Shown one piece after another: positions 1-43,851 of a stretch of DNA of 43,851 nucleotides. The translations under genes and the position numbers were made by a program. The notes under the pieces are model-generated. The model worked only from the letters and a program-made list of their open reading frames with translations. It did not search any database and had not been told where the DNA came from. Source of the stretch: Candidatus Rariloculus versatilis (GTDB lineage: Bacteria > Pseudomonadota > Gammaproteobacteria > Steroidobacterales > Rariloculaceae). Location: assembly GCA_028278665.1 (NCBI GenBank), contig JAQAJI010000036.1, positions 3,246 to 47,096 of the forward strand, given 5' to 3'. Positions within the stretch are counted from its first letter, which is position 1; every line of letters begins with the position of its first letter.

Positions 1-827
1 CCCGCGACTCCGTCGATCTCGCGCAGTCCCTGAATGAGCTCGACGCAGATCCGCCGGCCTTCGGCACGCGCGTCGTCCGCGCCCTCCAGTCGAGCGATCG
101 TTTCGTCGGGAACGTGAACGCCGAACAGGTTCTTGTTCATCCAGATCGCCGATTTTGCCGACCTGATCGGCCCGACGCCGATGATCACGCCCACGCGGTC
201 CGTGATGCCGTCGTCCCGCAAGCGGCCGATGTAGCCGCGCGCGACATCAAGATCGAAACAGAACTGTGTTTGGATGAAACCGGCGCCGGCATCGACCTTG
301 CCCAGAATCCACTTCGACTCCCACTTCTCGTCGGGCATCCGCGGGACATCGGCGCCCCCAATGAAGAACTCCGGCGGCGGGTTGATCTTGCGCCCCGACG
401 GCAACTGCCCCGTATCGCGCATGTCTCGGGCAAGCATCATGAGTTCGGTTGACTTCAGATCGAACACGGGCTTGGCATCGGGCTGATCGCCGCCCCCGGG
501 ATCGTCACCATGCAGCACCAGCATGTTGTGCACGCCCTGGGCGGATGCGCCGATCAGGTCGCCCGCGAGCGCGATGCGATTGCGGTCCCGGCAGGTCACC
601 TGCAGGATCGGCTCGATGCCGTTCTGGACCAGCAGCGCGGTCGCCGCGAAACTGCTCATGGCCGTTCGGCCCGCGGCCGCATCGGTGATGTTGATCGCGT
701 TGACGCCGCCGCGCAGTTGCGCCGCCTCATCAAGCAGGCTCGCTCCGCTGCCCGACAACGGCGGAACGATCTCCGCGGTAATGACGAATTCCTTGTTGGC
801 GATGCTGTCCTGCAATCTTGTCGACAT
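1..827 (-). CDS. metF: Methylenetetrahydrofolate reductase family protein (3' end outside window)
   Basis: FAD-dependent reductase that would convert 5,10-methylene- to 5-methyl-tetrahydrofolate for methionine synthesis in the cytoplasm. About 275 N-terminal residues are visible; the C-terminus lies beyond base 1. The N-terminus carries ITAEIVPP (Glu19 sits where the family has its catalytic Glu) and later NMLVLHGDDPGG, matching the conserved L-x-G-D segment of the TIM-barrel fold. FIQTQFCFD and GVIIGVGPIRS also fit. The ATG at 827 has a purine-rich GGGA a few bases upstream. No gene follows it inside the window, and glyA, which makes the methylene-folate substrate, lies 4 kb away on the same strand. 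It could be a diverged MTHFR-like protein or part of a fusion, since the missing end cannot be judged. Confidence 0.85.
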   Translation of the reverse strand, partial: MSTRLQDSIANKEFVITAEIVPPLSGSGASLLDEAAQLRGGVNAINITDAAAGRTAMSSFAATALLVQNGIEPILQVTCRDRNRIALAGDLIGASAQGVHNMLVLHGDDPGGGDQPDAKPVFDLKSTELMMLARDMRDTGQLPSGRKINPPPEFFIGGADVPRMPDEKWESKWILGKVDAGAGFIQTQFCFDLDVARGYIGRLRDDGITDRVGVIIGVGPIRSAKSAIWMNKNLFGVHVPDETIARLEGADDARAEGRRICVELIQGLREIDGVA

Positions 828-851
828 GTCTTGTGGTCCCTGAACGAGTAG

Positions 852-898
852 GGAATCGATGATTCCGGGATCGGGTGGCGATCGAACGCGTTATTGTA
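852..898 (-). promoter_or_regulatory. Candidate promoter and small dyad upstream of the MTHFR gene
   Basis: On the minus strand a TACAAT hexamer (893-898 read on plus as ATTGTA) could be a -10 box. Between it and the start codon lies a 6-bp inverted repeat, GGAATC-gat-GATTCC (852-866), ending 25 bases before the ATG. No convincing -35 box is visible. The dyad could be an operator, but no regulator can be named. Confidence 0.25.
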
Positions 899-1043
899 TC
901 GCCGCGCCCGGAAACCGCACGCGATGGTGCCGTGGTGACCCGGGCGGCGCGCGAGGCTCTTTGCTTCAAGGCGGCCTCGGTCCCGCCGGCTCCCGGTCCC
1001 GTCAGCTTCCGTACCCGCTGCGCGAGGTTCGCGCGCGCTTTCC

Positions 1044-1451
1044 CTACGGCGGCGTTGTCGTATCGAACGACGACCCTGCGAACACTTCTCTGCCGTCGCT
1101 GAGCGTGACCGTGCGCGCGTTTGCCACGTTGTCTTGCGTCTTCGAGCGGAATCCCTCGACGGTAACGACAGTGCCCGGCACCAGCGAATCCCTGCGCCAG
1201 CCGAGCCGCATCAGACCGTTCGGCGGCCCGAGCTCGAGGTCCCAGTGCACGATCTCGCCATTCCCGTTCGGCGCATCGATATAGAGCCGCGCGTGCGGGT
1301 TCGTCCACTCAAGCAGGATGACGGTGCCGGTAATCGTGACCGGCAGGTTGCGGTCGTATTCGGCGAAAAAGGAATGGTGCGGCAGTGCCGCTGCGCCAGC
1401 CAGAATCGACCCGCAAGCGATCACCGCCGCGATCGAAGTTCGAACGTTCAT
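1044..1451 (-). CDS. DUF6152 family secreted protein
   Basis: A 135-residue protein with an N-terminal signal peptide (MNVRTSIAAVIACGSILAGAAALP) followed by HHSFFAEYD, then ITGTVILLEWTNPHARLYID and later VVTVEGFRSKTQDNVANARTVTLSDGREV. This pattern (signal, HHSF/HHAF, G-T-V, W-x-NPH, final DGRE) is that of DUF6152, a small exported family of unknown function. AAGGAGAGG just before the ATG is a good ribosome binding site. It is divergent from a secreted PDLSG protein at 1625. A second DUF6152 gene at 25487-25891 is also linked to PDLSG-type genes, so the two families probably work together. Function is not known. Confidence 0.8.
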   Translation of the reverse strand: MNVRTSIAAVIACGSILAGAAALPHHSFFAEYDRNLPVTITGTVILLEWTNPHARLYIDAPNGNGEIVHWDLELGPPNGLMRLGWRRDSLVPGTVVTVEGFRSKTQDNVANARTVTLSDGREVFAGSSFDTTTPP

Positions 1452-1462
1452 CGGGCCTCTCC

Positions 1463-1491
1463 TTGACGGGCGTGCGAAACGCTATGATAAG
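1463..1491. promoter_or_regulatory. Overlapping divergent promoter candidates
   Basis: Plus strand: TTGACG (1463-1468), 17-bp spacer, GATAAG (1486-1491), driving the gene at 1625. Minus strand: the same bases read TATCAT (1484-1489), a good -10 box about 33 bases from the DUF6152 start at 1451. The two -10 boxes overlap in CTATGATAAG, so the divergent genes may compete for or share one regulatory site. This is inferred from sequence only. Confidence 0.4.
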
Positions 1492-1624
1492 TGCGGCTCG
1501 ACGTAGCTGTCATGGCCGCAAACGGATGCCGTCGTGACGTATGCACGAGAGCGCCGGGAGAATTCGACTTTTGCGCCGCCGGGGTCTCGTCGACCAGGCG
1601 CTTCCGCAGGCACGGAGGAAGGAA

Positions 1625-2449
1625 ATGTCCCGTCTCGCACGCCACATCGGACCCGGAGTAGCGGTGCTGGCCGCAGCGCTGCTCGCGGCCGGGTCAGCGG
1701 CGGGACAATGGCCGCGCTTCCCGACGCCCGACGTCCCGCGCACCGCCGACGGGGAAGTCGACCTCTACGCTCCGGCGCCGCGCACGGCCGACGGCCGCCC
1801 GGATCTGTCGGGACTGTGGCGGATACGCAGAGGTTCGCAGCAGGACGAGGACGCGCCGGAACCGCAGCCGGACAGCCCACCGGTCGCAGGCTTCCGCGAC
1901 ATTGCAGAGAACATGGAAGGCGGACTGCCGTTTCAGCCCTGGGCCCAGGCGCTGCTCGAGGAGCGCGCGGCGGCCGGCAGCGCGGACAACCCCGAAGCGC
2001 ATTGCCTGCCGATGGGCAACCTGCAGTTCCACACCCAGGGCGCGCCGCGCAGGTTCGTGCAGACGCCCGGTCTGATCGTGATTCTCTACGAAGCGAGCAT
2101 GGGAGTGCGGCAGATTTTCACCGACGGGCGGCCGTCGCCCGACAACGATCCGCAACCATGGTGGTACGGCTATTCGACGGGCCAATGGGAGGACGACACG
2201 CTCGTCGTCGTGACGACCCATTTCCGGGACGGCGGCTGGCTCGATATCGTCGGCAGCCCGCGGACGGACGCGGCGACGATCACGGAGCGCTTCAGGCGCC
2301 CGAGCTACGGCCGGCTGGAAATCGACATCACGGTCGACGACCCCAGGGCCTACACGGAGCCGTGGACCGTACGCGTGAACCAGGAAATCATGGTCGACGA
2401 GGACCTCATCGAGTTCGTCTGCCTCGAAAACCAGCGCTTCGGGCTGTAA
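1625..2449 (+). CDS. Secreted PDLSG-type protein of unknown function
   Basis: A 274-residue protein. The ATG at 1625 is chosen because AGGAAGG lies directly upstream and a signal peptide (MSRLARHIGPGVAVLAAALLAAGSAAG) follows. After the signal come RTADGRPDLSGLWR (about residue 50), CLPMGNLQFH, a central GQWEDDTLVVVTTHF, ATITERFRRP, ITVDDPRAYTEPWTV, and a C-terminal LIEFVCLENQRFGL. The same landmarks recur in the two genes at 24672-25490 and 23671-24675, so the window holds three paralogs. I do not recognise a characterised member or a catalytic motif. The divergent neighbour is DUF6152, as in the second cluster. Likely periplasmic. Confidence 0.75.
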   Translation: MSRLARHIGPGVAVLAAALLAAGSAAGQWPRFPTPDVPRTADGEVDLYAPAPRTADGRPDLSGLWRIRRGSQQDEDAPEPQPDSPPVAGFRDIAENMEGGLPFQPWAQALLEERAAAGSADNPEAHCLPMGNLQFHTQGAPRRFVQTPGLIVILYEASMGVRQIFTDGRPSPDNDPQPWWYGYSTGQWEDDTLVVVTTHFRDGGWLDIVGSPRTDAATITERFRRPSYGRLEIDITVDDPRAYTEPWTVRVNQEIMVDEDLIEFVCLENQRFGL

Positions 2450-2675
2450 GGCGCAACGCAACTGAACTCGCGGCATGGCAGAGCCCCATCCCGTACCGAT
2501 ACAGTCCTGAACGGGGGATTGGCGGCACGGTTGTCGGACACCCGACGGGCAGCCCGCGTGTATCATCCCGGCGCATGAATCCGGTCTGTCAGGTTGGTTG
2601 AATGCCGGCATTGCGTACGAACCGCGCAAGCGACCGCAGCACCGTAGGGTTTCGAGGCTTTCTGGAGTGGCGCCA

Positions 2676-3668
2676 ATGGGAGTGATGATCGACGGCAAGT
2701 GGACGACGGACGAGGAAGCCTCGGCGCTCAAGTTCGACGACGGCCGCTGGCAGCGCGATGTCTCGGTAATTCGCCACTGGATCACGGCCGACGGTTCGCC
2801 GGGTCCGACCGGTGAAGGCGGCTTCAGGGCGGAACCCGGCCGCTACCATCTCTTCGTCGCCTATGGCTGTCCCTGGGCGCACAGGACGCTTATCTTTCGC
2901 GTGCTCAAGGGACTCGAGGACATGATCTCGGTGTCGATCGCGCTGCCGCGCCGTAGCGACCAGGGCTGGATCTTCGACGCGGAAGGCGAATTCAGCGACG
3001 GCCTGCTCGGCAAGCATGCGCTCTGGGAGGTCTACGCCGAAGGGCACCCCGGCTATACGGGCCGCGTGACGGTGCCCGTGCTTTACGACAAGGAGACCGG
3101 GCGCGCCGTCAACAATGAATCCGCCGACATCATCCGCATGCTGAACGGCGCCTTCGACGAAGCCGGAGCCAACGACCGCGACTACTATCCGCAGGCGCTT
3201 CGATCCGAGATCGACGCGCTCAACGAGCGGATTTACGCCAACGTCAACAACGGCGTGTACCGCGCCGGTTTCGCGCGCAGCCAGGACGCCTACGAGGAAG
3301 CCTTCGACCAGGTGTTCGAAACGCTCGACTTTCTCGAGGATCGTCTGGGCCGGCAGCGGTACCTGTGCGGCGACCGGCAGACGGAAGCGGACTGGCGCCT
3401 GTTCCCGACGCTCGCGAGATTCGACGTCGCGTACCACTATGCCTTCAAGTGCAACCTGAGACGGCTCATGGACTATCCGAACCTCTGGCCGTACACGCGC
3501 GAACTCTACCAGTCGCCAGGCATCTCGCGGACAGTGAAGCCGGACATCTACAAGCACGGATACTTCTCGATCAGCGAGCTGCGCAATCCGCTCGGCATCG
3601 TGCCCAAGGGGCCGCTCGTCGACTTTACCGTCGCGCACGACCGCCAACGCCTGAGCGCGGCCGCCTGA
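2676..3668 (+). CDS. Glutathionyl-hydroquinone reductase (YqjG/ECM4-type glutathione transferase)
   Basis: A 330-residue cytoplasmic protein, close to the usual ~330 of the family. It would reduce glutathionyl-hydroquinones with glutathione. The thioredoxin-like N-domain carries the active-site motif YGCPWAHR (Cys65), preceded by the long N-terminal extension typical of this class. Next come VPVLYDKETG and NNESADIIRML (the glutathione-binding turn), then an all-helical C-domain with LCGDRQTEADWRLFPTLARFD and YPNLWPYTRELYQ. The ATG at 2676 is preferred because GGAGTGG is spaced correctly; an ATG 9 bases later is possible. It stands alone on the plus strand ahead of the yceI-like gene. Confidence 0.87.
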   Translation: MGVMIDGKWTTDEEASALKFDDGRWQRDVSVIRHWITADGSPGPTGEGGFRAEPGRYHLFVAYGCPWAHRTLIFRVLKGLEDMISVSIALPRRSDQGWIFDAEGEFSDGLLGKHALWEVYAEGHPGYTGRVTVPVLYDKETGRAVNNESADIIRMLNGAFDEAGANDRDYYPQALRSEIDALNERIYANVNNGVYRAGFARSQDAYEEAFDQVFETLDFLEDRLGRQRYLCGDRQTEADWRLFPTLARFDVAYHYAFKCNLRRLMDYPNLWPYTRELYQSPGISRTVKPDIYKHGYFSISELRNPLGIVPKGPLVDFTVAHDRQRLSAAA

Positions 3669-3680
3669 TTTCGCACCCAT

Positions 3681-3709
3681 TTGCGCGCGACTGAGCGCGC
3701 TACGATAAT
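3681..3709 (+). promoter_or_regulatory. Candidate promoter for the YceI-family gene
   Basis: TTGCGC (3681-3686), a 17-bp spacer and GATAAT (3704-3709). The -10 box is good and the -35 box weak. It lies about 105 bases before the ATG at 3815. Confidence 0.35.
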
Positions 3710-3814
3710 GCCCGCTGGAATGCCGTGGCGAATCTCCGCGCCGCACCTTGAACGCAGCGGGCGCTTGCCATGGGACGCCACAGGCTGAGCATACAGACAG
3801 AGGCGGGAAGACAG

Positions 3815-4381
3815 ATGCAACGACTGAGTCACACTAGCGCACTGATGATCGCCGCGGCGGCGTTCAGCTACGCGGGCACCACGTTCGCTGCCGACTGGAA
3901 CGTCGACAAGGCAACGAGCACCTTATCGTTCGTGGGCGTCCAGCAGGGTACGAAGTTCACGGGACGGTTCGGGACCTTCGACGCGACGATCAGCTTCGAT
4001 CCCGCCTCTCCCGAAGGCGGCAGTGTCGTCGGAATTGTGCAGACCGACTCCGTCAACACGCGCGATCACGATCGCGACGCCGCGCTGATCGATGGCGACT
4101 GGTTCGACAGCAGCCAATATCCCGAAGCAACCTTCGAGTCGGAGAGCATCGTGGCTCTCGATGACGGCACGTACGATGCAGTCGGCCAGCTCACGCTCAG
4201 GGGAAACACGCGGCCGATGACGCTGCATTTCAGCTTCACCGACGCCGGCGACGGCACCGCGAAATTCGCGGGCGAGTTTTCGATCAACCGTTTCCGCTAC
4301 GGTGTCGGCGCAGGCTGGAACGACACGAGCTGGGTCGGCGAGGACGTCGACGTCTCGATCAATCTGAATCTGACTCAGTAG
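3815..4381 (+). CDS. YceI family periplasmic protein
   Basis: A 188-residue exported lipocalin-like protein of the YceI family, whose members bind polyisoprenoid lipids. The ATG at 3815 follows GGGAAG and starts a clear signal peptide ending TTFA, with mature ADWNVDKATSTLSF. Family landmarks are GTKFTGRFGTFDATISFDP, DHDRDAALIDGDWFD (the family's region before the strand bearing F-x-S), TYDAVGQLTLRGNTRPM (the highly conserved L-T-(I/L)-(H/R)-G-x-T segment) and the C-terminal INRFRYGVGAGWNDT. Its exact physiological ligand cannot be told. It is monocistronic, convergent with glyA. Confidence 0.9.
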   Translation: MQRLSHTSALMIAAAAFSYAGTTFAADWNVDKATSTLSFVGVQQGTKFTGRFGTFDATISFDPASPEGGSVVGIVQTDSVNTRDHDRDAALIDGDWFDSSQYPEATFESESIVALDDGTYDAVGQLTLRGNTRPMTLHFSFTDAGDGTAKFAGEFSINRFRYGVGAGWNDTSWVGEDVDVSINLNLTQ

Positions 4382-4605
4382 GCCAGCTTGACGGCCGGGC
4401 GCCGCGAGCGTCCGCCCGCAGCCAGGGCGTCCGCCGGATGCCGGGGGCGACAACCACCGTTGCCCACGCAAACTCCTGCTTCGCAAGACCGCAAGGAGAG
4501 TCGTACCGTCTCGCGCAGGGCAAGGGCAGTGCCTTGCGGCCGCCTGCCTGCGCCGCCCCGGACGACTGAGGCGCGCCGCCCGGACAACACTCGCAGAAAC
4601 GCCGC

Positions 4606-5859
4606 TCAGATGCGGATGCCGGGCGCCGGGAACCCTCGGCAGAACTCGGTCACCTCGGCACGCACTCTGGCGATCTTCGCATCGTCACCTGCATTGGCGA
4701 TGACTCGATCGATCCATGCCGCGATCATCGGCATGTGCTCCTCCAGCATGCCGCGCGACGTGACAGCCGGCGTGCCGATCCTGAGTCCACTCGGATCGAA
4801 GGGCTTGCGCGGATCGAACGGTACCGTGTTGTAGTTGCACTCTATGCCGGCGCGGTTGAGCGCCTGAGCCGCGGGCTTGCCGTTGATGCCGCGCGGCGTG
4901 ACGTCCATGAGGATCAGGTGGTTGTCGGTTCCGCCGGAGATTAACCTTAGCCCATAGCCCGCCAGTGCCTCGGCCAGCGCCTTGGCGTTCGCAACGATCT
5001 GGTGCGCATAGGCCCTGAACTCTTCCGTTGCCGCTTCCCTTAGCGCGACCGCGATCGCCGCCGTCGTGTGATCGTGCGGTCCGCCCTGTAGTCCGGGGAA
5101 GACCGCACGGTCGACTTCCTTCGCATGCGCTCCGTCGGAAAGGATCATCCCCCCGCGCGGGCCGCGCAGCGTCTTGTGAGTTGTCGTCGTGACGATGCTG
5201 GCGTGCGGAAACGGGTGCGGGTGGGCGGCCGCGACCACGAGACCGGAGATGTGGGCGATGTCGGCGACGAGCACCGCGCCCACGGCCGAGGCGATCTCGG
5301 CGAAGCCCGCGAAATCCCAGGTCCGCGGGTAGGCCGTACCGCCACAGAAAATGAGCTTTGGCCGCTCCCGGCGCGCGAGATCCTCGACCGCATTGAGATC
5401 GATGCGATGGGTCTCCCGATCGACCTCGTAGCCCACGGACCTGTAGATCCGGCCCGAAAAGTTCACGTTCAAGCCATGCGTAATGTGGCCGCCGAACGGC
5501 AGCCCGAGCCCCATGACCGTGTCGCCGGCCTCCAGCAGAGCCATGTACACGGCCTGGTTGGCCGGGGATCCCGAATATGGCTGCACGTTCGCGTGCACCG
5601 CGCCGAACAGGGCCTTCGCGCGCTCGATCGCGAGCGTTTCGATCCGATCGATGAAGTCCTGACCTTCGTAGTATCTGCGCCCCGGATAGCCCTCCGAATA
5701 CTTGTTGCAAAGCACCGATCCGGTCGCCTCGAGGACCGCCGAGGACACGTAGTTCTCCGACGCGATCAGGCGGATGCACTCACCCTGCCGTTCGGCTTCC
5801 CTGCAGACGAGTTCGTGGATATCCGGGTCGGCGGCTTCAAGCGCAGACGATGACGACAT
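4606..5859 (-). CDS. glyA: Serine hydroxymethyltransferase
   Basis: A 417-residue PLP enzyme interconverting serine and glycine with tetrahydrofolate; length equals the bacterial norm. Visible motifs are IRLIASENY, KYSEGYPGRRYYEGQDFID, the substrate and cofactor region VQPYSGSPANQAVY, DIAHISGLV and the PLP-lysine segment TTTTHKTLRGPRGG (lysine near residue 230), then GGTDNHLILMD. The start at 5859 is followed by the expected N-terminal helix. GAGGGAG precedes the ATG. It supplies methylene-tetrahydrofolate, the substrate of the reductase at 1-827, although the two are not in one operon. The gene is intact and unremarkable. Confidence 0.97.
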   Translation of the reverse strand: MSSSSALEAADPDIHELVCREAERQGECIRLIASENYVSSAVLEATGSVLCNKYSEGYPGRRYYEGQDFIDRIETLAIERAKALFGAVHANVQPYSGSPANQAVYMALLEAGDTVMGLGLPFGGHITHGLNVNFSGRIYRSVGYEVDRETHRIDLNAVEDLARRERPKLIFCGGTAYPRTWDFAGFAEIASAVGAVLVADIAHISGLVVAAAHPHPFPHASIVTTTTHKTLRGPRGGMILSDGAHAKEVDRAVFPGLQGGPHDHTTAAIAVALREAATEEFRAYAHQIVANAKALAEALAGYGLRLISGGTDNHLILMDVTPRGINGKPAAQALNRAGIECNYNTVPFDPRKPFDPSGLRIGTPAVTSRGMLEEHMPMIAAWIDRVIANAGDDAKIARVRAEVTEFCRGFPAPGIRI

Positions 5860-6298
5860 GGTTTCTCCCTCGAATCGACTTGCCGGGACGGCGGGACCGC
5901 CGACGGCGAGCGCTATTCTACCGGACTGTTCGCAGGACCGTGGATGCGAACCGCCGGCGTGAGCGCGCGTGCCCGATGGCGCCGAACACGGTCGCGGCGT
6001 ATCCGGCGTCGGGGCATGAATTGAGGGCGTCAGAGACCCCGGCAGCCCGTGGCAAAAGCCCCGCTGCGTTCGACCGGCGATGCATCCCGCCTGAGCTGCG
6101 TTGCTCGTCGCTCAAATATGCTCCTCGCGCCTTGTCAGGCGGGCGCCTCGCCGGTCTCGGCGCGACGCGGGGTTCTGCCACGGGCTGCTGGAGGAATGCC
6201 GCCTCGCAACAGTACTGTGAACACCGCCCGCAGCAGCACTATCGAGGCGGCGGGCCGGCTATTGCCCCGCCCTGACGGACCCCCTATTCTGCTTGGCC
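5860..6298. other. 439-bp divergent intergenic region, glyA and hydrolase
   Basis: No gene supported. Near glyA, on the minus strand, TAGAAT (5915-5920 on plus as ATTCTA) is a -10 candidate. Just upstream is a 7-bp inverted repeat, GTTCGCA (5928-5934) and TGCGAAC (5945-5951), at the -35 position where a repressor or activator could bind. Short open frames here have no recognisable protein features. I looked for a glycine- or folate-type leader and could not support one. Confidence 0.35.
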
Positions 6299-8322
6299 AT
6301 GAATACGAAAAACTGCTTTGTGCGTCTTGGCGCACTCGCCGCGGCCGCCATGTTGGCAGTCTCCGCGACGGCCGAAGTGACGCGTATCGAAGTGACCTCT
6401 CAAGGCGAGATCGCCGGTGGTCAGCACTTCGGTGACGCCGGCGCATTCGAGAAGGTCGCCGGGACGATGTACTTCGCCGTCGACCCCGATGCCGCCGCCA
6501 ATCGAATTGTCAGGGACATCGCTCACGCTCCGCGCAACGAAGAAGGCAGGGTCGAGTTCTCGGCCGACTTCTTCCTGATCAGGCCCGTCGACACCGAACG
6601 CGGCAACGGGACGTTGCTGTTCGATGTCGCAAACCGCGGCCGCAAGCTCATGCTGTCAGTCCGGATCCCGAGTCCGCCGCCGACTTCGGCGACGGCTTCC
6701 TGCAGCGGCACGGCTACTCGCTGCTGTGGGTCGGCTGGCAGTTCGACGTGCCGCAGGCCGATGGCATGATGCGCGTGAACGTCCCGCAGGCCGGCGCCGG
6801 AGGCACACCGGTGAGCGGTCTCGTGCGCAGCGACTTCATCGTCCGCGAACGCGTGTCGAGCCAGGGGCTCGGCGACCGCGGCCATGTCCCCTACCCCGTC
6901 GCCGACCCGGACAACCCGGCCAACGTCATGACCGTGCGCGACAAGCCCGGCGGCGAGAGACAGCCGATAGATCGAACGCAATGGGGCTTCGGCAGACTCG
7001 AAAACGGAGAAATCGTTCCCGACCGCGGCATGGTGTACCTGCGCGGCGGCTTCGATCCGCACCGCATCTACGAGGTCGTCTACGAGTCGGAGAACCCGGG
7101 CATCGCAGGACTCGGGCTCGTGGCAATCCGCGACGCCGTCTCGACACTCAAGCACGACGGCGCCGCCGAACTCGCCGTCAGCGCCGACGCCTTCGAGCGC
7201 GCGATCGTGTTCGGCGCCTCGCAAAGCGGCCGGCTCGTACGGACCTTCCTCTACGACGGGTTCAACGCGGACGAGCGGCAACGCAGGGTATTCGACGGCG
7301 CGATACCGCATATCGCCGGCGGCGCCAGGGGCAGCTTCAACAACCGCTTCGCGCAACCGTCGCGCGCGAGCTGGAGCTTTTTCTATCCGAGCGCGATCTT
7401 CCCGTTCATGAGCCGCGAACAGACGGAACCCGCCTGGGGCGAGTGCGAAGGCTGCGGCGGCCTGACCGACGGACTGCTGGCCGGCATCGCGCCTGAACAT
7501 ATGCCGAAAGTCTTTCACACGAACTCGTCGAACGAATACTGGCGCAGCACCGCCGCGCTCACGCACATCTCGCTCGATGCACAAGACGTGCCGCCGCTCG
7601 ACAATGAACGCATCTATCTGCTTGCCGGCACCCAACACGGCCCGGCTGCTTTCCCTCCGCGCATCGGCCAGGGCCAGCTCCCGGCGAACCCGAACCAATA
7701 CAGCTGGTTCCTGCGCGCACTGCTGGTCGCACTCGACGCCTGGATCGCCGACGAAGTCGAACCGCCGCCGAGCAGTTATCCGAAGCTCGCCGACGGGACG
7801 CTCGCGGCGCTCGGGCACCTGAAGTTTCCGGACATACCCGGCGTGTCGACGCCCGGCCACATCGAACCCGTGGCGGGACTGGATTTCGGGCCGGGATTCA
7901 GGACCGATGGCGTCGCCACGATCGAGCCGCCGACGATCGGTCCGGCCTACCCCCTGCGGCTTCCTCAGGTCGATGCCGACGGCAACGAGACCGCGGGCCT
8001 GCGCTCGCCGGACCTCGCCGTGCCGCTCGCGACCTACACGGGCTGGAACCTGTTCAATTCCGCCGCCGGCCCCGAAAACGAACTCGTGAGCCTGCTCGGC
8101 GCGTACATCCCCTTCGCTGCGACAGCCGACGAGCGCGAACGGCGTCAGGATCCGCGCCCGGCCATTCTCGAGCGATACGCTGGCCGCGACGCGTACATCG
8201 GCGGCGTCACCCAGTATTCCACCGGGCTCGTCGACCAGGGCTACCTTCTTGCCGAGGACGTGCCGGAAGTCGTTCGCCGTGCGGCCGCACACTGGGACGC
8301 ACTGGTACCGGACGGGGAGTAA
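6299..8322 (+). pseudogene. Secreted alpha/beta-hydrolase-domain protein, frameshifted
   Basis: Two frames together make one protein of the alpha/beta-hydrolase-domain family (the Abhydrolase_10 type). Frame one starts at ATG 6299 with signal peptide MNTKNCFVRLGALAAAAMLAVSATA and runs to LLFDVANRGRKLMLS near 6658. The second frame picks up at 6661 with PDPESAADFGDGFLQRHGYSLLWVGWQ and runs to 8322. It includes the nucleophile elbow FGASQSGRLVRTF, about residue 305 of the composite, and NSSNEYWRSTAAL further on. In relatives the stretch after NRGRK continues through several more residues before D-P-x-(S/T)-A-A-D, so a few codons appear lost along with the frame. No slippery heptamer is visible. 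It may be a true pseudogene or a sequencing/assembly error. An internal ATG at 6763 could not make a complete enzyme. Confidence 0.8.
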
Positions 8323-8401
8323 CGGCCGCGGTTGTACCGATGACTTGCAGCAGTTTGCACCTATAGGACCAAGACCACTCGCCCTGCCTGAGCGACAAGC
8401 C

Positions 8402-9940
8402 ATGCGTACCATCACGATGCGCCAGGACTCGAACAACGCGCCTCTCATCGCGCAAGCTGCGGCACTGACCGTGGCGGCATCGGCATGCTGGCTCACGACG
8501 GCGGTCGCGGCGCTGCCGCCCGTCCCCGTGCCCGTCGAAAACCCGGTCACCGAAGAAAAGCGCATTCTCGGCAAGGTCCTGTTCTGGGACGAGCAGTTGT
8601 CGAGCGACAACACGGTCGCCTGCGGTACCTGCCACGTACCTGCCGCCGGCGGTGGGGACCCTCGCAGCGGGAGGCATCCCGGCATCGATCCCGGCACGAT
8701 AGACGATGTCCGGGGCTCGCCCGGCATCGTGAGCCTCGACAGCCACGGCCGACCGACTGAGCACCCCGTCTTCGGCTTCGAACGCCAGGTTACGTCTCGC
8801 CTGAGCTTGTCCAATTTCGGTTCGTTATGGGCCAGTGAAGCGTTCTGGGACGGCAGCGCGGCAGGCGAGTTCCGCGACCCCCTGACGGGACGGGTCGCGA
8901 TCGAAGCAGGCGGAGCACTCGAGAACCAGGCACTTGCGGCGCTCTCGAACGAGGCCGAAATGGCAAAGCACGGACGTACCTGGCAGGAACTCACAACCAA
9001 GCTTGTCCGAGCGACTCCGTTGGGTGTCGCAAGCGATCTGCCCGACGACCTCGCCACGGCGCTTCGCGACTCGCCTGGCTATCCGAAGCTCTTCGCCGAC
9101 GCGTTCGGCGACCCGGCGATTACCCCGGTGCGCATCGCGTTCGCGATCGCGAGCTACGAACGGACGCTTCTGCCGAATCAGACGCCATGGGACCGCCACC
9201 AGGCGGGCGATTCCGACGCGATGAGCGAGGTCGAAATCCTCGGCTGGCAGGCGATGCAGGACTTTCAGTGCGTCAAGTGCCACGAAGCGCCATTGTTCAC
9301 GAACAACGACTACTTCAACATCGGGCTAAGACGCGCCGACTACGACCCTGGCCGGCAGGCCGTTACGGGCGATCCCGAAGATGCAGGCGAAGTTCGGGTG
9401 CCGAGCCTCAGGAACGTGGGCCTCAGGCCCCGGTTCATGCACACAGGGGAGTTTCAGACGCTCGGCGCCGCCATCGGCTTTTATCGCACGGGCGCCGTCC
9501 TGGCCGAGCGCGACGTGATCCCGGGCGGAGGCAACTATGCCTTCAACATGAGCAACGTGACAGAGGGCGATATCCGCGCGTTTCTCGAAAACGCGCTGAC
9601 CGATCCGCGCGTACGCGACGAACGATTCCCGTTCGATCGACCTGCACTCAGGACCGAACGCCACGGCGCCGATGCGCTACCGCCCGTCGCGCCACGCAAT
9701 TTCGGGGCGACTGCCGGGGAAAACTCGCTCACGCTGAGCTGGGACTCCCCCGCGGACAACACCGGCGTCGTCGACTACGTCCTTGCGCGCGACGGCAGCG
9801 TCATCGCGCTGCTTACCGCGACGTCCTTCGTGGATGCCGATCCACCACTGGCGTCGTCCGTAACCTATACTCTGCTCGCACGCGACGCCGCGCAGAACGA
9901 ATCCCCTCCCGCGCGGCTGACGATCTCCAGAGCCCAATGA
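8402..9940 (+). CDS. Di-heme cytochrome c peroxidase/MauG-family protein with C-terminal FN3 domain
   Basis: A 512-residue exported protein. The signal peptide ends near TAVAALPPVP. Heme-binding CxxCH motifs are ACGTCHVP (about residue 80) and CVKCHEAP (about 293). The family segments EKRILGKVLFWDEQLSSDNTVAC, LSNFGSLWASEAFWDGSA, FAIASYERTLLPNQTPWDR and VPSLRNVGLRPRFMHTGEFQTL are present. It would act in the periplasm on peroxide or as a MauG-like oxidase. Unusually, residues from about 425 to the end (PVAPRNFGATAGENSLTLSW to YTLLARDAAQNES) form a fibronectin type III-like domain. The start is ATG 8402; ATG 8417 is an alternative. The stop overlaps the hemerythrin-like gene by 4 bases (ATGA), implying translational coupling. 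Confidence 0.9.
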   Translation: MRTITMRQDSNNAPLIAQAAALTVAASACWLTTAVAALPPVPVPVENPVTEEKRILGKVLFWDEQLSSDNTVACGTCHVPAAGGGDPRSGRHPGIDPGTIDDVRGSPGIVSLDSHGRPTEHPVFGFERQVTSRLSLSNFGSLWASEAFWDGSAAGEFRDPLTGRVAIEAGGALENQALAALSNEAEMAKHGRTWQELTTKLVRATPLGVASDLPDDLATALRDSPGYPKLFADAFGDPAITPVRIAFAIASYERTLLPNQTPWDRHQAGDSDAMSEVEILGWQAMQDFQCVKCHEAPLFTNNDYFNIGLRRADYDPGRQAVTGDPEDAGEVRVPSLRNVGLRPRFMHTGEFQTLGAAIGFYRTGAVLAERDVIPGGGNYAFNMSNVTEGDIRAFLENALTDPRVRDERFPFDRPALRTERHGADALPPVAPRNFGATAGENSLTLSWDSPADNTGVVDYVLARDGSVIALLTATSFVDADPPLASSVTYTLLARDAAQNESPPARLTISRAQ

Positions 9941-10527
9941 CCGAAAATGCACTGCGCAAGACTCGAGACCTCGCGGGTCTCGATCTCGACAGCCGCACGG
10001 GCTGGCCAGCCGAGTTGCGCGTGCTGCTCGACAAGATTCCGCGCGAAACCTGGAGATCCAGACCGTCGCCGGTCGCCGAGTTCTGGCTCGACAAGCACGA
10101 CTGGTTCCGCCACCAGTGCACGGCACTGAAGTCCGCAGGCGACGATTACCGCGAAGGGCGCAGCGATGCAATGGTCTTCGCGAGCTGGCTCGCGCCGCGC
10201 CTGCAGAACTTCCTGGCGCACCTGCACGGGCATCACCAGATCGAGGACTACCACTACTTCCCGGCGTTCCGCGCCGCCGAAGAGCGGCTGGCGCCAGGTT
10301 TCGACGCTCTCGCAGCCGACCACGAACTGCTGCACGAAGGAATCTCCGAGCTCGTAACGACCGTCAACGCCTTTTTCGAGGCGCTGCGCGGCGAGAATGC
10401 GGACGACGCCTCGCGTCACGCAGCCGACCGCTACATCGCCTGTAGCGAGACGACGTTCAGGCGGCTGCTGCGCCACCTCGGCGACGAGGAAGACCTTATC
10501 ATCCCGGTCATGCTCGACCGCGGCTGA
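9937..10527 (+). CDS. Hemerythrin-like domain protein
   Basis: A 196-residue cytoplasmic protein (no signal peptide) with a hemerythrin HHE-type pattern: KHDWFRHQ, HLHGHHQIEDYHYFPAF, DHELLHEGISEL and a C-terminal HLGDEEDLIIPVML. These His, Glu and Asp residues are those expected to hold a di-iron centre in a four-helix bundle. The family binds oxygen or senses oxygen, NO or iron. The ATG overlaps the stop of the preceding di-heme peroxidase by 4 bases, so the two are made together, although one protein is exported and the other apparently is not. The actual role is not known. Confidence 0.85.
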   Translation: MTENALRKTRDLAGLDLDSRTGWPAELRVLLDKIPRETWRSRPSPVAEFWLDKHDWFRHQCTALKSAGDDYREGRSDAMVFASWLAPRLQNFLAHLHGHHQIEDYHYFPAFRAAEERLAPGFDALAADHELLHEGISELVTTVNAFFEALRGENADDASRHAADRYIACSETTFRRLLRHLGDEEDLIIPVMLDRG

Positions 10528-10607
10528 AAGACGCGCTTGACGGTACCCCCGACGGGCTGTGAGGTCGTGGTGTGGTCAAGGCTTGACGGAACCCGCGCAT
10601 TCGGGGC

Positions 10608-13037
10608 TCAGCGGTCGGGCGCCAGATCCTCGACGATCCGGTGGTGCCGCAAGTCCGCGATGACCTCCCTGACGCGCAGCGCGGCACGTTCGACGGTCAA
10701 GCTTCGGTGGATATCCCGAGACGAGGTCGCGACGTAGAACCGGTATTCGCCCGGGTCGACGATCCATGCGCGCTCGTCCGGGTCGAACGAGGCGAGATCC
10801 TCGACCCGTATGTCCATTTCAAGCGTCTGCGACTGGCCGGTATCGAGCAACGCGGTCTTGGCATAGGCGCGCAGTTCCCGGATCGGCTTGACGAGCCGCT
10901 CCGACGGCGCTTCAACGTAGATCTGCACAACCTCCTTGCCGGCGAGATCGCCGGTATTCGTTACCGTCACGGCGGTGCGGTAGCCGGAATCGGTGAGTGT
11001 GGGCTGCAGCGCGTGCACCTCGAACGTGGTGTAGGACAGGCCGTGGCCGAAGGGCCAGGCCGGCTCCACGCCGAACGTGTCGTAGTAGCGGTAACCGACA
11101 AAGAGGCCATCGCGATACTCGACCTGCGCCGGCCTGCCGCGCGACAAGGCCCCGAACCCGGGCACCTCCTCGTCCGACAGTTCGATACCCGGAAAGCTCA
11201 TCGCCGAGGCCGCCGACGGTACGTCGCTGTACGCGAGCGGGAAGGACGTCGGCAACTTGCCCGACGGGTTGACCCTGCCCGTCAGCACGTCGACGACCGC
11301 GTGCCCGGCCTCCTGTCCGCCCTGCCAGGGCAGGATGATCGCGTCGGCGTGTTCGCGCCAGCTCGCGGTTTCGATGACGTTGCCGACATTGAGGATCACG
11401 ACCACCTTCTTCTGCTCGGCGCGGAACGCTGCCGAAACGTCGGCGAGCATCGTTTGCTCGGCCTGGGTCAAATCGAAATCGCCCTCGATGTCGCGGTCCT
11501 GAAACTCGCCGGAACTGCGTCCGATCGTGATTACGGCAAGATCGGCGGTCTGCGCGGCCCGCTCGATCGCGGCCGGATCGAGCGGCATTTCGGGAATCAA
11601 CGGCACGAGCTCGAAGAAAAACTCGGGCTCGGGCAATTTGGCTTCCTCGACAGCGCGGTACTCGGCATAGGTTTGCGCGAGTTCCGCCTCGATCTCGAAA
11701 CCCGCCTCCTCGAGCCCCTGCACGAGCGATACGGTATAAGCCTCGTTGACGTCGCCGCTGCCGGAACCGCCCGCAATGAACTCGTACGAGGTCGCGCCAA
11801 ACGCGGCGATGCTTCTTTCGTTGTCGGCCAGCGGCAGCACTGCGCCGTCGTTCTTGAGCAGCACCGTGCCTTCGGCCGCAGCCGCGCGTGCCGTTGCGGC
11901 GTGCGCCTCAAGATCGGGCTCGTTGCTGTACGCATACCCTTGCTGCGAACGCGACCGCGCAACCATCGTCAGGATGCGCTCTACGTTGAAATCGAGTTCC
12001 GCCTCGGTAAGTTCGCCGGTCTCAAGCGCGCGGCGAATCGCTTCGCTGCGCTCGGGCACGCCCGGCATCAGCAGATTGTTGCCGGCCTTCATCTGGGCGA
12101 CCGGGTCATCGCCGGCAAACCAGTCGGTCATGACAACGCCTTCGAAGCCCCACTCGTCACGCAACACGGTGGTCAGCAGATCGCGCGACTCCGACACGGG
12201 GCTGCCGTTGATCTGGTTGTAGGCGCTCATGATCGCCCAGGGCTGTGAGCGTTCGACCGCGATTTCCCAACCGCGCAGGTAGATTTCGCGCAGCGTGCGT
12301 TCGTTGATCAGCGTATCGATGAGCTGACGGTTCGTTTCCTGATTGTTGGCAAGGTAATGCTTGATCGTCGCGCCGACGCCGTTGGACTCCACACCGTTGA
12401 CCACGGCAGCGGCCATCGTCCCGGACAACAGCGGGTCTTCGGAGAAATACTCGAAATTGCGCCCCCCGAGCGGATTGCGGTGCAGGTTCATGCCTGGCGC
12501 GAGAAACACATCGACACCGTACTCCCTGATTTCCTCGCCCATCGCGACACCGACCCGTTCGACGAGTTCGATGTCCCAGGTCGATGCGAGCGCCGTCGCC
12601 ACCGGGAACGCCGTCGCGTAGTAGGTCGCATCGTCGTTCTCGCGCTGCGGGAGAATGCGCAGACCCGCCGGCCCGTCCGCGAGAGCCGCGTCGCGAATGC
12701 CAAACTCGGGCAGCGCAACCGTGTAGCCTGCAGCGCCCGGAACCCTGTCGATGTCCTGCTCGAGGCTCTCGGGGTCGCCGCGTGAACCGCTGACGAGACG
12801 CGCCTTCTGCTCGACGTCAAGTTGAGCCATCCACGCGCGTACCTGGGCATCCACCGCGGCAGCCTCGGCGCTCGCGCGAGCCGCCCCGGCGGCATCGTCC
12901 GTCACGTCCGGGCGCTCCGCGATGTCGTTCGCTTCGGCGGGCACCGTCTCGGCAGGTTGCGCTGCCGGGTTGTCCGGCGTGGAATCAGTGCACGCGGCAG
13001 CGAGCGCCGCGAGAAGCACGATGACTATGGCTCGCAT
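10608..13037 (-). CDS. Glycoside hydrolase family 3 lipoprotein (beta-glucosidase-like)
   Basis: An 809-residue exported lipoprotein: MRAIVIVLLAALAAAC gives a lipobox with Cys16, followed by an acidic low-complexity linker to about residue 60. The GH3 N-domain shows DGPAGLRI, NLHRNPLGGRNFEYFSEDP, ATIKHYLANNQETNR and the nucleophile segment GVVMTDW (Asp305). The second domain has EGTVLLKNDGAVLPL, ITIGRSSGEFQDRD, LPWQGGQEAGHAV, VNPSGKLPTSFP and YDTFGVEPAWPFGHGLSYTTFE. The C-terminus is the FN3-like GH3 domain (VTVTNTGDLAGKEVVQIYVE). It would release sugars from beta-glucosides at the outer membrane; exact specificity cannot be read. It is monocistronic and convergent with the hemerythrin-like gene. 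Confidence 0.92.
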   Translation of the reverse strand: MRAIVIVLLAALAAACTDSTPDNPAAQPAETVPAEANDIAERPDVTDDAAGAARASAEAAAVDAQVRAWMAQLDVEQKARLVSGSRGDPESLEQDIDRVPGAAGYTVALPEFGIRDAALADGPAGLRILPQRENDDATYYATAFPVATALASTWDIELVERVGVAMGEEIREYGVDVFLAPGMNLHRNPLGGRNFEYFSEDPLLSGTMAAAVVNGVESNGVGATIKHYLANNQETNRQLIDTLINERTLREIYLRGWEIAVERSQPWAIMSAYNQINGSPVSESRDLLTTVLRDEWGFEGVVMTDWFAGDDPVAQMKAGNNLLMPGVPERSEAIRRALETGELTEAELDFNVERILTMVARSRSQQGYAYSNEPDLEAHAATARAAAAEGTVLLKNDGAVLPLADNERSIAAFGATSYEFIAGGSGSGDVNEAYTVSLVQGLEEAGFEIEAELAQTYAEYRAVEEAKLPEPEFFFELVPLIPEMPLDPAAIERAAQTADLAVITIGRSSGEFQDRDIEGDFDLTQAEQTMLADVSAAFRAEQKKVVVILNVGNVIETASWREHADAIILPWQGGQEAGHAVVDVLTGRVNPSGKLPTSFPLAYSDVPSAASAMSFPGIELSDEEVPGFGALSRGRPAQVEYRDGLFVGYRYYDTFGVEPAWPFGHGLSYTTFEVHALQPTLTDSGYRTAVTVTNTGDLAGKEVVQIYVEAPSERLVKPIRELRAYAKTALLDTGQSQTLEMDIRVEDLASFDPDERAWIVDPGEYRFYVATSSRDIHRSLTVERAALRVREVIADLRHHRIVEDLAPDR

Positions 13038-13122
13038 TTCAGCTCCCGATGGTCATTGCAGTCAGTCTGCCGACGTTTCCGCCGTTGAGCGGCAAGGCTT
13101 GAGCGCGGTCCCTTGTCAGCGC

Positions 13123-13563
13123 TCAGGACGCGTCGGAATCCTGCAAGGGCGCGCCGTGCAGGTCTTCGGCCCGTTCGACCTTGACGAGCACCGCGAATCC
13201 GTTTCTTTCCGGATCGCGTTCGCGCTCGATCTGCAGGATCCTGTCCCAGACCTGGTCGCGGATCGGACCGTCCTTGTATACCGTCGCCGTTCCGAAAAAC
13301 CGCGCGACGCCCGCAAATGGCAGCAGGCTCTCCCGGAGTTCGGCCTTCTGGTAGAAGACCATGATCTTGTCGCCATCGGCGATATCGCTCACGCCGCCCC
13401 GGCTGCGTTCCCAGAACGCTATCGTATCGTCGTCGAATACGCAGGTGCTGCCGCGCAGGGAAATCCGCGGGTAACCGTCGCCATCCACGGTTCCGAGCAG
13501 CGGTGTATCCGGCCACAAGGCGTCGTTGATGTGCGGCTGCAGCGCTGTGGGGATCTTCGCCAT
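13123..13563 (-). CDS. Pyridoxamine 5'-phosphate oxidase family (FMN-binding split barrel) protein
   Basis: A 146-residue cytoplasmic protein beginning MAKIPTALQPHINDALW, with PLLGTVDGDGYPRISLRGS, FDDDTIAFWERSRGG, KIMVFYQ and ARFFGTATVYKDG. This is the layout of general-stress or PPOX-like FMN proteins: a first strand with G-x-P-x-x-S and a central x-x-F-Y/W strand. The ATG at 13563 is preferred over an upstream start because GGAG is correctly spaced and the domain begins there. Members may reduce cofactors or simply bind flavin or heme; function cannot be assigned. It lies on the same strand as, and upstream of, the GH3 gene, 85 bases apart. Confidence 0.8.
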   Translation of the reverse strand: MAKIPTALQPHINDALWPDTPLLGTVDGDGYPRISLRGSTCVFDDDTIAFWERSRGGVSDIADGDKIMVFYQKAELRESLLPFAGVARFFGTATVYKDGPIRDQVWDRILQIERERDPERNGFAVLVKVERAEDLHGAPLQDSDAS

Positions 13564-13738
13564 GATTCGCTCCGCAAGAAACCGGCTCAGTTTATCGACG
13601 GCGCAAACGCCCGCCAAGCACCGCAGGCTCGGTGTCGAAACAAGACCGTCGTCTCGAACCGCTCCGGACCCACGAGGACCCCTCTCGATTGCCGACGGCG
13701 GCTCCCGACGAGTCCGGACCCTGGCCTGCAGCGAACAC

Positions 13739-14350
13739 TCAACCGCGCCTGAACACGACCGTCAGGTTGTTGGCCGGCATCTCGACGACTTCGTCGAGCA
13801 CGAAGCCATATTTGCCGGCTTCGGCTGCGACGTCGTCTAGATCGCGAACGCCCCACTCGGCGTTCCGGGCCTTGAGGTTCGCATCGAAGGCCTCGTTGCT
13901 CGGCGCAGTGTGCCGGCCTTCGCGCCTGTAGGGACCGTAGAGCACGAGAGGCGCGGTTTCTCCAAGGACACCGGCGACGCCGCGAAACAACGCTTCGGTC
14001 GCTGTCCACGGCGAGATGTGGATCATGTTGATGCACACCACCGCATCGGCGCCCGGGACCGGCCAGGGCTGCTCATGCACGTCGAACCGCAGCGGCATTC
14101 TCGCATTGGCGAGCGCACTCGCATCGACGAGCGACTCGATCCAGGCGAGCGCGCGGCCGTCGGAGTCGCTCGGCTGCCAGACGAGTTCCGGCAGCGCCCG
14201 TGCGAAATACACGACGTGCTGACCCGTGCCGCTCGCGATCTCCAGCACCGTTCCCGTCCGCGGCAGCACGCGTTGCAGCACGTCGAGGATCGGCGCCTTG
14301 TTGCGCTCCGCCGCGGCGTTGCTGACGACGTTGGGGTGGTGCCGGGGCAT
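13739..14350 (-). CDS. DUF938 family SAM-dependent methyltransferase
   Basis: A 203-residue protein matching the usual ~200 of DUF938. The SAM-binding motif VLEIASGTGQHVVYFARALP follows a conserved N-terminus with SNAAAERNKAPILDVL. Other family features are WQPSDSDGRALAWIESL, VVCINMIHISPWTATEALFRG, VLYGPYRREGRHTAPSNEAFDANLKARN and WGVRDLDDV. The substrate is unknown. The start at 14350 (MPRHHPNVV) gives family length; a longer upstream frame lacks similarity. The gene is divergent from the S41 peptidase, with a dispersed repeat between them. Confidence 0.85.
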   Translation of the reverse strand: MPRHHPNVVSNAAAERNKAPILDVLQRVLPRTGTVLEIASGTGQHVVYFARALPELVWQPSDSDGRALAWIESLVDASALANARMPLRFDVHEQPWPVPGADAVVCINMIHISPWTATEALFRGVAGVLGETAPLVLYGPYRREGRHTAPSNEAFDANLKARNAEWGVRDLDDVAAEAGKYGFVLDEVVEMPANNLTVVFRRG

Positions 14351-14697
14351 GGCGGTATTGTGCCGGAATCGACGTGCCCGCGCGCAGCGTGAACGGTTCG
14401 CCGCAGGCAGGGTCTCATGACGTACAATTCCGGACATTCTGTGAAGTTTCGGCCGATGCAAAAGTCCCGCCACTGTGCCAAACGCCCGAGTCGCAGGAAG
14501 TCGTGGCTGCAATTCCGCTCTTTTCGCCCCATCGCCCGGTCGATTTCGTCAAACATGGCTCGATACTCTCCTCAATCGATCGACCGAACCGACGGCGATA
14601 GCGAATTGTCTCGATCGCGACTTTCTGCGACGCAGGCTCCTGGCGGGCAATGGCGCATCGCATCCGCCATTGCCCGTGCAGCAAGGGAGCAGAGTTT
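14351..14697. other. 347-bp divergent intergenic region carrying a dispersed repeat
   Basis: No gene supported. About half of the region is repeat copy B (14487-14641). Short frames on both strands run through it without domain signals. AAGGGAG (14683-14689) serves as the ribosome binding site of the S41 gene. Confidence 0.5.
14487..14641 (-). repeat. Dispersed palindromic repeat, copy B
   Basis: Read on the minus strand, 14641-14564 matches 31280-31357 at roughly 67 of 78 positions by hand alignment. Shared blocks are AGGAGCCTGCG, AATTCGCTATCGCCGTC and GATCGATTGAGGAGA. Further on, AGAGCGGAATTGCAGCC and TTCCTGCG also match copy A. The ends form an imperfect inverted repeat. It is non-coding, probably a REP- or MITE-like element. 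Confidence 0.7.
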
Positions 14698-16488
14698 GTG
14701 AACGCGATGCGTTTTCGACACGTCCTTATCGTTCTCGCGATCTGCGCTCTGGCGGCCTGCGGGGGCGGGGGCAGCTCGACTCCGCCGCCGCCAGCGGAGC
14801 CGCCACCCGTCCAGCAGCAGCCGCCGGACCCGCCTCCGGATCCACCACCGGACCCGCCACCGGACCCGCCTACAGATCCGGATCCACCGCCGGATCCTCC
14901 CACGGACCCGGATCCACCACCCGATCCGCCCACGGATCCGGATCCACCACCGGACCCGGACCCCGAACCACCGCCGCCGCAAGGTTCAACCTGGACGCCG
15001 AACGTCTTCCTGCCGGCCGAGACCTTTGCTGCGCAGTGCGAAAACCCGCGTAGCGGCACCGACCCGGAAACGGGCCGGCCCTACCCGGACATTCAGGGCT
15101 CGACGCTCGCCGAAAACAACTGGCTGCGCTCCTGGAGCAATAACCTGTACCTGTGGTACGACGAGATCGTGGACCGCGACCCCGGGCTGCACCTGACGCG
15201 CGACTACTTCGACCTGCTAAAGACCGAAGAACTCACTCCCTCGGGAAGTCCCAAGGACCGCTTCCACTTCACCTTTACGACCGAAGAGTGGATCCGCCTG
15301 GCGCAATCGGGCGTTTCCGCCGGTTACGGGGTCGAGTGGGCGCTGATCTCGCGCACGGCACCGCGGCACGTCGTCGTTGCGTATACATCTCCGGACACGC
15401 CCGCCACGCGGGCACCGGCGAATCTCGCTCGCGGCGCGGTCGTGCTCGAGATCGACGGCGTGGACGTCGTCAACGCCACGGATGCCGCCGCCGTCGACAC
15501 GTTGAATGCAGGGCTCTTTCCCGACGGTGCCGGCGAAACGCATACCTTCCGGATTAGGGATCCGGGTTCGGACACACCACGCGAGGTCACATTGCGCTCG
15601 GAGTTCGTCACGCTCGAGCCGGTGCAACACGTCAAGACCATCGATACACCAACCGGCACGGTCGGATACATTTTCTTCAGTGACCACATCTCGACGTCGG
15701 AACCCGCGCTCATCGAAGCGGTCAACGAACTCGATCAGGCCGCAATCACCGACCTCGTGCTCGACCTGCGCTACAACGGCGGCGGCTTTCTCTACATCGC
15801 GAGCGAGCTCGCCTACATGGTCGCGGGACCGGTTCCGACAGCAGGACGGACGTTCGAGGAACTGCAGTTCAACGACAAGCACCCGGTTACCAACCCGGTT
15901 ACGGGCAGGGCGCTTACACCTCTGGAGTTCCTGCCGGAGTCGATCGGGGATTCGCAATACCGCGGGACGCGGCTCCCGTCACTGGATCTGCCGCGCGTGT
16001 TCGTCCTGACGGGGCGGGGGACCTGCTCGGCCAGCGAATCGATCATCAACGGCCTGCGCGGCGTCGACGTCGAGGTCATCCAGATCGGCGGATCGACCTG
16101 CGGCAAGCCGTATGGCTTCTACCCGGCCGACAACTGCGGCACGACCTACTTCTCGATTCAGTTCAGGGGCGTGAACGCCAAGGGTTTCGGCGACTATGCC
16201 GACGGTTTCTCGCCGAACAACGTCACCGGCCGGGCCGGCACGACGGTTCCCGGCTGCGCCGTGGCCGACGACTTCACAAGGCCGCTTGGCGACTCCGAGG
16301 AAGGCAGGTTCGCCGCGGCGCTCGCGTACCGGGTAGACGGAACCTGCCCCGCGACTCCGGCAAGCATGATCTTGCGGGATTTTCCCGCGGCCGGGGCCGC
16401 TGCCGGCGCGACCTTGTTTCCCGCGGACGACGTCGCGCTCAATCGGTCGCCGCTGCGTGAAAACCGCTGGCTGGATAAATTACCATGA
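14698..16488 (+). CDS. S41 family peptidase lipoprotein with PDZ-like domain and proline-rich linker
   Basis: A 596-residue exported protease. The GTG at 14698 is preferred because AAGGGAG is well spaced; ATG 14707 is an alternative. The lipobox LAAC gives Cys21, followed by a Gly/Ser run and a Pro-Asp linker (residues ~28-98). Next come NNWLRSWSNNLYLWYDEI, the usual N-terminal helix of secreted S41 proteins, and a PDZ-like region around VVLEIDGVDVV. The catalytic domain follows: TVGYIFFSDHI, LVLDLRYNGGG, then RGTCSASESIINGLRG, which contains the likely nucleophile Ser (about residue 444). It probably acts at the outer membrane or in the periplasm on unfolded or C-terminal peptides. Substrate unknown. 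Confidence 0.87.
   Translation: MNAMRFRHVLIVLAICALAACGGGGSSTPPPPAEPPPVQQQPPDPPPDPPPDPPPDPPTDPDPPPDPPTDPDPPPDPPTDPDPPPDPDPEPPPPQGSTWTPNVFLPAETFAAQCENPRSGTDPETGRPYPDIQGSTLAENNWLRSWSNNLYLWYDEIVDRDPGLHLTRDYFDLLKTEELTPSGSPKDRFHFTFTTEEWIRLAQSGVSAGYGVEWALISRTAPRHVVVAYTSPDTPATRAPANLARGAVVLEIDGVDVVNATDAAAVDTLNAGLFPDGAGETHTFRIRDPGSDTPREVTLRSEFVTLEPVQHVKTIDTPTGTVGYIFFSDHISTSEPALIEAVNELDQAAITDLVLDLRYNGGGFLYIASELAYMVAGPVPTAGRTFEELQFNDKHPVTNPVTGRALTPLEFLPESIGDSQYRGTRLPSLDLPRVFVLTGRGTCSASESIINGLRGVDVEVIQIGGSTCGKPYGFYPADNCGTTYFSIQFRGVNAKGFGDYADGFSPNNVTGRAGTTVPGCAVADDFTRPLGDSEEGRFAAALAYRVDGTCPATPASMILRDFPAAGAAAGATLFPADDVALNRSPLRENRWLDKLP
14821..14964 (+). repeat. In-frame tandem repeat encoding a Pro-Asp linker
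   Basis: Within the S41 gene, short Asp-Pro-Pro-Pro codon repeats pass into three 30-bp units (14872-14901, 14902-14931, 14932-14961). Each encodes TDPDPPPDPP with small variations in the third copy. This is a rigid spacer between the lipid anchor and the protease, and a likely site of length variation between strains. Confidence 0.9.
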
Positions 16489-16655
16489 TGGCCGACTCGC
16501 ACGTGACGCCAGCGAAACGGGGCCCGGTCCGCCGCTGCGGCGCCCGCGTGGGCGATCTGCGTCGCCGACCGCGGGCGAATGCGCAAAAGTCACGTCCGGT
16601 TCCCGCACCGCGCCGGGAATCGCAGAATCTACGGACAGGTAAGAGCACGTAAGGG

Positions 16656-17042
16656 ATGCCTCACGTTTCAATCACGTTTATCGCCGCGACGCTCGTCGTT
16701 TTGTCCGCCTGCCGCGGCGGACGGGCGACGCTCGAGGACGTACCCGCCCTGATTGTGAACCCGACGCCAACGTCGCGGTTCGAACTCACGCGCGTCGTGA
16801 CGACCGCGATCAACGACACGGCCATCGCGCTGGCTGACGACGCGCTGACCGAGACGAGTATGCTGATCCTCGAACGCTCGCCCCCGCGTTCGATCGAGGA
16901 ACAGCCGGCAACCGGCCGCCTGCTCGATCGGCCGGTCCGCTTCCGCCTCGTAATCAACGCTGAGAACTGCGTGCTCATCAACGAGGCTGACGGTCGCCGC
17001 TGGCGCCTTTTTCAGACCGAGTGCATACCGGCGCCGGACTAG
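16656..17042 (+). CDS. Small lipoprotein of unknown function
   Basis: A 128-residue protein starting MPHVSITFIAATLVVLSAC, a lipoprotein signal with Cys19. The mature part has no domain I recognise: DVPALIVNPTPTSRFELTRVVTTAIN, LTETSMLILERSP, RPVRFRLVINAENCVLINEADGRRWRL and a final Cys near the end that could pair with the one in AENC. Many antiparallel strands are predicted by eye. It follows the S41 gene by 167 bases and precedes the dehydrogenase by 17, so it may be co-transcribed with the latter. The ribosome binding site is poor, as AAGGG abuts the ATG. Confidence 0.65.
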   Translation: MPHVSITFIAATLVVLSACRGGRATLEDVPALIVNPTPTSRFELTRVVTTAINDTAIALADDALTETSMLILERSPPRSIEEQPATGRLLDRPVRFRLVINAENCVLINEADGRRWRLFQTECIPAPD

Positions 17043-17059
17043 TACACGAAGCATATGCC

Positions 17060-18010
17060 ATGAAGAGACTTGCCGTCATCGACGACTACGAGAACGCGGC
17101 GCTCGGGTCCGCTGACTGGGCCACCATCGGGGACGACGTCGAGATCAGCGTCTTTGACGATCACCTGGCGGACGAGGACACTGTCGCAGAACGCCTCGAA
17201 CCGTTCGAGATCGTCACGATGATGCGCGAGCGCACGCCGTTTCCGCGATCTCTGCTCGCCAGGCTCCCGAATCTCGAACTCCTCAACACTACGGGCATGC
17301 GCAACGCCTCGATCGATCTGGAAGCGGCGCGCGATAGCGGCATCGTCGTCACCGGGACGCCGATCCTGCCCTACCCCGCGGCCGAGCACGCCTGGGCGCT
17401 CATTATTGCGCTCGCCAAGCGCGTACCCGAGGACGATCGAATCATGCGCGAAGGACGCTGGGGAGAAGGCCTCGGCGTCGGCCTGAACGGCAAGACGCTC
17501 GGCGTTGTCGGTCTCGGCAGGCTCGGCCCGCAGGTCGCGGGAATCGGTCAGGCGTTCGGCATGAATGTCGTGGCCTGGAGCCTCAACCTGACGCAGGCGC
17601 GCTGCGAGGAGTTCGCGGTCACGCTCGTGTCGCGGGAGGAGCTTTTCGCCACGTCCGACTTCGTCACGGTGCACCTCACGCTCGGCGACCGCAGCCGCGG
17701 CCTGATCGGCGCGGCCGACTTCGCACGCATGAAATCCACGGCCTATTTCATCAACACGAGCCGCGGTCCGATCGTCCAGGAAACAGCCCTGCTCGACGCA
17801 CTTGAATCCGGCGGCATCGCCGGCGCCGGCCTCGACGTTTACGACATCGAACCACTTCCAGCCGACCACCCGTTGCGCGACCTTCCGAACACGGTCCTGA
17901 CGCCGCACACGGGTTACGTGACGAAGGAAAACTACGAGCTCTTTTTCACGACGACCGTCGCCAACATTCGTGCCTGGCTCGACGGCGAACCCGTAAACGT
18001 CCTGACCTGA
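17060..18010 (+). CDS. D-2-hydroxyacid dehydrogenase family protein
   Basis: A 316-residue NAD(P)-dependent oxidoreductase of the D-isomer-specific 2-hydroxyacid dehydrogenase family. The nucleotide-binding domain has LGVVGLGRLGPQVAGIGQAFGM. The catalytic triad is visible: Arg in INTSRGPIVQE, Glu in LDVYDIEPLP and His in VLTPHTGYVT. The N-terminal substrate domain includes NTTGMRNASIDLEAA and TPILPYPAAEHAWALI. The ATG at 17060 gives a clean MKRLAVIDDYENAA start. Substrate cannot be read (phosphoglycerate, glyoxylate and others are possible). It ends with a hairpin at 18061 that may stop transcription. Confidence 0.9.
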   Translation: MKRLAVIDDYENAALGSADWATIGDDVEISVFDDHLADEDTVAERLEPFEIVTMMRERTPFPRSLLARLPNLELLNTTGMRNASIDLEAARDSGIVVTGTPILPYPAAEHAWALIIALAKRVPEDDRIMREGRWGEGLGVGLNGKTLGVVGLGRLGPQVAGIGQAFGMNVVAWSLNLTQARCEEFAVTLVSREELFATSDFVTVHLTLGDRSRGLIGAADFARMKSTAYFINTSRGPIVQETALLDALESGGIAGAGLDVYDIEPLPADHPLRDLPNTVLTPHTGYVTKENYELFFTTTVANIRAWLDGEPVNVLT

Positions 18011-18060
18011 CCCGCACGGCCGTACCGGCCAGCAGCCTGAGGAACTCCGCCGCCGGCCGG

Positions 18061-18091
18061 GGAGGTCGGATTCGAACATCCGGCCGCCTCC
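18061..18091 (+). terminator. Hairpin downstream of the dehydrogenase gene
   Basis: GGAGG (18061-18065), then CGGAT-tcgaac-ATCCG (18067-18082), then CCTCC (18087-18091) form a two-part stem 51 bases after the stop codon, followed by a short T-containing stretch (TTGT). It could be a weak intrinsic terminator. The T-loop-like TTCGAAC is coincidental, since no tRNA can be folded. Confidence 0.4.
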
Positions 18092-18161
18092 TTGTAGGCT
18101 CTGAGAAGCGATCGTTGTAGACTCCGCCGGACGCACTTCGGCACACGCGACGAGCGAGACA

Positions 18162-18569
18162 ATGGCATTACAGAAACTCGACCACGTAACCGTAAATACC
18201 GACGACCTGGAAAAGACCAGAGATTTCTACTGCAACGTGCTCGGCATGAACGACGGTTACCGCCCGGAACTCGGATTCGAGGGGGCGTGGTTCTACGTCG
18301 GCGACACGCCCTGCATTCATGTGTGCGAGTGGGAATCGTACACGGTTTGGGCCGAAGCGCAGAGTCTCCCGCACTCGAACCGCGCGGCCGGCACCGGGTC
18401 GCTGGACCATGTCGCGTTCAATGCGGAGGACTACGACGGTGCCGTCGCAAGGCTCGAAGCGAGCGGACATCAGTTCAGCCGCAACTTCGTACGTGACATT
18501 TCGCTCCGGCAACTCTTCGTCAGGGATCCAAACGGCGTTTGCGTCGAACTGAACTTCCGCGGCGACTGA
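18162..18569 (+). CDS. VOC family (glyoxalase/dioxygenase fold) protein
   Basis: A 135-residue single vicinal-oxygen-chelate unit pair: MALQKLDHVTVNTDDLEKTRDFYCNVLGM, then SLDHVAFNAEDYDGAVARLEASG, RQLFVRDPNGVCVELNF. Metal ligands typical of the fold are His8 in LDHV, His in SLDHVAF and the terminal Glu in VELNF. Members include glyoxalases, extradiol dioxygenases, epimerases and resistance proteins; the sequence does not distinguish them. The propionyl-CoA synthetase-like gene follows on the same strand 144 bases later, but the protein lacks the look of a methylmalonyl-CoA epimerase. Confidence 0.85.
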   Translation: MALQKLDHVTVNTDDLEKTRDFYCNVLGMNDGYRPELGFEGAWFYVGDTPCIHVCEWESYTVWAEAQSLPHSNRAAGTGSLDHVAFNAEDYDGAVARLEASGHQFSRNFVRDISLRQLFVRDPNGVCVELNFRGD

Positions 18570-18713
18570 CCTTGGCACGGAGGGATTTCCCGGGGGGCAC
18601 TCTGCCTGACAGCAGTCGAACTGCAGGGTGATTGACCGCGATGCTCTGCGGCAGAACTTCCAGATGCAGCGTTGAATGGCGCGTGGCTTCAGCCCCGCGC
18701 TGACAGATGATCG

Positions 18714-20609
18714 ATGCCCGACGCCTACACACAAGCCTGCGAACGTTCACTGACCGATCCTGAAGGCTTCTGGGCCGAGGCCGCGAGCGGCGTCGACTGG
18801 ATTGAACCCTGGGAACGCGTCCTCGACGATTCGAACGCGCCGTTGTACCGCTGGTTTGCCGGCGGACAACTCAACAGCTGTTACAACTGCCTGGACCGGC
18901 ACGTGGAACGCGGCCGCGCGGAGCAGCCTGCGCTGATCTACGAAAGCGTCATGGCCGAGGGGTCACGTACCTGCAGCTACGCGGAGCTGCGCGATCTCAC
19001 GGCAAGGTTCGCAGGCGCGCTTGCGCGAGCGGGCGTCGCGAAGGGCGACCGCGTCATCATATACATGCCGATGGTGCCGGAAACCGTCGTCGCGATGCTG
19101 GCCTGCGCGCGTCTGGGCGCCGTGCATTCGGTCGTCTTCGGCGGCTTTGCGGCCGCCGAGCTTGCCACGCGCATCGACGACGCGAAGCCGCGCGCCATCG
19201 TGTCCGCAAGCTGCGGTCTCGAACCCGGGCGCGTCGTGGCCTACAAGCCGCTGCTCGATGCCGCAATCGACATGGCCGCGCACAAACCTTCGGCCTGCAT
19301 CATCCTGCAGCGTGCCGAGCTTGCAGCCGAACTCGGCCCGGACGACATCGACTGGAACGAGGCGATTGCGGCAGCGCAACCGCACGAGTGCGTCCCGGTC
19401 GCCGCGACCGACCCGCTCTATATCCTCTACACCTCGGGCACGACGGGGCAGCCCAAGGGCATTGTTCGCGACAACGGCGGCCACGCGGTCGCGCTCAACT
19501 GGTCCATGCAGGCGATCTACGGCATCGAGGCGGGGGATGTCTATTGGGCCGCATCCGACGTCGGCTGGGTCGTCGGTCACTCCTACATCGTCTATGCGCC
19601 GCTGCTCAAGGGCGCAACGACGCTGCTCTTCGAGGGCAAGCCCGTCGGGACACCCGATGCAGGAACGTTCTGGCGTATCGTCGAGCGGCACCGCGTCAAG
19701 GTCATGTTCACGGCGCCGACGGCGCTGCGCGCGATACGCCGCGACGACCCGGAAGGCCGGTCCATAGCGGCGCACGACACAAGTTCGCTGGAAGCCCTGT
19801 TTCTGGCCGGCGAGCGCAGCGATCCGGAAACCTTGAAATGGGCGGGCGCCCAGCTTGGCATACCCGTCATCGATCACTGGTGGCAGACGGAAACCGGCTG
19901 GGCAATCACCGCCAATCCACTCGGACTGGGCCTCTTCCCGATCCGCCCGGGATCGGCCAACAAGCCCGTCCCGGGCTGGGACGTGCGCGTGCTCGACGAC
20001 GACGGCAAGCCCGCGGCGGCGGACCGCATCGGCGCGATCGCCTGCAAGCTGCCTTTGCCGCCCGGAACGCTGCCCACGCTCTGGAATGCCGACAGGCGTT
20101 TCAGGGAAGCCTATCTGTCGCGATTCCCCGGCTACTACACGACAGGGGACGCAGGCTACATCGATGCCGAGGGCTACGTGCACGTACTCACGCGCACCGA
20201 CGATGTCATCAACGTCGCGGGGCACAGGCTGTCAACCGGAGCGATCGAGGAAGTTCTGGCCTCGCATCCGGACATCGCCGAGTGCGCCGTGACGGGTATC
20301 GGCGACGCCATCAAGGGTCAGGTACCGCTCGGCTTTCTGTGCCGGAAATCCGGTCACGATCGCCCGGAAACCGACATCGTCCCGGAGGTCGTCGCGCTGG
20401 TCCGCGAACGTATTGGACCCGTCGCCGCGTTCAAGCAGGCCGTCGTCGTGGAGCGGCTGCCGAAGACGCGTTCCGGGAAGATCCTGCGCGGCACGCTGCG
20501 CGCCATGGCCGACGGCAGGGAATACCCGACCCCGGCCACGATCGACGATCCGGCGATCCTCGACGAGATCGCCGAAGTCCTGCGCGAGCACGGCTTTCCG
20601 GTACCGTGA
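18714..20609 (+). CDS. prpE: Propionyl-CoA/acetyl-CoA synthetase-type acyl-CoA ligase
   Basis: A 631-residue AMP-forming acyl-CoA synthetase, near the usual length for PrpE (~630). Motifs in order: NSCYNCLDRHVE (typical of PrpE/Acs), VAMLACARLGAVHSVVFGGF, the P-loop ILYTSGTTGQPKGIVRDNGG (about residue 240), DHWWQTETGW, GYYTTGDAGYIDAEGYVHVLTRTDDVINVAGHRLSTG, and the acylation-site lysine in KTRSGKILRGTLR (about 588). The phrase PKGIVRDNGGHAVAL favours PrpE over Acs. It would activate propionate (or acetate or similar short acids) with CoA and ATP. No methylcitrate-cycle genes are visible nearby. Confidence 0.9.
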   Translation: MPDAYTQACERSLTDPEGFWAEAASGVDWIEPWERVLDDSNAPLYRWFAGGQLNSCYNCLDRHVERGRAEQPALIYESVMAEGSRTCSYAELRDLTARFAGALARAGVAKGDRVIIYMPMVPETVVAMLACARLGAVHSVVFGGFAAAELATRIDDAKPRAIVSASCGLEPGRVVAYKPLLDAAIDMAAHKPSACIILQRAELAAELGPDDIDWNEAIAAAQPHECVPVAATDPLYILYTSGTTGQPKGIVRDNGGHAVALNWSMQAIYGIEAGDVYWAASDVGWVVGHSYIVYAPLLKGATTLLFEGKPVGTPDAGTFWRIVERHRVKVMFTAPTALRAIRRDDPEGRSIAAHDTSSLEALFLAGERSDPETLKWAGAQLGIPVIDHWWQTETGWAITANPLGLGLFPIRPGSANKPVPGWDVRVLDDDGKPAAADRIGAIACKLPLPPGTLPTLWNADRRFREAYLSRFPGYYTTGDAGYIDAEGYVHVLTRTDDVINVAGHRLSTGAIEEVLASHPDIAECAVTGIGDAIKGQVPLGFLCRKSGHDRPETDIVPEVVALVRERIGPVAAFKQAVVVERLPKTRSGKILRGTLRAMADGREYPTPATIDDPAILDEIAEVLREHGFPVP

Positions 20610-20744
20610 TCAAGCGGCCCGTCCGCCTGACCCGAACTCATTAGTCATTGATTTATCTTCCTTTGTGCCTGTTCCAGGCGCATGTGTCTACTTTCCCGGG
20701 CGGGAGCGGACGTATACTGACTGCGGTTCCGAACGGAGGTTGCC

Positions 20745-21632
20745 GTGAGCACGGCGACGATCAATTTCCTGCTTTGCGCTTTCCTGGCCGCGCTCGCCTT
20801 GTCGGACGGCCACGCCGCTGAACTCACGGTTGCAACCTGGAACCTCGAGCACCTGAACGACACCGTCGGCGAGGGCTGCGTGCCGAGAACGGAGTCGGAC
20901 TACGCCGAGCTTGCACGCCGGATTGCCGCGCTCGACGCGCATGTCGTCGGTTTCCAGGAAGTCGAGAACGAGGCGGCGGGGCGGCGCATCTTTCCGTCCG
21001 GCGAATGGGACATCGCCTTCTCGACCCGCCCGTCCACGGGCTCAGGTCCCCCCTGCTACAACAGGCCCGAGGCGCGGCTCAGCCACCAGGGCACGGGCTT
21101 TGCGATCAGGAGCGCACTTGCGTGGCAGCGCCACCCGGATCTCGAAGACATCGCGGCGGGAAGCCGGATCTATCGCTGGGGAACCGACATTTCCGTAAGC
21201 CTGGGCGGCCGCGAGCTCAGACTGCTGTCCGTGCATCTCGCCTCCGGCTGCTGGGGCGAGCGTGAGGATCGCAGTTCCCGGCGCAGCAGGACCTGTGCGA
21301 CGCTGCGTGAACAGTTCGATGAACTTGGCCAGTGGGTCGAGGCGCGGCGCGACGAGGACTCCACGTTCGTGATGCTCGGCGACTTCAACCGCCGCCTTGC
21401 GATTCCCGGGGACTGGGGCTGGCGCGCACTGGCGCCACGCTCGGCGCGGCTGCAGCTGCTGACAGGCGAAATCGACACGCAGTGCGACCCGGATTTCTCC
21501 GAATTCGTCGATCACCTGATCGCAAACCCTGCCGCGTCGCGGCTGCTCGTCCCAGGGTCCATCAGGGAACTGCCCCGGGAGACGCCGCACCCGGATCACT
21601 GCGCGGTCGCGGCCACTTTCCTGCTTGAATAG
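20745..21632 (+). CDS. Secreted endonuclease/exonuclease/phosphatase-fold protein
   Basis: A 295-residue exported protein. The GTG at 20745 follows CGGAGG and starts a signal peptide, MSTATINFLLCAFLAALALSDGHA. The DNase I-like fold shows its metal and catalytic elements in order: TVATWNLEHLND, DAHVVGFQEVEN, LRLLSVHLASGC, FVMLGDFNRRL and the final PHPDHCAVAATF. Six cysteines in the mature part (GEGCVP, PPCYN, SGCW, TCAT, QCDP, DHCA) suggest disulfides and an extracytoplasmic location. It could be a nuclease or a lipid/sugar phosphatase; the substrate cannot be told. Confidence 0.88.
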   Translation: MSTATINFLLCAFLAALALSDGHAAELTVATWNLEHLNDTVGEGCVPRTESDYAELARRIAALDAHVVGFQEVENEAAGRRIFPSGEWDIAFSTRPSTGSGPPCYNRPEARLSHQGTGFAIRSALAWQRHPDLEDIAAGSRIYRWGTDISVSLGGRELRLLSVHLASGCWGEREDRSSRRSRTCATLREQFDELGQWVEARRDEDSTFVMLGDFNRRLAIPGDWGWRALAPRSARLQLLTGEIDTQCDPDFSEFVDHLIANPAASRLLVPGSIRELPRETPHPDHCAVAATFLLE

Positions 21633-21896
21633 CCGAGCAGCGTCATCGTCGCCGCACGGACGGGCGTCCACGAACTCTCTATTCCGTCCCGCATCGGACC
21701 TGCCGAGACCATGCGGCACGATCCCGGCGCGAACGCGCAGCCATGAATGCTTACTTGATATGCACTGTGGGCGTGCCACGATCGCAGGTCGTCATCGAGT
21801 GGGCAGCCAACAGGCACGAGCGATCTCAAGCTCTCCATACTCAACCGCACCACCGCGTCGAGTAGAATCGCAGCGAACAAGCACGAGAGAAAATCG

Positions 21897-23510
21897 ATGT
21901 CACGAATCCACACCACGCTCCCCTGCGCAGTACTCCTGCTCGCCGGCGCACAAGCCTCAGCCCAGGACTTCCCGCCCGGTTATCTCGATCCGGAACCAAT
22001 ACTGAGCGCCGCCGAACAAGCCATCGGCGCAAGCAATCTCCAGTGCGTGACGGTCGCCGGCGAAGCGTATTCGGGCGCCGTCGGCCAGCAGCGCCTCAAC
22101 GACAAGAACGTCGACTGGCCGCGCGGTGAGCCGCTGGAGAACTACTCGCGGACGATGCACTGGGACGCCGGCACGATGATCGAGACCTTCGACCGCACGC
22201 CCGGAGCGAACCCCGCCTCGTGGAAGTACGGTGTCGGCTGGTTGAGCGGCACGCCGACGCAACGCAACACGCGTCAGCACTTCTACGTCATGGGCGACCA
22301 CGCCTGGCACCAGGACGGCGAGGATGCCCTGCCGGTTGCGGCACCTCCCGAAGATGCCGAAATCTGGCAGCTTGACATGTGGCTCAACCCGCACGGCTTT
22401 CTCAAGGCCGCCCGCCTGCCGGGCGCGAACCCCGTCGCAAGCTGGCGCTGGGAACTCGGCGAGATGGGGCGCGACGGACCGACGACGAAGCCGGAGCGCG
22501 TCAGGATTGTCTCGATCACGATGTTCGGCAAGTACCGCGTCGATGCGACGGTCAACAGCGAGAATCTGCTGCAGCGTATCCACACCTGGGTCGGCGATCC
22601 GGTGCTCGGCGACATGAACTACGAGCACGAATTCTTCAACGACGAGTACGCGGATCTCGGCAACGGCATCCGCTTTCCGACCCGCTGGCACAGCCACCAG
22701 GGCTGGGACGACAACTACCAGGCGCAGAGCGTCAACGCCGGTCACAATTCCTTCGGCGGCATTCTCGACGACATCACCGCGAACGGCTGCAACACGGACG
22801 TCGACGTGCCCGAGTCCGTGCTGAGCGCGGAATTTCCGGTCACCGTCGAGAGCCAGGAACTCGCCGACGGCGTGGTTCTGCTCGGCGGCTCATCGCACAA
22901 CAGCGTCGCCGTCGAGTTCGACGACTTCGTGACGGTCATAGAGGCGCCGATCGACGAGGCGCGCAGCCTCGCCGTGATCGAGACTGTCGTCGATCTGTTT
23001 CCCGGCAAGCCGATCCGTTTCGTCGTCAATACCCACCAGCATCACGACCACGTCGGCGGGCTCAGGACCTACATGCACATCGGCGCGACGATCGTGACGC
23101 ACCGTGTCAATTTTCCGTTCTACACGAACGACGTGCTCAACTATGCGCCGCGCACGATGGCCCCCGACATGGTCTCGCTGTGGCCGCCGACCGAGCTTGC
23201 GGAAGGCTACTACTACGAACTCGTGACCGAGAACTACATCATCAGCGACGGGCAGCGCAACCTGAACCTCTCCTACGTGCACCCGCTCGACCGCGTCGAG
23301 GGCATGCTCATGGCGTATTTGCCCGGCGAACGCATGGTCATCGAGGCCGACCTCTTCGATACGCACGAGGCGCAGCCCGCAGAACCGACACAGGCCAACA
23401 TGGCCCTGCTGAACCAGGTGCGGCGGCTGGGGCTCGAGGTGGACACTATCGTGCCGATCCACGGGCACCCGGCGGCGTGGTCGGAGTTCGTTGAAATCGT
23501 CGGGAACTAG
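21897..23510 (+). CDS. Secreted metallo-beta-lactamase-fold hydrolase with long N-terminal region
   Basis: A 537-residue exported protein with signal peptide MSRIHTTLPCAVLLLAGAQASA. The metallo-beta-lactamase domain occupies residues ~310-537: LADGVVLLGGSSHNSVAVEF, IETVVDLFPGKPIRFVVNTHQHHDHVGGLR (HxHxDH, about 380), YVHPLDRVEGMLMAYLPGERMVIEADLFD and VDTIVPIHGHPAAWSEF. These give the full set of zinc ligands. The first ~300 residues form an unrecognised domain rich in Trp and aromatic residues (WDAGTMIETFDRTPG, YGVGWLSGTPTQRNTRQHFYV), perhaps a lipoprotein-sorting-like beta structure. Substrate unknown. It is convergent with the PDLSG operon. Confidence 0.87.
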   Translation: MSRIHTTLPCAVLLLAGAQASAQDFPPGYLDPEPILSAAEQAIGASNLQCVTVAGEAYSGAVGQQRLNDKNVDWPRGEPLENYSRTMHWDAGTMIETFDRTPGANPASWKYGVGWLSGTPTQRNTRQHFYVMGDHAWHQDGEDALPVAAPPEDAEIWQLDMWLNPHGFLKAARLPGANPVASWRWELGEMGRDGPTTKPERVRIVSITMFGKYRVDATVNSENLLQRIHTWVGDPVLGDMNYEHEFFNDEYADLGNGIRFPTRWHSHQGWDDNYQAQSVNAGHNSFGGILDDITANGCNTDVDVPESVLSAEFPVTVESQELADGVVLLGGSSHNSVAVEFDDFVTVIEAPIDEARSLAVIETVVDLFPGKPIRFVVNTHQHHDHVGGLRTYMHIGATIVTHRVNFPFYTNDVLNYAPRTMAPDMVSLWPPTELAEGYYYELVTENYIISDGQRNLNLSYVHPLDRVEGMLMAYLPGERMVIEADLFDTHEAQPAEPTQANMALLNQVRRLGLEVDTIVPIHGHPAAWSEFVEIVGN

Positions 23511-23670
23511 CGGGACTGCGGAGCCTCGACCTCACTCCCGATCGAATCCCGGGGCAGCACCACGCTCATCGACGCTATCCGGTCGGATCACACGATCGTC
23601 GGGTTCGAGAACGCTCCTCCCGCGCTGCGTTCAACTGTGAGACCAGGCTGAAAGCTCACCGGGTCGAGAG

Positions 23671-24675
23671 CTACCGCGCAGCCTCCTCGCTTTCGCGTTC
23701 GCGCACGCGCTCGCCCGACAGAATGTTCGCCATCCCGTAGTTGCCTTCCGTGCACGCATACTCGAAGAGTACCGCGTCCATCATGGTCAATGGGTAGACG
23801 CCGCCCCACGGCTCCGCCCAGGTGTCGGGATCCACGACCGTGAACGCGTACTCGACCGTGTCGTCGTCGATCCGCGTCAAACGTTCCGTCACACGCATGT
23901 TTTCGCTCGCGCCTCGCCAAGCCGACGCGGGGTGAAATCCCGCTGTCTCGATCACGAGCGTGTCGCTCTCCCAGCGGCCGACCGACGTACCGTTGTACTG
24001 CGGCAGCAGATCGCCCGGCAGTTCGCGGCCGTCCGTCGGGATGATCCTCGGGTCGCCCATCTCACCCTGAATGAGGACGTAGCCGGGGCTCTGGAATATC
24101 TGCAGATTGCTGTTGTAACCGCGCGGCAGGATCGGTGGCAGCGTGCTCGACCAAACGATGCAGCGCTCGGTCAACGACCTGAATTCCGGGCCGTCGAACT
24201 CATGCCCGCGTCTGGCTTCGGCGCGCGCCTCGCGTCGCGCCACGGCCGACGGCAGCAGCGGCGGAATTCTGCCGTTGGCCGGCATTGTGACGATCGAGGT
24301 GCGGAGGTTCGGCGATGTCACGCCCTCGTTCTCGCTCAACGCAAAGGTGCCGAAGTCGTAATGGACATCCGCCGGCGTTCCCGGAGTCGTCTCGTCGTCT
24401 TCGTCCACCTGCTCCAGCCGCGCCTGCTCGAACGCCGCAAACTCCTCGGGCGTGAGAAACTCCTTTTCGCCGAACTCTACCGGGCGCTCGAGCGGTGCGA
24501 CGGTGAACTCGGCGTAGACGCCGGAGAGATCCGGCACGCCCCAGGACGTGCGGGGATGATCTGCCGCGGCCGGCGTCTGCGCCGCTGCGTCGGACGTCGC
24601 CGCCAGCAGCCCAGCCGTCACCGCTGCGCACGCGAAAAGCGCGGCGGTAGCGTTCAAACAGCTTTCACGTTTCAT
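23671..24675 (-). CDS. Secreted PDLSG-type protein (third gene of DUF6152 operon)
   Basis: A 334-residue exported protein with signal peptide MKRESCLNATAALFACAAVTAGLLAATSDAAAQ. After it come TSWGVPDLSGVYAEF, EKEFLTPEEFAAFEQARLEQV, ERCIVWSSTLPPILPRGYNSNLQ, VGRWESDTLVIETAGFHP, MRVTERLTRIDDDTVEYAFTVVDPDTWAEPW and LFEYACTEGNYGMANIL. It is longer than its paralogs, with an extra acidic and Ala/Arg-rich stretch. Its ATG overlaps the stop of the preceding paralog by 4 bases (ATGA), so it is translated as part of the DUF6152 operon. No catalytic site or named function can be given. Confidence 0.75.
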   Translation of the reverse strand: MKRESCLNATAALFACAAVTAGLLAATSDAAAQTPAAADHPRTSWGVPDLSGVYAEFTVAPLERPVEFGEKEFLTPEEFAAFEQARLEQVDEDDETTPGTPADVHYDFGTFALSENEGVTSPNLRTSIVTMPANGRIPPLLPSAVARREARAEARRGHEFDGPEFRSLTERCIVWSSTLPPILPRGYNSNLQIFQSPGYVLIQGEMGDPRIIPTDGRELPGDLLPQYNGTSVGRWESDTLVIETAGFHPASAWRGASENMRVTERLTRIDDDTVEYAFTVVDPDTWAEPWGGVYPLTMMDAVLFEYACTEGNYGMANILSGERVRERESEEAAR

Positions 24676-25490
24676 TGTCTTGATGTTCCTTCGGGCGGTG
24701 CAGTGCCGGGCTTGCGCAAATGCCCGTATATTCTCTCTTCCGCGAACGGTTCGCATTTGAACTCCAGCAAACGATAGTTCTCCTCGACGATGCGATAGAG
24801 CGGCATGCGAATCGTCCAGGATCGCGAAAACACCGTCGGGTCGTCGATGGTCGCTTCGTACTGGAGGTGGTTCGGCCCGACCGGCGTGTAGCGCTCCACG
24901 ATGTGGGCGTTCGCGCTCGCGTAGTTGCCCGCACGATCCAGCCATGTCTGGCCGTTCAGGCCCGTGACATCGACGACGAAAGTGTCCTCATCCCAACGAC
25001 CGTTCGACCAGCCCATCCAACTGTCGAGCGGTGCTTCACTGTCGCCGTCCACGAAAATGCGTCTGAAGCCGGTCGCAAACTGGTAAACGATGACGATGTC
25101 GCGTTCGTTCTGCACGATCTGGAACGGGTACGGCATGTACGTGGAGCGCGGCACGCCGCCCAGGTAGCAGTTCCCTTCCGGGTCCTCCGTCAGGCGTTGC
25201 GCATGACGCCGGTCCCGTTCGGCAAGCGCTTCGGGCAGATACGGAAGCCTGCCGCCTTCGACAACGCCGTGACCCGGAGGAACGGCGAACTGCGCACCAA
25301 GCTCGAGCAGCACGGGATAGTCCGCAATGTGAGATTCCAGATTCCAGTGGGCCGTACCTACTGCCTGCCAGACGCCGCTCAGGTCCGGGCGCCCGCCCGC
25401 GGTGCGTGGGAACTCGGTCAGGACCTGGGCCGTGGCGTTCGCCGCGGCGAGCAGCACCGGCAGCGCCCAGGCGATTCGTCGGATCGTCAT
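24672..25490 (-). CDS. Secreted PDLSG-type protein (second gene of DUF6152 operon)
   Basis: A 272-residue exported protein with signal peptide MTIRRIAWALPVLLAAANATAQ followed by FPRTAGGRPDLSGVWQAVGTAHWNLE. Core landmarks shared with the paralogs are GNCYLGGVPRSTYMPYPFQIVQN, GRWDEDTFVVDVTGLNG, AHIVERYTPVGPNHLQYEATIDDPTVFSRSW and RLLEFKCEPFAEE. The ATG at 25490 overlaps the DUF6152 stop by 4 bases and the stop overlaps the next gene's ATG by 4, showing a tight three-gene unit. It is likely periplasmic. Function unknown. Confidence 0.75.
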   Translation of the reverse strand: MTIRRIAWALPVLLAAANATAQVLTEFPRTAGGRPDLSGVWQAVGTAHWNLESHIADYPVLLELGAQFAVPPGHGVVEGGRLPYLPEALAERDRRHAQRLTEDPEGNCYLGGVPRSTYMPYPFQIVQNERDIVIVYQFATGFRRIFVDGDSEAPLDSWMGWSNGRWDEDTFVVDVTGLNGQTWLDRAGNYASANAHIVERYTPVGPNHLQYEATIDDPTVFSRSWTIRMPLYRIVEENYRLLEFKCEPFAEERIYGHLRKPGTAPPEGTSRQ

Positions 25491-25891
25491 TGCGCGCTCG
25501 AGTTGGGCGTTGGCGTGCCCTGAAAGAACAGCTCGCGACCGTCGGCGAATCTCATGTCGCGGCCGACCGCGCGGTTCGAACGATCGCGTGCCTGGTAACC
25601 GCGGATGACAAGCTCCGAGCCGATCGGTATCGAGTTCTTCGTGATACCACGCCGGACCAGCGCGTTCGGACTGCCGCCCTCGATCATCCAGACGACAGAC
25701 TCGCCATTCTCGTCGACGACTTCGACGTGGATCCATGAATGCGGGTTGATCAATTCGACTTTGGTCACCGTGCCCTCGAACTCGACGGGCCGGTCCACGT
25801 CGAACTCGGTCGCAAACGCATGGTGCGCACGAACCGCCGCGTTTGCCAGCGCGCTCGCGGCGAAAAGGACAATCAGCGTGGCAGGTCGCAT
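25487..25891 (-). CDS. DUF6152 family secreted protein (first gene of operon)
   Basis: A 134-residue protein: signal peptide MRPATLIVLFAASALANAAVRA, then HHAFATEFDVDRPVEFEGTV, VELINPHSWIHVEV, MIEGGSPNALVRRGI and a terminal FADGRELFFQG. This matches the DUF6152 protein at 1044-1451 (HHSF/HHAF, NPH, DGRE). The start at 25891 is preferred over an upstream in-frame ATG because GGGAGGCGG is well placed and the signal peptide begins there. A palindrome lies 12-36 bases upstream. Likely expressed with the two following PDLSG genes. Function unknown. Confidence 0.8.
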   Translation of the reverse strand: MRPATLIVLFAASALANAAVRAHHAFATEFDVDRPVEFEGTVTKVELINPHSWIHVEVVDENGESVVWMIEGGSPNALVRRGITKNSIPIGSELVIRGYQARDRSNRAVGRDMRFADGRELFFQGTPTPNSSAQ

Positions 25892-25902
25892 CGCCGCCTC
25901 CC

Positions 25903-25927
25903 TCTGTCTGGATATCATCCAAACAGA
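25903..25927. promoter_or_regulatory. Candidate operator palindrome before the DUF6152 operon
   Basis: TCTGTCTGGAT (25903-25913), spacer ATC, ATCCAAACAGA (25917-25927): 11-bp arms with one mismatch. It ends 12 bases before the start codon at 25891 and adjoins the ribosome binding site, so a bound repressor would block transcription or the RNA form could affect translation. Confidence 0.45.
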
Positions 25928-25977
25928 TAATGCCGGATTTGGGGGGCGCATTTCCACGCCGATGACTTTCCCGGCAG

Positions 25978-26040
25978 TTCCAGGCCGGTTTCCTGGAACA
26001 ATCCTGGCAATGCCGGAGTCACTCCGGCCTGGGTCAGGCC
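25978..26040. other. Three adjacent hairpins, two mutually exclusive
   Basis: TTCCAGG/CCTGGAA (25978-25998), GCCGGAG-tca-CTCCGGC (26012-26028) and GGCCTG-ggt-CAGGCC (26026-26040). The last two share bases 26026-26028, so only one can form at a time. No T-run follows on either strand. Could be a terminator or leader structure for the minus-strand genes. Confidence 0.35.
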
Positions 26041-26264
26041 ACCGCAGCCTGCTGCTGATTCTCTCGATACGCGCATTCTCTATCAGTCAGAACGATCGCG
26101 ACGCGCTGCGCGCAGAGGTGGACTGCGCACGGCGGTGCAGCGGGATCGGCAGTTGGTCGGTACCTCGACGTTATGCCGGCTCGAAAACCCCGCCTACTCG
26201 GCGACGGCGAATTCCGGTCGACACGCGCTCCCTTTCAATACGCCGCGACAGGCGTTGACCCGGG

Positions 26265-27345
26265 CTAGCGCGTCAGCCAGACGATGAAGCGTTCGTTCAC
26301 GTCGTCGGCGTTGTCGCTCCACCACTCCCAGTCGCTTCTCAGGGCGCGCACGGTGTGCTCCGGCGTATTGGGCATGTGCGGCCGCATTTCGATACCGGTT
26401 TCCTCGTGCGTGGAAACCAGGACATCGGCGGACCTGCGAGCCGGGCTATTTGCAAAGTTACATGGATTCCGGCCGGGAGGCAAATTTCACGAACTGAATC
26501 GCCTCTGCCAGTCGAGGCGTGCCCGCCACGATACCCAGTTGACCGGTGTCCAGCACCTGTCCGTCCCAGACGATGACGAAGGGTTGGTTCTCGAGGATCT
26601 GAGCGTTGAAAATGCGCCCGTTGTAGGCCGTCGTCATGGCCACTTCGCCGTCGGCAAGCATCTGCGGCGGCTGTGCGCCTGCTTCCCACCAGACGATTTC
26701 GGACTTGATGGTATCGAGCTTGCGAAACGCCCGCTCGAGGCCTTCCTCGGTATCCATGACCGCATAAACCTCATCCACCGGGACTCCGTCGGCCATGAGC
26801 GCGAATTCGATGTTCACCAGCGGTGCACGACGCATGCCGCGCCGGCCGGGGAATCGTTCCAGATCGAAGAAGTCGTTGATCGTCTGCGGCGGCTCGCCGG
26901 CCAGCGATTCCGTGTTGTAAGCGTACACCGTGGAATAAAACAAGCTGCCAGCGCCGCAGTCGCTTAGCGTGTCGGGATAGAAGTCCTCCTCAAGCGACGA
27001 CCCGTCGGTGGCTGGCGGCAAATCGGCTGGGTCGATGAATTCCAGCAGACCTTCATCGCAACCGCGTATCGCATCGGCAATCTCCAGGTCCACGACGTCC
27101 CAGTTCACCGATCCCGCCTGTACCTGGGCGCGTATCTGCGCGAGGCCGCCGTTGTAATCCTCAAGCCGGATCTCTATGCCGGTCTCTTCGGCAAAAGGGT
27201 TGTGGATCGCCGCCTGAACGGCCCGGGCATAGGAGCCGCCCCAGGACACCACGGTGAGGGATTGCGCCTGCAGGGGCGAACTCAGGACGCAGAGCGACAG
27301 GACCGCAGCCGTTGAGGTACATGCACGCAGGATCGAATGACTCAT
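26265..27345 (-). pseudogene. ABC transporter substrate-binding protein (PotD-like), frameshifted near C-terminus
   Basis: The main frame (27345-26458) starts with signal peptide MSHSILRACTSTAAVLSLCVLSSPLQAQ. It continues LTVVSWGGSYARAVQAAI, FAEETGIEIRLEDYNGGLAQIRAQ, NWDVVDLEIAD, YSTVYAYNTES and AMTTAYNGRIFNAQ, the pattern of polyamine-type periplasmic binding proteins. It stops after FVKFASRPESM at 26458. A different frame then supplies the expected end: NFANSPARRSADVL, ETGIEMRPHMPNTPEH and DWEWWSDNADDVNERFIVWL, to the stop at 26265. Relatives have about five more residues between the Met and the Asn-Tyr/Phe, so a short deletion that shifted the frame is likely. No permease or ATPase genes are nearby. 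It may be an orphan decaying gene or a sequence error. Confidence 0.8.
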
Positions 27346-27399
27346 GACATGGTTCTTTCAGAACAATTGTGGGCTGGCAAGGCATGTGCCGCATGAAAC

Positions 27400-27489
27400 T
27401 GGCGGAGGGAGTGGGATTCGAACCCACGGTACAGCAAGCTGTACACTTGATTTCGAGTCAAGCCCGTTCGACCGCTCCGGCATCCCTCC
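27400..27489 (-). tRNA. tRNA-Ser (anticodon CGA)
   Basis: Read on the minus strand: acceptor GGAGGGA pairs with TCCCTCC, discriminator G and encoded CCA. The anticodon arm is CTTGA-CTCGAAA-TCAAG (anticodon CGA, at 27453-27455). A long variable arm, GTACAGC/GCTGTAC, is typical of class II tRNA-Ser, and the T-arm has GTGGG-TTCGAAT-CCCAC. It is 90 bases with CCA, normal for tRNA-Ser reading UCG. Confidence 0.97.
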
Positions 27490-27553
27490 GCGCGCAAATC
27501 TAACAGCACAGCGTGCCGAGGGAAATAGCGGCGTTCCGGAACCGTGGCTTTCT

Positions 27554-27937
27554 CTACCGGGCGAACGCCACGCCGGCAGCGTATCCCAACCAGACGGCCA
27601 GCAGGCAGATCGCAATATTGAGCACGACATTGCCACTCGCCGCGATCCATTGTCCGTCACGGGCAAGATTGAGCTTCTCCAGGCTCAACGCGGAGAACGT
27701 CGTGAACCCACCGCAGAGGCCGATCATCAGGAACGCGCGAGCATCGGGCGACAGCAAGAAGCGGCCGTCGTCAACGGTTAACGCCGCAAGGAAGCCGATT
27801 AGCAAGGAACCGCTAACGTTGACGATCAGCGTGCCCCACGGAAAGCTCACGCCGAAGTAGCGTGCGGCCACATCCGAGCATCCATAGCGCGCCATGCCAC
27901 CGAGAGCGCTGCCGAGCCCGATCCACAGATAGCTCAC
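27554..27937 (-). CDS. crcB: Fluoride efflux channel CrcB/Fluc
   Basis: A 127-residue inner-membrane protein with four hydrophobic segments, the length of bacterial Fluc channels. It carries family signatures GSALGGMARYG, FPWGTLIVNVSGSLLIGFLAAL (pore-lining Asn) and IGLCGGFTTFSALSLE (the Phe box region and G-x-T-T-F-S). It exports fluoride as a dual-topology dimer. The GTG at 27937 (VSYLWIGLG) gives the canonical N-terminus although no strong ribosome binding site is seen. It is 103 bases downstream of the metal ATPase on the same strand. No fluoride riboswitch could be recognised upstream. Confidence 0.92.
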   Translation of the reverse strand: MSYLWIGLGSALGGMARYGCSDVAARYFGVSFPWGTLIVNVSGSLLIGFLAALTVDDGRFLLSPDARAFLMIGLCGGFTTFSALSLEKLNLARDGQWIAASGNVVLNIAICLLAVWLGYAAGVAFAR

Positions 27938-28040
27938 GTGCGTTGTGCCGGCCGGCTGTCGAGGCAAGGCTCGTCCATGCGGCAAGTCTAGCGAAAAGCG
28001 CCGCAAGCCTGGCCATTGCCGTGTCAAGCGGGTTTGCACG

Positions 28041-30290
28041 CTACTTCGCCCGCAACATCCGCATACCGTTGAGCGTTACTAGAAGCGTTGCGCCCACATC
28101 GGCCACCACGGCCATCCAGAGCGTTGCGATCCCGGGCACGGCAAGCGCAAGAAACGCGAGCTTGAGCCCGAGGCTGAGAGCGACGTTTTCGAACACGAGC
28201 CGCTGCGTCTTGCGGCCAACGGAAACGGCCTGCGGCAACTGCCCGAGATCGTCATGCATGAGCACGACGTCGGCGACCTCCATGGCCTGGTGCGAACCGA
28301 TGCCGCCCATCGCTATGCCGAGACGGGCGCCTGCGAGCGCCGGCGTATCGTTGATGCCGTCGCCCACCATCGCCGCGCTGCCGTAACGCGCTTGGAGCCG
28401 TTGCACCGCCTCGAGCTTGGCATCGGGCATGAGTTCGGCCTCGACTTCGTCGATTGCGCCGAGTTCATCGGCTATACCGTCTGCCACTGCAGACCGATCG
28501 CCGGTCAACATGACGAGCCGGCAGTCGCTGTCGATGGCCTTGAGCGCGAGCAACGCATCCCGGGCTTCGGGCCTTGGCCGGTCCTCGACCTCGATGTAGC
28601 CGAGCAGCCGCTCGTCCGCGCCGACGAGCATGACCGAACGCGCATCCGCAGGCTCACCGCGACCCATCTTCGCAGGATTGGCGGTCGCCTCGAACAGCGT
28701 CTCGTTGCCGACCGTGACACGGCGCCCGTCGAGCGTTCCGCTGACGCCACGGCCGGCATGGGAAACCACGTCGGTCGCGCGGTCGTAGCGATGCTGAACC
28801 TCCCGATCGGTCGCCGCGTCAAGCACGGCGTGCGCGAACGGATGCGTTGAACCGCGCTCAACGGAAGCCGCGATCGCGACAAGATCGTCGCAGGGACGGC
28901 AGGTCTCGCCACTCGTCGATTCGTGGTCGCAGTCAGGCGATCGCATCTGCGTAACGACGGGCCGACCGTCAGTCAGGGTCCCGGTCTTGTCGAACGCGAA
29001 AACCCGTGTTCTGGCCAGCGTATCGAGTTGCGCACCGCCCTTGACGAGCACGCCGAGCGTCGCAAGCCGGGTCAACGCGCTGACCATGGTGACCGGGATG
29101 CTGATGATCAGCGCGCAGGGGCAGGCGACGATCAGGAGCGCCAGCCCGCGGTAAAGCCAGCCCGGCGAGTCGCCCTGACCTGCGACGAACGGCTGGCCGA
29201 AGGCAAGGGGCGGCACGACGGCGACGCCCACGGCGAGCGCAACGACCGCAGGCATGTACCAGCGTGCAAACCGGTCGACGAGCCGTTCGGCGGGCGAGCG
29301 CTGCGCCTGGGCCTGTTCGACGAGCGCGGCGATCCGGGAAATCGTGAACTCCTCGGCACGGCTCGTGACCTCAACCTCGAGCGTCCCGTGGCCGTTGATC
29401 GTACCCGCGTAGACATCATCCCCGGCGCGCTTGGAAACGGGCAGGGACTCCCCGGTGATCGCGGCCTCGTCGATGCCCGATTCGCCAACGACGATTCGAC
29501 CGTCGGCCGGCACACGTTCGTCGGATCTGACGAGAACGCGATCGCCGGGCTCAAGTTCGACGACCGGCATCTGTACATAGTGTCGATGACCGTCACCACC
29601 CGACCCCGCGTGTGTCCTGATGACTACGGCTTCGTCGGGCCTCAGCTTCAGCAAGCCGCGCAGTGAGTCCCGCGAGCGCGCGGCGCTGTAACCTTCGAGC
29701 GCCTCACCGAGCGTATACAGCAATACGACCGTAACAGCCTCGCCGGACGCCCCGATCGCCACGGCGCCTGCAATGGCCGTCGTCATCAGCAGTTCCATCG
29801 TGATCCGGCGCGCATGGATCGCCGATCGCGACGCCCGGTTGGCGATCGGGTAGCCTGCGACGGCGATCGCAAGCCAGTGCACGCCCGTAATCAGACCGGG
29901 TACCGGCTGGCCCGGGGCGAATACGCTAACCAGCAGTGCCGCGAGCACCACGAGCCCGAGAACGAGCGCGACTCGCGTGTCGCTGCGCCCCCACAGATAC
30001 TGAAGGAATCCCGCGAATCCCGCTGCGCGTCGCGGCGCCGCAGCCATCATCGGGGTCGAAGGTTCGAGCAGACGATATCCGAGTGCGTCGATACGCTCGC
30101 GCAGCGCTGCCGCCGGCGCCCGACCGGTGCATTCGAGCGTCTCGGCCATGAAGTTGACGCGGGCCTCGTCGACCCCCTCGAGTTCGGCGAGCGCCTGTTC
30201 GATGGTCCGGGCACAGCTCGCGCAATCCATCCCTGCGACCTTGAATCGCTGGGTACGCGGCAGATTTGCGGTGGCGGCGGTTGACGGCAT
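28041..30290 (-). CDS. Heavy-metal translocating P-type ATPase (Zn/Cd/Pb type)
   Basis: A 749-residue inner-membrane metal exporter. The N-terminal heavy-metal-associated domain has FKVAGMDCASCARTIEQAL (CxxC). The eight-helix transporter shows the metal site CPC in LLIVACPCALIISIPVT (about residue 391), phosphorylation site FDKTGTLTDGRPV (about 433), the P1B His-Pro motif ERGSTHPFAHAV (about 480) and VGDGINDTPALAGARLGIAMGG (about 645). A short Cys/His insert between the P and HP motifs (CDHE, GETCRPCDD) could bind metal. The CPC motif and overall match fit ZntA/CadA rather than CopA. ATG 30290 is used; an upstream TTG would add 8 residues. A MerR-type promoter lies just upstream. Confidence 0.93.
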   Translation of the reverse strand: MPSTAATANLPRTQRFKVAGMDCASCARTIEQALAELEGVDEARVNFMAETLECTGRAPAAALRERIDALGYRLLEPSTPMMAAAPRRAAGFAGFLQYLWGRSDTRVALVLGLVVLAALLVSVFAPGQPVPGLITGVHWLAIAVAGYPIANRASRSAIHARRITMELLMTTAIAGAVAIGASGEAVTVVLLYTLGEALEGYSAARSRDSLRGLLKLRPDEAVVIRTHAGSGGDGHRHYVQMPVVELEPGDRVLVRSDERVPADGRIVVGESGIDEAAITGESLPVSKRAGDDVYAGTINGHGTLEVEVTSRAEEFTISRIAALVEQAQAQRSPAERLVDRFARWYMPAVVALAVGVAVVPPLAFGQPFVAGQGDSPGWLYRGLALLIVACPCALIISIPVTMVSALTRLATLGVLVKGGAQLDTLARTRVFAFDKTGTLTDGRPVVTQMRSPDCDHESTSGETCRPCDDLVAIAASVERGSTHPFAHAVLDAATDREVQHRYDRATDVVSHAGRGVSGTLDGRRVTVGNETLFEATANPAKMGRGEPADARSVMLVGADERLLGYIEVEDRPRPEARDALLALKAIDSDCRLVMLTGDRSAVADGIADELGAIDEVEAELMPDAKLEAVQRLQARYGSAAMVGDGINDTPALAGARLGIAMGGIGSHQAMEVADVVLMHDDLGQLPQAVSVGRKTQRLVFENVALSLGLKLAFLALAVPGIATLWMAVVADVGATLLVTLNGMRMLRAK

Positions 30291-30318
30291 CCGGCTTCGG
30301 CTTGACGGTCCCAAACGG

Positions 30319-30350
30319 AGCCTAGCCCTTCAAGTCAACTTGAAGGTCAA
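30319..30350 (-). promoter_or_regulatory. MerR-type promoter/operator for the metal ATPase
   Basis: On the minus strand: -35 TTGACC (30350-30345), a 20-bp spacer, -10 TAGGCT (30324-30319). The spacer is nearly filled by a perfect dyad, CCTTCAAGT-CA-ACTTGAAGG (plus 30327-30346). Over-long 19-20-bp spacers with a central dyad are the hallmark of MerR-regulated promoters, where the metal-bound activator twists the DNA. The -35 box overlaps the stop codon of the MerR gene just upstream. Confidence 0.85.
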
Positions 30351-31117
30351 CCCTCAACGGCGGAATTCGATTCCTCGAGATCGAGAAAGAACTGCGCGAA
30401 AAGGAACGCTTCGTCACCTTCGGCCGTGAACTGGTAGCCTTCGTCCGTGCGCTCCAGGCGCGGCGCGCCATGCGCGTGGCAGTCGGCTTCGAGCGCGGCG
30501 ATCTCGGCCAGCGCATCGCCAAGAACGGGATCGTGCCCGGGAATCAGCACGCGATAGCTGTCGCCGTCCCTCCAGACATGGATGTGCTTGCCCCCGAGTG
30601 CACGGACGAGCTGATCCCGGCCGAAGTGAGCCAGGCTGCAGCCCGTGCGCTCAAGCAGCCAGTCGAGCGTGGCCTGGGCCTGCGAGTCGCCGTGATCGTG
30701 GCCGCACACGCGCTGGATCAGGCGCTCGTAGAGTTCTTCCGCGGCGCCGGACTCCGACTGCGCGCGCGCCCTGAGTTCAAGCAGGAATTCGCCCATTTCG
30801 TGGCGCTGCACCAGCAACTCCGTGAGCTGACGTTCGATCTCGAAATAGCGTTTCTCCGCGACCGCGGTCACGGTTTCGTCGAGCAGATCGCCCGATCCGA
30901 GTCTCGCCAGCAGCAGCCTGATGTCGCTCAGCGAAAAGCCGAGTCGTTGGGCGCGTTGAATGAAAAGCAGCGTCCGCTCCGCCTCCGGCTCGTAGATCCG
31001 ATAACCGGCGTCGGTGCGCCCACTTGGCCTGAGCAGGTCCTGCTCCTCGTAGAAACGCAGGGTCGCCGTCGAGACGCCGGCGCGCTTCGCAAGCTGGCCG
31101 ATCGTCAGTGTGGCCAT
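30347..31117 (-). CDS. MerR family transcriptional regulator, metal-responsive type
   Basis: A 256-residue regulator. Residues 1-75 form the MerR DNA-binding domain: TIGQLAKRAGVSTATLRFYEEQDLLRPSGRTDAGYRIYEPEAERTL (helix-turn-helix plus wing), followed by RLGFSLSDIRLLLA and a long dimerisation helix. Beyond the usual ~140 residues is an extension with VCGHDHGD, LERTGCSLAHFG, GGKHIHVWRDG and DCHAHGAPRLE, rich in His and Cys and probably a metal- or ligand-binding domain. It lies directly upstream of the metal ATPase in the same direction rather than divergently. The dyad between them is the expected target. The inducing metal cannot be read from sequence. Confidence 0.88.
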   Translation of the reverse strand: MATLTIGQLAKRAGVSTATLRFYEEQDLLRPSGRTDAGYRIYEPEAERTLLFIQRAQRLGFSLSDIRLLLARLGSGDLLDETVTAVAEKRYFEIERQLTELLVQRHEMGEFLLELRARAQSESGAAEELYERLIQRVCGHDHGDSQAQATLDWLLERTGCSLAHFGRDQLVRALGGKHIHVWRDGDSYRVLIPGHDPVLGDALAEIAALEADCHAHGAPRLERTDEGYQFTAEGDEAFLFAQFFLDLEESNSAVEG

Positions 31118-31279
31118 GAACTGCAATCCGATACCTCGTACAACATCGTATTGCGTGCTTGCGCAACGCCTCCCCATAAAGAGTGGTCGCAGGCAATATC
31201 GGGCAATTGCGCCACCGGCGCAACGCCTCGGCGCAGCACTTTGCAATGCAGGGCGGTGATGGAGTTCGCGCAGACTCGT

Positions 31280-31421
31280 AGGAGCCTGCGCCGTAGGAAG
31301 TCGCGAAAGCGAAAATTCGCTATCGCCGTCCCTTCGGTTGATCGATTGAGGAGAATACGATCAACCGAAGGGGCGGATGAGAGCGGATTTGCAGCCGCGA
31401 ATTCCTACGGCGCAGGCTCCT
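31280..31421 (+). repeat. Dispersed palindromic repeat, copy A, with perfect 20-bp inverted ends
   Basis: Left end AGGAGCCTGCGCCGTAGGAA (31280-31299) is the exact reverse complement of 31402-31421; with one mismatch the arms extend by six more bases. Inside is a second perfect dyad, CCTTCGGTTGATCG (31331-31344) and CGATCAACCGAAGG (31358-31371). It is about 85 % identical over 78 bases to copy B at 14641-14564. The right end runs into the phosphatase gene and supplies its stop codon. No target duplication is visible. Confidence 0.75.
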
Positions 31422-32232
31422 CGCTTGCGCCAGGCGCAGCGCCGTTCAGGACAGCAAGCGCCTGGGCGTGAAGCTCGGCGGTCGCGCCAGCGACCACCTG
31501 ACCGCCGTCGAGCGGCGGCCGCCCCTGCCAGTCGGTGACGACGCCGCCAGCGCCCTCGACGATCGGAATGAGCGGCACGATGTCGTACGACTTGAGCCGG
31601 TCTTCCACCACGAGGTCGGTGTAGCCCGCCGCGAGCATCGCGTAGTTGTAGCAGTCCCCGCCGAACCGGCTCATCAGGCATCGCTTCGCCAGCGCCCCGA
31701 AGGCATCGGCGGCGGCGCCGGCGAACAGGTCCGGATGCGTGCTCGCGAGCGTCGCCTGCTCAAGCTCCGTGCATTGCCGCGTCCTCAGCCGCTCCCGCCG
31801 CTCGGGGTGGATCAGCCAGGTCCCGCTCGGCGCGCCGAGAAACACTTCGTTCAGCACGGGCTGGCTCAGCACGCCAAGCAGCGGCGACCCATCGCGAACG
31901 AGACCGACCAGGGTCCCCCACAGCGGCAAACCGGTCATGAACGAGCGCGTGCCGTCGATCGGATCGATGATCCAGGTGTAGCGAGAGTCCGCCGAATGCG
32001 TGCCCTCCTCTTCTCCAACGATGCCGTGATCGGGATACCGCTCGAGGATCGCTTCTCGAAGCAGCGACTCGATCGCGCGATCGGCGCTCGTGACCGGGTC
32101 GAATCCGCCGCTTGTCTTGTTCTCGATCGTGACCTGCCTGCGGAAATACGCCTTGGCAGTCGTCCCGGCCTTGCGCGCGAGTTCCAGGCTTAAACTCTCG
32201 AGAATCGCGATTTCGTGCGCGCCTTCAGCCAT
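31405..32232 (-). CDS. Inositol-monophosphatase family / histidinol-phosphatase-like protein
   Basis: A 275-residue Mg-dependent phosphatase. Motifs: DPVTSADRAIESLLR, HGIVGEEEGTHSADSRYTWIIDPIDGTRSFMTGLP (metal-binding E-E and D-P-I-D-G-T), GDCYNYAMLAAGYTDLVVED and SYDIVPLIPIVEGAGGVVTDWQG (third metal-binding Asp). The GDCYNY and YDIVPLIPIVEGAGG versions resemble HisN-type histidinol phosphatases more than SuhB, but specificity is uncertain. Start ATG 32232 (MAEGAHEIAI). The last codons (Glu-Glu-Pro-Ala-Pro-stop) lie inside dispersed repeat copy A, suggesting the original C-terminus was replaced on insertion. Confidence 0.88.
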   Translation of the reverse strand: MAEGAHEIAILESLSLELARKAGTTAKAYFRRQVTIENKTSGGFDPVTSADRAIESLLREAILERYPDHGIVGEEEGTHSADSRYTWIIDPIDGTRSFMTGLPLWGTLVGLVRDGSPLLGVLSQPVLNEVFLGAPSGTWLIHPERRERLRTRQCTELEQATLASTHPDLFAGAAADAFGALAKRCLMSRFGGDCYNYAMLAAGYTDLVVEDRLKSYDIVPLIPIVEGAGGVVTDWQGRPPLDGGQVVAGATAELHAQALAVLNGAAPGASEEPAP

Positions 32233-32381
32233 GCATGCCAGCCGCATCGCTAAGCAACGTCTGAACGATTCTGTTCGTCAAGGTCCGACGCTATATCGAA
32301 CAATGGTTTATGCCACGGCGAACGGCGGCCAGCCGAACTGTCCGGAGCACACCCAAGCCGCGTGTATTGCTCGATCACCCG

Positions 32382-35300
32382 TCAGTCCACCCAGGCGCGC
32401 GCGTTGTCGAACAGCTTCTGCCACGGCGAGCACTCGCCCCAGTCGGCGGGATGCCAGGAATGCTGAACGGTACGAAACACCCTCTCCGGGTGGGGCATCA
32501 CGATCGTGACGCGCCCGTCGTCGTTCGTGAGCCCGGCGATGCCGTTCGGCGACCCGTTCGGGTTGGCGGGATATCGCTCAGCGGTGCGGCCATCGTTGGA
32601 GACGTAGCGCAGCGCGATCAGCGAAGCCTCGCATTCCTCCAGCAGATCGGCAGACCCGAACTCGGCCCGGCCCTCGCCATGCGATGTGACGATCGGCAGA
32701 CGGGAACCCGCCATGCCGTCGAGCAGCACCGAGCGGTTCGGCACGATCTCGACGAGCGACAGGCGCGCCTCGAACTGGTCGGAGCGATTGCGGACGAAGC
32801 GCGGCCACGCCCCGGTCCCCGGGATCAACGCTTTCAGCGCCGCGAGCATCTGACAGCCGTTGCAGACACCCAGCGCGAACGTGTCCTCACGCGCGAAAAA
32901 CGCCTCGAAAGCGCCGCGAACACGTTCGTCGTAGAGGATCGCCTTCGCCCACCCGCCTCCGGCGCCGAGCACGTCGCCGTAGGAAAATCCGCCGCAGGCG
33001 AGAAGCCCTTTGTATCCCTCGAGTTCCTTGCGCCCGGCGACGAGGTCGCTCATGTGCACGTCGTGGGCTTCGAAGCCCGCGCGGTCGAGCGCCGCCGCCA
33101 TTTCGAGTTGGCCGTTCACCCCCTGTTCGCGCAGGATCGCGACCTTCGGACGTCCCGTGCGCTCAGCGCGTATCGGCAGATTCATATCCGGAATCGGGAA
33201 CGTCAATGAGGCGTTGAGCCCGGGATCGTCCTCGTCGAGCGTGCTGTCACGAGCTTCCTGCGCGCACTCGGGGTTGTCGCGCAACGCCTGCATGCGCCAG
33301 GTCAGCTCCGACCACTTCGCGTGCAGTTCGACGCGCCGTGCGCGGTAGAACTCCTCGTCATCGCGACGGATCACGATTTCGTCGTGGCGGGCAGGCACGG
33401 CAACCACCGAATACGGCACAGAGCCCTGCGCCTGAAGAACCTGTTCGACCCGCGGCAGTTCGGCGCGCCCGACCTCAATCACCGCGCCGGGTTCCTCGGC
33501 GAAAAGCCAGGCCAGGACATCGCCGACTTGTGAGGGAACGCGAATATCCAGTCCCCGCCTCGACGCGAACGCCATTTCCGCGAGCGTGACCAAGAGCCCG
33601 CCGTCCGAACGGTCGTGATAAGCCGAAACCAGACCCGCCTCGCGCAGCTCGCGCTGTGCCCGGAAGAAGTGAACGAGCCGCTCGGGCGAATCGAGGTCGG
33701 GCGGCTCGCCGCCGTAGCTGGCGTAACTCTGGGCAAGGCAGGATCCGCCGAGCCGCGTGCGGCCGCCGGAGAGATCGAGCAATACGAGCACGGTGTCGTC
33801 CCGGGCGCGGTCGAGTTCCGGCGTCAGGCCGCGGCGGACGTCAGCGACCGGCGCGAATGCCGAGACGACCAGCGAAACCGGCGCCGTCACGCCGAGGTCC
33901 CCGCCGTTCTCGCGCCACTCGGTCTTCATCGACAGCGAGTCCTTGCCGACCGGTATCGCGACACCGAGCGCCGGGCACAGCTCCTCGCCGACGGCCCGGA
34001 CCATCTCGTAGAGATCGAAATCGTCGTCGGCGAAGCCTGCCGCCGCCATCCAGTTCGCCGACAGGCGAATGTCGCCGAGCGCCGCAACGTCGGCCGACGC
34101 GATGTTAGTGATCGCTTCGGCGACCGCAAGGCGTGCTGCGGCCGGCCCGTGGCGGATCGCGACCGGTGTGCGCTCGCCGATCGCGATAGCTTCGCCCGTG
34201 TAGTCGGAAAAGCTCGAAAGCGTCACTGCCGCGTCGCCGACCGGCACCTGCCAGGGACCGACGAGCTGATCGCGCGATGCCATGCCGCCGACCGTGCGAT
34301 CGCCGATGTGGATCAGGAAGGATTTGTCGGCAACCGCCGGAAAGCTCAGCACACGGTCGACCGCCTCGGCCAGTGCAATTTCGCCGTGGTCCCAGACTCC
34401 GCAGTCGCGCGGCCGACTTGCCGCCTCGCGCGTCATCTTCGGCGGCTTGCCGAAGAGCACCTCCATGGGCATCGCCACGGGCGTGTTTTCAAACTGCGCG
34501 TCGTTGACGACGAGTTCACGCTCCGCCGTCAACGTGCCGAGCACGGCGAACGGACAGCGTTCGCGTTCGCAAAGCGCGGTGAAGGCAGCGAGACGGTCGG
34601 ACTCGATGCTCAGGATGTACCGTTCCTGCGACTCGTTGCACCACAGTTCCATCGGCGTCATGCCGGGCTCGTCGTTGGGCACGTTGCGCAATTCGACTAC
34701 GGCTCCGCAGTCGCTGTGCTCGACGATCTCGGGGATGGCGTTGGACAATCCGCCCGCGCCGACGTCGTGAATCGCGGCGATCGGATTGCGCTGCCCGAGT
34801 GCCCAGCACGCATCGATGACTTCCTGTGCACGCCGCTGCATCTCCGGATTGCCGCGCTGCACCGATGCGTAGTCGAGTTCCTCCTCGCCCGAGCCGCTGC
34901 CCGTCGACGACGCCGCACCGCCGCCGAGCCCGATCAGCATCGCCGGTCCGCCGATGACAACGAGTGTCGAACCCGGACCCGGCCTCGCCTTCTCGACATG
35001 ATCGTCGCGGACGTTGCCGAGCCCGCCGGCCAGCATGATCGGCTTGTGATACCCGCGCCACTGGCCGTCGCTCTTAAGAAGGCAGGTCCGGAAGTAACCG
35101 TTGAGGTTCGGCCGACCGAACTCGTTGTTGAACTGCGCCCCGCCGATCGGTCCCTCGAGCATGATCTGCAACGGCGACGCGATCCGTGCAGGGCGCCCCG
35201 GAGAAGCTGCTTCCCATGGCCGCGGCCAGTCGGGAATCTCAAGGTGGGAGACGGTGAATCCGGTAAGCCCGGCCTTTGGCTTTGCGCCGCACCCGGTCGC

Positions 35301-36272
35301 ACCTTCGTCGCGGATCTCGCCGCCGGAACCCGTCGCTGCCCCCGGAAACGGGGAGATCGCCGTCGGATGGTTGTGCGTCTCGACTTTCATTACGAGGTGG
35401 GCCGGCTCCTCGACGTGGACATAACGAGATGTGCCGGGCTCCGGAAAAAACCACCTGGCGGCTGGACCGGCGACGACGGCCGCGTTGTCCGAATAGGCCG
35501 AAAGCACGCCGTCCGGCGCATGCGCGTGCGTGTTGCGGATCATCTGGAACAGGCTCTTTTCGGCCGCTGCGCCGTCGATGATCCAGCTCGCATTGAACAC
35601 CTTGTGGCGACAATGCTCGGAGTTCGCCTGAGCGAACATCATGAGTTCGACGTCCGACGGGTTGCGCCCGAGCGCCCGGAACTGCGCCACGAGATAGTCG
35701 ATTTCGTCGTCCGACAGCGCGAGCCCGAGCCTCGGGTTGGCCTCGTCGAGCGCCGCACGGCCGAGTCCGCTCGTATCGACCCACTCGACGGGCTTCGGGG
35801 CGTGCCTGCCGAAGAGCAGCGCTTCGCCCGGCGCTTCAGCCGTGAACGATTCGGTCATCCTGTCGTGCAGCAGATCGGCAAGCGATGCGACTTCCTCGTC
35901 CGCGAGCGTGCGGCGAACGGCGAGCTCGTAGACGCGGCCGCGTTCCAGGCGATCGACGGGGAGCGCGCAGATCCTGGCGATTTCCGTAGCCTTGGAGGAC
36001 CAGGGGGAGATCGTGCCCAGACGCGGCACCACGAACAGCGACTGGCAGAGCGCCGGATCGCTAGGCGCCGACGCCGCCGGCGAACCGTAATCGAGCAGTG
36101 CGTCGAGCACGGCCCGCTCACTTGAGGCGAGCGCGCGCTCCAGATGAACGAAATGGAGAAACCGTACGCTGACGCCGGCAACCGCATCTGAGCGCGATTG
36201 CAAGCGAGCCTGCAACCTGCTCAGGCGGAAGGCCGTCTCGGCCGCAGGACCGGCCAACTGCAGCATCGTCAT
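32382..36272 (-). CDS. purL: Phosphoribosylformylglycinamidine synthase (large single-chain form)
   Basis: A 1296-residue enzyme, practically the length of E. coli PurL, making FGAM from FGAR, ATP and glutamine in purine synthesis. Parts in order: N-terminal PurS-like region ([21 protein letters not shown]), linker, two ATP-binding AIRS-like halves ([48 protein letters not shown] split by intervening residues; [31 protein letters not shown]) and a class I glutaminase end. The last has the catalytic Cys in [14 protein letters not shown] (about residue 1137), HGEGRAEF and [17 protein letters not shown]. Start ATG 36272, or ATG 36266. It follows the DUF1820 gene by 17 bases and may share its transcript. 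Confidence 0.97.
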
Positions 36273-36289
36273 GGGTTCAATTCAGCGTG

Positions 36290-36643
36290 CTAACGTTCCG
36301 TGGGGCCGCCCTTGCCGCCCTGGCCCTGCGGCGTGTACATCGGGATCGGAAACTGCGCGATGTTGCTGCCCTCGGCATCCCTGACCTTGCTCGCGCCCTG
36401 CTCGTCGACCTCGTCAATGCGTAGTATCGAATGCATCGGCAAATAGGTTCGCCTGACGCCTGAAAACTCCGACTTGATTTTCTCCTCCGAGGGATCCACG
36501 ACCACGCTCGTGCGCGCCCCGAAGACGAGCTTCTCGATCTCGATGAAGCCGAACAACGCGCCCTGGCTCACGTGCCGGGCGTACACCTCGTACACCTTGC
36601 CCTGATTGACGAAGACGCCCTTGTAAATCGGCTCGGATGCCAT
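36290..36643 (-). CDS. DUF1820 family protein
   Basis: A 117-residue protein of the proteobacterial DUF1820 family, unknown function: MASEPIYKGVFVNQGKVYEVYARHVSQG, LFGFIEIEKLVFG, SVVVDPSEEKIKSEFSGVRRTYLPMHSILRIDEVDEQG. The family is a small soluble cytoplasmic protein, widespread in Gammaproteobacteria. The start at 36643 gives the conserved PIY-x-x-x-FVNQGK beginning; an upstream frame extension is unsupported. The Gln/Gly-rich tail (MYTPQGQGGKGG) is probably disordered. It lies immediately before purL and 66 bases after the radical SAM gene. Confidence 0.88.
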   Translation of the reverse strand: MASEPIYKGVFVNQGKVYEVYARHVSQGALFGFIEIEKLVFGARTSVVVDPSEEKIKSEFSGVRRTYLPMHSILRIDEVDEQGASKVRDAEGSNIAQFPIPMYTPQGQGGKGGPTER

Positions 36644-36709
36644 GAGGTGCTGAGCTCGCGTTCGGGACGCGCAGCTTAGCACAAGCAGGCAGGCCGAACG
36701 GCCCGAAAA

Positions 36710-37624
36710 TCAGCGCCCGATCTCGCTGCACGAGGCTCCGAGAGCAAAGCAACTGTAACAGCGGTGGTGACGCATGTAGATGCGCTCGCCCATGCTCTCA
36801 GTCAGCGTGTCGCCAAGGTCGTAGGAGTCGTCATCGTCGACGAGCGTGCAGGCATAGACTCGCATCGCGCCGTTGATCCGAACGACCATTTTCGAAAAAG
36901 CGCACATGAATTCCCGGCGGCTCTCTTCGCTGTGGAATGCGGTCATGCAATGCTCGGTGACGTGTGGCACCGGCGGGTGCGAACCCGGAGTCAGAAAATC
37001 CGGGAAGCGGACTATCGTCGTGTCCCGGGGCCGTCCATGCCGGGCGAAAAGCAAGCGAAATTGCGACTCGGTCCGTTGCCCGTCCTCGCCCGCATCGATC
37101 TGCCGCGCTACGGAGACGTGAAAGCCGCGCTCGTGCAGCGCCGCCAGTGCCGAGAACGCCTTGTCAAAATTTCCCGCACCACGGCCTGCGTCGTGGCGGC
37201 TCGGATCCGGATAGTCGATGCTGATCCTGAACGAGACCGGATGCTCCTGGATGCGCAGAGTCTCGATCTGGGCCAGACGCCTGAGCACGGGATCGGTGCC
37301 GTTGGTCAGCACGAGGCAGGGCCTGAAGCTCGAGGCATAGCGAAGTATGTTGACGAAGTCCCTGACGATGAAGGGTTCGCCGCCCGTGAACGAAAACTGC
37401 TCGACGCCGAGCGCGACGGCTTCGTCGATAAACGGCTTCGCGTCCTCGAGACTGATCCGGTCAAGCCGGCCGTCGCCGGGTTTTGAGCCCTCGAGGCAAA
37501 ACGGACACGCGAGATTGCATGCCGTCCCGGTATGAAACCACAGCTCCCTGAGCGCGTACGGATCGATATAGCCGCACGGTTTGCGAGTCTCGGTGAGCGG
37601 AAACTCCTGCAGGTTGGCGTTCAT
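36710..37624 (-). CDS. Radical SAM protein, last gene of the transferase/VTT operon
   Basis: A 304-residue radical SAM enzyme. The cluster motif is TACNLACPFCLEGSKPG (C36, C40, C43; CxxxCxxC), followed by VEQFSFTGGEPFIVRDFV, the SAM-binding GGEP. The TIM barrel continues with CLVLTNGTDP and VSFRISIDYPDPSRHDAG. A C-terminal Cys set (C259 in YACTLVDDDD; C289, C292 and C299 in CYSCFALGASC) could hold an auxiliary iron-sulfur cluster, as in SPASM/Twitch enzymes. It lacks the CNQxCxHCHVDAGP look of ArsS, the radical SAM enzyme of arsenosugar synthesis, which is usually reported beside these transferases. Its ATG overlaps the glycosyltransferase stop by 4 bases. Substrate unknown. Confidence 0.85.
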   Translation of the reverse strand: MNANLQEFPLTETRKPCGYIDPYALRELWFHTGTACNLACPFCLEGSKPGDGRLDRISLEDAKPFIDEAVALGVEQFSFTGGEPFIVRDFVNILRYASSFRPCLVLTNGTDPVLRRLAQIETLRIQEHPVSFRISIDYPDPSRHDAGRGAGNFDKAFSALAALHERGFHVSVARQIDAGEDGQRTESQFRLLFARHGRPRDTTIVRFPDFLTPGSHPPVPHVTEHCMTAFHSEESRREFMCAFSKMVVRINGAMRVYACTLVDDDDSYDLGDTLTESMGERIYMRHHRCYSCFALGASCSEIGR

Positions 37625-38388
37625 GTATTGAGCGTCGTGTCCGGCTCGTCTCGATCGCTTTGAGAGTCCGGCGCGCCGCCGTCCGCCGCGATGTCCGGCC
37701 TGCGCCCGCCGTGATATGCGCCCGCCAGTTTCTCGGGCGAAACGCCTAGCATATTACACATCGCGAGCCAGCGGTTGCGCCAGGTTCGCGACCACCAGCC
37801 GTCGCGCTCCCAGCGCCGCGTCGCGACGCGCACGGCCGGCGCCAGCGCGCGGAACTTTCCACGCCGCCTTGACCGTCTCACGAGCCGCACCTCCTCAAAC
37901 AGCGGCTGGTGAGGAAACCCGCCGCAGTGGAGGTAGACTTCGCGCCGCAGGAAGATGCCCTGATCCCCGTAGGGGATGCCGCCGAGCGCCACTCGCAGGG
38001 ACACGAACCGCTCGAGCAGACGCTTGTACCAGGTCCGCTGCCCCTGAAACGCGAAGCGAAAGCAGCCGCCCTCGGCGCCGAACGCGAGCGCCGACCCGAT
38101 CGCCTCCAGACCGTCGTGCGGAGGCTCGACGTCGGCATGCAGGAACCACAGCACACTCGAGCGTGCCTGCCTCGCGCCGCAATCGAGCTGGGCGCCCCGG
38201 TTGGCGTGCGTTTCGACGAGGCGGCAGCCGTGTTCGCGGCAAAGATCCGTGAGCTCTGGATCGGAGCGACCCGCGACGACGATGATCTCTTCCGGCCGAC
38301 CCTGCCAGCCCTCGATCCCGCCCAGAAGTTGCGCAAGGGCTTCCACGTCGCCGAGCACCGGCACGACGACCGCGACGTCGTGTTTCAC
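37621..38388 (-). CDS. Glycosyltransferase family 2 protein, TIGR04283-like
   Basis: A 255-residue GT-A glycosyltransferase. The GTG at 38388 is used because it overlaps the flavoprotein stop (GTGA) and starts right at the domain (VKHDVAVVVPVLGDVEAL). Motifs are GRPEEIIVVAGRSDPE, THANRGAQLDCGARQA, SVLWFLHADVEPPHDG (the D-x-D-like metal site HAD), GGCFRFAF, GGIPYGDQGIFLRREVYLHCGGFP and FEEVRLVRRSRRRGKFRAL. This order matches the TIGR04283 'transferase 2, rSAM/selenodomain-associated' family, also named for arsenosugar biosynthesis. The partner TIGR04282-like gene is in the same operon at 41644. The C-tail (RRPDIAADGG onward) is likely disordered. Confidence 0.85.
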   Translation of the reverse strand: MKHDVAVVVPVLGDVEALAQLLGGIEGWQGRPEEIIVVAGRSDPELTDLCREHGCRLVETHANRGAQLDCGARQARSSVLWFLHADVEPPHDGLEAIGSALAFGAEGGCFRFAFQGQRTWYKRLLERFVSLRVALGGIPYGDQGIFLRREVYLHCGGFPHQPLFEEVRLVRRSRRRGKFRALAPAVRVATRRWERDGWWSRTWRNRWLAMCNMLGVSPEKLAGAYHGGRRPDIAADGGAPDSQSDRDEPDTTLNT

Positions 38389-39851
38389 GGGCGCACGTTC
38401 CACTTGAGCCAGGCGCCGAGCAGCCGTCGTGCGGACGGCGTCAATCGCTTGCGGTTGAACTCGTCCGCCATGCGGCGCAGGTACTGTGCGCGGGTCGGAT
38501 AAGGCAGAACCGTCTTTGCGAGACTGCCGAGGCGAAGACCGTTCGTCATCGCGATGCAAACGGCCGCAAGCTGCTCGCCCGCGTCCCGTCCCACGATCGT
38601 CGCCCCGAGAATCCGGCCGTCGTTCGGCGCAGCCAGAACTTCGGCGAAACCTTGCTCGTCGCCCTGCGCCCTGCCGCGGTCGAGATCGCCGAAGGCCACG
38701 CGCCAGGTATCGAATGGGCTGCCGTCGCGTTCAAGCTCGGTTTTCGACCGGCCGACCTGCGCGACCTCGGGGTCGGTATAGGTGCAGTGCGGCATGTTGA
38801 GCCTGCGTGTCGTGGCCGTCGGAAAAAAGAGCGCGTTCTGCACGACGATGCGCGCATGGGCGTCGGCATTGTGCGTGAACTGAAGCCGCGCGCAGACGTC
38901 GCCGGCCGCATAGATTCGCCGGTTCGTCGTGCGCAGGTAATCGTCGACAATGATGAGGCCGCCCGGGCCGGTCTGTACACCGGCACGCTCAAGATCAAGG
39001 TCGTCGCTGTTTGCCCGTCTCCCGGCGGCGACGAGCACCTCGTCCGCCCTGGTCTGGATACCGTTCGCGGTCACGACGACTTCCCTGCCGCGCCGCTCGA
39101 CGCTCGCCACCGACGCGTTCAGGTGCAACCGGACTCCACTCGATTGGAGCGCTTTGGAAACGATCTCGCCGGCTTCGCGACTCTCCAGCGCAAGCACCCG
39201 GTCGGCCATCTCGAACAGGTGCACTTCGACATTCATGCGCGAGAACGCCTGGGCGAGTTCGCTGCCGATCGGACCGCCGCCGACGATCGCAAGCCGCCCT
39301 GGCCGTTCGCTGAGATCGAACACGGTCTCGTTGGTCAGCGGCCGGGCCTCGGCCAGCCCCGGAATCGGCGGCACCGCCGCGCGTGCACCGGAGGCAATGA
39401 CGATCCGCCGCGCCGACAGGCTCACGCCTTCGACCTGCACCGTATCGCCGCCGAGGAACCGCGCCGCACCGAGAAAAACATCCACGCCCGCGGCGACGTA
39501 GCGCTCTACCGAATCGTGCTCTGCGATCCGGGCGCGCACCTCGCGCAGCCATGCGAACGCTGCGTCGAAACAGTCGGTATGAGCCCGCTTCGCGGTGAAC
39601 TCGAGCAGCGCCTTCGACGGGACGCAACCCACATTGAGGCAATCGCCGCCCATCGCCTCCCGCTCCACCAGCGCGACCCGCGCTCCGAGACCTGCGGCCG
39701 CGATTGCGGTAACGAGGCCTGCCGGTCCCGCACCGATCACGATGAGGTGGTACCTGCGAGCCGGGAGGGGATTGCGGTAGTCGGCCGGATACACCAGGCG
39801 CCGCCAGCGCTGGTCCTGGTCCGATCCGGGATAAGTGACGGGGAGCGTCAT
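38385..39851 (-). CDS. Mercuric-reductase-like FAD/NAD(P) disulfide oxidoreductase
   Basis: A 488-residue flavoprotein of the pyridine nucleotide-disulfide oxidoreductase class I. FAD site HLIVIGAGPAGLVTAIAAAGLGARVALVE; redox-active disulfide GGDCLNVGCVPSK (C71, C76); NAD(P) site RLAIVGGGPIGSELAQAF; second FAD motif RRIYAAGDVCARLQFTHNADAHA; dimer domain CTYTDPEVAQVG. It lacks the heavy-metal domain and terminal Cys pair of true MerA. At the C-terminus, where glutathione reductases have the catalytic His in HPT-x-x-E, it has VLPYPTRAQ, so the acid-base His is absent. Such proteins are often encoded beside, or fused to, TVP38/VTT membrane proteins, exactly as here (7-base gap). Its substrate is unknown. 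Confidence 0.88.
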   Translation of the reverse strand: MTLPVTYPGSDQDQRWRRLVYPADYRNPLPARRYHLIVIGAGPAGLVTAIAAAGLGARVALVEREAMGGDCLNVGCVPSKALLEFTAKRAHTDCFDAAFAWLREVRARIAEHDSVERYVAAGVDVFLGAARFLGGDTVQVEGVSLSARRIVIASGARAAVPPIPGLAEARPLTNETVFDLSERPGRLAIVGGGPIGSELAQAFSRMNVEVHLFEMADRVLALESREAGEIVSKALQSSGVRLHLNASVASVERRGREVVVTANGIQTRADEVLVAAGRRANSDDLDLERAGVQTGPGGLIIVDDYLRTTNRRIYAAGDVCARLQFTHNADAHARIVVQNALFFPTATTRRLNMPHCTYTDPEVAQVGRSKTELERDGSPFDTWRVAFGDLDRGRAQGDEQGFAEVLAAPNDGRILGATIVGRDAGEQLAAVCIAMTNGLRLGSLAKTVLPYPTRAQYLRRMADEFNRKRLTPSARRLLGAWLKWNVRP

Positions 39852-39858
39852 GGCTGCG

Positions 39859-40575
39859 TTATCCGTTCCCGAAATCGTCCGCCGCCCGGCGCTGCAGGTG
39901 AGTGCCGAGCGTGCGCGTCGCCTTGCGCGTGATCAACACGACCAGAAGCAGCGTCGCCAGCAGACCCCCAAGCAGCAACGCGAGTCCGAGCCACCCGCCG
40001 TCGAATTCGCCCCCGCCGAGGGCGGCAAGGTCCTGGGCGACGGTACCGAAGTAGACATACAGCACCGTTCCGGGAAACATGCCGATCCACGACGCGAAGA
40101 AGTAGTCCCGGAAGCGCACGGAGGTTACGCCGAGGCCGTAGTTCAGGAGGTTGAACGGAAACAGCGGCGACAGGCGCGCGAGCAGCACGATCATAAAGCC
40201 CTGCTCGCCCACCGCACTGTCGAGTGCGCCGAAGCGCGGCAGGCGGTCGATCCGCCGTTCCGCCCAGGTCCTGACGAAAAACCGCCCGATCAGGAAAGCG
40301 CTGGACGCTCCAAGCACGCTGCCTGCCGAAACGAGCGCGACGCCGAGCGGCAATCCGAACACGAAACCCGCCACGAGCGTGATCAGCGATCCCGGAATCA
40401 GCAGCACCGTGGCCAGGATGTAGGCGCCAACGTAGACGGCCCACGCCAGCCCGCGGTTCGTCTGGATCCAGACGACCGCGCCACCGAGCCAGTCGAGAAC
40501 GGGCGCAAACGCGACGGCGACGCCAAGCACCACGAGCAGCACGACGAACACGAGCGGCTTGATGGAGTGGTTCAT
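39859..40575 (-). CDS. TVP38/TMEM64 (VTT domain) family membrane protein, copy 2
   Basis: A 238-residue polytopic inner-membrane protein of the DedA/VTT superfamily. It starts MNHSIKPLVFVVLLVV. The VTT core reads ILATVLLIPGSLITLVAGFVFG, AGSVLGASSAFLIGRFF, RFGALDSAVGEQGFMIVLLARLSPLFPFNLLNYGLGVTSVRFRDYF (with breaks; conserved R-L-S-P, F-x-x-x-N-Y-x-x-G) and LYVYFGTV. Members are thought to move or flip lipids or act with redox partners; the transported compound here is unknown. It is closely related to the protein at 40880-41647, sharing KPLVFVVLL, GVT-x-VRFRDY and LYVYFG, so the pair is a tandem duplication. The flavoprotein start follows 7 bases after its stop. Confidence 0.88.
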   Translation of the reverse strand: MNHSIKPLVFVVLLVVLGVAVAFAPVLDWLGGAVVWIQTNRGLAWAVYVGAYILATVLLIPGSLITLVAGFVFGLPLGVALVSAGSVLGASSAFLIGRFFVRTWAERRIDRLPRFGALDSAVGEQGFMIVLLARLSPLFPFNLLNYGLGVTSVRFRDYFFASWIGMFPGTVLYVYFGTVAQDLAALGGGEFDGGWLGLALLLGGLLATLLLVVLITRKATRTLGTHLQRRAADDFGNG

Positions 40576-40610
40576 GATGTCGTGCCGGGCAGTTGGCAAT
40601 GTGACGCGCT

Positions 40611-40869
40611 AGCCCGCAAATCCCACCAAGGGCCGCGATGATCGCGCAGGCCCGATCATATGTATCTGGGGGCACAGGCGCGTGCTCGCGACCGGAACCA
40701 TAGCGGGTCTATGGTGGAGGGAGCATGCGCGCGCCTGTGCGCAAAAGACAAGCGAGGGCGTGGCCAGCGCAAGCTGTCACCGGCACGATGCCCCTGATGG
40801 TCTCGCAAGTTCCTGAAATTCATCCTTAATGCTCCATGGCAAGGCGCGGCTTGGTGAGATTTGCGGGCT
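40611..40869. repeat. 259-bp element with 20-bp inverted ends between VTT genes
   Basis: Left arm AGCCCGCAAATCCCACCAAG (40611-40630) and right arm at 40850-40869 are inverted repeats with one mismatch. With a 2-base gap the similarity continues inward through GCCGCG. No open frame with protein features lies inside. The size, inverted ends and lack of coding capacity suggest a MITE-like element or a large palindromic unit. Confidence 0.55.
40672..40740. other. Long nested hairpin
   Basis: Outer stem GCACAGGCG (40672-40680) with CGCCTGTGC (40732-40740), middle stem TGCTC (40683-40687) with GAGCA (40721-40725), inner stem CCATAG (40698-40703) with CTATGG (40709-40714). It may attenuate or protect the operon transcript. 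Confidence 0.55.
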
Positions 40870-40879
40870 TCGCGGTCGC

Positions 40880-41647
40880 TCAGGTGTTTGGACTGTCCGC
40901 GCCGTCAGCAGGTTCAGTCTCGCTGCCGGCGGGCGTGTCGCGCTCGAGATGAGCGCCGAGCACGCGGCTTGCCATGCGGCCGATGACGACGACGAGCAAA
41001 ACTGTCGCCGCGAGCCCGCCTACCGCAAGCGCAAGACCGTAAGGCCCGCGGTCGAATTCTCCTTCCGTCAGGGTCAGGAGATCCTGCGCGAGGCTGCCGA
41101 AATATACGTAAAGCGCGAGCGCCGGCAGCAAGCCGATCCAGGTCGCGAGAACGTAGTCGCGAAAACGCACGCCCGTCACGCCGAACGCGTAGTTGAGCAG
41201 AAAGAACGGAAAAAACGGCGACAGGCGCGACAGAAACACGATCTTGAGTCCGTCCGTTCTGACGGCGCTGTCCAGCGCGTCGAATGACGGCAATCTCTCG
41301 ATGCGCCGCTTGACCCAGTCGCGCGCAAGGAAGCGGCCGACGAGGAAAGCGCCAGCCGCGCCGAGCAGGCTGCCGAGCGACGCAGGCACGATGCCGAGCG
41401 GAAACCCGAATACGAAGCCGCCGACGAGCGTCGGCAGGGTTGCGGGAACCAGGAGCACCGTGGCGGCGGCAAACGCAAGCACAAACACGGCCCACGACAA
41501 CGTCCGATGAGCCTCGATCCACGCGACGCCCGCCGCGAGCCAGTCTCGGATCGGCAGCCCCGCGGATCCGGTCGCGACAATGACGAGCGTGGCGCCGACC
41601 ACCGCAAGCAGCACGACGAACACGAGCGGCTTGTAAGAGTGCTTCAC
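40880..41647 (-). CDS. TVP38/TMEM64 (VTT domain) family membrane protein, copy 1
   Basis: A 255-residue polytopic membrane protein. The GTG at 41647 begins MKHSYKPLVFVVLLAVVGA and overlaps the transferase stop (GTGA). VTT landmarks: FAAATVLLVPATLPTLVGGFVFGF, LGSLLGAAGAFLVGRFLARDW, LDSAVRTDGLKIVFLSRLSPFFPFF, LLNYAFGVTGVRFRDYVLATW and LALYVYFGSLAQDLL. The sequence follows copy 2 along its whole length, but has an added C-terminal tail rich in Glu, Asp and Pro (DTPAGSETEPADGADSP). Role as for copy 2. The two may form a heteromer or serve different substrates. Confidence 0.88.
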   Translation of the reverse strand: MKHSYKPLVFVVLLAVVGATLVIVATGSAGLPIRDWLAAGVAWIEAHRTLSWAVFVLAFAAATVLLVPATLPTLVGGFVFGFPLGIVPASLGSLLGAAGAFLVGRFLARDWVKRRIERLPSFDALDSAVRTDGLKIVFLSRLSPFFPFFLLNYAFGVTGVRFRDYVLATWIGLLPALALYVYFGSLAQDLLTLTEGEFDRGPYGLALAVGGLAATVLLVVVIGRMASRVLGAHLERDTPAGSETEPADGADSPNT

Positions 41648-42342
41648 AACTGCCGTTTGAAACGTTGGCCGTCGTTCGCAAGCCAGGCGCCCAGCGCCCT
41701 GCGCGCCGGCCGAGGATCGCCCGGCACGGTACGCCCGAATGCATCCAGATCCCCGAGCGTGTCGATGTCAGCCAGCGCCGCAAGACGGGCCGTTTTCCAG
41801 CCGTGGTCGGTACACGAGCGCTCGAGTTCCGCCATGAGGTTCGCGCTGCTCCACGCGAGATCGCCGAGATCCGGCCATTTCCGCCGCGCCCCCATCAGTA
41901 CGACGCCGCCGTCGTGCGCCGGACCGAAAACCGCGTCGTGATTGTCGAGCGCATCCGCGGCCTCATTGAGGTAGCGTGCGTGAAGTTCCGGACAGTCGAT
42001 GCCGATGAAGATCTGCCGTTGGAAGCCCCGCGAGCGAAGCACGCCGTTGACGTGATTGATCCGCTCACCGAGATTGCTGCCACGTTGCAGCACGACCGCG
42101 TCGCAGCGGTCCATCCGTTCGGCCGCCCATTCGCCGTCGGCCTCTCCCGCCGGCGCGAAGCACACCGGCCCGGGCCAGGCGGCCACATCCTCGAGCGCGC
42201 AACTCCACAGGTGCTCGGCAACAATCGACGCGAGCGGTCCGATCGCGGCCGCCAGGCGCCGCTTCGACCGCCCGGGCGCCTTGAACATCAACACGAGGCA
42301 GCTCTCGGGCGTGCGCCTGGCGTTTCGATTGTCCATGACCAT
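41644..42342 (-). CDS. TIGR04282-like transferase (nucleotidyl/glycosyl transferase fold), first gene of the operon
   Basis: About 232 residues. Motifs: CLVLMFKAPGRSKRRLAAAIGP (the K-x-P-x-x-x-x-x-K-x-R-L start of these transferases), VCFAPAGE, LQRGSNLGERINHV (usually Q-x-x-G-D-L-G-x-R), IFIGIDCPELHARYLNEAADAL (G-(S/T)-D-x-P, here G-I-D-C-P), DAVFGPAHDGGVVLMGARR and DIDTLGDLDAF. This order is that of TIGR04282, 'transferase 1, rSAM/selenodomain-associated', also named for arsenosugar biosynthesis. The start is uncertain: ATG 42342 (MVMDNRN), 42336 (MDNRN) or 42402. It overlaps the next gene by 4 bases and is divergent from the ferredoxin gene. Confidence 0.82.
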   Translation of the reverse strand: MVMDNRNARRTPESCLVLMFKAPGRSKRRLAAAIGPLASIVAEHLWSCALEDVAAWPGPVCFAPAGEADGEWAAERMDRCDAVVLQRGSNLGERINHVNGVLRSRGFQRQIFIGIDCPELHARYLNEAADALDNHDAVFGPAHDGGVVLMGARRKWPDLGDLAWSSANLMAELERSCTDHGWKTARLAALADIDTLGDLDAFGRTVPGDPRPARRALGAWLANDGQRFKRQL

Positions 42343-42466
42343 ACGCGCGTCGCCGTGCCCGGCCAGCGTCACTCGCGCCGGGTTCGCCGGATTATGCCTC
42401 ATCGTACGCGGCGCAACTTTGCTATAGTCGCCGGGCTCGCGTTGAGTGCGCCGGTAAGGCAGGACC

Positions 42467-42784
42467 ATGGTCAAGTTGGTGGTAACAAATCGCGTCGGGG
42501 CGACCGTCGAGGTCGACGCCTTCACGGGGATTTCGATGATGGAGAACATCCGCGAACTCGACGACAGCGTCGATGCGATCTGCGGCGGCATGTGCTCCTG
42601 CGCGACCTGTCACGTCTTCATCGAACCGTCCTTGTGGGACAGCCTGCCCGAGCGCGGCTACGAGGAACTGATGCTGCTTAAGGATCTGGAATCGTTCGAC
42701 CCGGAGCGCTCCCGCTTGAGCTGCCAGATCGAAGTGACCGGGGATCACGACGGCATCGCGCTGAAAGTGGGTCCCGAAGAGTGA
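42467..42784 (+). CDS. [2Fe-2S] ferredoxin, adrenodoxin type
   Basis: A 105-residue electron carrier. MVKLVVTNRVGATVEVDAFTGISMMENIRE resembles the beta-grasp start of this type. Cluster ligands are C39, C45, C48 (CGGMCSCATCHVF, C-x5-C-x2-C) and C86 (RLSCQIEV). The extra Cys43 sits within the loop. Adrenodoxin-type ferredoxins serve P450s, Rieske-type oxygenases or iron-sulfur assembly. The gene is divergent from the transferase/radical SAM operon, with 124 bases between, where TATAGT (42423-42428) may be its -10 box. Whether it feeds that operon's enzymes is speculative. Confidence 0.92.
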   Translation: MVKLVVTNRVGATVEVDAFTGISMMENIRELDDSVDAICGGMCSCATCHVFIEPSLWDSLPERGYEELMLLKDLESFDPERSRLSCQIEVTGDHDGIALKVGPEE

Positions 42785-42818
42785 ACGGAAACCGCGTCTC
42801 GGGATCGGGAGAATAGTC

Positions 42819-43358
42819 ATGCCGAGCCATCTGCGCGGTATCGCCGCGCTGTCGTTGATCCCGGTGGTCCTTGCCGCCTGTGGCGACTCGCCGCCGACGG
42901 TCGAGGCGCCGACCGCCGAAGCACCGGCCGAAGACCGCTCGCTCATTCGCACGATCGACTCCGACGGTTTTACCGCGATGCTCGAATCCGCTCGCGGCGA
43001 CGTCGTGCTGCTCAACCTCTGGGCGACATGGTGCGCACCGTGCCTGAAGGAGATCCCCGATCTCGTCGAACTCGAACGTGACCTGGCGGAGCGCGGCCTC
43101 AGCGTCATCGGAATTTCACTCGACGACGCGGATGCCGGCGACGAGGTCCTGTCGTTCCGCGACGAATACTTCCCGGAGTTCTTCACCTACCACGTGCTTG
43201 ACGACGACTGGTACGCACTGCTGGCGGACTTCGCTCCGAGCTGGCCAAGCGTGCTGCCCACGGTTTTCGTCATCGATCGCAACGGCGAACTCGCCCAGAC
43301 GCTGGTTGGCGGCAAGGACTACGAGGCGTTTGCAGCGATCGTCGAACCGCTGCTGTAG
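42819..43358 (+). CDS. TlpA-like thioredoxin-fold lipoprotein
   Basis: A 179-residue exported lipoprotein: MPSHLRGIAALSLIPVVLAAC (Cys21 lipobox), a Pro/Ala/Glu linker, and a thioredoxin domain with VVLLNLWATWCAPCLKEIPDLVEL (WCAPC, C72 and C75), GISLDDADAGDEVLSF, a cis-Pro region in WPSVLPTVFVIDRNGEL and final LVGGKDYEAF. This is the TlpA/ResA family, periplasmic reductants used in cytochrome c maturation and thiol repair. It is 34 bases after the ferredoxin and likely co-transcribed, which suggests a shared redox role. Confidence 0.9.
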   Translation: MPSHLRGIAALSLIPVVLAACGDSPPTVEAPTAEAPAEDRSLIRTIDSDGFTAMLESARGDVVLLNLWATWCAPCLKEIPDLVELERDLAERGLSVIGISLDDADAGDEVLSFRDEYFPEFFTYHVLDDDWYALLADFAPSWPSVLPTVFVIDRNGELAQTLVGGKDYEAFAAIVEPLL

Positions 43359-43371
43359 CTAAGTCTGGCCG

Positions 43372-43429
43372 GGCGGCAGACCGCCTCGCAAAGCCTGATT
43401 GGCGGCAGACCGCCTCGCAAGGCCTGATT
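43372..43429 (+). repeat. 29-bp direct tandem repeat, two copies
   Basis: GGCGGCAGACCGCCTCGCAA followed by AGCCTGATT (43372-43400) is repeated at 43401-43429 with one A-to-G change. Each unit holds a GGCGG-caga-CCGCC hairpin. It starts 14 bases after the TlpA gene's stop codon and could form a double hairpin that ends or stabilises its transcript. Confidence 0.7.
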
Positions 43430-43451
43430 CTGGTGCGCCCGATGCACTGAA

Positions 43452-43482
43452 CAGGGGCGAATGGCGCCTGCCAACGCCCCTG
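43452..43482 (+). terminator. Hairpin after the tandem repeat
   Basis: CAGGGGCG (43452-43459) pairs with CGCCCCTG (43475-43482), an 8-bp perfect stem. A further CTGTC/GACAG pair follows (43483-43504). There is no T-run, so it is either a weak terminator or a structural spacer before the next gene. Confidence 0.35.
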
Positions 43483-43588
43483 CCTGTCGGCTATCTGGCT
43501 GACAGCAAAGCACATTTCAAAATTGGCACGATTGCTGCATCAGGCAATCGTTCAATTCGATGCATGCTGCACGAGGAGGAAATGTGCC

Positions 43589-43851
43589 ATGAAGAAAGTA
43601 TCTATCGCCATTGCGTTGCTGGCCATGTGGACGGTGCCGACCGTGTCGCTGGGCCAGATGAGCGCCAATGTCGGCTGGGTCAGCGATTACGTTTTCCGGG
43701 GCATCTACCAGGAAGATACGTCGGCCTTTGGCGGCTTCGACTACGAGGATGACTCAGGCTTTTATATCGGCACCTGGGGCGCCGATGTCGGTGAGGGCCT
43801 CGAAACGGACCTGTACTTCGGCTACGGCGGCGGATCCGGCGACTTCGGCTG
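43589..43851 (+). CDS. TorF-family putative porin (partial, runs off the window)
   Basis: The first 87 residues of an exported outer-membrane protein. ATG 43589 follows GAGGAGGAA. Signal peptide MKKVSIAIALLAMWTVPTVSLGQ, then MSANVGWVSDYVFRGIYQ, GGFDYEDDSGFYIGTWGADVGEG and TDLYFGYGGGSGDFG. The S-x-Y-x-F-R-G-x-x-Q start and the G-x-Y-x-G-x-W segment are those of the TIGR02001/Gcw_chp (TorF) family of beta-barrel proteins. Codon use is slightly less GC-rich than the neighbours. The C-terminal barrel strands lie beyond the window. Confidence 0.85.
   Translation, partial: MKKVSIAIALLAMWTVPTVSLGQMSANVGWVSDYVFRGIYQEDTSAFGGFDYEDDSGFYIGTWGADVGEGLETDLYFGYGGGSGDFG

What the first reader, a model, noticed from the sequence alone, without database searches (positions are those of the whole stretch)
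36710..42342. Six-gene operon coupling two transferases, two VTT membrane proteins, a MerA-like flavoprotein and a radical SAM enzyme
In transcription order: TIGR04282-like transferase, VTT copy 1, VTT copy 2, mercuric-reductase-like flavoprotein, TIGR04283-like glycosyltransferase, radical SAM protein. Four junctions overlap by 4 bases or have a 7-base gap, so it is one functional unit. TIGR04282 and TIGR04283 are named for rSAM/selenodomain or arsenosugar clusters, and VTT plus FAD oxidoreductase are known neighbours and fusions. However, no ArsM-like arsenite methyltransferase is seen and the radical SAM protein is not ArsS-like. The set could build a different sugar- or lipid-linked small molecule, with export or lipid transfer through the VTT proteins.
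Basis: partly seen in the sequence, partly recalled or inferred. Interest (0 to 1): 0.78.

Follow-up and report, generated by a model that had tools for sequence, protein, structure and literature searches.

The report
Arsenosugar operon with non-ArsS radical-SAM enzyme
Six co-directional bacterial genes look like an arsenic-sugar pathway in which an unnamed radical-SAM enzyme family sits where the known enzyme ArsS normally sits, which would make it a probable new kind of enzyme that bonds carbon to arsenic, to be tested at the bench.

Summary
The six-gene operon is real: three 4-base overlaps, one 7-base gap, and one 304-base gap that holds an interspersed repeat missing from the closest relative. 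Its radical SAM protein (36710-37624) is not ArsS (TIGR04167: 38 bits, cut-off 300) and fits no named family. I compared 87 family loci from several phyla (52-86% identity to the window). The protein recurs beside TIGR04282, TIGR04283, VTT and MerA-like genes. In 30 loci it lies beside a long ArsM-type arsenite methyltransferase. Locus L024 has the window's gene order with ArsM added. Canonical ArsS loci carry the same partners, including a VTT-MerA fusion and the same ArsM. ArsS and this protein exclude each other: 0 of 53 family genomes have ArsS. Of 194 TIGR04283 genomes in the class, 176 have ArsS, 6 have this protein and none has both. ArsM lineages switch repeatedly between the two. Best reading: an arsenosugar-type pathway in which a separate SPASM/twitch-type radical SAM family takes the ArsS step. 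The window's genome (92% complete) has neither ArsM nor ArsS, and many relatives also lack ArsM, so the arsenic substrate here is probably imported dimethylarsinite or unmethylated arsenite. No chemistry has been shown. Novelty: new variant of a known kind.

The parts
41644..42342 (-). TIGR04282-like (DUF2064, CofC-like fold) putative nucleotidyl/glycosyl transferase
   Evidence: TIGR04282 E 6.7e-34, 117 bits (curated cut-off 134, not reached); PF09837 76 bits over cut-off; PDB 3cgx 'putative nucleotide-diphospho-sugar transferase' E 4e-16
40880..41647 (-). VTT1, DedA/TVP38-type membrane protein, GTG start overlapping the T4282 stop by 4 bases
   Evidence: PF09335 E 2.5e-27; 59% identical to VTT2
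40576..40879 (.). gap between VTT1 and VTT2 carrying an interspersed repeat with 20-nt inverted ends (arms 40611-40630 and 40850-40869)
   Evidence: 37 matches in the own genome including the window copy; gap about 50 bases in L018
39859..40575 (-). VTT2, DedA/TVP38-type membrane protein
   Evidence: PF09335 E 8e-29; paralogue of VTT1
38385..39851 (-). MerA-like FAD/NAD(P) disulfide oxidoreductase (CX4C active site GGDCLNVGCVPSK; no C-terminal Cys pair)
   Evidence: PF07992 and PF02852; NF004991 559.6 bits against cut-off 620, MerA TIGR02053 345.6 against 454.45; best PDB hit mercuric reductase 5x1y; fused to VTT in many relatives
37621..38388 (-). TIGR04283 family glycosyltransferase (GTG start, 4-base overlap with the flavoprotein gene)
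   Evidence: TIGR04283 196.7 bits over cut-off 182; the only TIGR04283 match in the genome
36710..37624 (-). radical SAM protein with SPASM/twitch-like C-terminal Cys domain, unnamed family, proposed ArsS substitute
   Evidence: PF04055 68 bits; no NCBIfam family over cut-off; nine family-wide conserved Cys (36, 40, 43, 226, 241, 259, 289, 292, 299); model pLDDT 88.7, best PDB BlsE Z 20.3 and SkfB Z 19.9

Best explanation
The operon encodes an arsenosugar-type pathway in which an unnamed radical SAM/SPASM-like family takes the place of ArsS. Proposed steps. (1) The radical SAM enzyme cleaves SAM and adds the 5'-deoxyadenosyl radical to a trivalent arsenical, giving a 5'-deoxy-5'-arsinoyl-adenosine; inferred from its taking the ArsS slot. 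(2) Adenine is removed, in several relatives probably by an adjacent MTA-phosphorylase-like enzyme, leaving an arseno-ribose-1-phosphate; inferred. (3) The TIGR04282 protein activates the arseno-ribose with a nucleotide, and the TIGR04283 glycosyltransferase moves it to an acceptor such as glycerol or a glycerolipid; inferred from families and from T4282-T4283 fusions. (4) The membrane-bound VTT/MerA-like pair supplies reducing power that keeps arsenic trivalent, and/or moves the arsenical or its lipid; inferred, with the pairing itself shown by fusions. In relatives with ArsM the substrate would be dimethylarsinite made by ArsM. In this genome, where no ArsM is found, it would be imported methylated arsenic or arsenite itself. 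What is shown here is the conservation of the set, the shared partners, and the mutual exclusion with ArsS. The chemistry is inferred.
For: (a) Neighbourhoods: of 87 family loci, 44 have T4282, 37 T4283, 46 a MerA-like gene, 41 VTT, 30 the ArsM-type gene, 11 an MTAP-like gene and 3 ArsC within 6 kb (gene identities). L024 is T4282-VTT-MerA-T4283-ArsM-rSAM, the window's order plus ArsM. (b) The ArsM of these loci has four invariant Cys (C24, C52, C147, C197), spaced close to those of known ArsM (prior knowledge), and matches NF008823 at E 4e-55, though below that model's cut-off. (c) Canonical ArsS loci have the same partners: ArsM at about 60% identity, VTT-MerA fusion, T4283, T4282. (d) Exclusion: 0 of 53 family genomes have ArsS. 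In 369 class genomes, 194 have TIGR04283: 176 with ArsS, 6 with this family, 0 with both (Fisher 2.7e-7); among ArsS-less genomes TIGR04283 is in 6 of 7 with this family against 12 of 180 without it (2e-6); 29 of 31 genomes with the long ArsM have ArsS or this family. (e) ArsM lineages switch partner (ArsS or this family) at least 3, most simply 7-8, times. (f) Fusions: T4282-ArsM (L077), T4282-T4283 (L011, L029, L031, L085), VTT-MerA (many). (g) Both radical SAM families end in a similar Cys pattern, MC-x14/17-C ... C-Y-x-C ... S-C.
Against: No ArsM in this genome (92% complete) nor in about half of family genomes (28 of 53 without the long ArsM; a few of these have another ArsM). ArsM-less genomes are, however, also common among ArsS genomes: only 60 of 182 had a match in a shallower scan. 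TIGR04283 proteins of this family's clusters form a clade nearly separate from those of ArsS clusters (2 changes), so the product may differ. TIGR04282 scores below its curated cut-off. MTAP and ArsC are not in this operon. The ArsM-type proteins score below the curated cut-offs of the ArsM models. Exclusion counts are inflated by relatedness, and only 7 sampled class genomes carry the family. No enzyme of this family has been assayed.
Confidence: 0.7

Rival explanations
1. The radical SAM enzyme acts on inorganic arsenite (or a thiol adduct of it), as ArsL does with another SAM fragment, so the ArsM-less operons make an unmethylated arseno-sugar; ArsM, where present, methylates before or after.
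For: No ArsM in this genome nor in isolate genomes such as Motiliproteus, Neptuniibacter and Marinobacterium. T4283 of these clusters is a clade nearly of its own. A radical SAM enzyme acting on arsenite is known (ArsL, PMC8552651).
Against: ArsM presence and absence are scattered over the rSAM tree (12 changes, at least 8), which does not look like a substrate split between two enzyme clades. ArsL is a different, longer protein (428 aa with its cluster Cys at 194-201; PMC8552651).
Confidence: 0.15
2. The set is not about arsenic at all: the radical SAM enzyme adenosylates another atom (for instance selenium or sulfur) or a sugar precursor, and the transferases and VTT proteins build a lipid-linked glycoside; ArsM is an occasional passenger.
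For: T4282 and T4283 were first named for selenium-linked clusters (prior knowledge); a DedA protein has been linked to selenite resistance (title of a reference listed in PMC10127716); the own genome has tRNA-Sec; ArsM is absent from this genome.
Against: ArsM adjacency in 30 loci from several phyla, ArsM fusion to T4282, ArsC in 3 clusters, shared partners with ArsS clusters, exclusion with ArsS.
Confidence: 0.1
3. The radical SAM protein is a peptide-modifying SPASM enzyme that happens to lie in the operon.
For: Best structural matches include SkfB and SuiB, which are peptide maturases.
Against: The best match by Z is BlsE, a small-molecule enzyme, tied with SkfB. Gene order is conserved with transferases and ArsM; no precursor peptide gene is recognised in the operon (gaps of 7 bases or overlaps).
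Confidence: 0.03

Closest known systems
Arsenosugar biosynthesis cluster with ArsM and ArsS (TIGR04167); ArsS adenosylation of arsenic is cited in PMC12159101 (Cheng et al. 2021)
   Same: Same partner set: ArsM (about 60% identity in relatives), TIGR04283, TIGR04282, VTT-MerA fusion; radical SAM enzyme with SPASM-like C-terminal Cys; mutually exclusive occurrence
   Different: Radical SAM protein is outside TIGR04167 (38 bits against 300), aligned to ArsS over the radical SAM core only at about 20% identity; its T4283 is a near-separate clade; no ArsM in this genome
ArsL of arsinothricin biosynthesis (PMC8552651)
   Same: Radical SAM enzyme that forms a C-As bond, encoded next to an ArsM
   Different: 428 aa with cluster Cys at 194-201 and only three conserved Cys; [quoted passage not shown] partners ArsQ and ArsM, not T4282/T4283/VTT
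Rv1681 family radical SAM protein (NF049973)
   Same: Best-scoring named family (105 bits over residues 27-206)
   Different: Far below its cut-off of 380; similarity is in the radical SAM core only
COG0398 DedA proteins fused to pyridine nucleotide-disulfide oxidoreductase (PMC10127716)
   Same: VTT + FAD oxidoreductase as adjacent genes or one 710-757 aa protein in relatives
   Different: The passages read from that paper do not connect the fusion with arsenic; here it is a frequent member of both ArsS and non-ArsS arsenosugar-type clusters

Membership tests
ArsS (TIGR04167) | score over the curated cut-off of 300 bits | tested here: not met
   38 bits, E 1e-9, core only; whole genome has no match over the cut-off
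ArsS (TIGR04167) | adenosylation of a trivalent methylarsenical | not testable with these tools
   needs an enzyme assay
ArsS (TIGR04167) | encoded among ArsM, TIGR04282 and TIGR04283 genes | tested here: inconclusive
   T4282-like and T4283 in the window; ArsM adjacent in 30 of 87 family loci, but not in this genome
Radical SAM superfamily (PF04055) | domain over cut-off and CX3CX2C | tested here: met
   68.3 bits over 29.5; C36, C40, C43 invariant in 44 sequences
SPASM/twitch radical SAM enzymes | C-terminal extra cluster Cys and overall fold | tested here: inconclusive
   six further conserved Cys; fold matches BlsE, SkfB, SuiB and MoaA; cluster content not testable; no SPASM model reached its cut-off
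TIGR04283 glycosyltransferase | score over the curated cut-off of 182 | tested here: met
   196.7 bits
TIGR04282 | score over the curated cut-off of 134 | tested here: not met
   117.3 bits; PF09837 is met
Mercuric reductase MerA (TIGR02053) | score over cut-off 454.45 and C-terminal Cys pair | tested here: not met
   345.6 bits; protein ends ...WLKWNVRP without Cys pair
VTT/DedA (PF09335) | domain over cut-off | tested here: met
   101 and 96 bits over 33.9
ArsL (arsinothricin) | about 428 aa, CX3CX2C at 194-201 | tested here: not met
   304 aa with CX3CX2C at 36-43; ArsL figures from PMC8552651
Rv1681 family (NF049973) | score over cut-off 380 | tested here: not met
   105.4 bits

The most novel reading that the evidence does not exclude
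A third family of C-As bond-forming radical SAM enzymes, not descended from ArsS or ArsL, which in the ArsM-less operons (the window's included) adenosylates arsenite or environmental methylarsenite and so makes arseno-sugars or arseno-lipids not yet described from these bacteria. At least one member may use selenocysteine at its last conserved Cys position (L076).
Probability: 0.2. Interest if true: 0.82.

Novelty: new variant of a known kind. Interest (0 to 1): 0.64.

Why it matters
Only two radical SAM families are reported to make C-As bonds in the open literature read here (ArsS and ArsL, PMC12159101), and who makes arsenosugars outside algae and cyanobacteria is little known. If this family is an ArsS substitute, arsenosugar-type chemistry extends to Marinobacter, Nitrosomonas, Methylotenera, Colwellia, Planctomycetota and Desulfuromonadales members in which an ArsS search finds nothing. 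It would also give the VTT/MerA-like fusion protein a pathway. The claim can be tested with one enzyme assay.

Tried and rejected
ArsM or ArsS elsewhere in the genome: not found. ArsL as the identity: rejected on length and Cys position (PMC8552651). Rv1681 family: far below cut-off. A solved ArsS structure for comparison: none found by profile search; folding ArsS here was left out because its loci came from the genome search, which the folding tool does not accept. A Rfam SECIS match after the TGA of L076: none; the hairpin there is no better than shuffles allow (z -1.4). Promoter consensus: none found. Papers describing a non-ArsS radical SAM in arsenosugar clusters: none found in the open library, which does not hold most subscription papers. 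L017/G202 (35% identity, very long branch) was dropped as a non-member, and counts were redone without it.
Full report
OBSERVATION. Junctions, in transcription order: T4282/VTT1 4-base overlap (GTGA); VTT1/VTT2 304-base gap; VTT2/MerA-like 7-base gap; MerA-like/T4283 4-base overlap (T4283 starts at GTG 38388); T4283/rSAM 4-base overlap. The large gap carries 20-nt inverted ends, and the sequence between the genes has 37 matches in the genome, the window copy included. The closest relative L018 has the same ten genes in the same order (TlpA, ferredoxin, T4282, VTT1, VTT2, MerA-like, T4283, rSAM, DUF1820, PurL; 79-91% identity) with only about 50 bases at that place. The gap is therefore most simply a repeat element inserted into a compact operon.

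FAMILIES. T4283 passes its curated cut-off (196.7 against 182 bits). T4282 is below its own (117 against 134) but passes PF09837 and matches PDB 3cgx. Both membrane proteins pass PF09335 and are 59% identical to each other. The flavoprotein is a disulfide oxidoreductase with the CX4C site but no C-terminal Cys pair, and fails MerA's cut-off. The radical SAM protein passes PF04055 but no NCBIfam model; ArsS TIGR04167 scores 38 bits against 300. It has nine family-wide conserved Cys. Its model (pLDDT 88.7) matches BlsE (Z 20.3) and SkfB (Z 19.9) over most of the chain. Profile comparison with ArsS aligns only the radical SAM core (20% identity), yet both families end in a similar Cys pattern.

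NEIGHBOURHOODS. A scan of species genomes gave 80 relatives, and 7 more came from genome searches. Counting the window and leaving out one non-member, 87 loci were compared. Within 6 kb of the radical SAM gene, 44 have T4282, 37 T4283, 46 a MerA-like gene, 41 VTT, 30 an ArsM-type gene, 11 an MTAP-like gene and 3 ArsC; 74 have at least one of the core partners, and several of the rest lie near contig ends. The 350-aa ArsM-type protein matches arsenite methyltransferase NF008823 at E 4e-55, below that model's cut-off, and has invariant C24, C52, C147 and C197. In L024 the order is T4282-VTT-MerA-T4283-ArsM-rSAM, which is the window's operon with ArsM added and one VTT gene instead of two. Fusions link the set: VTT-MerA in many, T4282-T4283 in L011, L029, L031 and L085, T4282-ArsM in L077.

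COMPARISON WITH ArsS. Twelve stretches around canonical ArsS or TIGR04283 genes were read. They hold the same partners: ArsM at about 60% identity to the ArsM of this family's loci, VTT-MerA fusions, T4283 and T4282. In 369 class genomes ArsS is in 182 and TIGR04283 in 194; 176 of the latter have ArsS, 6 have this radical SAM family, none has both (Fisher 2.7e-7). Among ArsS-less genomes TIGR04283 is in 6 of 7 with this family against 12 of 180 without it. Of 31 genomes with the long ArsM, 29 have ArsS or this family. In 53 genomes with this family, ArsS is in none, TIGR04283 in 48 and the long ArsM in 25 (not counting G202). Relatedness inflates these numbers. The ArsM tree needs 7-8 switches between the two partners, at least 3 forced by well-supported branches. 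The T4283 tree splits nearly cleanly by partner (2 changes), and the MerA-like tree needs 5.

THE MISSING ArsM. The window's genome (92% complete) has no ArsM or ArsS. ArsM presence is scattered over the radical SAM tree (12 changes, at least 8), so the enzyme probably does the same job with and without a resident ArsM. Many ArsS genomes also lack a detectable ArsM (60 of 182 had a match in a shallower scan). Imported methylated arsenic or direct use of arsenite are the two simplest sources; which one is right is not known.

MECHANISM. Shown here: conserved gene set, shared partners with ArsS clusters, mutual exclusion, partner switching of ArsM, fusions. Inferred: adenosyl transfer to trivalent arsenic (from the ArsS slot; ArsS chemistry is cited in PMC12159101); adenine removal by the MTAP-like neighbour seen in 11 relatives; nucleotide activation by T4282; glycosyl transfer by T4283; reduction and membrane work by MerA-like and VTT proteins. 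COG0398 DedA-oxidoreductase fusions are known (PMC10127716); the passages read make no link to arsenic.

SELENIUM SIDE NOTE. In L076 the last conserved Cys position (C299) is an in-frame TGA, followed by four codons and a stop. That genome has a tRNA-Sec. ArsS itself is known to have selenoprotein members (its model is named rSAM_SeCys). A SECIS element was not recognised, so this remains one suggestive case.

VERDICT. A real, conserved operon; most likely an arsenosugar-type pathway with a non-ArsS radical SAM enzyme. New variant of a known kind. Confidence in the reading about 0.7; chemistry untested.

Noticed in passing
window 40606-40875: Interspersed repeat with 20-nt inverted ends (95% complementary) inside the operon; its sequence has 37 matches across the genome, the window copy included, and is absent from the relative L018, so it looks like a small mobile or repeat element.
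   Followed up: partly
window 42467-42784: Small 2Fe-2S ferredoxin gene divergent from the operon, kept beside it in L018 and L019; a possible electron donor for the radical SAM enzyme.
   Followed up: partly
L076 9865-9867: In-frame TGA at the last conserved Cys of the radical SAM family, with tRNA-Sec in the same genome: possible selenocysteine.
   Followed up: partly
L143 1501-1593 (G000 contig 62): The window's own genome encodes a selenocysteine tRNA.
   Followed up: partly
L015, L044, L077: Colwellia-type clusters add a DUF547 protein, an MTAP-like gene, a different GT2 glycosyltransferase and in L044 and L077 an ArsC gene, an expanded version of the pathway.
   Followed up: no
L048, L054, L057, L058, L063, L065-L067 and other Marinobacteraceae loci: Only the VTT-MerA fusion stays beside the radical SAM gene, followed by a sodium:solute symporter and a fixed set of genes; TIGR04283 lies elsewhere in the genome.
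   Followed up: partly
L061, L073, L089, L090: In Desulfuromonadales and a Lentisphaeria the radical SAM gene follows a ferredoxin-NADP reductase-like gene (component 54), a possible reductase partner.
   Followed up: no
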